DNA of 64,000 nt from Candidatus Hydrogenedentota bacterium (GCA_016791475.1 JAEUWI010000007.1:1-64000); one strand, 5' to 3'. Shown: positions 1 to 64,000, numbered from the stretch's first letter. Notes: a model not told the origin generated them from the letters alone. A program made the numbers and translations.

Positions 1-3647
<3,647 letters not shown>

Positions 3648-3736
3648 GGCGAACTCCATGGTATTGGCGCGATAGTGCCGCCGTCTTGGGAGACTCACTG
3701 CAGTGAAGACAAAAGCCCAGATAGTCGTGCGCGGTC

Positions 3737-3765
3737 ATTATTGATCAGACACACCGATTAGTCAA
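3737..3765 (-). promoter_or_regulatory. Sigma70-like promoter of the giant repeat protein
   Basis: On the minus strand TTGACT (3765-3760) and AATAAT (3742-3737) are 17 bp apart. Transcription would start near 3730, giving a leader of about 80 bases before the ATG at 3647. Confidence 0.65.
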
Positions 3766-3916
3766 TAGTATTCGGCGAAGGAGGTGGCGCAGAAATAGAC
3801 AGAGCTGATAGAGTGGAGAGCTACTATTGTGTCGGGGCGTAGAAAGGGTGGCAGGGGGCGAAGAAAACCTGCAGCGACGCGGTCGATCCTCAGGCTGGTT
3901 GGCGTGGGCGAATATT

Positions 3917-3942
3917 GGGGCGGGCCGAGCCGGGCCCGCCCC
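3917..3942 (-). terminator. Hairpin downstream of the methyltransferase gene
   Basis: A perfect 10-bp G+C stem (3917-3926 with 3933-3942) and a 6-base loop lie just after the methyltransferase stop. There is no clear U tract, so termination may be factor-assisted. The hairpin also faces the promoter region of the giant repeat gene. Confidence 0.5.
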
Positions 3943-3952
3943 GTGGGCTAGG

Positions 3953-5011
3953 TTAGTTTTTCGCTTCCAGCACCAGGTTGAAGGGGCTTTCGGCGGCGAG
4001 GCGCACGTTGCGGTAGCCGCCTTCGGCGAGGACCGCGCGGAGTTTGGATTGTCCCGCCTGGGCCCCGAGGGCGAGGCCCACTTCCTGGCTGAGGGAGGAG
4101 GGTGTGCAGATGGCGGTGGAGGCGGCGTAGAAGGCGCGGCTTACCGGGTTCAGGTTGTGCTCCAGGTGGTCGTGGGCAAAGGGCTCCACGATGAGCAGTG
4201 TGCCGTCGGCCTTGAGCTGCGTGCGGGCGTGGGCCACGGCACCCACGGGATCGCCCATGTCGTGGAGGCAATCGAAATAGGCGATAAGGTCGTAGGGTCC
4301 GCCGGAAAGGGCCTTTGCGGCGGCGACCTCAAAGCGCACGTTGCTCAGTCCCGCTTCGCTGGCGAGCTTGCGCGCTTCCACGATGGAAGGTTCGTGGTAG
4401 TCAAAGCCGAAGAAGCTGCTCTCCGGGTAGGCCTTTGCCATGAGGACGGTGGAGTAGCCATAGCCGCAGCCCACATCCGCCACGCGGGCGCCCGCCTCCA
4501 ATTTCGGTACCACGCCCTCCAACGCGGGCAGCCAGGTCTCCACCAGATTCGCGCGGTAACCGGTCTGGAGAAATTTCGCCGTGCCGCAGAAGAGACAGCC
4601 GTCGTGGTTGCCCCAGTCGATGCCCTGGCCCGACTGAAAGGCGGCGTCCAGCTTGTGACCGTCGCGGATCACGGAGATGGAGGTGGTGAATCCCCCCAGG
4701 AGGTAGACCGGGCTTTCCTCGTCCACGAAGATCATTTCCTGCTCGGGGGAGAGGGAGAACTGCGTCGTGGCGGGGTCATAGGTCACATAGCCCGAGGCCG
4801 CCTGGGCCGAGAGCCACTCGCGGAGGTAGCGCTCGGCGCACCCGGTGCGCTCGGCGAGTTCCTCCGAGGTGGCGGGTCCTTCCGCCAGGGCCTTGAAGAG
4901 GCCGAGGCGCTCCCCGGCCGCCACCAGGGCCGCGTTGGAAATGGCGCCCACGTCGTTGATTACGGTGCCCGCCAGGGCATGAAGTTTTTCCAAATCGATG
5001 GTTGTCTGCAT
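3953..5011 (-). CDS. Class I SAM-dependent methyltransferase with winged-helix N-terminus
   Basis: A 352-residue protein. Residues about 10-90 resemble the dimerisation/winged-helix region of O-methyltransferase-like proteins (LFKAL, SEELAERTG, YLREWL). The Rossmann SAM-binding motif I is ADVGCGYGYST near residue 180, followed by a motif with DYHEPS and a later LLIVEPF strand. The overall plan matches Rv2258c-type methyltransferases; the substrate cannot be read from sequence. I chose ATG at 5011 because an AAAGGAA Shine-Dalgarno lies about 8 bases upstream; a GTG at 5032 in the same frame has none. The gene sits directly downstream of a TetR gene on the same strand. The gap between them holds a palindrome that resembles the one in front of the TetR gene, so TetR repression of this gene is likely. 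Confidence 0.85.
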   Translation of the reverse strand: MQTTIDLEKLHALAGTVINDVGAISNAALVAAGERLGLFKALAEGPATSEELAERTGCAERYLREWLSAQAASGYVTYDPATTQFSLSPEQEMIFVDEESPVYLLGGFTTSISVIRDGHKLDAAFQSGQGIDWGNHDGCLFCGTAKFLQTGYRANLVETWLPALEGVVPKLEAGARVADVGCGYGYSTVLMAKAYPESSFFGFDYHEPSIVEARKLASEAGLSNVRFEVAAAKALSGGPYDLIAYFDCLHDMGDPVGAVAHARTQLKADGTLLIVEPFAHDHLEHNLNPVSRAFYAASTAICTPSSLSQEVGLALGAQAGQSKLRAVLAEGGYRNVRLAAESPFNLVLEAKN

Positions 5012-5064
5012 GATGCTGTTCCTTTCGTTCACTGTGGTGTGTTCTGCCCAACACGTAGTTCTTC

Positions 5065-5084
5065 TAAACCGACCAGTTGGTTTA
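5065..5084. promoter_or_regulatory. Candidate TetR operator before the methyltransferase
   Basis: The 20-bp sequence is an imperfect palindrome (8 of 10 pairs) containing AAACCGACCAGTTGGTTT. It matches the palindrome at 5696-5713 at 14 of 18 positions and resembles known NemR/TetR-family operators that carry ACCGAC or GGTC half sites. Confidence 0.6.
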
Positions 5085-5102
5085 GTGTACAGGTAAAATT
5101 TT

Positions 5103-5684
5103 TTATGCGTACTTCAGGCCATCCAGGTAAGTCCGAAACTGGCGCAGGGCCGCCGGGATGCGTTCGGGGTCGTTGTAAGCCCTTGCCAGGACGATACTTC
5201 CCTCCAGGGTGGCGATATAATGCTCGGCCACCTGAAGCGGGGTCACCGGGCAAGACACCGGCAACAGCGCCTGAAACATCGGAGCCAGACCGGTGATGAT
5301 GTCATCGAAGAGCCGGACCACTTCCGCCCGAATCCGGGGATGGGACTCGGCCATGTCCACCACGAAGGTGGCCAGCAGACAGCCCTGCTTCCAGTGATCC
5401 GCCGCAAGCGCCTCCGTGTGGGTGAGAAAGCCATCGGCCCGCTTCGCGGGATCGGCCTCGCTGGCAAAGGCGCCGTCCATCAACAGCGCCGTGCCGTTGG
5501 CGTAATAGACCCGCAGCGTCTCCAGCCCGAGATCTTCCTTGGATTCAAAATAGTGGTAGAAGCTGCCTTTGCTCACACCGGCGCGCTCGCAGATCTGGTC
5601 CACGGTGGTGGAGGGAAAGCCCTGCTCTGCGATGAGTGCCAGGGCGGCCTCGATTAGTTTGTCTTTGGCGGTAATACGACTCAT
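5103..5684 (-). CDS. TetR/AcrR-family transcriptional repressor
   Basis: A 193-residue protein with a canonical N-terminal TetR helix-turn-helix: TTVDQICERAGVSKGSFYHYF spans roughly residues 26-46. It is followed by the usual KEDL helix and a ligand-binding C-terminal domain. Length and layout are normal for the family. It lies upstream of the methyltransferase on the same strand with a gap of about 90 bases. One operator-like palindrome lies just before its own start codon and a similar one lies before the methyltransferase. This suggests autoregulation and control of the neighbour by a small hydrophobic or electrophilic ligand; the ligand is unknown. Confidence 0.9.
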   Translation of the reverse strand: MSRITAKDKLIEAALALIAEQGFPSTTVDQICERAGVSKGSFYHYFESKEDLGLETLRVYYANGTALLMDGAFASEADPAKRADGFLTHTEALAADHWKQGCLLATFVVDMAESHPRIRAEVVRLFDDIITGLAPMFQALLPVSCPVTPLQVAEHYIATLEGSIVLARAYNDPERIPAALRQFRTYLDGLKYA

Positions 5685-5695
5685 GGTGTAATTTT

Positions 5696-5713
5696 AGACT
5701 GACTAGTCGGTTT
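5696..5713. promoter_or_regulatory. Candidate TetR autoregulatory operator
   Basis: AGACTGACTAGTCGGTTT is an imperfect palindrome centred on CTAG, about 12 bases upstream of the tetR start codon. It shares 14 of 18 bases with the site at 5067-5084. Confidence 0.6.
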
Positions 5714-5747
5714 TGTCAAGGGCGCTGCGGATTTACGGAAATAGATT

Positions 5748-5776
5748 GGGCCCGGTGAAACCTTCTGGTACAATTG
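5748..5776 (+). promoter_or_regulatory. Promoter of the DUF1592 gene
   Basis: TTGGGC (5748-5753) and TACAAT (5771-5776) are separated by 17 bp. The start would be near 5783, about 100 bases before the GTG start codon. Confidence 0.5.
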
Positions 5777-5881
5777 TGCATCCAAACCATTGGGATAACC
5801 ACAATCTCGCCAGAGCCTCCGGGCTCGCGGCGCGGAACTTACTGTTGCCCGCCGGGGGGCGCAACTGAACGGGAATTGACC

Positions 5882-7819
5882 GTGATCAAGAAGTTGAGCG
5901 ATTACGTTTTGTCTGCCGGGGCCTCGCTGGGCCTTTCGGGGCTTGTTTTGCTTTCCGTCGCCGCGCGGGCCGAGGATGAGATCCCTTTCGAGACTGCGGT
6001 TCGTCCGCTGGTGGTGAAATACTGCACGGAGTGTCACGATGCGGATGTGACGAAGGGCGACCTAAACCTGGATCGCTTCACCACGCGGGATCAGGCGATT
6101 GATTCGCTGGCGCTGTGGCAGCGGGCGGGGATGCGGATCGAAAACAAGGAAATGCCGCCGCGCAAGGAAGAGAACCAGCCCACCGATGAGGAGCGGGCGC
6201 TGCTGACGAAGTGGATCGGCACACTCCAGATCGACGAGGCGGACTGTAATCTGCTGGCGAATGAAGAGTCCGTGGCGTGGTACAGCGGCGACGTGATGAG
6301 CCGGCGTCTGAACCGGATGGAGTATGAGTACACCCTGCGCGATCTGCTGGGCGTTGAGCTGAGCGTGGCGCATTTATTTCCTGCGGACGGCGCGGGCGGC
6401 GAGGGCTTCGACAACGACGGCGCGGCGCTTTTCCTCTCGGCGATCCAGATGGAGAAATACCTCGCGGGCGCGGATGTGGCGCTGGAGACGGCCCTGCCGG
6501 AGCGCGCGGAAGAAGCCGGGGAGCGTTTGGCGAAATTGATTCCCGTGCAACCTTCGGGGAGCCTGTCCGCGCGCGACGCGGCGAAACAGGTGCTGGAGGC
6601 TTTTGCCTACCGCGCCTGGCGCAAGCCACCGCCTGCGGAGTCGCTTGAAGGCTTGTTGCAGATGTTCGACCGCGGCCAGGCCCGGGGCGACAGCTATGAG
6701 AAGTCGATCAAGCTGGCGATGAAGGCCGCGCTGGTGTCGCCCCATTTCATGTTCCTCGCGGAGCCTCACCCGGAAGAGAAGGGCAACTATGCCCTGGGCG
6801 GCTACGAGCTGGCCTCGCGCCTGAGCTATTTCCTGTGGTCCAGCATGCCGGACGACGCGCTCCTGGCCTCCGCCGCTTCGGGCGCGCTTCAGGATCCCAA
6901 CGAGATCCAGGCGCAGGTGAAGCGGATGCTGCTGGACCCGAAGGCCGAAGCGCTGGGCAAGCAATTCGGCGGGCAGTGGATGGGCATTTCCCAATTGGGC
7001 GAGATGGTGAAGCCCGACGAGAAGCGTTTCCCCGAGTATACGCCGGCCCTGCAGTCGGCCATGCGCGCCGAAGCCTACACCTACTTCAACAGCATCATCC
7101 GCGAAGACCGGAGTCTGCTGGAGTTGATCCAGTCGGACTACGCCTATGTGAACAAGGACCTGGCGGCTATCTACGGGATCCCCGGTGTGGAGGGCGAGGC
7201 CCTCCAACGCGTGCAATTGGCCGATGCGAGCCGGGGCGGGCTGCTGGGCATGGGGGCCATGCTGATGCAGACGTCGCACCCCCTCCGCACGAGCCCGGTG
7301 CTCCGAGGCAAGTGGGTGATGGAGACGATACTGGGTGCCCACGTGCCGCCGCCGCCGCCCAACGTGCCCGCGCTGCCGGAAGACGACCACAATACGGCGG
7401 GACTGACCTTCCGCCAGCAGCTTGAAGTGCACCGCGAGAACGCCGAGTGCGCCGGATGCCACAGTAAGATGGACCCGCTGGGCTTTGGCCTGGAAAACTA
7501 TGACCCCATCGGACGCTGGCGCGCGACTCAGGCCGACCAGCCCATCGACGCCTCCGGCGTGTTACCCACCGGCGAGACCTTTAACGGACCGGCGGAATTG
7601 AAGACGATTCTGCTGAATCAGAAAGACGCCTTCGCGAATAACTTTACGCGGAAGATGCTGGGTTATGCCCTGGGCCGGGGACTGAACCGCTTCGACAATT
7701 GCGTGGTGGACGACAGCATGGAGGCGCTGCGGGCGAATGACTACAAGCCCAGCGCACTGATCAGCCAGATTGTGTTGAGCTATCCGTTCCGGCACCGATA
7801 CAGCAGCGGGACGAATTGA
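5882..7819 (+). CDS. DUF1592-type planctomycete cytochrome-like exported protein
   Basis: A 645-residue exported protein. GTG at 5882 gives a clean signal peptide ending near AARAED. The frame opens upstream at 5774, but that extension is rich in Pro, Gly and Arg and unlike any leader. The domain order follows the known family: PSCyt1-like heme region with YCTECHD near residue 50, DUF1587 (RRLNRMEYEYTLRDLLG), DUF1592, DUF1588 with a second C-x2-C-H (CAGCHSKMDPLGF), and DUF1585 at the C-terminus (NFTRKMLGYALGRGL). Proteins of this group are normally encoded beside a DUF1552 protein. Here the DUF1552 gene follows after a toxin-antitoxin pair and a duplicate of the 3' end of this gene. The biochemical role of the family is not established; periplasmic redox function is inferred from the heme motifs. 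Confidence 0.9.
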   Translation: MIKKLSDYVLSAGASLGLSGLVLLSVAARAEDEIPFETAVRPLVVKYCTECHDADVTKGDLNLDRFTTRDQAIDSLALWQRAGMRIENKEMPPRKEENQPTDEERALLTKWIGTLQIDEADCNLLANEESVAWYSGDVMSRRLNRMEYEYTLRDLLGVELSVAHLFPADGAGGEGFDNDGAALFLSAIQMEKYLAGADVALETALPERAEEAGERLAKLIPVQPSGSLSARDAAKQVLEAFAYRAWRKPPPAESLEGLLQMFDRGQARGDSYEKSIKLAMKAALVSPHFMFLAEPHPEEKGNYALGGYELASRLSYFLWSSMPDDALLASAASGALQDPNEIQAQVKRMLLDPKAEALGKQFGGQWMGISQLGEMVKPDEKRFPEYTPALQSAMRAEAYTYFNSIIREDRSLLELIQSDYAYVNKDLAAIYGIPGVEGEALQRVQLADASRGGLLGMGAMLMQTSHPLRTSPVLRGKWVMETILGAHVPPPPPNVPALPEDDHNTAGLTFRQQLEVHRENAECAGCHSKMDPLGFGLENYDPIGRWRATQADQPIDASGVLPTGETFNGPAELKTILLNQKDAFANNFTRKMLGYALGRGLNRFDNCVVDDSMEALRANDYKPSALISQIVLSYPFRHRYSSGTN

Positions 7820-7890
7820 AGAAATCTGATCGGTCGGCAGCAGGATGTGTCCCGTTTGTGCTACAATTGTTTCAGCACGGAGAAAATAGC

Positions 7891-8151
7891 ATGAGCAAGA
7901 GCGCCGTAGTGCGGGCACGTATTGAGCCCGAGTTGAAGGAAAATGCCGAAGCCATACTCGATCAGCTTGGGCTGAATCCTACACAGGCCATCACGATATT
8001 CTACCGTCAGGTTGAATTGCGAGGCGGCCTCCCGTTCGATGTGTCCATTCCCAATGCCGCGACGCGGCGAGTTTTCGAATCGACGGACGCGGGCCGCGAA
8101 CTCGTCGTATGTGACGACGCGGAGGATATGTTCGCGCGACTGGGTATCTGA
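7891..8151 (+). CDS. dinJ: RelB/DinJ-family antitoxin
   Basis: An 86-residue protein with the ribbon-helix-helix N-terminus of the DinJ/RelB family (SAVVRARIEPELK) and the family segment LGLNPTQAITIFYRQVELRGGLPF. I start it at ATG 7891, preceded by a GGAG at 7879-7882; an in-frame ATG at 7816 would overlap the upstream DUF1592 gene and lacks family similarity. The stop TGA overlaps the ATG of the toxin gene by one base, indicating translational coupling. The antitoxin should neutralise the following YafQ-type RNase and repress the pair. Confidence 0.88.
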   Translation: MSKSAVVRARIEPELKENAEAILDQLGLNPTQAITIFYRQVELRGGLPFDVSIPNAATRRVFESTDAGRELVVCDDAEDMFARLGI

Positions 8152-8423
8152 TGTTGACTCCGATTTATACTCGCCAATTCGAGAAGGATGTGAAGCGAGC
8201 AAGGAAACAGGGTAAGAATCTGGAAAAGTTCAAAATCATTGCAAGCGCCTTACTCGACGAGCAACCATTGGATCCGATCCATCGCGATCATCGTCTGGTC
8301 GGGGCCTATGCGGGACGCCGTGAATGTCATATGGAGTCGGATTGGCTCTTGATCTATAAATTGGAACCACCAAAGCTAATATTCGAGCGAATGGGAAGAC
8401 ATTCCGATCTTTTCAAGAAGTGA
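8151..8423 (+). CDS. yafQ: YafQ-family mRNA interferase toxin
   Basis: A 90-residue RelE-superfamily protein that aligns end to end with E. coli YafQ. The conserved features are RDHRL near residue 47, ECHMESDW near 61 and GRHSDLF near 84. The histidines and aspartate known to matter in YafQ (H50, H63, D67, H87 of E. coli) all have counterparts, so the toxin is probably active. YafQ cleaves mRNA in the ribosomal A site. It overlaps the antitoxin stop by one base. The pair lies between the DUF1592 gene and a duplicate of that gene's 3' end, so it looks inserted. Confidence 0.9.
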   Translation: MLTPIYTRQFEKDVKRARKQGKNLEKFKIIASALLDEQPLDPIHRDHRLVGAYAGRRECHMESDWLLIYKLEPPKLIFERMGRHSDLFKK

Positions 8424-8447
8424 ATCGGGATTCTTCGCTGTGTCTTG

Positions 8448-8546
8448 GAGGCGTTGCGGGCGAACGAGTATCGGCCTGGCGCGCTGATCAACCAGATTGT
8501 ATTGAGCTATCCGTTCCGGCATCGGTACAGCAGCGGGACGAGTTGA
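8448..8546 (+). pseudogene. Remnant 3' end of a second DUF1592 gene
   Basis: This 99-base stretch matches the last 99 bases of the DUF1592 gene (7721-7819) with no gaps and 14 mismatches, including the stop codon. Most differences are silent or conservative (D to E, K to R, S to G, S to N, final N to S). The copy therefore diverged while still coding and then lost its 5' part. No start codon or heme motif remains. It lies just upstream of the DUF1552 gene, the usual partner of an intact DUF1592 gene. Confidence 0.85.
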
Positions 8547-8550
8547 TTTG

Positions 8551-8689
8551 TTACCACGAAGAACACGAAGAGCACGAAGAAAATAGAGGAAGGGTGGTGG
8601 AGGGAAAAACCTGGAGCGCCCTTTGCGTCTTCGCGCCTTTGCGTGATTCTATTGAAAATTTCTCACGCAAAGACGCAGAGCCGCAAAGG
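8551..8689. repeat. Direct and inverted intergenic repeats
   Basis: A short tandem array of CACGAAGA-type units occupies about 8551-8581. An inverted repeat follows: 8620-8646 pairs with 8663-8689 at 23 of 27 positions around motifs like TTTGCGTCTT and CGCAAAGACGC. Similar motifs recur between genes of many environmental bacteria. No coding potential is seen between 8547 and 8795. Confidence 0.7.
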
Positions 8690-8795
8690 TAGGAATTGGA
8701 AATGTTTTCATCGTGTGCATCGCGGTGAGACCTGGTTGTATGCCGCAAAGGCCCGAGGTTATAGTAGTTCGCAGTAAGAAACAACGGGATTTACC

Positions 8796-10169
8796 ATGAA
8801 CATTATCAAGAATCACCGGATCTCCCGGCGCACGATGTTGCGCGGCATGGGCGCGGCCTTGGCCCTGCCCGCCCTCGACCTGATGATGCCCGCGCGGGCG
8901 TCGGCGGCCGCCAAAGCGCCCGTTCGCATGGCCTGCCTCTATTTCCCCAACGGTGTCTGGCAGGACAACTGGATCCCCAAGGAGTCCGGGCACAACTACA
9001 CCATGCCCTACTCACTGGAGCCACTGGCGGAGTTGAAAAAGGACTTTAACGTGTTCTCCGGTCTGGACAAGGCCAACAGCCGCCAGGGCGACGGGCACTA
9101 TGCGAAGACAGCAAACTTTCTCACGGGCGAACCCGTGGCCAAGACCACCGGCAAGAATATCAGTGCCGGCGGTATCTCCATGGACCAGCTCGCCGCGCAG
9201 CAACTGGGTCATTTGACGCCCCTGCCCTCCATGGAGCTGGGCATCGACCCGGTGATCTCCGGCATCGACAGCAACGTGGGTTTCACGCGCCTCTACGGCT
9301 CTTACATCTCGTGGCGTTCGGCCACTCAACCCGTGGCGAAGGAGATCAATCCCCGCTTCGCCTATGAGCGTCTCTTCGGCAGCAAAGACGGTGGCGGTGT
9401 GGTCGCGAATGCGGATTTCCAGAGCTTTCTCGATCTTGCGCTGGAGGATGCGAAGCGCCTGCGCGGCCAGCTCGGCCGGGATGATCAGGTGAAGCTGGAC
9501 GAATATATGGATTCCGTGCGCGCCGTGGAAGAGCGGATCGCATTTGCGTTGAAGCCCGATCCGCGAGACTGGAAGCCCGATACCCCGGCGGATCTGCCGG
9601 GATCGCCGGTGGTGCCCGCGAGCTTTGAAGAGCACGTACGCATCATGATGGACCTCATGGTGCTCGCCTTCCAAACCGACTCCACGCGGGTCATGTCCTT
9701 CATGTTTGCCAACGACGTGTCGGGCCGAAATTTCTCCTTCGTGCCCGGCGTGAGCGGCGGCCACCACGACATGTCGCACCACGAGCACAAGGAAGAAAAA
9801 ATCAAGCAGTACAGCGAGATCAACCGCTGGCACTGCGGGCAGTACGCCTACCTGCTCAACAAGCTCAAGGCCATTCCCGAGGGCGAAGGCAACCTGTTGG
9901 ACAACAGCATGATCCTCTTCGGCTCCAGCATTTCCGATGGCAACCGCCACGACCCGAACAACCTGCCCATCCTCGTGGCGGGCAAGGGGGGCGGCGTTTT
10001 CGAGACCGGCCAGCACGTGGCCAGCCCGAAGAACACGCCCCTGTGCAACCTCTACCACACGATGCTCGGTGCCATGGGCGTGGAGACAGAATCCTTCGGC
10101 GACAGCAACGGCGTTTTGAAAGATGCGCTGGTCTCGGAGCGGTATTGCGATCGGAACGGGATCTGCTGA
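8796..10169 (+). CDS. DUF1552 protein with Tat-like signal
   Basis: A 457-residue protein of the DUF1552 family. The N-terminus SRRTMLRGMGAALALPAL resembles a twin-arginine signal, followed by an Ala-rich cleavage region. Family landmarks are the LYFPNGVW segment, FSGLDKAN, a GGISMDQLAAQQ block and the C-terminal SISDGNRHDPNNLPILVAG. DUF1552 proteins are related in layout to DUF1501 and sulfatase-like alkaline phosphatase folds, but the reaction is unknown. The usual upstream partner (DUF1592) is represented here only by a 3' remnant, the intact copy lying beyond the toxin-antitoxin pair. A strong intrinsic terminator follows. Confidence 0.9.
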   Translation: MNIIKNHRISRRTMLRGMGAALALPALDLMMPARASAAAKAPVRMACLYFPNGVWQDNWIPKESGHNYTMPYSLEPLAELKKDFNVFSGLDKANSRQGDGHYAKTANFLTGEPVAKTTGKNISAGGISMDQLAAQQLGHLTPLPSMELGIDPVISGIDSNVGFTRLYGSYISWRSATQPVAKEINPRFAYERLFGSKDGGGVVANADFQSFLDLALEDAKRLRGQLGRDDQVKLDEYMDSVRAVEERIAFALKPDPRDWKPDTPADLPGSPVVPASFEEHVRIMMDLMVLAFQTDSTRVMSFMFANDVSGRNFSFVPGVSGGHHDMSHHEHKEEKIKQYSEINRWHCGQYAYLLNKLKAIPEGEGNLLDNSMILFGSSISDGNRHDPNNLPILVAGKGGGVFETGQHVASPKNTPLCNLYHTMLGAMGVETESFGDSNGVLKDALVSERYCDRNGIC

Positions 10170-10193
10170 GGATCGGCGACAGAGCGTTTTTTG

Positions 10194-10217
10194 AAAAGGC
10201 CCTTCGGGGCCTTTTTT
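10194..10217 (+). terminator. Intrinsic terminator after the DUF1552 gene
   Basis: The stem AAAAGGCCC (10194-10202) pairs with GGGCCTTTT (10207-10215) around a TTCG tetraloop and ends in six T residues. Confidence 0.92.
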
Positions 10218-10276
10218 ATTGTTGCGCTGCAACAAGACCGATGGGTTCCAGCGGGGATCCGGTTATCGGGTTCCAC

Positions 10277-10292
10277 ATTACAAAATTGTAAT
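10277..10292. promoter_or_regulatory. AT-rich palindrome upstream of the phosphoesterase operon
   Basis: ATTACAA and TTGTAAT are inverted around two bases (10277-10283 and 10286-10292). The site stands out in G+C-rich surroundings and could bind a dimeric regulator of the operon that starts at 10393. Confidence 0.35.
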
Positions 10293-10315
10293 CCTGGGAG
10301 GGGAACCTGCGCTCG

Positions 10316-10396
10316 ATGCGGGTGTTTAGATGGGGCAACAGGGCATGGCGCCCGCGCACATCTAAGCCGCAACGAGCACAGGATTCTGCCAAGTGA
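10316..10396 (+). CDS. Possible 26-codon leader ORF
   Basis: An Arg- and Trp-rich frame starts at ATG 10316 and its TGA overlaps the GTG start of the metallophosphoesterase as GTGA. A purine-rich GGGAGGGG lies upstream but at a long distance from the ATG. The overlap suggests coupling, but a chance frame is quite possible. Confidence 0.2.
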   Translation: MRVFRWGNRAWRPRTSKPQRAQDSAK

Positions 10397-11895
10397 AGTA
10401 TACCCGTATAACAGTATTGGCTCTGGCTGCCTTCAGCGTGGCGGTAGTCTGCGTGCAGGGGCAGGATTTGCCGAAGTCCGGACCCCGTCGCGCGAAGGAA
10501 AAGGGGGCGGGTCGGCAGGGACAGCAAAGCGGCGGCGCATCTCCCCAGTCCTTTTCGTTCCACACCGAAGTGCCGGCCCACGACGCAGATATCGTGTTGT
10601 GCCGACCAACCGCAACAGGGGTTACAGCGAGCGTGCTGGTCTATGCCGGAGCCTCAGGCCAGATTCGCTTCGGCCTGACCGCCGAGAAGCTGGACCAGCA
10701 ATCACCAGTTCAGGCTTTAACCGCCGGTGAGCCGGCCTCGATAGTGCTGGATGGTCTCATGCCGGATCGGCAGTACTTTTACCAGTTCGAGGCCCGCAGT
10801 GAGAATGGCCAGTTGCTTGCGTCGCCCCCCGTTTCGAGTTTTCACACCCAGCGCGCCCCCGGAAGCGCCTTTACCTTTGCGATTCAGGCGGACTCGCACC
10901 TGGACGGGGCGACCAACCCTGCCGTGTATCTGGAGACCTTGAACAACGAACGGGAGGCAAAGGCGGACTTTCTGATCGACCTGGGCGACACGTTTATGAC
11001 GGACAAGCATCCGGATCGGGAATCCGCCCACCGGCAATATCTGGCGCAGCGTTACTACTTCGGCCAGGTAGCCCACGCCACCCCGCTGTTTCTGGTGCTT
11101 GGGAATCACGACGGCGAATCAGGACGACTGGCGGCGGGTCCGGACAGTCTGGGCGTCTGGTCCAATGGGAGGCGAAAGAAGTACTTTCCCAATCCGGTAC
11201 CCGACGGCTTCTACACCGGTAACAGTGCAGCCCATGCAGAGGCGGGCATGCTGGAGAACTACTACGCGTGGACCTGGGGCGATGCGCTTTTCGTCGTTCT
11301 CGATCCCTTTTGGTATACGGGCACGAGCAATCGTGGGCCGACGGCCTTCTGGGATCGAAGCCTGGGCGAGGCGCAATACGGTTGGCTGGTGCAGACCCTT
11401 TCCCAGAGCAAGGCGGCGCACAAGTTTGTCTTCATTCACCATCTGGTCGGCGGCGCGGACAAGAACGCGCGCGGTGGAGCGGAGGCCTCACACTTTTTCG
11501 AGTGGGGCGGTCACGAGCTGGACGGAAGCGAAGCATTTGACGCCAGGCGTCCGGGTTGGTCGGAACCCATTCACGATCTGATGCTGAGTCAAGGCGTATC
11601 GGCCGTGTTTCACGGGCACGATCACTTCTTTATGAAGCAGGAGCGCGACGGTGTGGTGTATCAACTCTTGCCGCAACCCGGCCACAAGGGTCAGGGTAGT
11701 TCGCGGAGCGCGGCAGAGTACGGCTACATCTCGGGTGACATTGAAACGGGCTCGGGCTATCTGCGCGTTTCAGTTCGCCCCGAGTCGGCCACAGTGGCGT
11801 TTATGAGGACGCCCCTGAGCGCGGGCGGCAGTGGGGCGTTACCGAACGCAGAGGTGGCCTATGAATATACGATTCCCGCCCGCGGTGCAAAGTGA
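10393..11895 (+). CDS. Exported calcineurin-like metallophosphoesterase (purple acid phosphatase/PhoD type)
   Basis: A 500-residue protein with a signal peptide (about residues 1-24). A fibronectin-like N-terminal domain as in purple acid phosphatases follows (residues about 55-150, ending DGLMPDRQYFYQFEA). The catalytic metallophosphoesterase domain carries the metal-binding motifs in order: ADSHLD, LGDTF, GNHDG, FIHHLVGG and FHGHDHFF. The GTG start has an AGGA about 10 bases upstream. It heads a tight operon with a lipoprotein, a YHYH protein and a sulfatase, so the group probably removes phosphate and sulfate esters from external organic matter. The actual substrate is not evident. Confidence 0.88.
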   Translation: MKYTRITVLALAAFSVAVVCVQGQDLPKSGPRRAKEKGAGRQGQQSGGASPQSFSFHTEVPAHDADIVLCRPTATGVTASVLVYAGASGQIRFGLTAEKLDQQSPVQALTAGEPASIVLDGLMPDRQYFYQFEARSENGQLLASPPVSSFHTQRAPGSAFTFAIQADSHLDGATNPAVYLETLNNEREAKADFLIDLGDTFMTDKHPDRESAHRQYLAQRYYFGQVAHATPLFLVLGNHDGESGRLAAGPDSLGVWSNGRRKKYFPNPVPDGFYTGNSAAHAEAGMLENYYAWTWGDALFVVLDPFWYTGTSNRGPTAFWDRSLGEAQYGWLVQTLSQSKAAHKFVFIHHLVGGADKNARGGAEASHFFEWGGHELDGSEAFDARRPGWSEPIHDLMLSQGVSAVFHGHDHFFMKQERDGVVYQLLPQPGHKGQGSSRSAAEYGYISGDIETGSGYLRVSVRPESATVAFMRTPLSAGGSGALPNAEVAYEYTIPARGAK

Positions 11896-11913
11896 ATGGA
11901 AAGGATAAGGACG

Positions 11914-12642
11914 ATGAGACAGCGACGTGGACAGGTACTCATGGTTGTGTTTTCGATCGTGGCGCTATGCCTCGGGTGTCGTGCACCGGCTCAACCCGCG
12001 CGTGAAGCGAAACCCCGGAAGCCAACCCTACAGGACACGGTCAAACTAACCGTATACGCAGACAATTGGTTTCAACTCTACATCAACGGCGAGCTGGTGG
12101 CCGTGGATCCGATTCGCTTCCTGCCCCACAATGTCGTTTCGGTCGATGTCCTTCCCGACTACCCCATGACCATCGCGGTGATGGCCTGCGACAATGCGGA
12201 CTCGAAAACAGGGATGGAGTACGCCAACACCAACGTGGGCGATGGCGGATTTATTCTCAAGCTGGGCGACGGCACCGTTTCCAATGTCTCATGGAAGACC
12301 CGGGTGGTTTCCAGAGGTCCTGTGAGCGCCCAGGGCTCCCAGCCGAGGGCGGAGCACGAGCCACTTCCCGAAGGCTGGTACTTGCCGGAATTCGACGACA
12401 GCGCCTGGGAGGCCGCAACCGAGTACAGCCAGGCCGAAGTGGATCCAAAGGGGCCCTACTTCGAGCACGATTTTTCGGGGGCGCGATTCATCTGGGGTCG
12501 GGACTTGAAGATCGACAACACGGTGCTGTTCCGCTGCACTGTGACTGCGCCGCCTGATGGTGTGGCCCGGCCAGATTTCAGCGGGATCAATGATTTGCCC
12601 ATGAACGCCCCCGGCGCAAACGGAAAACGGCGTCAGGGCTAA
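11914..12642 (+). CDS. Putative lipoprotein of unknown function
   Basis: A protein of 242 residues if started at ATG 11914, which has an AAGG Shine-Dalgarno at close distance; ATG 11896 directly abuts the upstream stop and lacks one. The N-terminus is an export signal ending in LGC, a slightly non-canonical lipobox. The rest looks like a jelly-roll or galactose-binding-like domain: YADNWFQLYINGE, a central GTVSNVSWKTR segment, and FDDSAWEAATEY. Such features occur in sugar-binding beta-sandwiches. It lies in the middle of the phosphoesterase-sulfatase operon and may bind the shared substrate; this is inference. Confidence 0.7.
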   Translation: MRQRRGQVLMVVFSIVALCLGCRAPAQPAREAKPRKPTLQDTVKLTVYADNWFQLYINGELVAVDPIRFLPHNVVSVDVLPDYPMTIAVMACDNADSKTGMEYANTNVGDGGFILKLGDGTVSNVSWKTRVVSRGPVSAQGSQPRAEHEPLPEGWYLPEFDDSAWEAATEYSQAEVDPKGPYFEHDFSGARFIWGRDLKIDNTVLFRCTVTAPPDGVARPDFSGINDLPMNAPGANGKRRQG

Positions 12643-12669
12643 GGCCGACTGACGCGACTGGAGAGAGAA

Positions 12670-14436
12670 ATGAAGAGCCGAACTATTCTTGTATTGCTGT
12701 ACGCGCTTGCGTTGCTTCCGGTGTCCACCGTATTCGCCCATGCGGGCCATGGGGAGTCCAGTTCAGACTATCGGCAGTGGTCTGATTCGGTTGGGGCCCA
12801 TCAGTGGGATGCTGCCTTTGTGCTGGAACGAAATGGGACCGTGTTGTTGCGGAAACCCGACGACAGTATGGTGCGCGTAGGGATGGAAGAGCTCAGTGAC
12901 AACGATAGAAGCTGGGTGGTGCAGCGCGTCGCCCGTATTCACGCGCTCAACATGACGCTTGCCGCACCCGCCGACGCGCCGGGTCAGTCTGCCCCAGCGT
13001 CCGCCGGAGAAGGAAAAGTACCGGTGCCCGTGCGCTACTTTGAGCCTTTTGTGCCGCATGTTTCCGTTACCTGGAACGATACCCACCTGGTCGTTGAGTC
13101 CGACGGCATGCCGGATCACCCCATGATGGTGGGGATCCGCGCTTGGAATCAGCAGGTGCCGCTTCCGCAGGCCTACCGGGGCAACAACGCCTTTCGTATA
13201 CCCATTAATCCGCAGGTGGCTCCTTCGTCCACTCCGGCCCCATACCTTAATGCGATCGCGGTGGCGGTAAACGGTGTGCCAATCTTTCATCCAATCAAGC
13301 AGGACGGCCGCACCGACACCGTCGCCAATGGCGAGCTCGATGAGTATGGCGGACACTCGGGTCGCGCGGATGATTATCACTACCATATTGCACCGCGTCA
13401 CTTGGAAAAAATTGTGGGCGAAGGGAATCCGGTGGCCTACTCCCTTGACGGCTATCCGATCGTAGTGGCGAAGGAGGAGCAAGGTCGACCCGTGGTAACC
13501 CTGGATGAGAATCACGGGCATCTTGACGGGGCGGGAAATTACAGCTACTACAGTACGACGGCCTTCCCCTATCTGAATATCAGTTACCGCGGCGTGGTCG
13601 ATCTGGAGAATCGGCCACGGGCATTGGGTGTCCGGCCCTACACGCAACCGTTGCAGGGCGCGCGCATTACAGAATTCGAGAAAGTCGCCGATGGAAGCTA
13701 TCGTCTCACCTATGATGTGGCGGGGGCGACAGGTTCCATTGCCTACACCGTTGGAAATGATGGCGCACGGTTCACCTTTACGGGCGCCGATGGGACTTCG
13801 ACAAGCGAGTCTTATCCACCGGCATCCGAGGGCCGCGGTGGTAAAGGGGGTGGTGGCGATGGAGGCGGCAATAAGGAAGGCGGGAAAAGGGGTGGTGGCA
13901 ACAAGGGAGGCGGCAATAAAGGAGGGGGCAACCGAGGTGGTGGCCCTGTTGTTGAGGGTGGCGGTTCTGCGTCGTCCCCGCGCGAAGGCTCCCGCGGGCC
14001 TGCCCCATCGGGTGATGGCGAGCCGCGCCAACCGTGGATTCTGGCCCACGCGGCCGAACTCGACACTGATCAGGACGGCGCTATCTCGCGCGCTGAGGTG
14101 ACGCTGGAAGCCAACCGCGCGTTTGACGGCTACGACGGGAACAAAGATGACTCGCTCAGTTCCGACGAACTCGCCAAACAGTCCAGTGTTCGCTCCGCCA
14201 TGGGAGGTTTCATTAAAGGCCACGCGAAAGAGGTCAATCAAAACGGGGACGCCGGACTCACCCGGGATGAACTCCTGGCGGTGGCCACGCGGATGTTTGA
14301 CCGAATGGACAGCGACGGCGACGGAATAGCTTCCGCCACCGAATTGAAGGCGTCGCAGCGTGGAGCCGGACAAGAGTCGAAGGGTCGGCGAAACAACCAG
14401 AATGGCGCGGAAGACCGCAGCCGGTCGGGAGAATAG
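12670..14436 (+). CDS. Exported YHYH-domain protein with SHD1-like and EF-hand regions
   Basis: A 588-residue mosaic protein. After a signal peptide (ending VFAHAGHG) comes an SHD1-like segment (residues about 34-80, RQWSDSVGAH to DNDRSWV) as found in planctomycete proteins. Then comes a YHYH domain with DEYGGHSGRADDYHYHIAP and SLDGYPIV. A Gly/Lys/Asn-rich linker near residues 380-430 has repeated GGGNKG units. The C-terminal part holds several EF-hand loops (DTDQDGAISRAE, DGNKDDSLSSDE, NQNGDAGLTRDE, DSDGDGIASATE). The YHYH domain is widespread but its function is unknown; Ca2+ binding by the C-terminus is likely. RBS GGAGAGAG lies just before the ATG. Confidence 0.85.
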   Translation: MKSRTILVLLYALALLPVSTVFAHAGHGESSSDYRQWSDSVGAHQWDAAFVLERNGTVLLRKPDDSMVRVGMEELSDNDRSWVVQRVARIHALNMTLAAPADAPGQSAPASAGEGKVPVPVRYFEPFVPHVSVTWNDTHLVVESDGMPDHPMMVGIRAWNQQVPLPQAYRGNNAFRIPINPQVAPSSTPAPYLNAIAVAVNGVPIFHPIKQDGRTDTVANGELDEYGGHSGRADDYHYHIAPRHLEKIVGEGNPVAYSLDGYPIVVAKEEQGRPVVTLDENHGHLDGAGNYSYYSTTAFPYLNISYRGVVDLENRPRALGVRPYTQPLQGARITEFEKVADGSYRLTYDVAGATGSIAYTVGNDGARFTFTGADGTSTSESYPPASEGRGGKGGGGDGGGNKEGGKRGGGNKGGGNKGGGNRGGGPVVEGGGSASSPREGSRGPAPSGDGEPRQPWILAHAAELDTDQDGAISRAEVTLEANRAFDGYDGNKDDSLSSDELAKQSSVRSAMGGFIKGHAKEVNQNGDAGLTRDELLAVATRMFDRMDSDGDGIASATELKASQRGAGQESKGRRNNQNGAEDRSRSGE

Positions 14437-14442
14437 AGCATC

Positions 14443-15972
14443 ATGAAACGAACCAATTTTCAAGAAGCATTCCGCGTGCTTACAGCCAGCGTATTCCTGG
14501 CAGCTTCCGTACTGTTCGTCTCCTGCGCGTCGGCGAAAGAGTCAGGCATGGCGAAGCGCCCCAACTTCATCCTGATCCTCTCTGACGATCAGGGTTGGGA
14601 TGGGTTGTCGGTTTCCATGCATCCTGAGGTTGCCGCATCGAAAAGTCCGGTCTGCGAGACGCCCAATCTTGAGCGTCTTGCCGCGCAGGCCATGCGCTTC
14701 TCCAATGCCTACGCCCCGGCCCCGGTCTGTTCGCCGACGCGCATCAGCATCCAGACGGGCAAGAGTCCCGCGCAGGTTCACTGGACCCAGGCGGCCCCGT
14801 CCATGACCGCGGCCGATGGCTATCCCCTGGTACCGCCTTCTCAGCATCGCTCGATAGCGCCCGAGAGCGTGACCATAGGAAACCTGTTGAAGTCTGCGGG
14901 CTATGGGACGGCCCACTACGGAAAGTGGCATCTCAGCGGGGGCGGGCCGGGAAATTTTTGCTACGACGAGCATGACGGCGACACGGGAAATGAGGATGCC
15001 GCACCCTTTGTGGATCCCAATCCCGTGGATATCTTCGGCATGTCGACGCGTGCTTGCCAATTCATGGAAAAGAACGTCGCGGCGGGTCGTCCCTTCTACA
15101 TCCAGCTTTCCTATAATGCGCTCCACTATTCCGAGAACGCCCTGAAGTCCACCATAGAGAAGTACCGGGCGAAGATGCCCAATGCGACAGAGCGTGTGAT
15201 AACCCGTGCGGCTATCACCGAGAACCTGGACAGCGGCGTCGGGCAGGTGCTTGCCACGGTCGAAACGCTGGGTGTCGCGGACCAGACCTACGTCATCTAC
15301 ATGTCGGACAACGGGTCGGGCGGTGGTGGCAAAGGGGCTCGAGGAGGACTGAGCGGCGGCAAGGGCGCGCTGGCGGAGGGCGGAATACGGGTGCCCTTCA
15401 TCATTCGCGGTCCCGGCATTCCCGCCAACTCGTGGTGCCATGTGCCCATTGTGGGTTATGACCTGTTGCCCACGCTTTGCAGCCTCGCCGGGGTGGAGGG
15501 GGCGCTTCCCGTCGGCCTGGAGGGGGGCAATATCGCACCGCTCTTTGCCGACGGAACCGGCGAAGTTTCGCGGCCACTGCCTGGACTGCTTTTCCACTTC
15601 CCTCACTATCAGGGAAGCAACACGCCACAGTCGGCCATACGTGTCGGCGACTTCAAACTCCTCAAGTTCTATGAAACCGGCGAGCTTCAGTTGTACAACC
15701 TCACAACGGATATCAGCGAGCAGCACAATCTAACCGCGAGCATGCCGGAGAAGACTTCCGAATTGGCCGCCCTCCTGGAAAGTCGACTTCGCGCCGTGGG
15801 AGCAGGATTGCCCGAAAAGAATCCGCAGTATGACCCGTCCAAACCCCCGTCGGGTCGAGCGAGCCGAATCGCCGGAGAAGCTGGGAAGGCTCAACGGTCA
15901 GGCAAATCGGGCAATGGGGGCGCGGGAGAGAAAAAGGTTCAGGGAATGAAGAAGCAAAAGCCTGTTCAATAG
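14443..15972 (+). CDS. Arylsulfatase-family sulfatase, probable lipoprotein
   Basis: A 509-residue sulfatase (alkaline-phosphatase superfamily). The calcium-binding pair is in LILSDDQGWDG (D48, D49). The signature CSPTR at residues 96-100 provides the cysteine that must be converted to formylglycine. The segment GKWHLSGGG and the later YMSDNGSGGGGKG also fit the family. The N-terminus is hydrophobic and ends VSC at residue 28, a possible lipidation site. The C-terminus is a charged, low-complexity tail. It ends the operon of metallophosphoesterase, lipoprotein and YHYH protein, six bases after the YHYH gene. No gene for a complete maturation enzyme is seen in the window; the FGE-like domain at 19441-21702 lacks the catalytic cysteines. 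Confidence 0.92.
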   Translation: MKRTNFQEAFRVLTASVFLAASVLFVSCASAKESGMAKRPNFILILSDDQGWDGLSVSMHPEVAASKSPVCETPNLERLAAQAMRFSNAYAPAPVCSPTRISIQTGKSPAQVHWTQAAPSMTAADGYPLVPPSQHRSIAPESVTIGNLLKSAGYGTAHYGKWHLSGGGPGNFCYDEHDGDTGNEDAAPFVDPNPVDIFGMSTRACQFMEKNVAAGRPFYIQLSYNALHYSENALKSTIEKYRAKMPNATERVITRAAITENLDSGVGQVLATVETLGVADQTYVIYMSDNGSGGGGKGARGGLSGGKGALAEGGIRVPFIIRGPGIPANSWCHVPIVGYDLLPTLCSLAGVEGALPVGLEGGNIAPLFADGTGEVSRPLPGLLFHFPHYQGSNTPQSAIRVGDFKLLKFYETGELQLYNLTTDISEQHNLTASMPEKTSELAALLESRLRAVGAGLPEKNPQYDPSKPPSGRASRIAGEAGKAQRSGKSGNGGAGEKKVQGMKKQKPVQ

Positions 15973-16039
15973 CCCAGGGCAGTGGAGAGGGGCCTGAGTT
16001 GCGGCAGCACACCGCGCTCCGGCCCCTCGCCCGCGATTC

Positions 16040-17050
16040 TCACTTCGTCCCCGGCTGGCTCGCCAATGTGGCCAGGACTTCCTTCACCCGCTCGGCCTGG
16101 CCGGGGCTGGCGATGAGGTGCCGGTGGGCGCCTTCGCCGGTTTCTTCAAAGCTCGTGAAGCCCTTGTCGTCAAAGCTGACGACACCCTTGGGGGAGAGGG
16201 TGAAGTAACCGCGCTCGGGGCGGACGGCGTAGAGCACGCTGGTGAGATCCCAGGAGGGCTGGTCGGTGTACTGGCCGTGGTAGGTGCGGTAGGACACGTC
16301 GAGGATGTGGTCCTTTTCGTAGTTGTAATCAAACATGAGGCTCTCCTTGTAGAGCGCCGTCTCGATTCCGATCTCAAAGCCGCTGACGATAATGGGCGTG
16401 GGCCACTCTTCCGCAAGCTTTTGCGCCGAGGGGATGTCTTCCACCACGTTGTATTCGGGGTGGGGCTGGCCGTTAAAGGGCTTGAAAGCGCCGGCCATGA
16501 TGGAGATGAACTTCACCTTGCGTTTGGCGAGTTCCATGCCGTCCATGGGCGAGTAATCGTCGCCTTCCGAAGCGAGGAGACGAGCGAGGTTGGTGGAGAA
16601 ACCCACCTGCGCAATGACGACGGAGTTGTCCGGCTGTTCCGCGAGGATGCGGCGCAGGAGCATGGTGGCCTCAGGCGCATCTTTGCCGTCGAGCAGATCG
16701 TGGGGATATTTCAACTTGCCGTCGACTTCCTCCTTCACGATAAACGTGTATTTGCTCGGCTGTTTCGTGGCGCCCTCCTTCACGACCCCAATGGGGATAT
16801 CGGGCCGGCCATAGAAGGTGTTGACGGCGTCGATGTAGGGCGCGGCCAGGGCTTCGTCTTTGGTGACGGTAACCGCGAGCAGTTCGCATTCGCCCCGCGA
16901 CTGGAGGGCATGGATTACGCCAAGTGCGAGGGCGTCGTCCACGTCGTTGCCCATGTCGGTGTCGAAGATGAGTTTGACGGGCGCCGGGGCGGCGGGCTTT
17001 TCGGCGGGTGCGCCGAGGGCGAGAAGACCGCAGAGGAGGATGTCGAGCAT
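16040..17050 (-). CDS. Exported inosine/uridine-preferring nucleoside hydrolase family protein
   Basis: A 336-residue protein with a short signal peptide and the family signature DTDMGNDVDDALAL at residues about 28-41, the Ca2+-binding aspartate cluster of nucleoside hydrolases. I start it at ATG 17050, which has AAGGAA 7 bases upstream; the frame stays open to 17302 but that extension covers a promoter and reads as junk. The closest-looking relatives are planctomycete secreted nucleoside hydrolases that would release bases from ribonucleosides. It is transcribed away from a sugar isomerase gene. Confidence 0.88.
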   Translation of the reverse strand: MLDILLCGLLALGAPAEKPAAPAPVKLIFDTDMGNDVDDALALGVIHALQSRGECELLAVTVTKDEALAAPYIDAVNTFYGRPDIPIGVVKEGATKQPSKYTFIVKEEVDGKLKYPHDLLDGKDAPEATMLLRRILAEQPDNSVVIAQVGFSTNLARLLASEGDDYSPMDGMELAKRKVKFISIMAGAFKPFNGQPHPEYNVVEDIPSAQKLAEEWPTPIIVSGFEIGIETALYKESLMFDYNYEKDHILDVSYRTYHGQYTDQPSWDLTSVLYAVRPERGYFTLSPKGVVSFDDKGFTSFEETGEGAHRHLIASPGQAERVKEVLATLASQPGTK

Positions 17051-17103
17051 GGTGAATTTCCTTGTAACTGCCGGAGGTTTGTTGCGGATTGTCGAATGGA
17101 CAG

Positions 17104-17131
17104 GGTATAGCGGGGGCTCAGGGCTTGTCAA
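17104..17131 (-). promoter_or_regulatory. Promoter of the nucleoside hydrolase gene
   Basis: On the minus strand TTGACA (17131-17126) and TATACC (17109-17104) are 16 bp apart. The consensus -35 and position about 50 bases before the ATG make this a strong candidate. Confidence 0.65.
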
Positions 17132-17223
17132 TGGTTTGAAGGATTTAAAGGACAGAAGAGACTTAAAGGTCTTGGGCGGGACCTGGGTAGGGCCTGCATC
17201 AGGCGGAGAGCCTTGCCCTTGGG

Positions 17224-17253
17224 TTGGTGGCGATGGTTGTTTGCGCGTAGAAT
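17224..17253 (+). promoter_or_regulatory. Possible promoter of the sugar isomerase gene
   Basis: TTGGTG and TAGAAT are separated by 18 bp, about 35 bases before the start codon at 17289. Confidence 0.35.
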
Positions 17254-17288
17254 GGTTTCTCTGGCGGGCACAACCTGGAAGGAACGGC

Positions 17289-18149
17289 ATGAAGAAGAGC
17301 ATCAGTTACTGGACTTTGGGCGGATTCGACGGCGCAGTGCCGGTGGTGAATGCGGCGCGGCTCGCCCGTGAAATGGGCTATGACGCCATCGAGCTTTGCT
17401 ATGGCGAGGGCGAACTGGCGCCGGAGTCCACACCCGAGTCGCTGACGGCGATTCGCGCGGCGCTGGCGGAAATCGGGATCGGGGTTACCTCCCTCTGTTC
17501 TGGCAACTACTGGACGAAGTCGCTCTCGGCGGAAGACGAGGCCGAGCGGGAGGCCGCCATCGCCTTTACCGAGTCGTATATTGCGGCGGCGGAAGCGCTG
17601 GGCACGGACACGGTTCTGGTGCTGCCGGGCTCGGTCTATGTGCCGTGGAACCCGGCGCGGCCTGTAGTGCCGGCGGCCAGGGCCTGGGAACAGGCGCAGG
17701 ACTCGATCCGGCGATTGATCCCCGTGGCAAAGCGGCACGGCATCGTTATGGCGCTGGAAAATGTTTGGGCGAAGTTTCTCACCGGGCCCTTTGAATTCAG
17801 GAGCTTTGTGGACGCCTTCGACTCGCCCTGGGTGAAGTGCTATTTCGATGTGGGAAACGTGGGTGCGAGCGGCTATCCCGAGCACTGGATTGAGATCCTG
17901 GGCGACCGGATTACGCGGGTACACGTCAAGGGCTTTCGCGAGCAGCCCCAGGGCGGCGGCACCATGAGCGATTTCACGGAAAGCCTCTTCGACAGCACGA
18001 CCAACTGGCCGGCGGTGATGGCGGCCCTGCGTGCGGTGGGTTACGATGGCTATCTGACGACGGAGCTGATCGTGAGCGCGACGGGCCTTCCGAATGCGGA
18101 ACTGGGTTGGAAGGGCGCGAAAGAGCTGGATCTGGTGCTGGCGATGTGA
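17289..18149 (+). CDS. Sugar phosphate isomerase/epimerase (AP endonuclease 2-type TIM barrel)
   Basis: A 286-residue protein with the layout of the xylose-isomerase-like TIM-barrel family: MGYDAIELCYGEGEL near residue 28, MALENVWAKF with the metal-ligand glutamate near 158, VKCYFDVGNVGASGYPEHWIE, RVHVKGF, and a final TTELI. The ATG at 17289 is preceded by GGAAGGA. No signal peptide is present, so it acts in the cytoplasm, probably on a keto/aldo sugar acid or inositol derivative. It is adjacent to polysaccharide-degrading genes, which fits a sugar catabolic role. Confidence 0.85.
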   Translation: MKKSISYWTLGGFDGAVPVVNAARLAREMGYDAIELCYGEGELAPESTPESLTAIRAALAEIGIGVTSLCSGNYWTKSLSAEDEAEREAAIAFTESYIAAAEALGTDTVLVLPGSVYVPWNPARPVVPAARAWEQAQDSIRRLIPVAKRHGIVMALENVWAKFLTGPFEFRSFVDAFDSPWVKCYFDVGNVGASGYPEHWIEILGDRITRVHVKGFREQPQGGGTMSDFTESLFDSTTNWPAVMAALRAVGYDGYLTTELIVSATGLPNAELGWKGAKELDLVLAM

Positions 18150-18166
18150 AGATTTTGCGGCAGGAA

Positions 18167-19405
18167 TCAGCCTGGAGCCATAAAGAAAATTTGTCGCGTC
18201 CGCGCCGCGTCGTCTGCGAGAGCGGGGAAGGCGATGGCGTTGTTTTCGCGGTTCCAGGTGGGCGCGGGATCGATGCGGAGGGGGCCTTCGGTCCAGTTGT
18301 CTATGGGGCAGACTCCCGAGCGAAGCACGCGGCCATCCTTGCGATTGAGAAAGACGTAGGTGTTGCCTGGGCCGGAGCGGGCGCCATTGACGAGCCATTC
18401 GCCGCTGGGGGACAGGGCCACATCGCCGCCGGGTTTGGGGAATATGCCCGGGTCGCCAAGTTGACCTGCGACGGACTTCGTATCTGTATCGTATAGCACC
18501 TGCTTCCCGTCGAAGCTTCCGATGACCGTGTGTTCCTCGGCCCATTCCGGGTGGCCGCCTATGTGCGTTTCGTGCAGGGTGAGGCCGGTGCCGTCGGTGT
18601 TGATGGTGAAGGGCACGTCGATCCGCTCGCCTTTCACTTCGAAGTCGCCCCGTGCATAGAAGTAGACCCGGTCACCCTCGCGGTTGTTCAGTGTGTGATT
18701 GATGAAGAGGGCCTTGCGCTTTACATCGGGTCGCGTGGGGCGCAGCGCTTCGGCGAGTTGGTGGAAGGAGACCAGCAGCGACTTCTCGCCGGTTTGGATG
18801 TCTACTTTGAAGAGTCCGTCGTCCTTTGGGTGTAGCACACCCGCCGTCCAGTCAAAGGCATCCGGATAGCCCGTGACGGGCCGCAGCCAGGCGAGGCGGG
18901 CATAGTTCAGCCCAAGGAAGAAGCCGCCCTTCTGTGCTACGCCGCCATTGGCAAAGGGCGTGTCGTCAAAGCGAAACTCGCGGATGCGCCTTCTCTCCGC
19001 GATGTCGTAGAGCACAGTGAAGACGTGGTTGGTTTCCGTATCGCGGTCGTTGAAGAAGAGCTGGGTGTCGGGCGCTTCGGGGTTCCAGTAGAACATGGTG
19101 CCTTGCTGGAAGTTCCAGGCGCGGGTCTCTTCGATCTTCGTGACGCTGTAGTTGTCGTGGGCGTCAAGGAGGACGACATCGGCGGCCTCGTCGGGCGCGG
19201 GCATGTGATCTTGAAAGGTGGTCCGGAGGGCGACGAGGTAGCGACCGTCGCCGTTCCACGGGGTGTTGCCCACGTGGCCGATGTAGCCGAAGAAGTGGTG
19301 CTGCGGGCCATGGGTGATCTGGACGGCCTTCAGGGGCTCGGCGGCTGGGGACGGCACGGTGATGGAAAACAGGGCCAAAACAGCCAAATGGAGTGTCACG
19401 CGCAT
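18167..19405 (-). CDS. Exported beta-propeller, oligogalacturonate-lyase-like
   Basis: A 412-residue protein from ATG 19405 with a signal peptide ending SPAAEP. The body consists of WD40/TolB-like blades with repeated segments such as GDGRYLVALRT, LFFNDRDTETNHVFTVLYD and LSPSGEWLVNGAR. The conserved histidine-bearing stretches (HHFFGYIGH, HETHIGGHPEWAEEH) recall oligogalacturonate lyases, in which histidines bind a metal inside a seven-bladed propeller. It lies downstream of a pectate lyase gene on the same strand, which supports a role on pectin oligomers. The open frame extends far upstream of this start, but there it overlaps the pectate lyase gene in another frame. Confidence 0.7.
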   Translation of the reverse strand: MRVTLHLAVLALFSITVPSPAAEPLKAVQITHGPQHHFFGYIGHVGNTPWNGDGRYLVALRTTFQDHMPAPDEAADVVLLDAHDNYSVTKIEETRAWNFQQGTMFYWNPEAPDTQLFFNDRDTETNHVFTVLYDIAERRRIREFRFDDTPFANGGVAQKGGFFLGLNYARLAWLRPVTGYPDAFDWTAGVLHPKDDGLFKVDIQTGEKSLLVSFHQLAEALRPTRPDVKRKALFINHTLNNREGDRVYFYARGDFEVKGERIDVPFTINTDGTGLTLHETHIGGHPEWAEEHTVIGSFDGKQVLYDTDTKSVAGQLGDPGIFPKPGGDVALSPSGEWLVNGARSGPGNTYVFLNRKDGRVLRSGVCPIDNWTEGPLRIDPAPTWNRENNAIAFPALADDAARTRQIFFMAPG

Positions 19406-19422
19406 AGGACTTTCCGGGTAGT

Positions 19423-19449
19423 TTATGGGTCTTATGGGTCTTATGGGTC
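19423..19449. repeat. Three copies of a 9-bp unit (TTATGGGTC)
   Basis: The array lies between the pectate lyase and propeller genes and supplies the last codons and stop of the pectate lyase. Confidence 0.9.
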
Positions 19450-21702
19450 TAGGGGGGCTTGGGGCGCTGAGGCTAAGACAATACGGAAGCAGTAGCCGAT
19501 GTCGGGGGCGTAGCCGTAGCGGGCGGCGGAGCGGATGAATTCGGCTTTGCTCTTGGCCCGTCCGCCGCGCATGACTTTTGCGCCGTTTCCTTCGGGGCCC
19601 ATGGGGTCGGTGACGGGCTCCGTGGTGTAGACGCGGCCCACGTTGTCGAGGCAGTACTGGGACTGATTGCCGTGCATGTCGTAGAGTCCCCAGGGATTGG
19701 GCGGGAAGGTGGCGACGGCGATGATGTCGCCGCGATAGATCCCGGCCGGGTTGTAGCGCGTGGCCTCCTGTCCGTCGAAGTTGGCCTGGTCCGTGGTGAT
19801 CGTGTCGCCGGTGTAGAAAGCGGTCGTGGTGCCCGCGCGGCAGGCGTACTCCCATTCCGCCTCGGTGGGCAGGCGAAAGGTGCGGTCGAGTTTTCTGCCC
19901 AGGCGCTCGCAGAACTCCATGGCGTCGAACCAGTTCACTTCTTCCGCGGGGAAGTCCTCTTCTTCGGCCTGGGAACGACGTTCTGTTGGGCCCATGACCG
20001 CGTTGAATTGCCGGTTGGTAATCATGGTGGCCGACATGTGGAAATCGCGGCTGATGGTCACGGGCTGCTGGGGATGTTCATCGGTCGCCCCGCCTTCACT
20101 TTCGGGCGAGCCCATGAGGAAGCTTCCCGCCGGGATGGGCTCCATCACGATGGTGGCCTCTCCGCCTAGATCGATGATCTGGCCGCCGGGGCGCCCACCC
20201 TCGCGCGGAGTGAGGGTGATCTCCATCGCGGCGAGGGTCGCGTCGCGCTGGGCTTCGCGCTCCTTCGCCAGGGCTTCGTTGCGCTCCTTGAAGGCGCGCC
20301 CGGCTTCCGCGCAGCGATCAATGGCTTCCTGCTGGAGCTTGCGAAATCGCTCGCCGTCGAGCAGCGCGGCCCCTTCGGCCTTGTTCGGATCGGTGGCGTT
20401 TAGGAATTCCTCAATGTTCGGGTAGCCATCGCCATCGGTGTCCGCGAGGGCCTCCGCAATCTCGTGTTGTGCTTCCCAGGTATCGGGAAGGCCGTCGTTG
20501 TCTGTGTCCGGGGCTGCTTCGCCGGCGGCAAGTTCGGGCCAGCCGCCCACGTCTATCGGCGAGTCGATGATGCGGCCCGTACCGGTGCGGATTTCCTTCA
20601 TCAGGCGGGCGTCGGTGCTGTCGCGCAGGGGCAGGGTGGCCCCGGATTCCGCGAGGACCCGCTCCATCGCCACTTCCGCGGTATCCGTGGCGACGTCCGG
20701 CGCGGCGAAGGCTTCGTTCACGAACACGAGCTTCGCAAAGGCGTCCTTGTCCGCGTTCTTGGGCGTCCGGATCAGGAGCTGGTTGTTCCCGGTCTGATCC
20801 GGGCCGTCGGCGAGCACGTTGCCCGAGAAGTAGAAGCGGGGCGTGTCGTCGCCCGGTTCGAAGACGCGGGTGCGCACGCCCTTACCGGTGTCTGGCCCTG
20901 CCTTGAAGTAGTTGTTGACGTAGTTGATGAAGGCGGGGCCGGCGGTGGTGTAGCCGCCGCGATAGCCCCAGTTGTAGACGATGTTATTGCGGAAATCGAG
21001 GACGATGGTGTTGACCCGGGCGTTGCGGGCCGCGTTGTGGGCGTAGATGCAATGGTGGACCGTGAAGCCGCCCGTTCCATCGAGGATGGAGCCCTTGCTG
21101 TGTTCGCCCTTGGGGTGGAAGGAGCGCGAGAGCCCCTCGGCGATGGTGCTCCATTGCACGGTGAGGTTGTGGGCCCCGAAGGCGCTCATGACCTCGTCGA
21201 TGGCCCAGGACATGGAACAGTGATCGATGATGCTGTTGCTGCCGCCGAAGATGCCGACGGACATTTGCTCTTTTTTCGTGCGGTCGCCCGAGCGAATCCG
21301 GAGGTGGCGAAGGATCACATCGTTTGTGGCGATGACGACCTGGTAGTCGCGGATAGCGATTCCACCGCCCGGCGCAGACTGGCCTGCAATGGTAATGAAG
21401 GGCTTCTGAATCCAGAGGTCGGCCTTCAGGGAGATGGTGCCCGCGACGCGGAACATGACATAGCGAGGTCCCTCTGCGTCCACCGCAGCGCGGAGGCTGC
21501 CGGGGATGGGTGCCTCCTGGCCGGGGATGTAGTCATCGAGGGTGGTGACGAAATGGATCTTGCCGCCACGTCCGCCTTGCGTTGCCGCGCCGAAGCCTTC
21601 GGCGCCGGGAAAAGCGGGAAGGAGGGACTCGGCGGGCGCCCCCGCAATTCCGGCGAGCGACAGGATTGCGATTGCGACAGGGAGGAGGAGGAATCTTAAC
21701 AT
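19441..21702 (-). CDS. Pectate lyase fused to a formylglycine-generating-enzyme-like domain
   Basis: A 753-residue exported protein. Residues about 25-400 are a right-handed beta-helix pectate lyase: PGAEGFGAATQGGRGG, ITIAGQSAPGGGI, SIIDHCSMSWAIDEV and the NNIVYNWGYRGG strand. Next come two Ca2+-binding thrombospondin/dockerin-like repeats (DTDNDGLPDTWE, DTDGDGYPNIEEF) and an Ala/Glu-rich helical spacer. The last 200 residues are an FGE-sulfatase (SUMF1) domain with AGSFLMGSPE, VNWFDAMEFCERLG, LPTEAEWEYACRAGT and KVMRGG. The two cysteines that SUMF1-type FGEs carry after RGGS are absent here, so sulfatase maturation activity is unlikely; the domain may bind substrate. ATG 21702 gives a good signal peptide; an in-frame GTG at 21762 overlaps the promoter. 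Confidence 0.88.
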   Translation of the reverse strand: MLRFLLLPVAIAILSLAGIAGAPAESLLPAFPGAEGFGAATQGGRGGKIHFVTTLDDYIPGQEAPIPGSLRAAVDAEGPRYVMFRVAGTISLKADLWIQKPFITIAGQSAPGGGIAIRDYQVVIATNDVILRHLRIRSGDRTKKEQMSVGIFGGSNSIIDHCSMSWAIDEVMSAFGAHNLTVQWSTIAEGLSRSFHPKGEHSKGSILDGTGGFTVHHCIYAHNAARNARVNTIVLDFRNNIVYNWGYRGGYTTAGPAFINYVNNYFKAGPDTGKGVRTRVFEPGDDTPRFYFSGNVLADGPDQTGNNQLLIRTPKNADKDAFAKLVFVNEAFAAPDVATDTAEVAMERVLAESGATLPLRDSTDARLMKEIRTGTGRIIDSPIDVGGWPELAAGEAAPDTDNDGLPDTWEAQHEIAEALADTDGDGYPNIEEFLNATDPNKAEGAALLDGERFRKLQQEAIDRCAEAGRAFKERNEALAKEREAQRDATLAAMEITLTPREGGRPGGQIIDLGGEATIVMEPIPAGSFLMGSPESEGGATDEHPQQPVTISRDFHMSATMITNRQFNAVMGPTERRSQAEEEDFPAEEVNWFDAMEFCERLGRKLDRTFRLPTEAEWEYACRAGTTTAFYTGDTITTDQANFDGQEATRYNPAGIYRGDIIAVATFPPNPWGLYDMHGNQSQYCLDNVGRVYTTEPVTDPMGPEGNGAKVMRGGRAKSKAEFIRSAARYGYAPDIGYCFRIVLASAPQAPLDP

Positions 21703-21760
21703 GGTGGAGACGCCTTGCCAGGGTTTAGCGACGGGCACGATACCGCGCTTGCGCCGTTTC

Positions 21761-21790
21761 ACTATAGCCGCCGGGAGGCGACCGCCTCAA
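21761..21790 (-). promoter_or_regulatory. Promoter of the pectate lyase fusion gene
   Basis: On the minus strand TTGAGG (21790-21785) and TATAGT (21766-21761) are 18 bp apart. A transcript would start near 21754, which rules out the longer GTG start at 21762 and supports the ATG at 21702. Confidence 0.55.
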
Positions 21791-21796
21791 GGGCGG

Positions 21797-22414
21797 CTAC
21801 AGGTCGATGCTCTCGGCCAGACCGGGTGGCTTCAGGATGCCACCGGACATGATGAACTGAACGGCTTCATCGGCGTCGACATCGAGTTCGTGGACGACGT
21901 CCACGGGAAAAACCTGGAGGAAGCCGGTGGTCGGATTGGGCGTGGTGGGGATGAAAACGGTGGCCATCCTGCGCCCGCCTTCCACGACAATCTCGCCGGT
22001 TTTGAAGCCCATGGCCCGGGTTTCCGGGTGGGGGAAAGGCACGATGACCACGGTTCGCCGGGAGACGCCGGGCTGGGTGCGGAACATTTCCACGATTTGC
22101 TTTGCCGTGGAATAGATGGAATCGATGAGGGGGACACGGGCGATGAGGCGCTCCACGAAGTGGATCAACTGGCGGCCGAGCATGTTGGTTGCCAGGACGC
22201 CGACGACGTAGAGGAGGAGTATGAGCGTCAATACGGAGATGAGCACGACGCCGGACGTTGGCATACCCGGGAAGAGGGGGCGTACGGCGTTGGTAACGAT
22301 ACCGACGGTAAGGTTGTAAACGAGCTTCAACACCATGAAGCTGATGACTGCGGGAATAAGGACGACAATGCCGGAGATGAGGCGGTGTCGCATGTGGGGG
22401 ATAAGTTTTTCCAT
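21797..22414 (-). CDS. DUF502 family membrane protein
   Basis: A 205-residue protein with two N-terminal membrane helices (LISGIVVLIPAVISFMVL and VVLISVLTLILLLYVVGVLA). The DUF502 core follows: RVPLIDSIYSTAKQIVE, FPHPETRAMGFKTG, VFIPTTPNPTTGFLQVFP. Length and order are typical. The family is found in many bacteria and related plant proteins (LCV-like), but its molecular role is unknown. I place the start at ATG 22414 because the family begins there; the frame remains open to 22573. It is followed by the pectate lyase gene, which has its own promoter. Confidence 0.88.
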   Translation of the reverse strand: MEKLIPHMRHRLISGIVVLIPAVISFMVLKLVYNLTVGIVTNAVRPLFPGMPTSGVVLISVLTLILLLYVVGVLATNMLGRQLIHFVERLIARVPLIDSIYSTAKQIVEMFRTQPGVSRRTVVIVPFPHPETRAMGFKTGEIVVEGGRRMATVFIPTTPNPTTGFLQVFPVDVVHELDVDADEAVQFIMSGGILKPPGLAESIDL

Positions 22415-22621
22415 GGTGATTGTACAGCTCTGTCCGGAATCTGCTGAAATCCGGTCCTGATAAGACCATTGCTGGTGAGAACCAGCGTCGCGGTTCGAGA
22501 AGGGAGCCGCGTGACGCACTGGCCTTCTATTGAAGCAGATAGGGGGCGCGAAGCGCAAGCCGGACGCGCGCACTGGCCCCGCGGCGGGCCCGCAGGAGCG
22601 GCCACGAGCGCTTTTTCAGCA

Positions 22622-22651
22622 TTGACGGTTCCGGCGGTGGGCGACTAGAAT
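22622..22651 (+). promoter_or_regulatory. Promoter of the alpha-galactosidase gene
   Basis: TTGACG and TAGAAT are 18 bp apart; transcription would begin about 50 bases before the ATG at 22711. Confidence 0.65.
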
Positions 22652-22710
22652 TCGACCGGGCGAATCCGCGGATTTTTCCGGGAGTACGAAGCGAGAGAGG
22701 AGTTCCATCC

Positions 22711-24825
22711 ATGCATCCGTGTTCCTTTTTTCGATTTATTTGGCTGATTTCGCTGTTTTTTGTGTCGGGCGTCGTCGCCGTGTCGGGCGAGCGTGCCGAG
22801 ATCCGGATAGACGATGACGCCGGGCCCAGCCTGCGTTATACGGCCGGTGAGATGCTCTACGTGGAAACCCTTCGCGACGGACGCCTGAATGTCGACTTTC
22901 GCTCGGGCGACGGACGGCTCAATATGTCCAATGAGGTTTGGGAGAGCCCGGCCTTTGCGCTGGACATTGGCTACCAACGCCTGGACACGGGTTGGGCCTA
23001 TGCGGGGTTTTCCCAGACCAAGGGGAACAACGGTTCGGTTGAGGGGGTCTTGTCGCTGCGCCACGCCGGGATGCGCCTCCGTGTCGATGTACACACGGCA
23101 TTGGACGGTACCCCGGTGATGAGGCGCTGGCTGCGCATCACAAACGAGTCCGATGCGGCCCAGCCCCTTTCCTGGGTGTCGCCCTGGGCCGGGCGTCTTT
23201 CGCGCGGGGAACAGTTTGAGCTCGGGCGCTTCACGGCGGACAACCACGGCAAAGAGGGCTGGTTTCAATGGCAACCGCTGCCGAGGTGGGATTCGCAGTA
23301 TTTCAGCCTGAAAGGGCAGGGGCACGATGCGCCATTTTTCGTGCTGCGCGGAGCAACGACGGGGGAGATGTTCATCGCTCACCTCTCCTGGCCCGCGAAC
23401 TGGCGGCTTCAGTTTGTGAACGACCTGCGCGGGATCACCACGTTTGAGTTTGGTCCCTATGCCGAAGCGCCCGCCCGGATTATCGCGCCGGGTGAAACGG
23501 TGACTTCGCCCGCGATCCATCTGGGGCACCTGAGCGGCGATCTGAACGAAGCGGTCCAGGCCATGCACAGCCACCTGCGCCAGTCGGCCATACCCCGGCC
23601 CCCCGCGGGCGCGGACCGGATCCAGTTTGTGTTGCCGGGCGATTTTGGCTATTACATGCCGCTGGACGAAGCCGGGGCCCTGGCGAGCATCGAGCTGGCC
23701 CACGAAACAGGCGTCGAGCTCTTTATTCTCGATGCCTACTGGTGGGACATTACGGGAGACTGGGTGCCTTCACCCGAGCGTTTCCCCAATGGCCTGGAGC
23801 CGCTGGTGAAGCGGGCAAGGGAACTCGGCATGGGCTTCGGGCTGTACATCGAACCCGAAGGCGGTCGAGGCAACGTGCGCGAGAGCCGCATGGCCCGGGA
23901 GCACCCCGCGTGGCTCGGTCCGAAAGATCAATTCAATCTGGGCATCCCGGAATGTGCCGCGTGGGTAACGAGCGAGTGTGTGCGATTGATCGAGCAATAC
24001 GAACTCGATCTGCTTCGGATCGACTACAACCCGGAAGTGGTGTGGAACAGCATCCATACGGTGCAACAGGGCCTGCCCGAGAACAACTACTGGCGCTATT
24101 ACGAGAATTTCTATCGGATATTCAACGAGCTCCGCGCCGCGTATCCCGACCTCATTCTGCAGCAGGCGGCGGGCGGCGGCGCGCGCAACGATATGGGCCT
24201 TTCGGAAGTCTTCCACCAGTTGTACCTCACCGACGGCAACTGGCTGCCCCGCATGCCCATGAGCTTTGCGGGCCAGCTCCTGGCCTTCCCGCCCGAGGCC
24301 ATCGTGGGGCTCTTCGGAGCGAACGGGCACCTGAGTCCCGGTTATCCGGAGAACTTCGACACGGCCCTGCGACTTTCCTATACCCTCTGCACGCCCCAAA
24401 TCTTTACCGGTATGGTGGCGCGCAACGTGGACGAATTGACCCCGCAGCGGCGGGACAAGTTTCTCCATTATGCAGCGATCTATCAGCGCCTGGTGCGCCC
24501 GGTGTTAAAGGATGCGCTGGTCTTCCACCACGCACCCATTACCGACACGGCAAGCGTGGACGATGGCGCTTGGTTTGCGCTGGAGTTCGCCGCGCCGGAT
24601 CGATCCCGGGGCTGGGCCACCTTCGTGCGCATCGCACCGGAGGGGCCGGAAAGCTTTCAGTTCCGCGCGCGGGGACTCGACCCCGGCGCGACCTATCGCG
24701 TGGGTTTTGATCGCGACGGCACCACGGCGGAATTATCGGGAAGCCAGTTGATGCACGAGGGCATACCCGTGCGCCTGCCCGCCATGGCGGATTCGGAATT
24801 GCTGCTCTTTGAGCCGGTTGAGTAA
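22711..24825 (+). CDS. Exported GH36-family alpha-galactosidase
   Basis: A 704-residue glycoside hydrolase. After a signal peptide (ending SGVVAVSG) comes the N-terminal beta-supersandwich domain (residues about 25-300), then the TIM barrel. In GH36 the nucleophile is the aspartate of a K/R-x-D-x-N motif; here it is D438 in LLRIDYN. The acid/base is D494 in GGGARND. Other family landmarks are FILDAYWWDITGDW, FGLYIEPEGG and a C-terminal beta-domain. Length fits the family. It would remove alpha-linked galactose from galactan or galactomannan side chains. It lies inside the pectin-related region but has its own promoter. Confidence 0.9.
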   Translation: MHPCSFFRFIWLISLFFVSGVVAVSGERAEIRIDDDAGPSLRYTAGEMLYVETLRDGRLNVDFRSGDGRLNMSNEVWESPAFALDIGYQRLDTGWAYAGFSQTKGNNGSVEGVLSLRHAGMRLRVDVHTALDGTPVMRRWLRITNESDAAQPLSWVSPWAGRLSRGEQFELGRFTADNHGKEGWFQWQPLPRWDSQYFSLKGQGHDAPFFVLRGATTGEMFIAHLSWPANWRLQFVNDLRGITTFEFGPYAEAPARIIAPGETVTSPAIHLGHLSGDLNEAVQAMHSHLRQSAIPRPPAGADRIQFVLPGDFGYYMPLDEAGALASIELAHETGVELFILDAYWWDITGDWVPSPERFPNGLEPLVKRARELGMGFGLYIEPEGGRGNVRESRMAREHPAWLGPKDQFNLGIPECAAWVTSECVRLIEQYELDLLRIDYNPEVVWNSIHTVQQGLPENNYWRYYENFYRIFNELRAAYPDLILQQAAGGGARNDMGLSEVFHQLYLTDGNWLPRMPMSFAGQLLAFPPEAIVGLFGANGHLSPGYPENFDTALRLSYTLCTPQIFTGMVARNVDELTPQRRDKFLHYAAIYQRLVRPVLKDALVFHHAPITDTASVDDGAWFALEFAAPDRSRGWATFVRIAPEGPESFQFRARGLDPGATYRVGFDRDGTTAELSGSQLMHEGIPVRLPAMADSELLLFEPVE

Positions 24826-24938
24826 GTGGCCGCGCTGTGATTCCGGTTAGGAAAAGAGGCTCATCCGGTTCGAGCGTACATTTCGGCGTTACCGGCAGAT
24901 TCATCGATACGTTGCTTGCTGTATTCGGAAGATCTGAA

Positions 24939-25221
24939 CCACGAATGGACACGAATCCACACGAATAGGAAACCGGGATTCAACTCATGAAATGGACGTC
25001 TTCTCAGGATCGCAATCGGATCTCCAAGAAATAAAGAGGTACGTCAACCTCAAAGAACTCAATCGGCGCAAAAGAGGACTTATGATCGTTCTATTTGAGT
25101 GCTTTGAGGTTAGATTCCTTTCCGCCTTCTCTCGAACCACGCGTGAGTCCACAATATTTCACGCGGCCTCGAACCGCGTCAATGGTCCGCCTTATTCGTG
25201 TAAATTCGTGTCCATTCGTGG
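24939..25221. repeat. Element bounded by a ~30-bp inverted repeat
   Basis: The motif CCACGAATGGACACGAAT and its continuation at 24939-24968 is repeated in inverted orientation at 25191-25221, with about 220 bp between the arms. The interior holds only short frames without recognisable content. Motifs of this kind are common intergenic repeats in environmental bacteria. The whole 24826-25335 gap has no convincing gene. Confidence 0.8.
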
Positions 25222-25335
25222 TCAAAAGTTTCAGTCCTGGAATCCTGCGCTCTCCCTGACGGTATGTACGCTTTAACCGGATGAACCCGAAAAGAGAAGG
25301 CGTAGCCCGGATGAGTTTGTGGAGTGCGGGATTCA

Positions 25336-27360
25336 CTATCTCGGAATCGACACCGTGGTCTGGTAATTCGAGTAGTTGTAAAGCGGGTTCTTGTCCGAGA
25401 TGAAAGCCAGCTTTTTCGGGCTGTCGCTCTGGGTGTAGACCCACAACTCGGCGGGATCCCAGACGACCACTTCTTCCCGTTCATCGCCCATGATGTTGAG
25501 GACCGCGTTGCACATATCCGGGTGACCATCGGCGGGAAAGCGCACGACGCGGCGGCCCCAGCCGTCGTACATGCCGCCCTCTTCCACGTTGGCCGAGAGG
25601 ATCCAGAACTCGCCGGGTTCGCCCGTCCAGTTGATGGGGAGGCACATGCTGCCATGCTGGGCGGGCTCGAACTCGTGAATGCGCTGATTGTGCGCGTCAA
25701 AGTAGTTCACAATACCCTGATTGCCCCAGAAGTTGATCGACACGGCTTCGAGGCCAGGCAGATCGGGGCGAAAATCGGCAATGGCGGGGTTCTGCACATG
25801 GCCGAGGAAGTAGTGTTCGGTGATGTTGCCCTTCATGTCGGCGAAGAACATGCCCTCGTCGCTTGCGGCGCAGAGCAGACGCGGCTCGCCGCCGGGGAGG
25901 AAGGGGAGAATGGCGACGCCGTCGGCGTGGTCCGTGATTTTGTCCTCCACGGTCCAGCGCACGGAGCCGTCGCTGTTGAAGAGGGTGTAGCCCATCTGGA
26001 GCTCGTCTTTTCCGTCGCCGTCCACGTCGTAGGCGTAGGGGTAGTGGCCCGTGTTGCACTGGGCGCTCCATAGGACTTCCAACTTGTCGTTCAGCGCCCA
26101 GAAGCTGAGGTAGCGATCCTTGATGATGATGTCCGCATCGCGCCCGGTGCCGCGCAAGTCGCAGAAGTAGAGGCTGTCGCCGAGGATGCGCGGAAATTTG
26201 GCGTGCTCCGCCTTTGTATTTTCAGGCGTGTCGGGTGTGAGCGCTTTGTATTTCGTTTCGCCGGTGGCGCCATCGGCCACGATGATCTCCATGTTCATGA
26301 CATAGATAACTTCATTCTTTCCGTCGCCGTCGAGATCGTGGATCTGGAAGGCCACGTCGTTGGTCAGGGTGTTTTTCCAGGGGTCCGGCTCGCCCACCTG
26401 CCAGAGTTGCTTGCCCTCGAAGGTCATGGCCGTGAGACAGCTCAATTCGCTGTTGCGATCTTTCGGGCCGTGGTGAACGATCTGGCCCAGGAGAAAGTCG
26501 GGTGTGGCGTCCCCGTCGAGATCGCCGAAGCGGATACTGCGCGCCATGCCGAAATCTTTCAGGTCGATCTTCTTCACGAATTGAAGGGACGGGTTCGCAT
26601 CCTGCAGCGCCTTTTCTTCCGCTTCGCGGGCGGCGATGGCTTCTTTAATCCGCGCGGCCTCGGCGTCGGAGGCTTTCACGTCCACGGCGTGGAAGAGCGT
26701 CGGATTGTCGGAGAGGATGGCGACTTTGCCGGTCTTGTAGGTGTCATCCTCCGCGGCCAGGTCAACTCCCTTAATGGTGGCCCGAATGCGGTTGCCCTCC
26801 GCGAAAACAACCACAGGGATGGTTTCGCCCGCTTCGCGCTTCAACGGGGCCTCCGCCAGGATCTGTTCATCCAACTGGTGCACCGCCACCTCGTGGTTCG
26901 CGCGCATGAGGATGGCCTTGTCGTCCTTAACACCCGCGAAGTAGTAGCACCGGTCGTTTTGATAACGAAAAGCGACCCCCGCGATCTTCTCCGTGGTCTG
27001 GGGCGCCATCTCCACCGCGACACTGTAATCGCCCCAGGCGATGTCGCCCGTCACCAGCATGGGGTGGCTCTGCTTGAAGGAGTTCTTGTAGGTCTGGTGC
27101 ATGGCGCGCTTGCCGCCCACCTCCACGATGCGCCACGCGCGCTGGTTGGGGATGCTGGAGCGAAAGGTGGACACGGCCCAGTTGCCCTTCGCGGCGGCCT
27201 CGGGGAGATAGTGATATTCCAGGTGCGCGCCCACTTCGGAGGAAAAGGCGCCGGCGGGATAGGCGGTGAAATCGTCGTGGAGTAGCGAAACCAGTTCCTC
27301 CGCATGGGCGGCAGAAATGAAGAGCACGGCCAGGGTGTATGCAATGAGTATCTTTTTCAT
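25336..27360 (-). CDS. Exported FG-GAP/VCBS propeller, rhamnogalacturonan-lyase-like (PL11 type)
   Basis: A 674-residue protein with a signal peptide (MKKILIAYTLAVLFISAAHA). Residues about 25-230 form a LamG/DUF1080-like beta-sandwich (DYSVAVEMAPQTTEKIAGVAFRY region). A short Ala/Glu-rich helix precedes a propeller whose blades carry Ca2+-binding D-x-D-G-D motifs: FGDLDGDATPDFL, HDLDGDGKNEVIYV, YDVDGDGKDELQMG. This layout, with the LQMGYTLFNSDG blade, resembles PL11 rhamnogalacturonan lyases and related proteins. Catalysis cannot be proved from sequence. A neighbouring pectate lyase and alpha-galactosidase support a pectin role. Confidence 0.7.
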   Translation of the reverse strand: MKKILIAYTLAVLFISAAHAEELVSLLHDDFTAYPAGAFSSEVGAHLEYHYLPEAAAKGNWAVSTFRSSIPNQRAWRIVEVGGKRAMHQTYKNSFKQSHPMLVTGDIAWGDYSVAVEMAPQTTEKIAGVAFRYQNDRCYYFAGVKDDKAILMRANHEVAVHQLDEQILAEAPLKREAGETIPVVVFAEGNRIRATIKGVDLAAEDDTYKTGKVAILSDNPTLFHAVDVKASDAEAARIKEAIAAREAEEKALQDANPSLQFVKKIDLKDFGMARSIRFGDLDGDATPDFLLGQIVHHGPKDRNSELSCLTAMTFEGKQLWQVGEPDPWKNTLTNDVAFQIHDLDGDGKNEVIYVMNMEIIVADGATGETKYKALTPDTPENTKAEHAKFPRILGDSLYFCDLRGTGRDADIIIKDRYLSFWALNDKLEVLWSAQCNTGHYPYAYDVDGDGKDELQMGYTLFNSDGSVRWTVEDKITDHADGVAILPFLPGGEPRLLCAASDEGMFFADMKGNITEHYFLGHVQNPAIADFRPDLPGLEAVSINFWGNQGIVNYFDAHNQRIHEFEPAQHGSMCLPINWTGEPGEFWILSANVEEGGMYDGWGRRVVRFPADGHPDMCNAVLNIMGDEREEVVVWDPAELWVYTQSDSPKKLAFISDKNPLYNYSNYQTTVSIPR

Positions 27361-27413
27361 GGGTTACTTTCTGCCTTGATGGGATTATGCCTATCGCTCG
27401 CGGAGCCAAAGGA

Positions 27414-27591
27414 GGTTGGACATTCTTGTCCGACACAAAGCGGGCTGTATGTTCTATAGCGCCCTTCGATTTTACTCGGAAAACTGGCCTCCGCCAAGCG
27501 TGACACTTCTGGATTTACTCGATGCGCGCTGCACAAGCGTCGTACCGCTCAGGTCTGAAGTGTGCCGTGTGTCGGACAGGAATGTCCAACC
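27414..27591. repeat. 178-bp element with palindromic 23-bp inverted ends
   Basis: Arms at 27414-27436 and 27569-27591 are inverted copies differing at one base. Each arm is itself a small hairpin (GGACATTCTTGTCC and GGACAGGAATGTCC). The interior has no gene. The design resembles a REP/BIME pair or a miniature inverted-repeat element. Confidence 0.85.
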
Positions 27592-27608
27592 CCCTGTTGC
27601 CTCACCAC

Positions 27609-28586
27609 TCAACGTTCCACCAGTTCCACGCGACGATTCTGCTCGCGGCCGCCTTCGGTGGCATTGGTAAACACGGGAACCAGGGGCCCCACACCGTGGC
27701 CCTCCAGGCGCTCGGGTTCAATGCCGTAGTTCTTCACCAGCGCCTCCACGACGGCCTTCGCGCGATTCACAGAGAGGGTCTGATTGTCTTCCAGCGTGCC
27801 CTCGGAATCCGTGTGGCCCACGACATAAAACTGCCGCTCCGGGTGGGCCTTCAAGTATGCCGAAATCTCCTTCAAGGCCGCCGCCGACTCCGCTTTCAAC
27901 GTGGCCTTGCCCGTATCGAAGAGGATGCCGTCCAGCACGACGCGACCAAACTCTTTGATGCCCTTGCCGATGGCCGCGGCATCCGCCACGATGAGGCCGG
28001 TCTCCGCCTCGCCGGTTTCCAGCACATCGACGAGCGTGCTCACATTGTCGTTGCTGAAATGATAAACGGACACGGCGACATAGAGCGTATTGTCCGCGCG
28101 CTCTTTCTTTGCGATGATGGAGCCGCTTCCTCCCGCCGTGGAAGAGCCGCTCAGCATGTTGTTGGCGGCGCCGTCATTCTCCCAGGGGTTGGCGGAGAAG
28201 AAGATTTCCTGCCAGTTGCGGGTGCCCACTTCGGGGCCACGACTGTTCTTCTCATGCAGTCCGGATGCGAGAATCTCGAAGCCGGCCTCGCGGAGGGCCT
28301 TCATGTAGTTGCGATAGACCTCGCCGTGGGTCCGCTTTCCGCCTTCGAGCGCATAGTAGATGCGGGTGAGGCGGCCTTCCGTGTTGATACAATCGCCGAT
28401 GAGCCGATAGCCCGTGGCGGGGCCGGTCGGCACTTTGTAGGCCCGATGATTCTCTGAGGTGTACCACTGGATCACGGAGCCGGGATAGCGCGTGACGGCG
28501 GGGTGGTCGTGGCTGCCTTCCATATCCTGGGCGGGCGCGACGAGGGAGATCGCGAGGGCGATACAGGCTATGCAAAGCGTACGCAT
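27609..28586 (-). CDS. DUF4892-like protein with C-terminal OmpA domain
   Basis: A 325-residue exported protein with signal peptide MRTLCIACIALAISLVAPA. Its N-terminal half looks like DUF4892 (HPAVTRYPGSVIQWY, then LIGDCINTEGRLTRIYYALE). The C-terminal 115 residues are an OmpA-like peptidoglycan-binding domain: ILFDTGKATLKAES, VVGHTDSEG, SVNRAKAV and NRRVELV. It should anchor the outer envelope to the wall or act as a periplasmic wall-binding protein. A GGAGGAG Shine-Dalgarno sits before the ATG. The stop is 18 bases from the inverted-repeat element described separately. Confidence 0.88.
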   Translation of the reverse strand: MRTLCIACIALAISLVAPAQDMEGSHDHPAVTRYPGSVIQWYTSENHRAYKVPTGPATGYRLIGDCINTEGRLTRIYYALEGGKRTHGEVYRNYMKALREAGFEILASGLHEKNSRGPEVGTRNWQEIFFSANPWENDGAANNMLSGSSTAGGSGSIIAKKERADNTLYVAVSVYHFSNDNVSTLVDVLETGEAETGLIVADAAAIGKGIKEFGRVVLDGILFDTGKATLKAESAAALKEISAYLKAHPERQFYVVGHTDSEGTLEDNQTLSVNRAKAVVEALVKNYGIEPERLEGHGVGPLVPVFTNATEGGREQNRRVELVER

Positions 28587-28748
28587 GGAAAAGCTCCTCC
28601 GGGCGGATTGATTGGCATTAAAATGGTGTCGGAGGACTACTCTAGCGCTACAGGATGGGGCGGGTCAATGGGGTGTCGGCTGGGGATCAAAAGGGCAATG
28701 AATGCTCGAGAGCGTACCGGATGAGTCCGGAGCGGAACACGGAATTGG

Positions 28749-29066
28749 TCAAGCTGAAAATCCGCAGGCAGAAAGAAGAGCCAATCGGACTTCTGGCCAT
28801 TTCGCTTCGGGCAACTCGCAAAGCATACTTCCCAGTCGGCCTCGCTGCGCCAGTGACACGTGGTCGAAATTCAATACACAGGGGGACTGCATTCCCTCAT
28901 TCGGCCCGAGGAATACTTCGCTAGGAATGCCCCGGATAGTTCGTGTCGCCGGAACGACAATCAACTCGTTAACCCGGCCAATTATATCTCCACGGGTCAG
29001 AATGAGCACCGGACGCTTCTTGTCCGGCAGGCGAAATGTGTACCAACGAATTTCGCCCCGCCTCAA
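28749..29066 (-). CDS. mazF: MazF/PemK-family endoribonuclease toxin
   Basis: A 105-residue protein starting with TTG at 29066 that overlaps the antitoxin stop (TTGA). A consensus GGAGG lies about 8 bases before this TTG. The first residues, RRGEIRWYTF, align with the usual MazF N-terminus (RGDIV or RGEIW). Later come KRPVLILTR, VPATRTIRG and VNFDHVSLAQ-like features of the PemK fold. The frame is open further up to 29096 but that extension has no Shine-Dalgarno. It should cleave mRNA when not bound by the upstream antitoxin. Confidence 0.85.
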   Translation of the reverse strand: MRRGEIRWYTFRLPDKKRPVLILTRGDIIGRVNELIVVPATRTIRGIPSEVFLGPNEGMQSPCVLNFDHVSLAQRGRLGSMLCELPEAKWPEVRLALLSACGFSA

Positions 29067-29272
29067 TAGAATTCCTCCCAGCCTTCCGCTTCCCACGCAA
29101 GTGGTTCTTCGTCTGAAGAGAATTCATCTTCTCCAGGTGGCATCAATGCATAGGCTTCCGCATCACTGGATGTAGTCTGCTGGACAAGCAGACGAACCAG
29201 CCGCACGCGCTCATGGCTCGATAGCGTCGAAAGCATTGGCAGAAAATCTTCGGCTGTCTTGGGTTCGATCAT
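29063..29272 (-). CDS. Antitoxin partner of MazF
   Basis: A 69-residue acidic protein (C-terminus with PPGEDEFSSDEEPLAWEAEGWEEF). It is upstream of, and coupled to, a MazF toxin gene. No DNA-binding fold is obvious. The acidic tail is suitable for covering the toxin. Its ATG lies only 6 bases after a -10 box, so the message may have no leader. Confidence 0.75.
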   Translation of the reverse strand: MIEPKTAEDFLPMLSTLSSHERVRLVRLLVQQTTSSDAEAYALMPPGEDEFSSDEEPLAWEAEGWEEFY

Positions 29273-29278
29273 GTCCAG

Positions 29279-29307
29279 ATTTTAACACATATTGGCAATG
29301 CCGGCAA
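29279..29307 (-). promoter_or_regulatory. Promoter of the MazF module, apparently leaderless
   Basis: On the minus strand TTGCCG (29307-29302) and TAAAAT (29284-29279) are 17 bp apart. The usual start, 7 bases after the -10, falls on the A of the antitoxin ATG at 29272; no Shine-Dalgarno precedes this ATG. Confidence 0.5.
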
Positions 29308-29488
29308 TGCCACCCGACGTGCCTCCTCGATACGCGAAAGTCTCCCGCGCCACCCGCGCGGGAATGACGCCTGGGGACTCTACATGGTAGACTCATCGCA
29401 CGCAGTGCAAGTCAACCGGCTAACAATACCCCAGAATCTATCGTCTAATGTTGCGATAGGCAAGCAAACAACGGTGAGGGAGAAAACA

Positions 29489-30388
29489 ATGAAACAAGCG
29501 GCATCCATTCTTCTTATCGTACTGTGCGTGGCAGGCTGCGCGGGACGCCAACGGCTCGAAACGAAAACGATGGAGCGAAAGGCTGCGTCGCTGGCGGACT
29601 ACGGGCCGGAATCGATTCAGGCCATCGTCCCATTCCCGGAGGCACCCGGGAGCGACACCGACGTGCGGGGCATCGCCCCGACGACTTTCCTCGCGATTCA
29701 CTCCGGAGTGCTGTTGTCCGGTGACGGCTTGGACGAGGACGAGTTTCTGGCGCAATTCGAAGAACGACAAGAAACCCGGCGTGATAGGGGAATTGATCTG
29801 GAATTGAATATCCAAACGGAGGCACTCGGCGGTGCGGGGGCCTGTGTTCCCGTCTCCAATGACGGCTATTTTCTGACGGCGAGCCACGTCTTGGATTATA
29901 CCGATACGTACGTCATCTATTTCACCTCGGACGAGACCCACACCTATGCCCGCAGCGCCCGGTGCCGCCTCGTAGAGCGATATGGATCGGATTTGGCCGT
30001 GCTCCATGTGGATATCAAGACGCCACGCTACCTGCGTCTGGCCGACGAACCACTGACGAAAGGCGACGAGGTCTTCGGAGGTAACGTTTGGGTGGGCCAG
30101 GCCGCGGCCGGCAAATACCTGCGCGAGATAGAGGGACAATATGTGACCTCCCGGCGTGAGGTGGAAGGGACCTTTATCTACACGGACATGCCGGCCCTTC
30201 CCGGCGACAGCGGCTCGGCGCTTATAAACAGGAAGGGTGAGCTCTGCGGTATTATCGTAAGCGGGGCGGAATCCGAACGCCTGCTGGGCCCGATTTCCGT
30301 CCGTCGCGACTATGCGATCGCGGCCCCGTTATATAGAGAGGCGATAGTAGAAGTCATCGCACGGGACCGGACGGAGAACGGGCTGTAG
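29489..30388 (+). CDS. Trypsin-like serine protease lipoprotein
   Basis: A 299-residue protein starting at ATG 29489 (GAGGGAG just upstream). The signal peptide ends in a canonical lipobox VAGC. The protease domain has the catalytic triad in order: His in FLTASHVLDY, Asp in YGSDLAVLHV and Ser in LPGDSGSALINRKG. It looks like a degP/trypsin-type peptidase without a PDZ domain, probably anchored in an envelope membrane facing the periplasm. Its target is unknown. The stop codon adjoins an inverted-repeat element. Confidence 0.85.
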   Translation: MKQAASILLIVLCVAGCAGRQRLETKTMERKAASLADYGPESIQAIVPFPEAPGSDTDVRGIAPTTFLAIHSGVLLSGDGLDEDEFLAQFEERQETRRDRGIDLELNIQTEALGGAGACVPVSNDGYFLTASHVLDYTDTYVIYFTSDETHTYARSARCRLVERYGSDLAVLHVDIKTPRYLRLADEPLTKGDEVFGGNVWVGQAAAGKYLREIEGQYVTSRREVEGTFIYTDMPALPGDSGSALINRKGELCGIIVSGAESERLLGPISVRRDYAIAAPLYREAIVEVIARDRTENGL

Positions 30389-30600
30389 GGACTGACACGG
30401 ATTCGAATCGTTGGTACGCGTCGTCCGCGAGACGCCAACAAAGCTAGCCACTGAACGCACAACCCGCCACAACATCCGTGGCTGTCTCGCCCCGGTCGCA
30501 GGACAGCCACGGATGTTGGCGTGCATTTCGCACGAGCATGGTCTGGCCTGATTGGGTCATGACAGTGCAGCTATCGACGACTTGTGTCCGTGTCAGTCCC
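30388..30600. repeat. 213-bp nested inverted-repeat element
   Basis: Outer arms GGGACTGACACGGA (30388-30401) and TCCGTGTCAGTCCC (30587-30600) are perfect 14-bp inverted repeats. In the middle, CAACATCCGTGGCTGTC (30472-30488) pairs perfectly with 30504-30520 over 17 bp with a 15-base loop. No gene lies inside. It separates the protease and DUF1501 genes, which converge, and may also act as a two-way terminator. Confidence 0.85.
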
Positions 30601-30602
30601 CC

Positions 30603-32039
<1,437 letters not shown>

Positions 32040-32398
32040 GGGAAGCTAACTCCTTTTGCTACTGCCTGCGTATGGGATGATTCTACGCCATTTTCGGCGG
32101 ATTGTCACGCTTTCCGGGGACGGACCCGCGCCGGTTCACTTCAACAGCGCGGGGCTTCCCGGACAATCGGGTGAGTCGCGATCCGTCGTGCTCGACGTCA
32201 GGGCGCGGGCCTGTCCCAGTGGGATTAAGGGCTGACTCGAACAAAGAGTCGCTCCCACCTCACGACTTCGACTTTCATGTCGTGACCTTACATCCCAAGG
32301 GACATGCCGCCGCGCTGTGGGGCGCTGTTCTCGTTGAAATTGCGATGGTGGCCGTGGCTCTCTTACACCTCGTAGTACGCGTCCGGCGGTACGTCCCT
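32040..32398. other. Intergenic gap between PSD1 and DUF1501 genes
   Basis: No convincing gene is present in these 359 bases. Two small inverted repeats occur: GACTC/GAGTC at 32234-32250 and CACGAC/GTCGTG at 32261-32284. They look like remnants of REP-type sequences. Confidence 0.6.
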
Positions 32399-35300
32399 TC
32401 ACTGGCGCACAATCGTTTCGTCGAGATTCAAGATCACCCGCGCGGCCAGGGTCCACGCCGCCAGGTCGCTCGAAGCCCCCTCGCCGAGGATCGCCTTGGG
32501 GTCGAGTTCGCCCGCGCTAAGGCGGGCGCGCTGCTGGGCGAGGTAGGTCTCCAGCGCATCCAACTCGTCCGCCTCCGGTGCGCGGGTGACGCAGCGGCGG
32601 AAGGCGAAGGCGAGACGCTCGCGATCCGTGCCACCGCCTTCGGCCATGGAGTACTGCGCGAGCTTCACCGCCGTCTCGAAGAAGAGGGGCTCGTTCAGCG
32701 TGGTCAATGCCTGCAAGGGACTGTTGCTCCGTTCGCGGGCGGTGCAGGGCGACTCGCCCGAGGGCGTGTCGAAGACCTGGAGCGCGGGAAAGGGCACGCT
32801 GCGGAAGCGGAAGGTGTACATGGCGCGGCGGTATTTGTCCGCGCCGGTGTCGTAGGCCCAGGTCTTGGGCCCATAGCTCGCGGGCGGCAGGAAGAGGAAG
32901 TCGGGTGCGGGCGGATACACGCTGGGTCCGCCAACGGACGGATTGAGCAGACCGCTCGCCGCCAGGGTGATGTCGCGAACGGTCTCGCCCTCCACGCGGA
33001 AGCGGGAGCCCCGCGCCATGAGGCGATTGTAGGGATCGCGCTCCAGCAATTCCGGCGTGGCGATGGACTGCTGGCGGTAGGCCGCGGAGGACACGATGAG
33101 CCGGTGCAGATCTTTCATGCGCCAGCCGCGCTCCATGAATTCCACCGCGAGCCAGTCGATGAGCTCCGGGTGGCTGGGCGGGTCGCCCTGCATGCCCAGA
33201 TCGCCCGTGGTCGTGGCGAGGCCCTTGCCGAAGTAGCGCTGCCATGCACGGTTCACATAGGCCCGGGCGGTGGTGGAGGCCTTGGGCGATACAAGCCAGC
33301 GCGCGAAGCCGAGGCGATCGCGGGTGTCCTGATCATACGCATGGAGGAAGGCGGGCGTGGCGGGGCTGACCTCCTCGGCAGGGCTCAGGAAGTCGCCGCG
33401 CTCCAGGCGGTGGGTTACCCGATTGGTTTCGCGGGGCTGGAGCACGAGTTGCGATGCGCCCTCGGGGTGGGCCAGCCACAGGCCCTCGATGCGACTGTTC
33501 GCCCCGTGGAACTCGGGCACGCCCTCGCGCCAGTAACTGAAAAGGGCGGCCTGCTGGGCCTCGGTGCGTGTTTCGCGGGGCGTGGCGAGGATGGCCTTGA
33601 TCCCGGCGGGTATCGCGCGCGTGGGCAGGGCATCCGCATCGGTGACGCTGACGCGGAAGCGCCCCATGTTATTCGTCTGCTTGTCGTTGTTGTTCCAGCC
33701 GCCGTGGCTCTGCTGGGGCATCAGGCCGAGAACCATGCCGGGCGTTACGGTCAGGGGCTCGGCGAGCTTGAAGATGGCCTCGCGCGCCTGGTTGCGCCGT
33801 CCCGGATCGATGTCGCAGGTCCATGCGGTCTCCGGTCTGCCGTCGATGGCCAGTTCAATCGGCCCCGTGTAGCGAACCAGCTTTTCCTTGTGGGGAAACT
33901 CCGGCCCGAGCACCCGCTGGGGCGGATTCAGGTCCGCCAACGCCGAAGCGATGGGCGAGAGGGTCCACTTGTCGAAATCTTTCGTCGGCAGACCCTCGGC
34001 CGTGCTGCGGAAGCTCACCTCCGAGAGGGCGAAGCCGCCTGCGCGGTTGCGGCCCGGACCGCCCCGGGGCAGGTTGGGATCATTCATGAACTCGATGCGC
34101 AGGGCCGTGATCTTCTGGAGGTTGGTCGTTCCGCTCATCTTGGGTGAGGTATTTGTCGGCGAGAAGCCCTGGCCCAGGTAGGAGCCGTCTTCCTGCGGTA
34201 GGAACTTCTGGCCGCCCGTGGAGTTGTCGTCAAACGCGAGGGTCAGCGTTTCCCACGCGGGCTCCGGCTCCTTTTTCAATTCCTCCTCCCACTTTGCCAT
34301 GCGCTCCGGCCAGTCGGTGTTCTCCGCCTTGATCTCCGCTTCGACTTCCGAAATGAGAGACATCAGCGTCTCGCGCTGGGCATTCTCCTTGTCGGAATAC
34401 ACGGGGATGTTCGCCTCGTGAGCATCGTTCAAGAAAGCGAGCATCTGGTAATACTCGGTGTGGGTCAGCGGGTCGTATTTGTGCGTGTGGCACTGGGCGC
34501 AGGCCACGGTCAGCCCCAGCACGCCGCGCCCCACGAGGTCCATGCGGTTGAACAGGGCCTCCATGCGGAACTGCTCCGGATCGATGCCGCCCTCCTCGTT
34601 GATCATGCTGTTGCGCAGGAAGCCCGTGGCCACGCGCTGATCCTGCGTCGCATTCGGCAGGCGATCCCCCGCGATCTGTTCCACCACAAACTCGTCGTAG
34701 GGCTTGTCCGCGTTGATCGCGCGGATGACCCAGTCGCGCCAGGCCCACACCTGCCGCCGCGCGTCCTTCTCGAAGCCGTCCGAGTCGGCATACTGCGCGG
34801 CGTCGAGCCAGTGCCGCGCCCAGTGCTCGCCATAGTGCGGCGAGGCGAGCAGCCGCTCCACCAGCGCGTCATACCAGTCTTCGGACGTGTCCGCGCTCAC
34901 GCGGTCGATCTCTTCCAGCGTCGGCGGAAGGCCCGTGAGATCCAGGCTCAAGCGACGCAGCAAGGTAATGCGATCCGCCTCCGGTGACGGCGCCAGGCCC
35001 TCGCGATCCAGCCGCGCCAGCACAAAGGCGTCGATGGGATTGCGCACCCACGCGGGATTCGAAACGGCGGGAATCTCCGGACGCTGCGGCGTCTGAAAGG
35101 CCCAGTGGGCCGTGCGCTTCGCACCTTGCGCGATCCACGCGCGGATCAGTTCGGTGTCTTCGGTGGAAAGGGCGTCATGATCCGGTGCGGGCGGCATCCG
35201 CTCCTCCGGGTCCGCGCTCGTGATGCGCTGGAGAATCTCGCTCTCCTCCGGCTTGCCCGGCACGATGGCCTTGGAATCCGCCACCTCCACATCCAGCCGC

Positions 35301-35458
35301 AACTCTCCCTTGCGCGACGCTTCATCCGGCCCATGACACTCGAAGCAGTTGTTGCTCAGGATGGGCCGGATCTGGCGGTCATAGGAGACCGGCTCCAGTG
35401 CCGACGCGGAGGTCAGCGGTGCGAGGACGGCAATAAACATGAAGGTACGGCAAGACAC
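32399..35458 (-). CDS. PSD1-type planctomycete cytochrome-like protein (PSCyt1, DUF1549, DUF1553), copy 1
   Basis: A protein of 1019 residues when started with GTG at 35458, which has AAAGGG about 10 bases upstream and gives a short signal peptide ending TSASA. The parallel paralogue at 41515-44598 also starts with GTG after a similar AAAGG. Order of domains: PSCyt1 heme region (NNCFECHGPDEA), DUF1549 (LLRRLSLDLTGLPP, HWLDAAQYADSDGFEKD), the second C-x2-C-H in VACAQCHTHKYDPL, a jelly-roll region with DIDPGRRNQ, and DUF1553 at the end (LGMQGDPPSHPELIDWLA, ERSNSPLQALTTLNEP). It forms the usual pair with the DUF1501 gene downstream. The family's reaction is not known; the heme motifs suggest redox or oxygen-dependent polysaccharide chemistry. 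Confidence 0.92.
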   Translation of the reverse strand: MSCRTFMFIAVLAPLTSASALEPVSYDRQIRPILSNNCFECHGPDEASRKGELRLDVEVADSKAIVPGKPEESEILQRITSADPEERMPPAPDHDALSTEDTELIRAWIAQGAKRTAHWAFQTPQRPEIPAVSNPAWVRNPIDAFVLARLDREGLAPSPEADRITLLRRLSLDLTGLPPTLEEIDRVSADTSEDWYDALVERLLASPHYGEHWARHWLDAAQYADSDGFEKDARRQVWAWRDWVIRAINADKPYDEFVVEQIAGDRLPNATQDQRVATGFLRNSMINEEGGIDPEQFRMEALFNRMDLVGRGVLGLTVACAQCHTHKYDPLTHTEYYQMLAFLNDAHEANIPVYSDKENAQRETLMSLISEVEAEIKAENTDWPERMAKWEEELKKEPEPAWETLTLAFDDNSTGGQKFLPQEDGSYLGQGFSPTNTSPKMSGTTNLQKITALRIEFMNDPNLPRGGPGRNRAGGFALSEVSFRSTAEGLPTKDFDKWTLSPIASALADLNPPQRVLGPEFPHKEKLVRYTGPIELAIDGRPETAWTCDIDPGRRNQAREAIFKLAEPLTVTPGMVLGLMPQQSHGGWNNNDKQTNNMGRFRVSVTDADALPTRAIPAGIKAILATPRETRTEAQQAALFSYWREGVPEFHGANSRIEGLWLAHPEGASQLVLQPRETNRVTHRLERGDFLSPAEEVSPATPAFLHAYDQDTRDRLGFARWLVSPKASTTARAYVNRAWQRYFGKGLATTTGDLGMQGDPPSHPELIDWLAVEFMERGWRMKDLHRLIVSSAAYRQQSIATPELLERDPYNRLMARGSRFRVEGETVRDITLAASGLLNPSVGGPSVYPPAPDFLFLPPASYGPKTWAYDTGADKYRRAMYTFRFRSVPFPALQVFDTPSGESPCTARERSNSPLQALTTLNEPLFFETAVKLAQYSMAEGGGTDRERLAFAFRRCVTRAPEADELDALETYLAQQRARLSAGELDPKAILGEGASSDLAAWTLAARVILNLDETIVRQ

Positions 35459-35506
35459 GGCGGTTAAACCCTTTCGTGCGTGTGGAATCACTGCGCTGAA
35501 GGGTTC

Positions 35507-35535
35507 AGTGTAGCGGAGAGGAGGGATGGGTGCAA
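35507..35535 (-). promoter_or_regulatory. Promoter of PSD1 copy 1
   Basis: On the minus strand TTGCAC (35535-35530) and TACACT (35512-35507) are 17 bp apart. The -10 context TCCGCTACACT recurs in front of PSD1 copy 2. Confidence 0.65.
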
Positions 35536-35682
35536 ATGGCGGACGAATGTTCCAAATTGAGAATAGGGTGTCCCGAAATGGGAATTTCCCGGCGAGCCTC
35601 ATGCGGTTTGCTGAGGTTAATCTGGAGTTGCGTATTTTTATATGAAATTCGAGTGCGCTAGGACGATGTAGAACTAAATTTC

Positions 35683-35711
35683 TTGACAACGAAGGGGGGC
35701 TGATCTATGCT
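35683..35711 (+). promoter_or_regulatory. Near-consensus promoter of the three-gene secreted operon
   Basis: Consensus TTGACA (35683-35688), a 17-bp spacer and TATGCT (35706-35711). The leader would be about 35 bases and carries AGGAGG before the ATG at 35752. It is the best promoter in the window. Confidence 0.8.
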
Positions 35712-35751
35712 GGAGGCGTTCTTTCAACCAACCAACAGGAGGCTAGGTGGT

Positions 35752-36975
35752 ATGAAAAGCGCAAATTGGAAGTGTTTCGTGGTAGTAGCCTTGGGGCTCA
35801 TCGGCGTGGGGCAGGCGGCCTGGGCGGCAAGCAATTCTCCCGAATCCCTCGATGAGGCGCGGCTCGACGCCGTGGCCCTGATTGGAACGGGCCAGCGGCT
35901 GGAGGCGGCGGATCTGCTGCTGAAATCGCTCAGGGAGATCCCGCCGGATCGCCCTGACCTGGCGCTGGGCGCCGTCGGCGTGGTGCAGGCCCTCCTCTTC
36001 GACACGGAGTACCTTATGCAACCGGGAGAGCGCAAGGTATTCTTCACGCAATCGCTTGACGAAACCGGCCACCTCATGGATCTGCTCCTGGCCACGCTCA
36101 TGCGCTATTCGGACGATGCGGGGATCACCGTGGACGAGGCCGAGCGCTGCGTGCAGGATCTCTACCGCCTCACCCGGAGCGACAATCAGGTGGTCCGCCT
36201 CGGGGCGCTCTTCACCATGTCCAGCCCCTATTTTCTCTATGATACCGGCTGGGCGCAGACCGCGCGGGATCGCATCGTGAAGGAGTTTCCCGACACGGAA
36301 CTGGCCCTGGAGGCCCAGCGCCTCCCCCTCTACCGCGCGGAACAGTTTGGCCCCGATGGCCTTGATCTGCTCTTCAACGCGGCAAATCAGAAGGATGAAC
36401 TCCGCGCCCACAGCCAGCGCCTGCGGGCAGACGCCATCGGCGCGGCGGTGTACAACAATCTTGAAGCGAGGGGCGGGGCGCGCGATGATGCCGCCCTGGC
36501 CGATACCCTGGCGGCGGCGGCGGCGAACGCGCCGGGATGGATGGAGCAATACGCGGCACTGAGTATCCTCGCCGATCTCGACACGAACCGGGCGGGCGCT
36601 CGGGTGCGCGATGCGGCAACGGCGGCCATCGCGCGCAACGCCGATCCCCGCGTGGCCTTCCGCGCGCGGACCCTGCGCCTCCTGCTTGCCCGTAAGAGCG
36701 GTGATGCGGCCACGCTGCTGGAGGACACTGGCGCCCTGCTGGACCTTCAGGACTTGCCCCTCGTGCCGGAGCGCAACAATTACGAAGAGTTGATGCACCA
36801 TGTGCGCCAGAGCGCGGCGCGGCTCGCGGAGCTCGGCAAAGGGGAAGAAGCCCAGGCCCTTCTCCGGCGGCTGGCGAATCGCGCGCCCGGATCGGCGCTC
36901 GCCGGCGAAGTTGAAGAGACCATCAATTCGATTGAGGAACCTGGTGCCGGCGATGCTGGCGTAGCGGCAAACTGA
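35752..36975 (+). CDS. Exported helical-repeat protein of unknown function
   Basis: A 407-residue protein with signal peptide (MKSANWKCFVVVALGLIGVGQAAWA) and an Ala/Leu/Arg-rich, all-helical body that looks like TPR or HEAT-type repeats (for example LVERNNYEELMHHV-like and LAELGKGEEAQALLRRLA near the C-terminus). No catalytic motif is visible. ATG 35752 follows an AGGAGG, so the in-frame ATG at 35707 is unlikely; that codon also overlaps the -10 box. It is the first gene of an operon with two other secreted proteins, 14 bases ahead of the next start. I do not recognise the family. Confidence 0.75.
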   Translation: MKSANWKCFVVVALGLIGVGQAAWAASNSPESLDEARLDAVALIGTGQRLEAADLLLKSLREIPPDRPDLALGAVGVVQALLFDTEYLMQPGERKVFFTQSLDETGHLMDLLLATLMRYSDDAGITVDEAERCVQDLYRLTRSDNQVVRLGALFTMSSPYFLYDTGWAQTARDRIVKEFPDTELALEAQRLPLYRAEQFGPDGLDLLFNAANQKDELRAHSQRLRADAIGAAVYNNLEARGGARDDAALADTLAAAAANAPGWMEQYAALSILADLDTNRAGARVRDAATAAIARNADPRVAFRARTLRLLLARKSGDAATLLEDTGALLDLQDLPLVPERNNYEELMHHVRQSAARLAELGKGEEAQALLRRLANRAPGSALAGEVEETINSIEEPGAGDAGVAAN

Positions 36976-36989
36976 GGGGGTTACACATC

Positions 36990-37934
36990 ATGTCTCGTGC
37001 GAAGAAAATGCCCGTATTATTAGTTGGTGGTGCTTCGGTGTTGACGGCGTTGCTTGCTGCGCTCCTCCTGGCCGGTGGCCTATTTGGACTCCATGAGGCG
37101 GAGGCTACCCAACCTCCGCCCCCGCCGCCGAGCTACACGGTCACGGTGAACACGAGCGGCGGCGACAGCACCTGTGAAGTGCAGATCCTGGCGCCCACCG
37201 AAACGGCGTGGGGCAGTACCGCGAGCGGTACCTTTACCAGCGGTACCGGCGTTGATTTGCGGTTTAGAGTGACTTGCCCGAGTGGTTATGCTTTTGACCA
37301 CTGGGAGAGCAACAATGAGGACTTGGATGGGCAAACGAACCACGGAGGCCATAGCGGTGATTTCACGCTCTACGAGAATACGACCGCAACGGCGGTGTTC
37401 TTGCCCGTCGTACTACCCGATGCCGAGTCCACTATCTGGCACGATCACTATACGCAGAGCCCTCATTGGGGGGATATGTACTGGCATCAAGTTTCATCGA
37501 GCTCCAACCCGACATACAGCTTCGCCGGTCTTGTCATTAATGAGGACTTTTTGATCGCTGAAATGGATACGAGCGGTTGCAGCATGACGTTGACTCAGCA
37601 GCAGAAGGAAGGTTTTCAGAATAGTTGGGATAGCGATTGGTTGATCGACAGCAACAACTATCGACAAGAATTGAACGGAGCCCCGCCGAATCACAAGTAT
37701 GATTCCCACGGTTTCAATCCAGATGCTGCACCTTGGGATCAAATTCAATCCAATGAAGTGTTTCGGCTGACACAGCGGATGCGAGTAAAGGGCTGTCCGA
37801 GCACGAACAATCAAGGGCCGTGGTTTGCAACCCATTCCATCCACTTCAAGGTCGTCTACAATACACAGCTCGCGAAAAGGGAGGTGTTCGTGAAGAAAAG
37901 CGGTGTCCAAGGGACCGGCGACCCCAGCTTCTAG
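36990..37934 (+). CDS. Exported protein with bacterial-repeat-like N-terminal domain
   Basis: A 314-residue protein with an N-terminal hydrophobic segment (LTALLAALLLAGGLFGL) and a Pro-rich linker. A domain resembling the bacterial repeat/InlB B-repeat type follows (SYTVTVNTSGGDSTCEV, FRVTCPSGYAFDHWESN, LYENTTATAVF). The second half is Trp-, His- and Asn-rich without recognised motifs (YTQSPHWGDMYWHQ, DSHGFNPDAAPWDQIQ). Cys residues occur in pairs suitable for disulfides. GAGGGGG lies before the ATG. Probably surface-exposed; function unknown. Confidence 0.75.
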   Translation: MSRAKKMPVLLVGGASVLTALLAALLLAGGLFGLHEAEATQPPPPPPSYTVTVNTSGGDSTCEVQILAPTETAWGSTASGTFTSGTGVDLRFRVTCPSGYAFDHWESNNEDLDGQTNHGGHSGDFTLYENTTATAVFLPVVLPDAESTIWHDHYTQSPHWGDMYWHQVSSSSNPTYSFAGLVINEDFLIAEMDTSGCSMTLTQQQKEGFQNSWDSDWLIDSNNYRQELNGAPPNHKYDSHGFNPDAAPWDQIQSNEVFRLTQRMRVKGCPSTNNQGPWFATHSIHFKVVYNTQLAKREVFVKKSGVQGTGDPSF

Positions 37935-37979
37935 ACACCCGGATATCCTCCGCCCTGCTATCCTATGGAGCGATTCTAT

Positions 37980-38888
37980 ATGACACATAAAACCACAATT
38001 GTAACGGCTATGCTGATAACAATGGCGGTCGCACGGGCAGGCTTCGCTGCTGAGATCCGGCCTGCGGAGTCCGATCCATTGGAGCGCTCTGAGGATGCCT
38101 GGGTGAGATCCAAAGTGTCGCTCTTGGAACGCCAGGCGCACACCGGCGCCAAATTGGAGACACCCGTAGATCTCCACGAAATAAAAAGTGTAGTGGAGGA
38201 TTGCTTTCACGTGGAACTGGCGATCGAGCCCCTGCGTGAGCAGTGCGCCGGGGCAGACCCATTGGCGGTTCCTCTGGAACCATTTGCGATTGTCGAGGGT
38301 GAGAAATTTGGCGAGGTGATCGTGCGGCTGACGACGGTCTCTGGCGGACGTTGGATTTTCCAGGAGATTCACGGTGTTCCGCTGCTGCGTCCCGACAGTA
38401 CGGTGGACGGGCATGGGACATTGTTGGATACTATCGTCAGTGTGGAAATAGACGCTTCGTCCATGTGGGAAGCCCTGTGTGCGCTGGCGCTCGCCGTGAA
38501 TCGGGCGAAGGATGTTCAACCGGACAAGGGGCGGCCGTTGATTATTCGGTTCCTTGCGCCAACGCTGATGAGGCTACCCCCTCCCCTATTCCTTGAAGAG
38601 AGGGCGATCCACGTTGCTCTGAAAGAGCAATCGGCCCGCGAGGGGCTCTGTGCAATCTTCGCGCAAGTGGGGGAGAATATTCGGTACTCATACACCTGTG
38701 TCGCCGAAGGCTTTGCACCATCCTATGACTATATCGACATCAGTGCATACAATGCTGAAGCCAGGTTGGTTGATGGTGGAAGGCTATCTGGTGAGCGTCT
38801 TAAGGTGCTCGCGGACACGGCGGATTGGATGTCGGATGAACGCATAATGTCGGTACAGATTCCCGAAAAGGGAAAGACCGTCAATTGA
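37980..38888 (+). CDS. Exported protein of unknown function
   Basis: A 302-residue protein with signal peptide (MTHKTTIVTAMLITMAVARAGFAAE). ATG 37980 has GGAG 9 bases upstream; ATG 37965 lacks one. The rest alternates beta-strand and helix without a familiar motif; GEVIVRLTTVSGGRWIF and EGLCAIFAQVGENIRYSYTCV are typical stretches. Some secretin/STN-like proteins have a comparable pattern, but similarity is too weak to assign. It is the third gene of the operon that starts at 35752. Confidence 0.7.
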   Translation: MTHKTTIVTAMLITMAVARAGFAAEIRPAESDPLERSEDAWVRSKVSLLERQAHTGAKLETPVDLHEIKSVVEDCFHVELAIEPLREQCAGADPLAVPLEPFAIVEGEKFGEVIVRLTTVSGGRWIFQEIHGVPLLRPDSTVDGHGTLLDTIVSVEIDASSMWEALCALALAVNRAKDVQPDKGRPLIIRFLAPTLMRLPPPLFLEERAIHVALKEQSAREGLCAIFAQVGENIRYSYTCVAEGFAPSYDYIDISAYNAEARLVDGGRLSGERLKVLADTADWMSDERIMSVQIPEKGKTVN

Positions 38889-39157
38889 GGCTGAGGCTTA
38901 TGTTCCATGAGGATTCCCGTTCAGGGCTTCTCTGGCAAAAGAAAGATCGTATGATCATGCCGAGTTCTTGGAACCGACGGTAGTGCGTTGAGTATGAAGT
39001 GATACAAGGAAGCAAAAAAGAGGGGTAACGTGAAATATCTGCGAAGTGTCTTGGCAAAAGAGGTCGTTCGAATGATTGAGGCGCGAAATCCGTAGGCCAC
39101 CAGGTATTGGGGTGTATCTTCAGTGCAAGATACTGGCGATCAGTGGAGACAGGAACT

Positions 39158-39601
39158 ATGATGTCGAGAATCGCAGGCGGGGTATTGCTCGCCCTCATCG
39201 CGCTGGGGGTGCTCCAGAATTTCGCGGCGCACCTTTACCATTCAGGCGGGGCGAATCTATCGCGCTCGGTGCATCAGGGTATGGAGCTTGGGGTCCCGTT
39301 TCTGGTGCCGCTGGCGCTGTTGTGCTTGTCGCGCAAGCGTTCGCTTGCGACATGGCTCATCCTCTACGGCACCGTGGTCCTGATGATAGCGAGTGCGACG
39401 TATCTCTATTGTGAGTTGTTTCTGGACCCCGACCGGAAACGGCTCTATTTTCTAGACGTCTATTTGAAGCAATGGCTCCTCGCTGGGGCAGGGCTGATAG
39501 TCTATCTGGCTATTCGCGCGGTAACGGCTGCGTTACGCAGGTATGGAATGCTCACCAAACAGGAGTCCGCGTCGCCAACGGGAGCGGCGGAGTCGGGGTA
39601 G
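39158..39601 (+). CDS. Small four-helix membrane protein
   Basis: A protein of about 147 residues with four hydrophobic segments: IAGGVLLALIALGVLQNF, LGVPFLVPLALLCL, LATWLILYGTVVLMIASATYLY, and WLLAGAGLIVYLAIRAVTAAL. The start is ATG 39158 or the adjacent ATG 39161, behind GGAG and AGGA. No family was recognised. It is separated from the upstream operon by 270 bases, so it is probably transcribed alone. Confidence 0.6.
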   Translation: MMSRIAGGVLLALIALGVLQNFAAHLYHSGGANLSRSVHQGMELGVPFLVPLALLCLSRKRSLATWLILYGTVVLMIASATYLYCELFLDPDRKRLYFLDVYLKQWLLAGAGLIVYLAIRAVTAALRRYGMLTKQESASPTGAAESG

Positions 39602-39610
39602 ATTGTCGAG

Positions 39611-39667
39611 ATGGATTACAAACGTGGCGATATCGTTCGAGCGCTGCCGTTCAGGGTGGCCGAATAG
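39611..39667 (+). pseudogene. Possible remnant of a MazF-like N-terminus
   Basis: An 18-codon frame begins MDYKRGDIVRALPF and then stops. The KRGDIV segment is what MazF/PemK proteins usually start with, but nothing of the later fold follows. It could also be chance. Confidence 0.2.
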
Positions 39668-39696
39668 CGAGACCACGGCAGTCCATGATCCGGCCA

Positions 39697-40845
39697 CTAT
39701 CGCGTCATCAGCGCTTTGAATGCGGAATGAAAGTACCCCAAGGGCAGGATGCCCCCGGATGAATGAGATCCCGCCAGTGCAGTCATCCATCGCGCACGAT
39801 TAAGCTTCTCAAACACCGGCCCCATCACCAGACCAATCTCCGATTCCAGCACACGCGGTTCCAAATCTTCCGCGCTCAATTCTTCAACCAAATGCCAGAC
39901 CCGTTCCGCCGCCGACAGGAGCACGGGCCAGTTGATCCAGTCCATCTCGCTGGCGTCGCGGTCGAGGAAGGGTAGGTTGCCGACGCTGAGGCGGTAGATG
40001 CGTTCGCGGGCGCCTTTCGAAGATTGGATCACGCCGGAGCAGGCGAGATCGGCCATCGTGTCGTGGACGGACTTCTGGGAGTAGTAAAGTTCGCGGGCGA
40101 TTTCGCGGGGGTGGCCGGTGCCGTTGCGGGCGAGGTAGTCGAGGATCTCGCAGCGGGCGTTGACGCCGAAGAGTGCGCGGAGTTTGAGTAGCCGCGCTGC
40201 GGGGGCGTCGGCGGGGAAGGGCCGGGAGTAGCCCCGGGGCATCAGGGGATTGCGTTGGAAGCCGTGCTGGAGAAAGAGCGGGTCTTGCTTCTTCGAGGGC
40301 GGCATGGGGCGACCGTTGGGAAGAAAGAATAGGGAGTTGATAGTTGATAGTGGATAGTTGATAGCGAATTCGGGTTCTTCTTGTACTCGGCTGTTGGGTG
40401 CATGACTCGAAGACTCGTCGGCGGGTTCAGGCTTCTTCGTAGAGGGCTGCCTTTCCTGAACGCCGACAGGTGGCGTTGGATCGATCTTCGCCGGCCGCTT
40501 TGCGAGTAGCTTCCACTTGCTGGAGGCACCCTGGGTGGTTAGCCAGTCGGCGATGGCGCTGAGGACGGGGCCGCCGCGGAAGTCTTCTTTGGCGAGGATG
40601 TTGCGGAGGCGCTGGATGTTGATGAAGCGGCCGTTCTTCAGGAGCCAGTCCATGACTTCGTCGAAGAGGCGCTGGTCGTGGCGGCCAAGGGTACAGGTGA
40701 AGAGGAGGAGGGCTTCGGGATCGCTGACGTGGCGCGGAGGTGTCGCGTCGGTGCCCGCGACGCCGAGGGCGGTCCACTCGCGCCAGAGGAAGTTGAGCAG
40801 CGTCTCACGGTATTGATCTCTAAATTGCTTGAGCGGCGTTGACAT
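39697..40845 (-). CDS. Winged-helix protein coupled to a nucleotidyltransferase
   Basis: A 382-residue protein. The N-terminal third is helical (FLWREWTALGV, DEVMDWLLKNGRFINIQRLRNIL). A low-complexity linker follows (PADESSSHAPNS), then a winged HTH at about residues 220-290: GVNARCEILDYLARNG, PREIARELYYSQKSVHDTMADL, GARERIYRL. The last part, AERVWHLVEELSAEDLEPR, is helical. The linker includes residues translated from a 7-bp tandem repeat (40337-40364). The gene overlaps the upstream nucleotidyltransferase by 26 bases, so the two are translationally linked. The pairing of a wHTH regulator with a nucleotidyltransferase resembles AbiEi/AbiEii, but with the opposite gene order. Probably the antitoxin and repressor of the pair; unproven. 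Confidence 0.7.
   Translation of the reverse strand: MSTPLKQFRDQYRETLLNFLWREWTALGVAGTDATPPRHVSDPEALLLFTCTLGRHDQRLFDEVMDWLLKNGRFINIQRLRNILAKEDFRGGPVLSAIADWLTTQGASSKWKLLAKRPAKIDPTPPVGVQERQPSTKKPEPADESSSHAPNSRVQEEPEFAINYPLSTINSLFFLPNGRPMPPSKKQDPLFLQHGFQRNPLMPRGYSRPFPADAPAARLLKLRALFGVNARCEILDYLARNGTGHPREIARELYYSQKSVHDTMADLACSGVIQSSKGARERIYRLSVGNLPFLDRDASEMDWINWPVLLSAAERVWHLVEELSAEDLEPRVLESEIGLVMGPVFEKLNRARWMTALAGSHSSGGILPLGYFHSAFKALMTR
40337..40364. repeat. Four tandem 7-bp units inside a coding region
   Basis: TTGATAG occurs as TTGATAG, TTGATAG, TGGATAG, TTGATAG. On the minus strand it codes part of the linker of the winged-helix protein (NYPLSTIN). Confidence 0.9.
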
Positions 40846-41422
40846 GGCCGAGGGATTCCAAAAGGGTTTTCAACAGGTCGCGGAAGCCTGGGGATACGTC
40901 GTGGGTCATGGCCCAGCGCGCCGCGCTAGTCAACTCATCGTCCGTCGGTTGCAGCAACTCCAGATCGCTGATGTGATAGCCGCCACGATCCACGGCGGCA
41001 TAGAGCTTGAAGTGAATCTGGTCAATGCGGTCAATGAAGTACACGGTCAGGTGAGATCCGTAATTCCGGGGATGGAGCCTCGCTGCGAAGCCTTCGGGGA
41101 GGCCCATCTGAAACAGGCCGCCTTCGTCACGGCTTGGGCCGTTGTTGAGCCAGTCGGCAGGTAACTTCAACGTCAGGGCGACTTCCATCGCGGCTTGAAG
41201 GAGGTGCTCCGGGAGCGGAGCGGGCGCGTATAGCGTGCGTGCCTCGTCCGACAGGGCCACGATATCCACATCGTTGGTCGTGCGCTGGTTCAGGCCGAGC
41301 ACGATCAGGGCTGCCCCGCCGCACACGACGATGCCGGTGGGTGGCGCGCCGTTGCGGGCGAGTCGTCCATTTAGCAGATTGAGAGTGCGTTGAATTTCGG
41401 AATCTGAGAGTGAATGTGGCAT
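40820..41422 (-). CDS. DUF6036-like nucleotidyltransferase, candidate toxin
   Basis: A 200-residue protein with the minimal nucleotidyltransferase signature: VVCGGAALIVLGLNQRT followed by NDVDIVAL, where the G-G and D-x-D residues bind nucleotide and metal. AbiEii/DUF6036-type proteins have this layout. The start ATG at 41422 lies 3 bases inside of a perfect palindrome, and its Shine-Dalgarno is within one arm. It overlaps the downstream winged-helix gene. Members of this broad family can modify tRNA or proteins and often serve as toxins in toxin-antitoxin or phage-defence modules. Confidence 0.8.
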   Translation of the reverse strand: MPHSLSDSEIQRTLNLLNGRLARNGAPPTGIVVCGGAALIVLGLNQRTTNDVDIVALSDEARTLYAPAPLPEHLLQAAMEVALTLKLPADWLNNGPSRDEGGLFQMGLPEGFAARLHPRNYGSHLTVYFIDRIDQIHFKLYAAVDRGGYHISDLELLQPTDDELTSAARWAMTHDVSPGFRDLLKTLLESLGHVNAAQAI

Positions 41423-41425
41423 AAG

Positions 41426-41452
41426 TTATTCCACTTATTATGAGTGGAATAA
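41426..41452. promoter_or_regulatory. Palindromic operator over the translation start of the nucleotidyltransferase module
   Basis: TTATTCCACT (41426-41435) and AGTGGAATAA (41443-41452) are perfect 10-bp inverted repeats with a 7-base loop. The plus-strand AGTATA next to it (41452-41457) reads TATACT on the minus strand and could be the -10. A bound repressor or an RNA hairpin would hide the GGAA Shine-Dalgarno. Confidence 0.7.
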
Positions 41453-41514
41453 GTATAGCACAAATTCCTAGAATTCAACATTGTGACGGTTCAGGTGTAC
41501 CGCGGTACTTCCCC

Positions 41515-44500
41515 TTATTGCCGGATAATCGTCTCGTCCAGGTTGAGGATCACCCGCGCGGTGAGGGCCCAGGCGGCGAGGTCGTTGGCGTCGCCGTTGA
41601 CCTTGCCGCTCAGGGGCGCGAGGATGGCGGCGGGGTCGAGCTCGCCGTTGCCGATGCGGTTGCGCTGCTCTTGCAGGAAGGCCGCGAGGGCGTCGAGCTC
41701 TTCGGGGGAGGCTTCGCGGCTGGTGCAGCGCTGGAAGGCCTGGGCGATGCGGGCGCGATCATCCGCCGGGGCTTCGGCGAGGGTGCGTTCGGCGAGGTGA
41801 ACGGCCGACTCGTAGTAGACCGGTTCGTTTAGCACGGTGAGGGCCTGGAGGGGGCTGTTGCTCCGCTCGCGCGCCGTGCAGGGGGCGTCACCTGCGGGGG
41901 CGTCGAAGACCTGCAAGGCTGGATAGGGCACGCTGCGGAAGCGGAAGGTGTAGAGGGCGCGGCGGTAGGCGTCCGGGCCGGTATCGGTGTTCCACGTCTT
42001 GGGGCCGTAGCTCGCAGGGGGCACGAAGAGGAACTCGGGCGCGGGGGGATAGACACTGGGTCCGCCGATGCGCTCATTGAGCAGGCCGCTGGCCGCCAGG
42101 GCGATGTCGCGCACGGTTTCGCCTTCCACGCGGAAGCGGGCGCCCCGGGCGAGGAGGCGGTTGTAGGGATCGCGCTCCAGCAGTTCGGGCGACACGTTCG
42201 AGGCCTGGCGATAGGTGGCCGAATGCACAATGAGGCGGTGGAGATCTTTGAGCTTCCAGCCGCCTTCCATGAACTCGACAGCGAGCCAGTCGAGGAGCTC
42301 TCGGTGGCTGGGCGGGTCGCCGGCCATACCCAGGTCGGCCGTGGTGCTGACGATACCTTCGCCGAAGTGGCGCGCCCACACGCGGTTGACGGCGGCACGG
42401 GCGGTCGTGGGTGATTCGGGGGCCACGAGCCATTTTGCGAAGTCGAGGCGATCCGGCGTGCCGTCGCTCTTCAGCGGATGGAGGAAAGCGGGCACGGCGG
42501 GCTGAACCGTCTCCGCGGGGCTGAGAAAATCGCCGCGCTCCAGGCGGTGGGTCTCGCGCGGGGTGTCGCGCTCCGCCAGCACGAGTTGGGTCGCGCCGAG
42601 GGGGTGGCCCTGCCAGAGGCCGTCGATGCGCTGGTTGGTCCAGGCCAGCTCCGGCACGGTGGTGCGCCAGTGGTTGAAGAGGGTGTTGATCTCTTCCTCG
42701 CTTCGATTCGTGTCGGCGAGGGCCGCTTTCACCGGCAGCGGCAGGGCCTCCGCTGGGAGGGTCGCGTCGCCCGTGACGGCGATGCGGAAGCGGCCGATGT
42801 TGTTGGTCTGGTTGTCGTCGCTGTTCCAGCCGCCGTGGAGCTGGCCGATGCGGAAAGCGAGGGTGGCCCCGGCGGGAACGACCAGCGGCGTTTCCAGCTT
42901 GAAGATGGCGTACTGCGACTGGTTGCGACGGCCCGGATCGATGTCGGTGGTCCAGGCGGTGTCGCCGTTGCCGTCAATGGCCATCTCGATGGGACCCGTG
43001 ACGCGCTTCTCCGGCTTGTCGCGCTCGGGGAACTCAGCGCCAAGCTTGCGCTGGGGCGGATTCACACTGGCGATGGCGGAGGCGAACTTCACGGGCGTCC
43101 ACTGGTCATAGTTCGCGATGGGTGTGTTTCCCGTCGTGATGCGCATCTCCATTTCGGAGAGGGCGAGGCCGCCGTGGATGGAGCGTCCCGGGCCGCCCCG
43201 GGGCAGGTTGGGATCGGCGATAACTTCGAGGCGCACGGCCGTGATGGTGGTCAGGGCGGTGGTGGTGGTCATTTTGGGCCAGAAACGTGTGGGGGCGTAA
43301 CCCTGGGCGAGGTACGAGCCGTCCTCCAGCAGCAGGCACTTCTGGCCGCCCGCGGAGCTGTCATCGAAGGCGAGGGCGAGAACTTCCCAGGCGGGCTCGG
43401 GCTCCGCCTTGGCCTTTTCTTCCCATGCGGCGATGCGATCGCGCCAGTCGGGAAGGTCGCGCTTAATACCCGCTTCGATGTCGCGAATCACGTCGAGAAT
43501 TCTCGACCGCTGGTCCAGGTCGTCAAACGAATACACCGATGCGGTCGCCTCGTGGGAATTATTGAGGAACGCGAACATCTGGTAGTACTCGGTCTGGGTC
43601 AGCGGGTCGTATTTGTGGGAATGACACTGGGCGCAGGCCACGGTGAGCCCGAGGACGGCGCGGCCCACGAGATCCATACGGTTGTACATGGCCTCCATGC
43701 GGAATTGTTCCGGCTGGATGCCCCCCTCTTCGTTCACCATGCTGTTGCGCAGGAAACCCGTGGCCACGCGCTGCGGCTGAGTGGCGTCAGGCAACATATC
43801 GCCCGCTATCTGCTCAAGCACAAACTCGTTGTAGGGCATGTCCTCGTTCATGGCCCGAATCACCCAGTCGCGCCAGGTCCACACCTGCCGGGGCTTGTCT
43901 TTTTCGAAGCCGTCGGAGTCGGCGTACTGCGCGGCGTCCATCCAGTTGCGCGCCCAGTGCTCGCCATAGTGGGGCGATGCCAGAAGACGCTCGACCTGCT
44001 TCTCATACCAGTCGGGTGATGTATCGGCGCGCAGCGCGGCAATGTCTTCCAATGTGGGTGGCAGGCCGATGAGATCGAGGCTCAAGCGCCGCAGCAGGGT
44101 TTCTCGATCCGCTTCGGGCGACGGCGCGAGGCCCTCCTGATCGAGGCGCGCGAGAATGAAATTGTCGATGGGATTGCGCGTCCACTCCGGCCTGCTGGCG
44201 ACGGGCACGGCGCCACGCTCCGGCGTGGCGAAGGCCCAGTGGCTTGTGCGGTGCGCCCCCTCTTCAATCCACTTGCGGATCAAGGCAATCTCTTCCGAGT
44301 TAAGCGGCTTGCCGGTCTCCACGGGGGGCATGAGGTCATCGTGGTTGGTCGTCGTTATCCGCCTGAAGAGTTCGCTCTCTTCCGGCTTGCCGGGGGCAAG
44401 GACCACCGGGGCGTCGGGGCCGGCGTCGGCGACGTCGAGGCGCAATTTGGCCTTGCGTGCGGCCTCGTCGGGACCGTGGCACTGGAAGCATTTGTCGCTG

Positions 44501-44598
44501 AGGAGCGGACGTATTTGCTGGTCGTAGGAGATCGGCGCAGCCGCCGCGAGGGGGGCCAACAGCGCGGCGCCAAGGACGATAGAAGCAATGCGAATCAC
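41515..44598 (-). CDS. PSD1-type planctomycete cytochrome-like protein, copy 2
   Basis: A 1027-residue paralogue of the protein at 32399-35458, with the same domains: signal peptide (MIRIASIVLGAALLAPLAAAA), PSCyt1 with KCFQCHGPDEA, DUF1549 (LLRRLSLDLIGLPPTLED), the CAQCHSHKYDPLTQTEYYQ heme motif, the DIDPGRRNQSQYAIFKLE region and DUF1553 (LGMAGDPPSHRELLDWLAVE). Both end ARVILNLDETI-x-RQ. GTG 44598 follows GAAAGG. Unlike copy 1, it has no DUF1501 gene beside it; the next gene downstream is the unrelated nucleotidyltransferase module. Confidence 0.92.
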   Translation of the reverse strand: MIRIASIVLGAALLAPLAAAAPISYDQQIRPLLSDKCFQCHGPDEAARKAKLRLDVADAGPDAPVVLAPGKPEESELFRRITTTNHDDLMPPVETGKPLNSEEIALIRKWIEEGAHRTSHWAFATPERGAVPVASRPEWTRNPIDNFILARLDQEGLAPSPEADRETLLRRLSLDLIGLPPTLEDIAALRADTSPDWYEKQVERLLASPHYGEHWARNWMDAAQYADSDGFEKDKPRQVWTWRDWVIRAMNEDMPYNEFVLEQIAGDMLPDATQPQRVATGFLRNSMVNEEGGIQPEQFRMEAMYNRMDLVGRAVLGLTVACAQCHSHKYDPLTQTEYYQMFAFLNNSHEATASVYSFDDLDQRSRILDVIRDIEAGIKRDLPDWRDRIAAWEEKAKAEPEPAWEVLALAFDDSSAGGQKCLLLEDGSYLAQGYAPTRFWPKMTTTTALTTITAVRLEVIADPNLPRGGPGRSIHGGLALSEMEMRITTGNTPIANYDQWTPVKFASAIASVNPPQRKLGAEFPERDKPEKRVTGPIEMAIDGNGDTAWTTDIDPGRRNQSQYAIFKLETPLVVPAGATLAFRIGQLHGGWNSDDNQTNNIGRFRIAVTGDATLPAEALPLPVKAALADTNRSEEEINTLFNHWRTTVPELAWTNQRIDGLWQGHPLGATQLVLAERDTPRETHRLERGDFLSPAETVQPAVPAFLHPLKSDGTPDRLDFAKWLVAPESPTTARAAVNRVWARHFGEGIVSTTADLGMAGDPPSHRELLDWLAVEFMEGGWKLKDLHRLIVHSATYRQASNVSPELLERDPYNRLLARGARFRVEGETVRDIALAASGLLNERIGGPSVYPPAPEFLFVPPASYGPKTWNTDTGPDAYRRALYTFRFRSVPYPALQVFDAPAGDAPCTARERSNSPLQALTVLNEPVYYESAVHLAERTLAEAPADDRARIAQAFQRCTSREASPEELDALAAFLQEQRNRIGNGELDPAAILAPLSGKVNGDANDLAAWALTARVILNLDETIIRQ

Positions 44599-44645
44599 GG
44601 TGCTCTCAAACCTTTCTGTCAGTGGCGGACTGATGCCATAGAATT

Positions 44646-44676
44646 AGTGTAGCGGAAATCGGGGTGCCGTTGACAA
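44646..44676 (-). promoter_or_regulatory. Possible promoter of PSD1 copy 2
   Basis: On the minus strand TTGTCA (44676-44671) and TACACT (44651-44646) are separated by 19 bp, wider than usual. The -10 context CCGCTACACT is the same as for copy 1. Confidence 0.4.
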
Positions 44677-44748
44677 TGCTGCGCTCAGGACGAATAGGAC
44701 GGACAGGACCGATTTTGAATATTGGTTGTGTCGGTCGAATCCGTCCTA

Positions 44749-45651
44749 TCAATCTACGTTCAACCGGCTCATACGCTTCTGTACCGCGGTGGCGAGTTCC
44801 CGCAGGCTCGCGGCCTTCGGGTAGGTCTTGCGATAGACCAGGACGATATCTCGCCGTGGCGTGGGGGAGTGCAGGGGGCGAATGGCGATGGGCGAGGCCG
44901 CCGCGAAGGGACCGATGGTGCTCAGCTTCGGCAGGAAGGTGCAGCCCATGCCCGCGCTGACCATCTGGCGCAGCGATTCGATGCTGGAGGCGCGGTAACC
45001 TTCGGGATCGGAGGGCTGGGTGCCCCGGCACAATTGAAGGGTCTGGTCGCGCATACAGTTGCCCTCCTCCAGCAGCAGGATCGCATCATCCGCAAGCTCC
45101 TGAACGGCCAGGCTCTTTTTACGGGCCAGTGGATGGTTCAGCGGTAACCCGGCGACAAATTCCTCACGAAAAAAGACGGCCCACTCAAGGTCGGAAGCCT
45201 CGATTGGAAGGGACATGATGGCGGCGTCCAACGCGGAATGCTGGAGTTGCTCCACGAGATTCCGGGTGATGTCTTCGCGGAGAAAGAGCTTTACGCCGGG
45301 GTAGATGGCCTTCAGTTCCGGCAGCAGGTGGGGCAGTAAATAGGGGCCGATGGTGGGAATCACGCCGAGATAGAGCGGCCCGGCCAGTTCCCCCGCAGCG
45401 CCCCGGGCCAGTTCGCGGATTTCGTGAATGCCATCGAGAATACTTCCGGCCCGGGCCAGGATTTGCTTGCCCGCCGCCGTGAGTCCGATGCGGCGCTTGC
45501 CACGCTCGAAGAGGGGCGTGCCCAGTTCCTGCTCCAGTTTGGCGATTTGCATGCTCAGGGTGGGCTGGGTGACGTGGCAGCGTTCGGCGGCCTGGCCGAA
45601 GTGGCGTGTTTCGGCGAGTGCGACGAAGTATTCGAGATCGCGGAGGGTCAT
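44749..45651 (-). CDS. oxyR: OxyR, LysR-family hydrogen peroxide sensor
   Basis: A 300-residue LysR-type regulator. The N-terminal winged HTH is standard (LEYFVALAETRHFGQAAERCHVTQPTLSMQIAKLE). The redox motif GNCMRDQTLQLC places cysteines at residues 199 and 208, exactly the positions of the disulfide-forming pair in E. coli OxyR. This makes the assignment firm. It is divergent from katG, with an OxyR-type binding site in the 184-bp gap, 36 bases from its own start codon. It should repress itself and activate katG on oxidation by peroxide. Confidence 0.95.
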   Translation of the reverse strand: MTLRDLEYFVALAETRHFGQAAERCHVTQPTLSMQIAKLEQELGTPLFERGKRRIGLTAAGKQILARAGSILDGIHEIRELARGAAGELAGPLYLGVIPTIGPYLLPHLLPELKAIYPGVKLFLREDITRNLVEQLQHSALDAAIMSLPIEASDLEWAVFFREEFVAGLPLNHPLARKKSLAVQELADDAILLLEEGNCMRDQTLQLCRGTQPSDPEGYRASSIESLRQMVSAGMGCTFLPKLSTIGPFAAASPIAIRPLHSPTPRRDIVLVYRKTYPKAASLRELATAVQKRMSRLNVD

Positions 45652-45686
45652 GGGCTTATTTCTCCAGAGCAGGCGCCAAGCGTATC

Positions 45687-45723
45687 ATAGATAGAATCTA
45701 TTATGACAATTTGAAATATCGAT
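45687..45723. promoter_or_regulatory. OxyR binding site in the oxyR-katG intergenic region
   Basis: ATAGATAGAATCTAT (45687-45701) is a perfect ATAG-N7-CTAT element. A 7-base spacer is followed by the degenerate copy ATTTGAAATATCGAT (45709-45723). OxyR tetramers bind two such elements 7 bases apart, as seen in the established consensus. The site ends at the -35 box of katG, the position expected for activation. Confidence 0.75.
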
Positions 45724-45752
45724 TGGACGAATCGAAAGGAAAGTGCTACGCT
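45723..45752 (+). promoter_or_regulatory. Promoter of katG
   Basis: TTGGAC (45723-45728) and TACGCT (45747-45752) are 18 bp apart. The weak -10 suits a promoter that needs the adjacent OxyR site. Confidence 0.55.
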
Positions 45753-45754
45753 GA

Positions 45755-48037
<2,283 letters not shown>

Positions 48038-48094
48038 TCGCGGTTGATACCTCGACCGCACGGGGAAGTGCGATCGGGGGAGTTGCCGCCGCCG

Positions 48095-48128
48095 GGGAAG
48101 CGCCTGAAGAATGGACCGGGCGCTTCCC
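48095..48128 (+). terminator. Hairpin after the first katG
   Basis: GGGAAGCGCC (48095-48104) pairs with GGCGCTTCCC (48119-48128). There is no T run, so it may be an attenuating or stabilising hairpin in a shared transcript. Confidence 0.45.
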
Positions 48129-48141
48129 GGGGCGGCTCGGG

Positions 48142-48173
48142 GGATTTGGATCGTGTCAACCACGATCAAATCC
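48142..48173. other. Second hairpin between the katG genes
   Basis: 48142-48155 pairs with 48161-48173 with a single bulge around TCAAC. Together with the previous hairpin it fills the 200-bp gap; no OxyR-like site was recognised upstream of the second katG. Confidence 0.5.
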
Positions 48174-48205
48174 AGCACATCAAGAGACCATAATTTGAGT
48201 GCTAA

Positions 48206-50587
<2,382 letters not shown>

Positions 50588-50617
50588 CCGTAAATGCGAA
50601 TCTGACAAGGTGCGCAA

Positions 50618-50655
50618 GCCGCCGGGCCCCGGGCCCGGCGGCTACGTTCTTTTTT
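50618..50655 (+). terminator. Intrinsic terminator after the second katG
   Basis: An 11-bp G+C stem (50618-50628 with 50632-50642), 3-base loop, then a T-rich tail at 50648-50655. Confidence 0.9.
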
Positions 50656-50710
50656 GATAAGGTCCCACGCGGAGGTTTCCCCGACCGACGCCTCGGCGGT
50701 CCATCGAAAC

Positions 50711-50740
50711 TTGCTAGCGACCGCGTCAGCATCTTAGACT
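50711..50740 (+). promoter_or_regulatory. Promoter of the GAF-domain gene
   Basis: TTGCTA and TAGACT are separated by 18 bp, 37 bases before the ATG at 50778. Confidence 0.45.
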
Positions 50741-50777
50741 GGCCCCGCGGAATTGAGCGACCAGCGGAGAACGATCG

Positions 50778-51479
50778 ATGCAGGCACCGTTGCCCGATGA
50801 TGAACAGAAACGTTTGCGGAAGTTGAGAAGTCTCGGGATTCTGGACACCTTCCCGGAAGCGGTCTACGATGACATCGTGTTCCTTGCTTCCGAAGTGGCC
50901 GATGCTCCGATAGCCCTTGTGACCCTTGTCGATCAAGACAGGCAGTGGTTCAAGGCGAAGACGGGCGTTGAGATCTCGGAGACCCACCGGGACTATGCGT
51001 TCTGCGCGCACGCCATACGCAAGCCCCACGAGTTACTGGTGGTGACCAATGCGACGAAGGATCCCCGGTTCGCCGATAACCCCTTCGTCACCGGTGGACC
51101 GAGCGTTCGCTTCTACGCGGGCGCACCCCTGGTCTGTTCCGATGGCGTCGCCCTGGGAACCCTCTGCGTCGTGGACAACAAGCCGCGGACCCTGACCCCG
51201 CTTCAGGAGCGGGCGTTGAAGGTCCTCTCGCGCCAGGTGGTCGCCCACATTGAACTGCGCGAAGCCCTGGCCCAGGTGAAGCGTCTTGAAGGTCTCTTCC
51301 CCATCTGCTCCGGGTGCAAGCGCATCCGGGACGACCAGGGGTACTGGAATCAGATCGAGGTGTACGTGAGCGAACATTCGGAAGCGGAATTCTCACACAG
51401 CATCTGCCCGGAATGTGTCGAGCGGCTCTACCCCAACGAGGCCGCTCACATGCGGAGGGGAGGCGAGCAGAGCCAGTAA
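50778..51479 (+). CDS. GAF-domain protein with C-terminal paired-cysteine motif
   Basis: A 233-residue soluble protein. Residues about 15-165 form a GAF domain of the type found in signalling proteins (LGILDTFPEAVYDDIVFLASEV, PIALVTLVDQDRQWFKA, RFYAGAPLV, LGTLCVVD). A short helix follows (LREALAQVKRLEGL). The C-terminus carries CSGC and, about 40 residues on, CPEC, in the pattern ICSGCKRIRDDQGYWNQIE to SICPEC, a common tail of response regulators and GAF proteins in delta-proteobacteria and planctomycetes. The cysteines could bind a metal. The gene stands alone; the signal is unknown. Confidence 0.85.
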   Translation: MQAPLPDDEQKRLRKLRSLGILDTFPEAVYDDIVFLASEVADAPIALVTLVDQDRQWFKAKTGVEISETHRDYAFCAHAIRKPHELLVVTNATKDPRFADNPFVTGGPSVRFYAGAPLVCSDGVALGTLCVVDNKPRTLTPLQERALKVLSRQVVAHIELREALAQVKRLEGLFPICSGCKRIRDDQGYWNQIEVYVSEHSEAEFSHSICPECVERLYPNEAAHMRRGGEQSQ

Positions 51480-51539
51480 TGGGATCCGCAGTGCGACGCA
51501 TGGCCCCAAAGCGGTGCTTAGCCCTTTGAGCGAAAATCC

Positions 51540-51569
51540 TTGTGTCTCTGGAGACATCTCCCGTAGAAT
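51540..51569 (+). promoter_or_regulatory. Promoter with overlapping palindrome before the sce7726-sce7725-RES genes
   Basis: TTGTGT (51540-51545) and TAGAAT (51564-51569) have an 18-bp spacer. TGTCTCTGGAGACA (51543-51556) is a perfect palindrome with a 2-base centre that covers the end of the -35. It is a likely operator of this module or of a host regulator. Confidence 0.6.
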
Positions 51570-51615
51570 CGAGGTAGAAGCTTTAGACACCAACCATGGA
51601 TTGACCGGAGAGAAC

Positions 51616-52503
51616 GTGAATCAGAGCGCTACTCAGTTGTCCGCGCTGACGCGTATATTTTCGTCCGCAGTCTACCAAGGACTTGCGCGGAAGGGGCGGT
51701 CCGCGCTCTTTCGGCGTCTCATCGATATCACTGGACTTGAATCGCGATGTGAGTCCAATGGAACGGTTGCCGACAGTTTCGACGCAGCATTCGATATCCT
51801 AAAAAGGGGCGGCTTCCGGGACCAGTATATCTACCGCTCGGCCCTCACCCAAAACATCTTGTTGGGCACGCACTCACTCCGCTCTGCCTCAATGCTCAGC
51901 GAATTTCGCGCCGGAAAATCCAGGACAGATTTGGTAATTCTCAATGGAACGGCGACGGCCTACGAGATCAAATCGGAACGGGATACGTTGGTACGCCTCG
52001 CCAACCAGATAGACAATTACCAGCGCGTCTTTGCCAAGATTTATGTAATTGCGAGTGATCGCCAGTTTGATGAAGTTTTGAATATGCTACCCATTGAAGT
52101 CGGTGTCATGTCTCTTTCTCCGCGTCTGAAGATCTCGACGAGACGAAAGGCGATTGAAACGTTTGACCGAATTTGTCCCTTAACCATATTTGAGTCACTT
52201 CGAACCGCCGAGGCAATGGCCATATTGAAAGCCCACGGCATTGCCGTCCCAGAGGTCTCCAATACCAAGATACGAAGCGTAATGCGCGCAGCTTTCTCCG
52301 ATCTGGATCCTAAACAGTTGCATACTGTTATGGTCCGCACAATGAAGCAGACTCGAAACCTGGCTGCACTCAGCGAACTTGTCGAGCAAGTCCCGAAATC
52401 GCTCCATGCCGCTGCCTTGTCGACCCCCATCCGAAAAAAGGATCATGAGCGATTGACGGAAGCGCTCAGACTGCCGCTATCGTCTACCAGGGCTTGGAAC
52501 TAG
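51616..52503 (+). CDS. sce7726-family protein, PD-(D/E)XK nuclease-like
   Basis: A 295-residue protein starting with GTG 51616 (GGAG 5 bases upstream). It resembles the sce7726 family. Residues 95-147 have a PD-(D/E)XK nuclease pattern: S-E-F at 95-97, D105 in RTDLVI, then E117-I-K119 in AYEIKSE, and Q131 to Y135 in NQIDNYQRV. The C-terminal half is helical and Arg/Lys-rich. The frame remains open for 200 bases upstream, but no Shine-Dalgarno or family similarity is seen there and it overlaps the GAF gene. Six bases separate it from the sce7725 gene. It is the first gene of a three-gene unit of lower GC than the surroundings. Confidence 0.8.
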   Translation: MNQSATQLSALTRIFSSAVYQGLARKGRSALFRRLIDITGLESRCESNGTVADSFDAAFDILKRGGFRDQYIYRSALTQNILLGTHSLRSASMLSEFRAGKSRTDLVILNGTATAYEIKSERDTLVRLANQIDNYQRVFAKIYVIASDRQFDEVLNMLPIEVGVMSLSPRLKISTRRKAIETFDRICPLTIFESLRTAEAMAILKAHGIAVPEVSNTKIRSVMRAAFSDLDPKQLHTVMVRTMKQTRNLAALSELVEQVPKSLHAAALSTPIRKKDHERLTEALRLPLSSTRAWN

Positions 52504-52509
52504 CTCATC

Positions 52510-53454
52510 ATGGCGCTCCCCTACTACCCCTATTTTCGCGGCAAACAGTACGAACTGATCACGATTCGTGAATGTGCTGGGTTGATGAAGAGTGCAGGCT
52601 TCGTGCCGATCATCGAGCCCGTAAAAGAGTCGCTTGGAGGGCTGGAAAGAACGCTGGCGGCGATATGTGATGTAAGAGGTGAAGCAATCGTCATTGTAAA
52701 TCCCAGTCATGGCGACCTCAAGCATGATGGCGAGAATATTTCCAATTTTCTCCGGAAGGAATTTGACCTACATACCATTTCTGCTGGAATCTTACTCACA
52801 AACGGAATGGACAGCGACCAAGCCATGAGCTACTGTGAAAAGAACAGAGATAGTAAGCTCGCGCTAGTACATGCAGGATTCACTGAACCTCGCATTCTGT
52901 CTGAGCGCTTATCGAGTGCCGGTGTGGGTATATTTCGGCATATATTCATTGAACAACACGCCGGGCGCTTGTATCGACGACATTTTGATAGAAGTGAAGG
53001 CGTTCTAATACAAAACGGGTTTAGTCGCCAACGGAACGCAGATTATCCAAGGATTGAGAAGTTTTCTGAATTGCATCTTACGTTTCATTACGAAAATGTA
53101 TCTGGCTTCGGCGATTTCTTAATCGTGGGCGACGAGTATTCGGAAAGCGGCGGACCGGCCTATGCGGTCGCTATTCATTTGACCTTTATTAACCCGGACG
53201 ATGAAGACATAATGTATATATATCATTTCATTTCAGACACAAATGATACACCAACCGATCCTGCGGGCAAGTTTGCGCAAGCACTGGGAAAGCTAGTTGA
53301 GAAGCTCGAATCGGGCACCTCACACCTGTTTGAGACCGAGGCGGTAAAGGAATTCCAAGAATTGCATAGAAAGGGGCATTTCCCAGGGCTTGGTTTCGTA
53401 AAAAAGCTCTCGATGAAGCACCACATCGAAACGTTAGCCCACTACCAAGGCTAA
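52510..53454 (+). CDS. sce7725-family protein (beta-protein-like)
   Basis: A 314-residue protein that carries the start typical of the sce7725 family: YPYFRGKQYELITIRE and later FVPIIEPVKESLGGLE. These features also recall the phage beta-protein family. The middle has IVIVNPSHGD and a SRQRNADYPRIEKFSELHLTF segment, suggesting an alpha/beta or TIM-like fold; no catalytic signature is established for the family. It is named for its neighbour in Sorangium cellulosum (sce7725 next to sce7726), and the same pairing is seen here. Gaps to the neighbouring genes are 6 and 7 bases. GC content is low: the line starting at 53221 has 26 G+C of 60. Confidence 0.85.
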   Translation: MALPYYPYFRGKQYELITIRECAGLMKSAGFVPIIEPVKESLGGLERTLAAICDVRGEAIVIVNPSHGDLKHDGENISNFLRKEFDLHTISAGILLTNGMDSDQAMSYCEKNRDSKLALVHAGFTEPRILSERLSSAGVGIFRHIFIEQHAGRLYRRHFDRSEGVLIQNGFSRQRNADYPRIEKFSELHLTFHYENVSGFGDFLIVGDEYSESGGPAYAVAIHLTFINPDDEDIMYIYHFISDTNDTPTDPAGKFAQALGKLVEKLESGTSHLFETEAVKEFQELHRKGHFPGLGFVKKLSMKHHIETLAHYQG

Positions 53455-53461
53455 CCCGACT

Positions 53462-54508
53462 ATGGCCCGCAAGCTTTGCTGCCCTGAATGCTTTGATGAT
53501 CGCTTTCTGCGGGACCACATATTTCCAAGCCTTACGACTGCCAAAGGGGATTGCAGCTTTTGCGGAGCCGCAAATGTCCCTCTAATCAAGCCAAGAGCTC
53601 TGCGAGATTACTTCGAACTCCTCGTGAGTGTATATGAGCCCAAGAATGCAGGAAAGACACTCGTAGAATGGCTGAAAGACGATTGGCAACTGTTCGAACG
53701 AGTTATACGTAGTGAAGACCAAGTATACGAGTTGCTTGGCACGATACTTGGCAACCAAAGAATTGTACGGAAGGCATTCCTGCCTTCAGAAGACTATACG
53801 AGTGAGGGGTTGGCAAAGTGGGATACGCTTCGTGACGAGATGATGCATCGGAATCGGTGGTTCCTGGATGAGAAGATCGATTTCGTGAGAATGGGGCAGT
53901 TGCTCGATCACCTTGTATCCCGTGAAGACGCGCGCAAGTGGTATCGCGCGCGTCAACATTCTGGTGGCAGAGCGTTCGCAGCAATTGAAATGGGGGCACC
54001 GCCCAAGCGTCTTGCCTCGCATGGGCGGGCCAATCCGGCGGGAATTCCGTACTTATACTTGGCATCCACTTCCAGAACTGCCGTTGCGGAGATTCGGCCC
54101 CACACAGGAGATTCCGTATATGTTGCGGAGTTTCGGACTCCAGAGCTTCGTGTCGTAGACCTCCGAAATCCCCTCAAAAGCGTTTCTCCCTTTCTTCTAT
54201 CAGATCCGGACGAAATAGGACAGCTGCGTGCCGATCTGCCCTTACTGCAGCGGCTGGGTGAGGAATTGACACGCCCTGTACTGCCCCACGCTGCGGCGAT
54301 CGACTATATTCCCAGCCAGTATCTCTGCGAATTCATAAAACGGAGCGGATTCGATGGCGTAATCTACAATAGTTCGGTCAGCAAAGGGTTCAACTTGGCC
54401 CTGTTCAATCCAGAGGTTGGGTCCCCAAAATCTGTTACGGGCTACAAAGTCCGAAAAGTATCGGTCGATGTGGAGCCATTCCAGAGGGCTCTACCTTCTG
54501 AAGGCTAA
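53462..54508 (+). CDS. HEPN/RES N-terminal zinc-ribbon protein with RES domain
   Basis: A 348-residue protein. Its N-terminus (C7-P-E-C10 and C31-S-F-C34, then LRDYFELLVSVYEP) fits the HEPN/RES N-terminal domain with a zinc-ribbon. Residues about 160-320 form a RES domain: WYRARQ near R162, GIPYLYLASTSRTAVAEIRP with E210, and DGVIYNSS with S304/S305. The Arg, Glu and Ser that give the RES family its name are present. Known RES toxins such as MbcT and ParT degrade NAD+ or transfer ADP-ribose. It is 7 bases after the sce7725 gene and is the probable effector of the unit. No Xre/MbcA-like antitoxin gene is adjacent. Confidence 0.85.
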   Translation: MARKLCCPECFDDRFLRDHIFPSLTTAKGDCSFCGAANVPLIKPRALRDYFELLVSVYEPKNAGKTLVEWLKDDWQLFERVIRSEDQVYELLGTILGNQRIVRKAFLPSEDYTSEGLAKWDTLRDEMMHRNRWFLDEKIDFVRMGQLLDHLVSREDARKWYRARQHSGGRAFAAIEMGAPPKRLASHGRANPAGIPYLYLASTSRTAVAEIRPHTGDSVYVAEFRTPELRVVDLRNPLKSVSPFLLSDPDEIGQLRADLPLLQRLGEELTRPVLPHAAAIDYIPSQYLCEFIKRSGFDGVIYNSSVSKGFNLALFNPEVGSPKSVTGYKVRKVSVDVEPFQRALPSEG

Positions 54509-54595
54509 GCTTGATGAAATCGCAAACCACTATTGTGCCCTGCTCGCGTAGGTATCTGGCAAAATCACTTGATGTTACGATGGGAGAACACCACG

Positions 54596-56650
54596 ATGTC
54601 CATATACAACTTTCTTGCCGCAAGGCGCACGCTGGTCTTCGATCTTATTGCGCTACTCTGCATTGCGGCAGCACCCGCTGAACCTATCGCCGAAAAAAAC
54701 ACCGTGGTCGTCCTCCGCGAAGCCGCTTCTCCGGCGGAACAGGCCGCGACTCAGGTGTTGGTCCAGCGGCTCGGGCTTCACCCCGGCGCAGCGGTTCCCG
54801 AATTGCCGGTGGAGCTTTCAATTCACCTCGCAGTTGCCGGACGCGACGCGGCATTTGATGCGCTGTGCGCGAATCAGGGGCTCAAGCTTCCCGGTCGCGA
54901 GAAACCATTCGCGGAAGGTTACGCGGTCAAGTCCCTCCTGATCGACGACAAACCCACCATTCTGGCCCTTGCGGCGGACGACCGGGGAGCGCTCTATGCC
55001 GCCGGAGAAATCATCCGTCGCGCGCGCGTCGGTCACGGCACGGTCATCTTCGAATCCTTCGAGGTCAGCACGGCGCCGGCCTATCGCTTTCGCGGCTTTT
55101 CGCCGAGTCAGGGCGGCTCGATGATGAAGCGCACGGGGGCGCGGGGCTGGACGGAGGCGGAGCATCAGGAGCGGCTGTTTGATTCCATCCTGGCGGGTGC
55201 GAACACCTTTTACGCGGGGCGAAATGAAGACGACAACTACCGGCAGCTCAAGTCGCTCGGGCTGATGACCGTGACCGACGCGCGGCCCAACAACTACTAT
55301 GAAAAATTTCCGGAAGAGTGGCGCGCGGGCAAGCGGGAGTCCTGGGAGGGGGACACGTGGATCTGCCCGAGCATCCCGGAGGCGCGGGCGGCGCTGTTGA
55401 AGCAGTGGCGCGATGATTTTTCACAGCGCGCGGACCACGACATCATGCGTTTTTACTCGGGTGATCCCGGTGGCTGCAAGGATGACCGCTGCGAACCCTG
55501 GGGCAAGACATGGGTGGAGCTTTGCGCGGAGATGGCCGCGATCTGGCATGAGGCGCACCCGAACAGCAAGATTTTTATCGCCAATCAGGATCTGGACAAT
55601 CGGGGCGATCAGTTGATCTTCGACTACCTCCAGGCCGAGCCGCGCACCTGGCTCTACGCGCTGTGCTACGCGCCCGGCACCAACGCCATGTCGCCCTACT
55701 TCCGCAATGAATTGCGCGAGGACCTATTCGAGTATCCGGGCGACGGCTGGGTCAACCGTTACCTTTCCCACACGCTACACCAGTTGCCGCCGCAGCAGAA
55801 GATCGTGCACTTTTCCGACATCACCCACTGGATCAGCGCCCAGTTTGCCGTGGCCAATCCGGACGTCTACATTCAGAAGTCCTTCGGGCGGCGGACCTTT
55901 CACGCGCGTCCCCGCGCGTATTACAAGATATTCCACCAGATCATGCCCTTTTCCGAGGGGGACATTATCTATTCCGAGGGGCACCATGATGAGTTCCACC
56001 AATACCTGTGGGCGCGGCTGTTGTGGAACCCGGACATCTCCCTGGACGATCTGCTGAAGGAGTACTGCACGCTGTACTTTGGCGAAGAGGCCGCCGAACC
56101 CATGGCCGAGGCGCTGATGCAACTGGAGCTCAATTTGGAAGCACCCCTCGCGGAGAACACAGGAATCCAGCGTTACTTTGACCTCGTCGTGGAAGGCGGC
56201 GAGCGTATGTCGCCCCATTTCATGAAGGACAATTACCGCTGGCTGCTCCACCGCCAGAAAGCGTCGCTGGATTGCTATGTTCAATTGCGCCTGCGGCGCG
56301 AACTGGATCAGGAGGCCCGTGTTCGCCGTGTCCTGAAGCCCGCGCTGGATGGCGGCGACCTTTCCGCGGCGCTCGAGGCGGCACGCGTCATTGCGGCGGA
56401 AGCCCCGGAGACCGAGCGCATGATCGAATTGCGTGAGGAGGCCGGCCGCCTGGGCGACCAGTCCAACGAGGTTTTCGGCGTACGGAATATCGGCTACTGG
56501 AAGATCGGGCAGCAGCTTCGCGATATCGAGGGCCTTCGCACGGCGCTGGACAAGGCCGTTGCGGCCCCGCCGGCGGAACAGCGGGGCCTGGCGGAGGCGG
56601 CAGTCGGCGTAACGGAGAAAGAAGCGGTGCGGGGGATGATTTTCTGGTAG
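54596..56650 (+). CDS. Exported glycoside-hydrolase-like protein with GH20/GH67-type N-terminus
   Basis: A 684-residue protein starting at ATG 54596 with a GGGAG 9 bases upstream. The signal peptide ends near APAEP. Residues about 35-150 look like the zincin-like beta/alpha domain that precedes the catalytic barrel in GH20 and GH67 enzymes (TVVVLREAASPAEQAA, ALAADDRGALYAAGEIIRRA). The barrel begins YRFRGFSPSQGG and contains DIMRFYSGDPGG, a candidate acidic pair region, and KIFIANQD. The C-terminus is helical. I cannot assign a substrate. GC is again high, which marks the right border of the low-GC island. Confidence 0.6.
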   Translation: MSIYNFLAARRTLVFDLIALLCIAAAPAEPIAEKNTVVVLREAASPAEQAATQVLVQRLGLHPGAAVPELPVELSIHLAVAGRDAAFDALCANQGLKLPGREKPFAEGYAVKSLLIDDKPTILALAADDRGALYAAGEIIRRARVGHGTVIFESFEVSTAPAYRFRGFSPSQGGSMMKRTGARGWTEAEHQERLFDSILAGANTFYAGRNEDDNYRQLKSLGLMTVTDARPNNYYEKFPEEWRAGKRESWEGDTWICPSIPEARAALLKQWRDDFSQRADHDIMRFYSGDPGGCKDDRCEPWGKTWVELCAEMAAIWHEAHPNSKIFIANQDLDNRGDQLIFDYLQAEPRTWLYALCYAPGTNAMSPYFRNELREDLFEYPGDGWVNRYLSHTLHQLPPQQKIVHFSDITHWISAQFAVANPDVYIQKSFGRRTFHARPRAYYKIFHQIMPFSEGDIIYSEGHHDEFHQYLWARLLWNPDISLDDLLKEYCTLYFGEEAAEPMAEALMQLELNLEAPLAENTGIQRYFDLVVEGGERMSPHFMKDNYRWLLHRQKASLDCYVQLRLRRELDQEARVRRVLKPALDGGDLSAALEAARVIAAEAPETERMIELREEAGRLGDQSNEVFGVRNIGYWKIGQQLRDIEGLRTALDKAVAAPPAEQRGLAEAAVGVTEKEAVRGMIFW

Positions 56651-56754
56651 GCCTCATGACATAGTAGTAGCAAAGCGGATCGGGCGGCAGCCCCGGTCCG
56701 AGCTACACGCCGATTTTCCTGTATACTCATCCGGGGGGCGGGAGAAGAACGCAA

Positions 56755-59088
56755 ATGACCGACGCGGGTGACCTGAAGCGGATGCGGCTCCGCGTCTTCT
56801 ATTTTCTCGTCGCCGCGCTTTCGCTCACCCTGGTCGGCGCCTCCACTTCCGTGATGATTTCCGATTCGGCCTATACCGTGGCCACGTTCATGATCGTGGG
56901 AATGACGGGGTGGATGGTGCGCTGGGCGGAACTCTCCAAGTTTGTCTGGAAGCTGGTCAGTATCGCCATGGTCCTCGTTTGCATCTCCCAAACGCTGGAC
57001 CTGACCGAGAATTTTCCCCGGTTGGACGATGTCCCGGTTCTGGGGTCTCATTCCGCGTGGAACGGACGGGTTGCGTCTCTCAGCTTCCTGGCGGGGCTGG
57101 TCCTTACTCTGGCGACGCTCATGTTTGCTCTGATCGAAGCCCGTCTCGCCCTGGATCACTATCGCTTGCTGGCGGACAATGTCTCCGATGTAATATCCAT
57201 CTTCGATCTCGACCAGCGGTGTACCTATGTGAGCCCCGCCATCGCCCAGCTTCGGGGCTTTTCCGTCGACGAGGTACTCGTCCAGCCTCTTGAGGAACGC
57301 ATGACGCCGGAGTCCCGCACCGTTGCACTGGGGCATATGGCGCGGGAGCTGCAGCGACTCCAAGACGGCCTCCGCGCGCCCACGGACGTGACCATCATGG
57401 AGCTCGAATTGCTCCGGAAAGACGGCACGACCGTTTGGGCGGAGACCAGCATGCGTTTTCTTGCGGATCGCGACGGCAAGCCAAACCGCATTCTCGGCAT
57501 CAGCCGCGATATCTCGGCGCGGAAGGCCGCGGAATCGGAAGCCCGGCGTCTTACGGAGCGTCTCACTCTGGCCATCCGCGGCGGGGATCTCGGCGTGTGG
57601 GACTGGGACGCCGTCGCCGACGAGCTGGTTTGGGACGAGCGCATGTATGCCATTTACGGCGTCGATCCCGGCGAACATCCGGGCGCGTACCGCGACTGGC
57701 GGAGTTCGATCGTGCCGGAAGATCTGGCCCGCTCGGAGGGGGAACTTCGGGAGGCGATCAAAAGGCGCGGCGAGTTTCACAGCCAGTTCCGCGTGGTCCG
57801 TCCCGACGGTTCGATTCGCCATGTCGAGTCCCGGGCGGTCGTACTGTGCGACGATTCGGGCCGCGTGGTTCGTGTTACGGGCATGAACGCCGATATCACC
57901 GAGCGGGTGGAAACCGAGGCGGAGCGCGCCCGCCTGCAGGAACAGTTGAGCCAGGCCCAGAAGATGGAATCCATCGGCCGGCTCGCGGGCGGTGTGGCCC
58001 ACGATTTCAACAACATGCTACTGGTTATTCTCGGGCACGCTGAACTCGCGGGCGCCGGGGCCGTCAATGGCGCGCTGCAAAACCATGTCGAGGAAATTCG
58101 GAGCGCCGCATTGCGGTCGGCCGATCTGACCCGGCAATTGCTGACCTTCGCCCGCCAGCAGGCTGTCGCCCCCAGGCCCATGGACCTGAATCTGGCCACG
58201 GAGGGGATGCGCAAACTGCTCGAACGCCTGATCGGCGAAGGGGTCCGATTGAACTGGCGGCCCGGTCCCGACTTGTGGAAGGTCAAGCTGGATCCCTCTC
58301 AGGTGGATCAGATTCTGGCCAATCTGTGCGTGAATGCCCGCGACGCTATCAATGGTGTTGGCGAGATTATCGTGGAGACCGCCAACGTCACGGTCATCGC
58401 GGCCGAAGGCGCCGAAGGTTCCGATGAGTCCGATCTTGCGTCGGGAGATTACGTCCGTCTTTCCGTTTGCGACAACGGCTGCGGGATGGACCCGGCGGTG
58501 CTCGCGCGGATCTTCGAACCCTTCTACACGACCAAGAAGCCCGGAAAGGGCACGGGACTGGGCCTCTCCACCGTCTACGGGATCGTCCGGCAGAACAATG
58601 GCTTCATTCGCGTGGAGAGCGAGCCGGGACGTGGCACGAAGTTCACCATTGACTTGCCCCGATTCACCGGCCCGGCCCAGAGCGAGGAGCCCGCGGGCTG
58701 CGCCCCGCCGCCGCTGCCGGGAGGTGAAGTGATCCTCGTTGTCGAAGATGAGCTATCTATCCTCAAGCTCACTCAGTCCATGCTGAAGAAGCTCGGCTAT
58801 ACCGTCCTTACCGCCGCCACGCCCGGCGAGGCCCTGCGGCTTGCCGAATCGGGGAGCTCCCCCATTCAGCTTCTCTTGACCGATATCGTGATGCCCGAAA
58901 TGAACGGACGCGATCTGGCCGCCGCCCTGATGACCACCTTTCCCGATCTCCGGCACATTTATATGTCGGGCTACACCGCCGATGTCATTTCGCAGGACGA
59001 GATCCAGCGCGAAGGGGCAAATTTTATCCAGAAGCCTTTCGGAATTCAGGAGCTCGCCACCAAAGTGAGGCATGCGCTGGACTCCTGA
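56755..59088 (+). CDS. Membrane hybrid histidine kinase with PAS domains and receiver
   Basis: A 777-residue sensor kinase. Four hydrophobic N-terminal helices (residues about 13-125) are followed by two PAS domains (LLADNVSDVISIFDLDQ and LGVWDWDAVADELVW). A HisKA domain with the phospho-accepting His in GGVAHDFNNML, a HATPase domain (NLCVNARDAI, DNGCGMD, KGTGLGLSTVYGIV) and a C-terminal receiver (VVEDE, TDIVMPEMNG, KPF) complete it. Such kinases with a terminal receiver are widespread in this group. TATACT at 56722-56727 may be its -10. No response regulator with an output domain is nearby. Confidence 0.92.
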   Translation: MTDAGDLKRMRLRVFYFLVAALSLTLVGASTSVMISDSAYTVATFMIVGMTGWMVRWAELSKFVWKLVSIAMVLVCISQTLDLTENFPRLDDVPVLGSHSAWNGRVASLSFLAGLVLTLATLMFALIEARLALDHYRLLADNVSDVISIFDLDQRCTYVSPAIAQLRGFSVDEVLVQPLEERMTPESRTVALGHMARELQRLQDGLRAPTDVTIMELELLRKDGTTVWAETSMRFLADRDGKPNRILGISRDISARKAAESEARRLTERLTLAIRGGDLGVWDWDAVADELVWDERMYAIYGVDPGEHPGAYRDWRSSIVPEDLARSEGELREAIKRRGEFHSQFRVVRPDGSIRHVESRAVVLCDDSGRVVRVTGMNADITERVETEAERARLQEQLSQAQKMESIGRLAGGVAHDFNNMLLVILGHAELAGAGAVNGALQNHVEEIRSAALRSADLTRQLLTFARQQAVAPRPMDLNLATEGMRKLLERLIGEGVRLNWRPGPDLWKVKLDPSQVDQILANLCVNARDAINGVGEIIVETANVTVIAAEGAEGSDESDLASGDYVRLSVCDNGCGMDPAVLARIFEPFYTTKKPGKGTGLGLSTVYGIVRQNNGFIRVESEPGRGTKFTIDLPRFTGPAQSEEPAGCAPPPLPGGEVILVVEDELSILKLTQSMLKKLGYTVLTAATPGEALRLAESGSSPIQLLLTDIVMPEMNGRDLAAALMTTFPDLRHIYMSGYTADVISQDEIQREGANFIQKPFGIQELATKVRHALDS

Positions 59089-59123
59089 GGGTGTCGGCCT
59101 GGGTCGGGGTGAAATAAAAGCGC

Positions 59124-59152
59124 TTTCATATGAATACAAATTCATGTATAAT
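59124..59152 (+). promoter_or_regulatory. Promoter of the pseudopilin gene with internal palindrome
   Basis: A perfect TATAAT (59147-59152) lies 17 bp from TTTCAT (59124-59129). The palindrome ATGAAT-ACAA-ATTCAT (59130-59145) fills the spacer and is a possible operator. Confidence 0.55.
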
Positions 59153-59204
59153 GCCATCCGGAGCAGCGGTTGGAGCGGTTCCCAGGAACAACAGGAGTCA
59201 GAGC

Positions 59205-60239
59205 ATGGATCAGAGCAAGAGAACGGCGTGCCGTCACCGTTTCAAGTTGCGGTCGGGGTTTACCTTAATCGAACTGCTGGTGGTTATCGCGATCATCGGC
59301 ATTCTGGCGGCGATCCTGCTGCCGGCGCTGGCGCGTGCGCGGGAGGCGGCGCGCCGGGCCAGTTGCGCGAACAATCTGAAGCAGTTGGGCCTGGTTTTCA
59401 AGATGTATGCGAACGAATCGGTGGGCCAGAAGTTCCCGGCGATGGCGGATGGCTTCTCCTACGAGGCGCGTGATCTCAACCCGGCCGATCCCGCGGCCAA
59501 AGTGGATTACAGCAATTACGAGCCGCCGGTGAACGGGGAGTGTTTCTACAACAATCCCTTCGAACCCACGCCCGGTGCGGGCGGTCAGGGCGCGGTGGCC
59601 TTCTTTATGGATTCGCCTTCCGTGTATCCCGAGTATCTCTCCGACCCGCAGGCGCTCCTGTGTCCTTCGGATTCCGATCAGGACACGGCGATGAACGGCA
59701 CCGGCGGGCTCTGGTACAACCAGGATGTGCTGACGGCCACGGGCCGAAAGGAGTTCGACCCCTGCGCTTTCACGCCGGAGTCCTACATCTACATGGCCTG
59801 GGTATTTACCAACCAGCCGGGAAAGGACCACCTGGCGCTCGGCGCGGACCCGAATGATCCCGCGGTAAACGCCGGGAATATTGTGGGGCCGTACATCAGC
59901 GTGGATTTTGTTACCGCGTTTACCACCCAGACGGTTACGGTGGCGATGGGCTTTGGCGACTACGACAAAGATATCGCGGGCGGCTCCGTGAGCGTACCCC
60001 GCACGCGCGAGGGCGTCGAGCGCTTTTTCGTGACCGATATCAACAATGCGGGCGCCAGCGCCAGGGCCCAGAGCAACATCGCGGTGATGTACGACTTTAC
60101 AAGTACCGTTCCGGACGCCTTCAATCACGTCCCCGGCGGTTCCAATGTGCTCTACATGGACGGCCACGTGGCCTTCGTGAAGTATCCGGGCGACTTCCCA
60201 ATCACGCGGGTTTATACGACGTTTGTGTCGCTGTTCTGA
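59205..60239 (+). CDS. Prepilin-type N-methylation protein of the H-X9-DG family
   Basis: A 344-residue protein with a type IV pilin-like leader: short basic stretch, then [21 protein letters not shown], cleavage after the Gly. It is followed by the helical [20 protein letters not shown] segment. The C-terminus has the planctomycete pseudopilin motif H-x9-D-G ([13 protein letters not shown]). Such proteins are exported by a type II/IV pilus-like machine; they are abundant in Planctomycetota and relatives. ATG 59205 follows AGGAG by 8 bases; the upstream ATG at 59130 overlaps the promoter. Confidence 0.93.
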
Positions 60240-60293
60240 GGGATAAGAAGAAATCGCGGCGCTGACGGGCAATCGTCGAAGGAGAAAGTCCCC

Positions 60294-61433
60294 GTGGACG
60301 CAAATTCCGCCACCGTGCTTGAATCGCTCGACCTGAAATGTGCGCTCCTGGGATCGGGCGTGCGCTATCCCGCTCGGGTATACGATGCCGTGGCCGGTCG
60401 CGCGCGGCTGGAGCCGCCGAACAATCCTTTCGCCTGCAATTGCCTTATTCTGCCCGGCGAGGTGGCCGTACACCTGAACGCGAACGACGCCTCGCCCTTT
60501 GCGCTGGAGGTGGGCGAAGACGGCCAAGTCTATCTGTGGGGCGGGGGTGAAAAGCATTGCGCGGTGGACTTTCCGCCGGCCACCACGTATTACCAGCAGC
60601 GCACGGCCTCGGGCATTCCCTACGGTGCGCTGGCGGTGCTGGAGGGGGACGGGGTGCTGGCGTTCTTCTACATGTGGCCTTGCGAATATGTAAAGACGAA
60701 CGAGACCTGCACGTTTTGCTTCCAAGTACGGGCGGAACAGATGGGCATTACGCTACCCAGCGCGTCGCCGGAAGACGTGGCGGAAATCATAGCCTGGGGC
60801 ATTGAGCACGCGGGCGTAAGAGAGATCCAGCTCACCGCGGGTACGCGATTCGCCACACAGAAAGAGTGCGCGCAATACGCCGAGGTGCTCCGGGCCGTGG
60901 ACGCCAGAGTCGGGCTGGAGCATATATCGTCTGAGATTTACTGCTACATGACGGCACCCAAGGAGCCCGCCTGGATCGATCAAGTATTCGCGGCGGGCGC
61001 GGACCGGGTGGCCCACGATCTCCACGTGTGGGACCCGGCCCTTCATGCAACCTTCGCGCCGGGCCACGCCCGCGCCGTCGGGCGCGCTGCTCAACTGCGG
61101 GCGCTGGAGCATATCTCGGCGAAGTTTGGCCCCAACAAGGCCTTCAGCGCCTTTGTCGCGGGAACGGAGTCGTTGGAGTCCATGCTCGAAGGGGCGGAAT
61201 ACCTGGCGGCGCGGGGGATCGTGCCCGCCTTCTCGGTCTGGATGCCGCCGGCGGGGTCCACCACATCGGACAGCCAACCGCCGGGGCTGGACTACTATCG
61301 CGCGGCGCGGCGCGAGTTTGCGCGGCTCTACAAAACCTATGGGCTCAATCCGCCGGGCATCCCCAAGGGGTCCCACGTGTCCATGTGCCGGGACATCTAC
61401 CGCAATATGGACGCAATCCTCGCGGACGGATGA
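60294..61433 (+). CDS. Radical SAM protein with a C-x8-C-x2-C cluster motif
   Basis: A 379-residue protein starting with GTG after AAGGAG. The cluster motif is C-EYVKTNET-C-TF-C, near residue 130, with an unusual first spacing of 8 instead of 3. Following features fit a radical SAM barrel: IIAWGIEHAGVREIQLTAGTRF (motif with glycines near the SAM site) and LEHISSEIYCYM. The N-terminal 100 residues look like a beta-rich recognition domain (CNCLILPGEVAVHLNAND). No substrate can be assigned. The gene is placed between a pseudopilin and an ArsR regulator. Confidence 0.75.
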   Translation: MDANSATVLESLDLKCALLGSGVRYPARVYDAVAGRARLEPPNNPFACNCLILPGEVAVHLNANDASPFALEVGEDGQVYLWGGGEKHCAVDFPPATTYYQQRTASGIPYGALAVLEGDGVLAFFYMWPCEYVKTNETCTFCFQVRAEQMGITLPSASPEDVAEIIAWGIEHAGVREIQLTAGTRFATQKECAQYAEVLRAVDARVGLEHISSEIYCYMTAPKEPAWIDQVFAAGADRVAHDLHVWDPALHATFAPGHARAVGRAAQLRALEHISAKFGPNKAFSAFVAGTESLESMLEGAEYLAARGIVPAFSVWMPPAGSTTSDSQPPGLDYYRAARREFARLYKTYGLNPPGIPKGSHVSMCRDIYRNMDAILADG

Positions 61434-61520
61434 CGGGCCGCGATACCGGTCGCCCGGTCCGATTGTGGTAGCATAGGGAAATAGACTTGACCGTTTCCCG
61501 TGTTCCCCTGGAGAGGCCCG

Positions 61521-61826
61521 ATGGCGAAGCCCGCCGACAACTGCGCGACAATTCTGAAGGTACTGGCCGATGAGACCCGGCTTGCCGTGGTCCGTGCGCT
61601 GATGTCGGGGCCGCAGCAGGTGAACGAAATAAACGGGATGCTTCAATTGGAGCAGAGCCTTCTCTCTCACCACCTGAGGGTCCTCCGCGACGCGGGGATC
61701 GTATGCTCTCAGCGTGAGGGTAAAGCGGTGCTCTACCGCCTTTCGGAAGAAGTGCTGGCCGACATCCAGTCGGGTGAATCACTCAATCTGGGCTGTTGCC
61801 AGCTCTCATTCAAGCCGAGTGCCTGA
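61521..61826 (+). CDS. ArsR-family winged-helix regulator
   Basis: A 101-residue protein, started at ATG 61521 (GGAG upstream), with the ArsR helix-turn-helix: [18 protein letters not shown], then [19 protein letters not shown]. Cysteines at the N-terminus (NC), after the HTH (VCSQ) and at the C-terminus (GCCQ) might bind metal, but not in the classical ELCVCD pattern of ArsR. Its 3' end overlaps the convergent histidine kinase gene by 21 bases. Confidence 0.85.
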
Positions 61827-64000
61827 AGCGGTTTCCGAGTCGGCGAGGCCGGGCAGATGGGCCACGATGGTCTCCCGGAGCGATTCAAGTTTGAGCGGCT
61901 TGCTGAGGTAGCCGTCCATGCCGGCTTCCAGGCACTTTTCCCGGGACCCTTCGATGGCGTTGGCCGTGACGGCCACAATCGGCAGACCGGCGCATTCGGG
62001 AATTGCCCGCAGCGCCCGGGTGGCCTGATAGCCGTCCATGCCCGGCATCTCGCAGTCCATCAGAACGATATCATAGCGCTGGCTTCTGCAGGCGTCGATG
62101 GCGGATTTTCCATCGCCCGCCACATCCACGCGCAGCCCCAGCCGCCCCAGCATCTTGACGCCCACCTTCTGGTTGACCGCGTTGTCGTCCACCAGCAGCA
62201 CGTGCAGTAGACTCGCCCGCTCCGCTTCGAGAGCGGTATGGCGGGTCACGATCACGGGGGCGGGCGATTCACCTTCCACACCGTCCTGAAAAATTCCGCT
62301 GATACAGTCCAGGAGCCGCCGTTCTTTCACTGGTTTATTCAGGTAGCCCGAGAATCCGGCGTCCGCGGCCATGCGCGCGTGGCCCCGGGAGGAGAACGAA
62401 GTCATCAGCAGCATGGGGAGCGGTACGTCGCCACTCTTATCTCGAAGGAGACGACCGAGCTCGAGCCCGTCCATCCCGGGCATGCGAAAGTCCACGATGG
62501 CGAGGTCAAAGGGCCTCTCGCCCATCCGCCACTCTTCCACCGCGGCCAATGCCGCGACCGGTGAATTGGCCGTGCAGGGGATCATGCCGTGTCGGCGAAG
62601 CTGCATGTCGAGGAGCTGGCGGTTGGTCTCATTGTCATCGACCACGAGCACCTGTTTTCCCGTCAGGGCCTCGCGCGTGGGATTGCCCGTGGTTGAGACT
62701 TCGGTGATCGGGAAGCGCGCCGTAAACCAGAACTCCGACCCTTTACCTTCCTCGGACGCCACCCCGATCTCGCCGTCCATGCGCGCCACGAGCTCGCGGC
62801 AGATTGCCAGCCCCAGTCCGGTGCCCCCATAGCGCCGGGTCGTGGAAGCGTCGGCCTGGGCAAAGCGTTCGAATATGAGCCCGGCTTTGTCCGCCGGAAT
62901 TCCAGGCCCGGTATCCTGGATGGAAATTCGAACCGTGAGCACACCATCCTCCTGCGAAAGAATACGGGTGCGCAGGACGATTTCGCCGGAATCCGTGAAC
63001 TTCAAGGCGTTGGAAAGTAGATTGAGGATGACCTGCCGCAGGCGTCCCGGATCGCCGGTCACGCGGTGGCGCAATGGATCCTGGAACATGCAGATTAGCT
63101 CGATCTCCCGGGCCTCGCAGGGTTCGGTAAAGAGATCGGTGCAGTCCTCGATGGTCGTGCGGATGTCGAAGGGAATGGTCTCGAAGTCGAGACGTCCCGA
63201 TTCGATCTTGGAGAAGTCGAGAACGTCATTGATGATGCTCATCAGCCGTTCACCGGAGCGCTGAATAACCTGTACGAACTCGCGCTGTTCCGCGTCGAGG
63301 GCTGTATCGGAGAGGAGTTCGGTCATACCGATGACGCCATTCATGGGCGTGCGTATCTCATGGCTCATGGTGGCCAGAAAATCGGACTTGGCCTGGTTGG
63401 CCTGATTGGCAACCTGGGCGAGTTCTTCCGACCGCACCGTGGTCTCGACCAATATTTCATTCTGGTACTTGAGTTCTTCCTCCGCCTGCCGGAGGAGGCG
63501 CCGTTCCTCCTCAAGCTCCCGCGTACGAGCGCGCACTTCCCGCTCGATCATCGAATTGGTGTTTTCGAGGCGCGCCCGCTGCCGAGCGTCTTCGCTCAAT
63601 TCCCTGCGGCCCCGAGCGCACTGCCAGATGAGGAAGACGTCTTCGAAGACCACCCATGCGGCGTGTTCCATCCAGCGCCAGTGGGGGGCCGTGAGCACTC
63701 CGAAAATCGACTGGGGCCAGAAATAGTTCCGGGCGGCATGGTCGATGGTAACGATCAGGGAGGCCGTGATGAGAACCCGCCAGTCGCGGTAGATGGACAG
63801 GAAGGCGAGCGAGCCGAAAATGTGGAAATGGGATTCGATGCGCCCGCCGGTCAGATGGATCAGCAGTGCGCCCATGATCATCTGGCCGATGGCAATGCAG
63901 TGGCGCGTAAGCGGCTGTCCGGGCCAGCGCCAGACGTAGTACATCGGGCCCACCGTGGCCAGCCCCCCGAGCAGTACCGTCGCGATGACGTGGGGGTGAA
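61806..64000 (-). CDS. Hybrid histidine kinase with two receivers, 5' end beyond the right edge
   Basis: The open frame runs to the edge, so the N-terminus is missing. What is seen starts with membrane helices ([46 protein letters not shown]). A coiled-coil with [20 protein letters not shown] follows, then HisKA (His in [16 protein letters not shown]), a HATPase ([36 protein letters not shown]) and two receivers (VVDDNETN with [17 protein letters not shown] with [10 protein letters not shown]). The membrane part resembles the HFHVFGSLAF sensor type found with many hybrid kinases. The product may work in a phosphorelay. Confidence 0.92.

Follow-up and report, generated by a model that had tools for sequence, protein, structure and literature searches.

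The 64,000 nt sequence analysed here (Candidatus Hydrogenedentota bacterium, GCA_016791475.1 JAEUWI010000007.1:1-64000; the window) carries three closely spaced genes for which an earlier note proposed an undescribed defence or toxin role. This raised the question of whether the three form a single system and, if so, which known systems it resembles and what its products may do.

Arrangement and composition of the locus

All three genes are on the plus strand. The first, at 51616-52503 with a GTG start, encodes a 295 aa protein of the sce7726 family (NCBIfam NF033832, E = 1.6e-51), the second, at 52510-53454, a 314 aa sce7725 protein (NCBIfam NF033831), and the third, at 53462-54508, a 348 aa protein with a zinc ribbon, a HEPN/RES-NTD1 domain and a RES domain. 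The head-to-tail order and the gaps of 6 bases (52503/52510) and 7 bases (53454/53462) were exactly as first described. Gene 1 had been placed from 51540, and the GTG at 51616 was found to be the better start, as the resulting 295 aa product agrees with the length of the family. The 136 bp intergenic leader of the operon (51480..51615, plus strand) includes a Shine-Dalgarno-like GGAGAG before this GTG. The operon had also been credited with its own promoter; this is unproven, because a sigma-70-type promoter does not stand out upstream of gene 1. No match was present in 51480-51615, where the scan, restricted to the sigma-70 type, scored much like shuffled sequence, and promoter and terminator signals at the locus were near background.

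The lower GC content reported for the island was reproduced (26 of 60 bases in the line at 53221 against 41 of 60 at 58021). Over its full length the module has 50.6% GC compared with 61.5 ± 2.2% in 554 further windows of its size across the 64 kb, the minimum of which was 55.1%, and GC3 is 0.50–0.59 in its genes against 0.77–0.79 in the flanking genes tested. A search for direct repeats or att-like ends flanking the island disclosed only 14-mers at chance level.

Upstream of the leader lies a gene for a GAF protein (50778-51479) with a C-terminal PICxxCKRIRDDxGYW segment, which occurs in at least seven further genes of the genome. It is preceded by tandem katG catalase-peroxidase genes (45836-48037 and 48218-50587), the second with an N-terminal hydrophobic extension resembling an export signal. 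The divergent gene beside them (44749-45651) is presumably OxyR-like, though this is a guess. The tandem katG arrangement is also kept in a congener, G037.

Conservation of the three genes as a unit

When GTDB genomes were scanned for sce7725, 54 loci were obtained which, with 4 phage-collection or viral contigs, made 58 further loci. The sce7726 gene was directly upstream of sce7725 in 57 of these and a RES gene directly downstream in 55, co-stranded throughout and mostly spaced by −30 to +15 bases. The exceptions were a distant Listeria/Enterococcus-type locus (L005), a Gluconobacter locus in which RES was not found (L033) and a locus at a contig end (L041). The hosts belong to the Pseudomonadota, Acidobacteria, Nitrospinota, Planctomycetes, Bacteroidota and Campylobacterota, and one is an archaeal MAG of the Archaeoglobaceae.

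As the GTDB scan is biased towards close relatives, draws of genomes not selected by sequence were added. Among 399 evenly drawn Pseudomonadota genomes, sce7725 was present in four, one of them the known-positive centre genome, and all four had the complete trio. Full-length RES matches of the trio type (E < 1e-88) were likewise confined to four genomes of the 399, always beside sce7725, the next match being at 2e-35. In the small phylum of the window itself, sce7725 was detected in 3 of 68 genomes, each time within the trio. The distance matrices of the three proteins were correlated with r = 0.93, 0.94 and 0.92, values reached in none of 2000 permutations. The earlier reading of the locus as a system had depended on homologues of the genes occurring together, and the neighbourhoods show that they are strongly linked. 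Thus, the three genes are one conserved functional module.

At the Marinomonas rhodophyticola locus (L006, 5099-7970) sce7726 and RES are each broken into two overlapping ORFs, which suggests frameshifts or sequencing errors. In the Listeria-phage-labelled contig L005 (3105-4954) and the Enterococcus plasmid L077 (4303-5954), a distant sce7725 follows a nuclease-like gene and is itself followed by a gene for a GNAT acetyltransferase, RES being absent there; this type is possibly a RES-less branch.

The sce7726 protein

The D-x11-E-x-K nuclease-like core noticed earlier is present as D105-x11-E117-x-K119, and in the family alignment it forms part of a longer pattern, E96...D105-x11-E117-x-K119...D123...Q131xxxY135 (51901..52020, plus strand). 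All 53 homologues share E96, D105, E117, K119, D123, R127 and Q131, with Y135 nearly invariant, and E96, D105, E117 and K119 are kept in 22 of 22 members of a set including P4 cII and ten Beta-associated sce7726 proteins. By its motif, E...D...ExK...QxxxY, the core is classed as PD-(D/E)XK nuclease-like, and we take the QxxxY element to place it in the RecB/Cas4-type branch of these nucleases. Profile searches of PDB sequences returned nothing useful, with no confident match for sce7726; the matches to CagY were rejected as repeat-helix noise.

The window protein matched the PADLOC model 'cll' (1.5e-21), a name which we read as that of the P4 cII model. Alignment of the sce7726 profile with P4 cII by hhalign gave a probability of 98.9% (E = 3.5e-17), and P4 cII itself matches NCBIfam sce7726 at 2.5e-44. 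On these profile comparisons, sce7726 is assigned to the P4 cII family.

The sce7725 protein

The second product had been recognised from its opening, and YYPYFRGKQYEL indeed occupies its residues 5-16 (52522..52557, plus strand), in agreement with an NCBIfam sce7725 match of 1.2e-99. The Y-x-P-x7-E spacing in this signature is common to Beta proteins. The AlphaFold model (pLDDT 92.6, pTM 0.92) has a predicted TIM-barrel-like fold, for which the PDB fold search found only generic TIM barrels at a TM of about 0.4, with no enzyme class indicated. With Foldseek, the best viral match was gp33 of Gordonia phage Powerball (TM 0.67, E = 2.3e-8), which is 78% identical to gp33 of phage DumpsterDude, a Pfam Beta_protein (4e-33). 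The Powerball gp33 gene overlaps gp32, which is annotated as an exonuclease and carries the sce7726 core.

Direct comparison was less clear-cut. Alignment of the sce7725 profile with Beta proteins by hhalign was end-to-end but weak (probability 45%, E = 2e-4), Pfam Beta_protein (PF14350) matched 1 of 51 family members (E = 0.0024) and did not match the window protein, and comparison of the single sequences of sce7725 and P4 beta gave no match, the signal arising only from family profiles and fold comparison. Remote profile match, fold and genomic context together point to sce7725 as a distant relative of Beta_protein. That the tie is of this remote kind counts against the immune-module reading developed below.

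In the Gordonia phage DumpsterDude (L083, 4001-5588) the Beta_protein gp33 adjoins an sce7726 fragment lying antisense to the annotated gp32. Since the fragment matches the opposite strand, the gp32 annotation looks wrong.

The RES protein

The third product had been described as a CxxC...CxxC ribbon followed by a RES domain with Arg, Glu and Ser present, and both parts hold up. The four cysteines of the zinc ribbon, C7xxC10...C31xxC34 (53480..53563, plus strand), are conserved in 54 of 54 homologues. The RES domain (53936..54421, plus strand; Pfam RES, 8.4e-22) is matched in 51 of 51 family members and has invariant R162, R164, R189, Y199, E210, R212, S304 and N311. Between the two, a HEPN/RES-NTD1 adaptor domain (53543..53875, plus strand) was seen at E = 0.036 with PF18870 in the window protein and at E ≤ 0.01 in 23 of 51 family members (best 1e-8).

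The product had also been labelled a HEPN protein. In the 2013 account, HEPN/RES-NTD1 is an alpha-helical domain in its own right, which precedes HEPN or RES domains in fusion proteins (PMC3710099), that is, an adaptor and not HEPN itself. The R-x4-H of the window protein is poorly conserved (R124 in 28/54, H129 in 25/54), and HEPN RNase activity was dismissed as a misreading of the domain label.

The solved folds nearest to the model of the RES protein (pLDDT 93.6) are MbcT, NatT, the P. putida RES protein and ParT. The active-site residues of NatT are R23, R82, Y93, S184 and N193 (PMC11535050), which plausibly correspond to R162/R164, R189, Y199, S304 and N311, as judged from order and spacing rather than superposition. 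The agreement with known RES toxins that had been anticipated was thus found in the fold and in the active-site residue types, and the third protein is predicted to be an effector of NAD+ phosphorylase/ADP-ribosyltransferase fold.

These features are shared with the RES-Xre toxin-antitoxin systems (NatRT, MbcTA, ParST and P. putida RES-Xre). Those systems have an Xre antitoxin, whereas the trio has none, possesses an N-terminal zinc ribbon and NTD1 on RES, and includes two extra partner genes; a domain search found no Xre or HTH domain, and hence no antitoxin of the Xre/MbcA/ParS type, in sce7726 or sce7725. The architecture of zinc ribbon, NTD1 and RES was noted already in 2013, and that account, as far as available, predicts RES to be an RNase and leaves the sce7725 and sce7726 partners unmentioned (PMC3710099). 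Among the genes given for a genomic island of Delftia, in the accessible part of its description, are RES, an 'ATP-binding protein' and sce7726.

Relation to gop-beta-cII and other Beta loci

In the satellite phage P4, gop-beta-cII protects E. coli from lambda and P1, and its Gop protein is toxic when Beta is missing (PMC9122126). At the curated cut-off, 14 confident sce7726 genes were found in the 399-genome draw; four adjoin sce7725 and RES, and ten adjoin a Beta-family gene convergently. As all 14 adjoin either sce7725 or Beta, sce7725 sits in the slot of Beta, the two being exchanged beside sce7726.

The earlier note knew of no characterised system of this composition. For the exact trio this stands, as it was not found as a described system in the literature searched, which likewise yielded no experiments or activity measurements on its homologues; the link to gop-beta-cII (PMC9122126), through sce7726 as cII and sce7725 as akin to Beta, had been missed. 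Each system has an sce7726/cII-family gene and a single toxin-like gene, and the neighbouring partner, Beta in P4 and the putatively Beta-like sce7725 in the trio, is presumably TIM-barrel-like in both. The toxin of P4 is Gop, a membrane-like protein of 133 aa with a coiled-coil-like tail, whereas that of the trio would be a soluble RES enzyme; Gop was considered as a RES relative, and no similarity was found. The trio is co-directional in the order cII-Beta-toxin, while P4 has gop-beta with a convergent cII, a difference in order and strand that also speaks against the immune-module reading. Further, sce7725 lies outside Pfam Beta_protein, to which the Beta of gop-beta-cII belongs. With Gop absent and the arrangement different, the trio is not a member of gop-beta-cII, though its mode of action is plausibly similar.

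The gene upstream of Beta varies, being Gop in P4 and an M78 (ImmA/IrrE-type) peptidase in several bacteria. A Beta-family gene follows an M78 peptidase gene in L072, L074, L075 and L076 (by Pfam) and in L124 and L126 (by eye), and a membrane-protein gene precedes the peptidase in L072, L075, L124 and L126. This arrangement of M78 peptidase and Beta, at times with a membrane-protein gene, is apparently undescribed. These loci and PD-lambda-2 combine a Beta-family protein with a toxin module, much as the trio would combine the putatively Beta-like sce7725 with RES, and defence by PD-lambda-2 requires its P4 Beta-like third component (PMC9519451). The toxin module of PD-lambda-2 is HigB/HigA-peptidase, with RES absent, in contrast to the trio.

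The nuclease raises a different explanation, in which the trio is a restriction-like system: sce7726 would cut foreign DNA, sce7725 would act as specificity or assembly partner, and RES would be a back-up when cutting fails. The E-D-ExK-QxxxY core is invariant in all branches, the Powerball partner gp32 carries its exonuclease annotation, and two arrangements lack RES altogether, namely the nuclease-like gene with sce7725 in the Enterococcus/Listeria branch and the sce7726-sce7725 pair of Gluconobacter. Yet the module has no methylase or other partner for telling self from non-self, and the toxicity of P4 Gop favours a system led by its toxin, so that this explanation is considered improbable.

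Mobility and genomic neighbourhood

Copies of the trio were found on plasmids of Moraxella, Rhizobium, Shinella and Pseudorhizobium, and some of the carrying plasmids are conjugative or mobilizable. A plasmid copy in Arthrobacter is interrupted by an IS, and the Salmonella houtenae copy adjoins integrative-conjugative-element genes and an integrase. Many other copies are chromosomal. Plasmids, the ICE-associated locus, the sporadic spread (3 of 68 genomes in its own phylum) and the low GC3 argue that the trio is probably a horizontally moving module.

Such mobility would also suit an addiction (toxin-antitoxin) module whose role is to stabilise plasmids and integrative elements, with RES as toxin, sce7725/sce7726 as antitoxin and any phage protection incidental. 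RES domains are a classic example of type II toxins, the trio occurs on plasmids and in the ICE-associated locus, and P4 gop-beta has been described as a toxin-antitoxin pair (PMC9122126). A minimal pair, however, would not need two of the three genes, among them one with an invariant nuclease core, the related gop-beta-cII (PMC9122126) and PD-lambda-2 (PMC9519451) protect against phage, and many copies reside in chromosomes. We consider addiction unlikely as the main role, though less so than restriction.

In the congener G035 the module is at the same katG-GAF locus but across the GAF gene from its position in the window, and in G037 the same katG-katG-GAF locus is without it. In the tree the window and G035 are sisters with weak support (0.86) and long branches, which would fit either a single early arrival followed by rearrangement or two arrivals. 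The shared position in two congeneric genomes could be taken to mean that the module is a stress-response regulator of NAD metabolism belonging to the katG/OxyR-like neighbourhood of the genus, and not to immunity. Against this, the two copies flank the GAF gene on different sides, a third genome has the same locus without the module, the GC3 is alien and the neighbours scanned in other taxa are diverse, so that such a role is very improbable.

Genes near copies of the module included Septu-type, type III restriction, retron/RT, Fic and integrase matches, an uncontrolled observation that is compatible with location in defence islands.

Proposed function

The explanation that we favour, and hold to be probable, is that the trio is a horizontally moving immune module, distantly related to P4 gop-beta-cII, in which Gop has been replaced by a RES NAD+ phosphorylase and which acts by abortive infection. 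The RES protein would be the toxin, cleaving NAD+, probably by phosphorolysis, and arresting growth through NAD depletion. The TIM-barrel protein sce7725, in the place of P4 Beta, would hold or license it, and the PD-(D/E)XK protein sce7726 would sense or cut invading DNA. Upon infection the RES enzyme would be released, and the cell would stop ahead of phage multiplication. A point against this is that, according to the NatRT authors, immunity has not been linked to any RES toxin-antitoxin system, the known NAD-targeting immune systems using TIR or SIR2 (PMC11535050).

A broader proposal seems to us evenly balanced, namely that RES, as NAD+ phosphorylase, is a phage-defence effector and that gop-beta-cII, the Beta and M78-peptidase loci, PD-lambda-2 and the trio constitute one superfamily with a shared TIM-barrel Beta/sce7725 protein, usually an sce7726 nuclease, and swappable toxins.

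If true, the widespread RES family would gain its first role in immunity, and one more NAD-destroying effector would join TIR and SIR2. The module would give a role to two families named only after Sorangium genes, sce7725 and sce7726, and gop-beta-cII would be no single oddity of P4 but part of a modular family, in which exchangeable toxins are combined with a shared nuclease/TIM-barrel pair.
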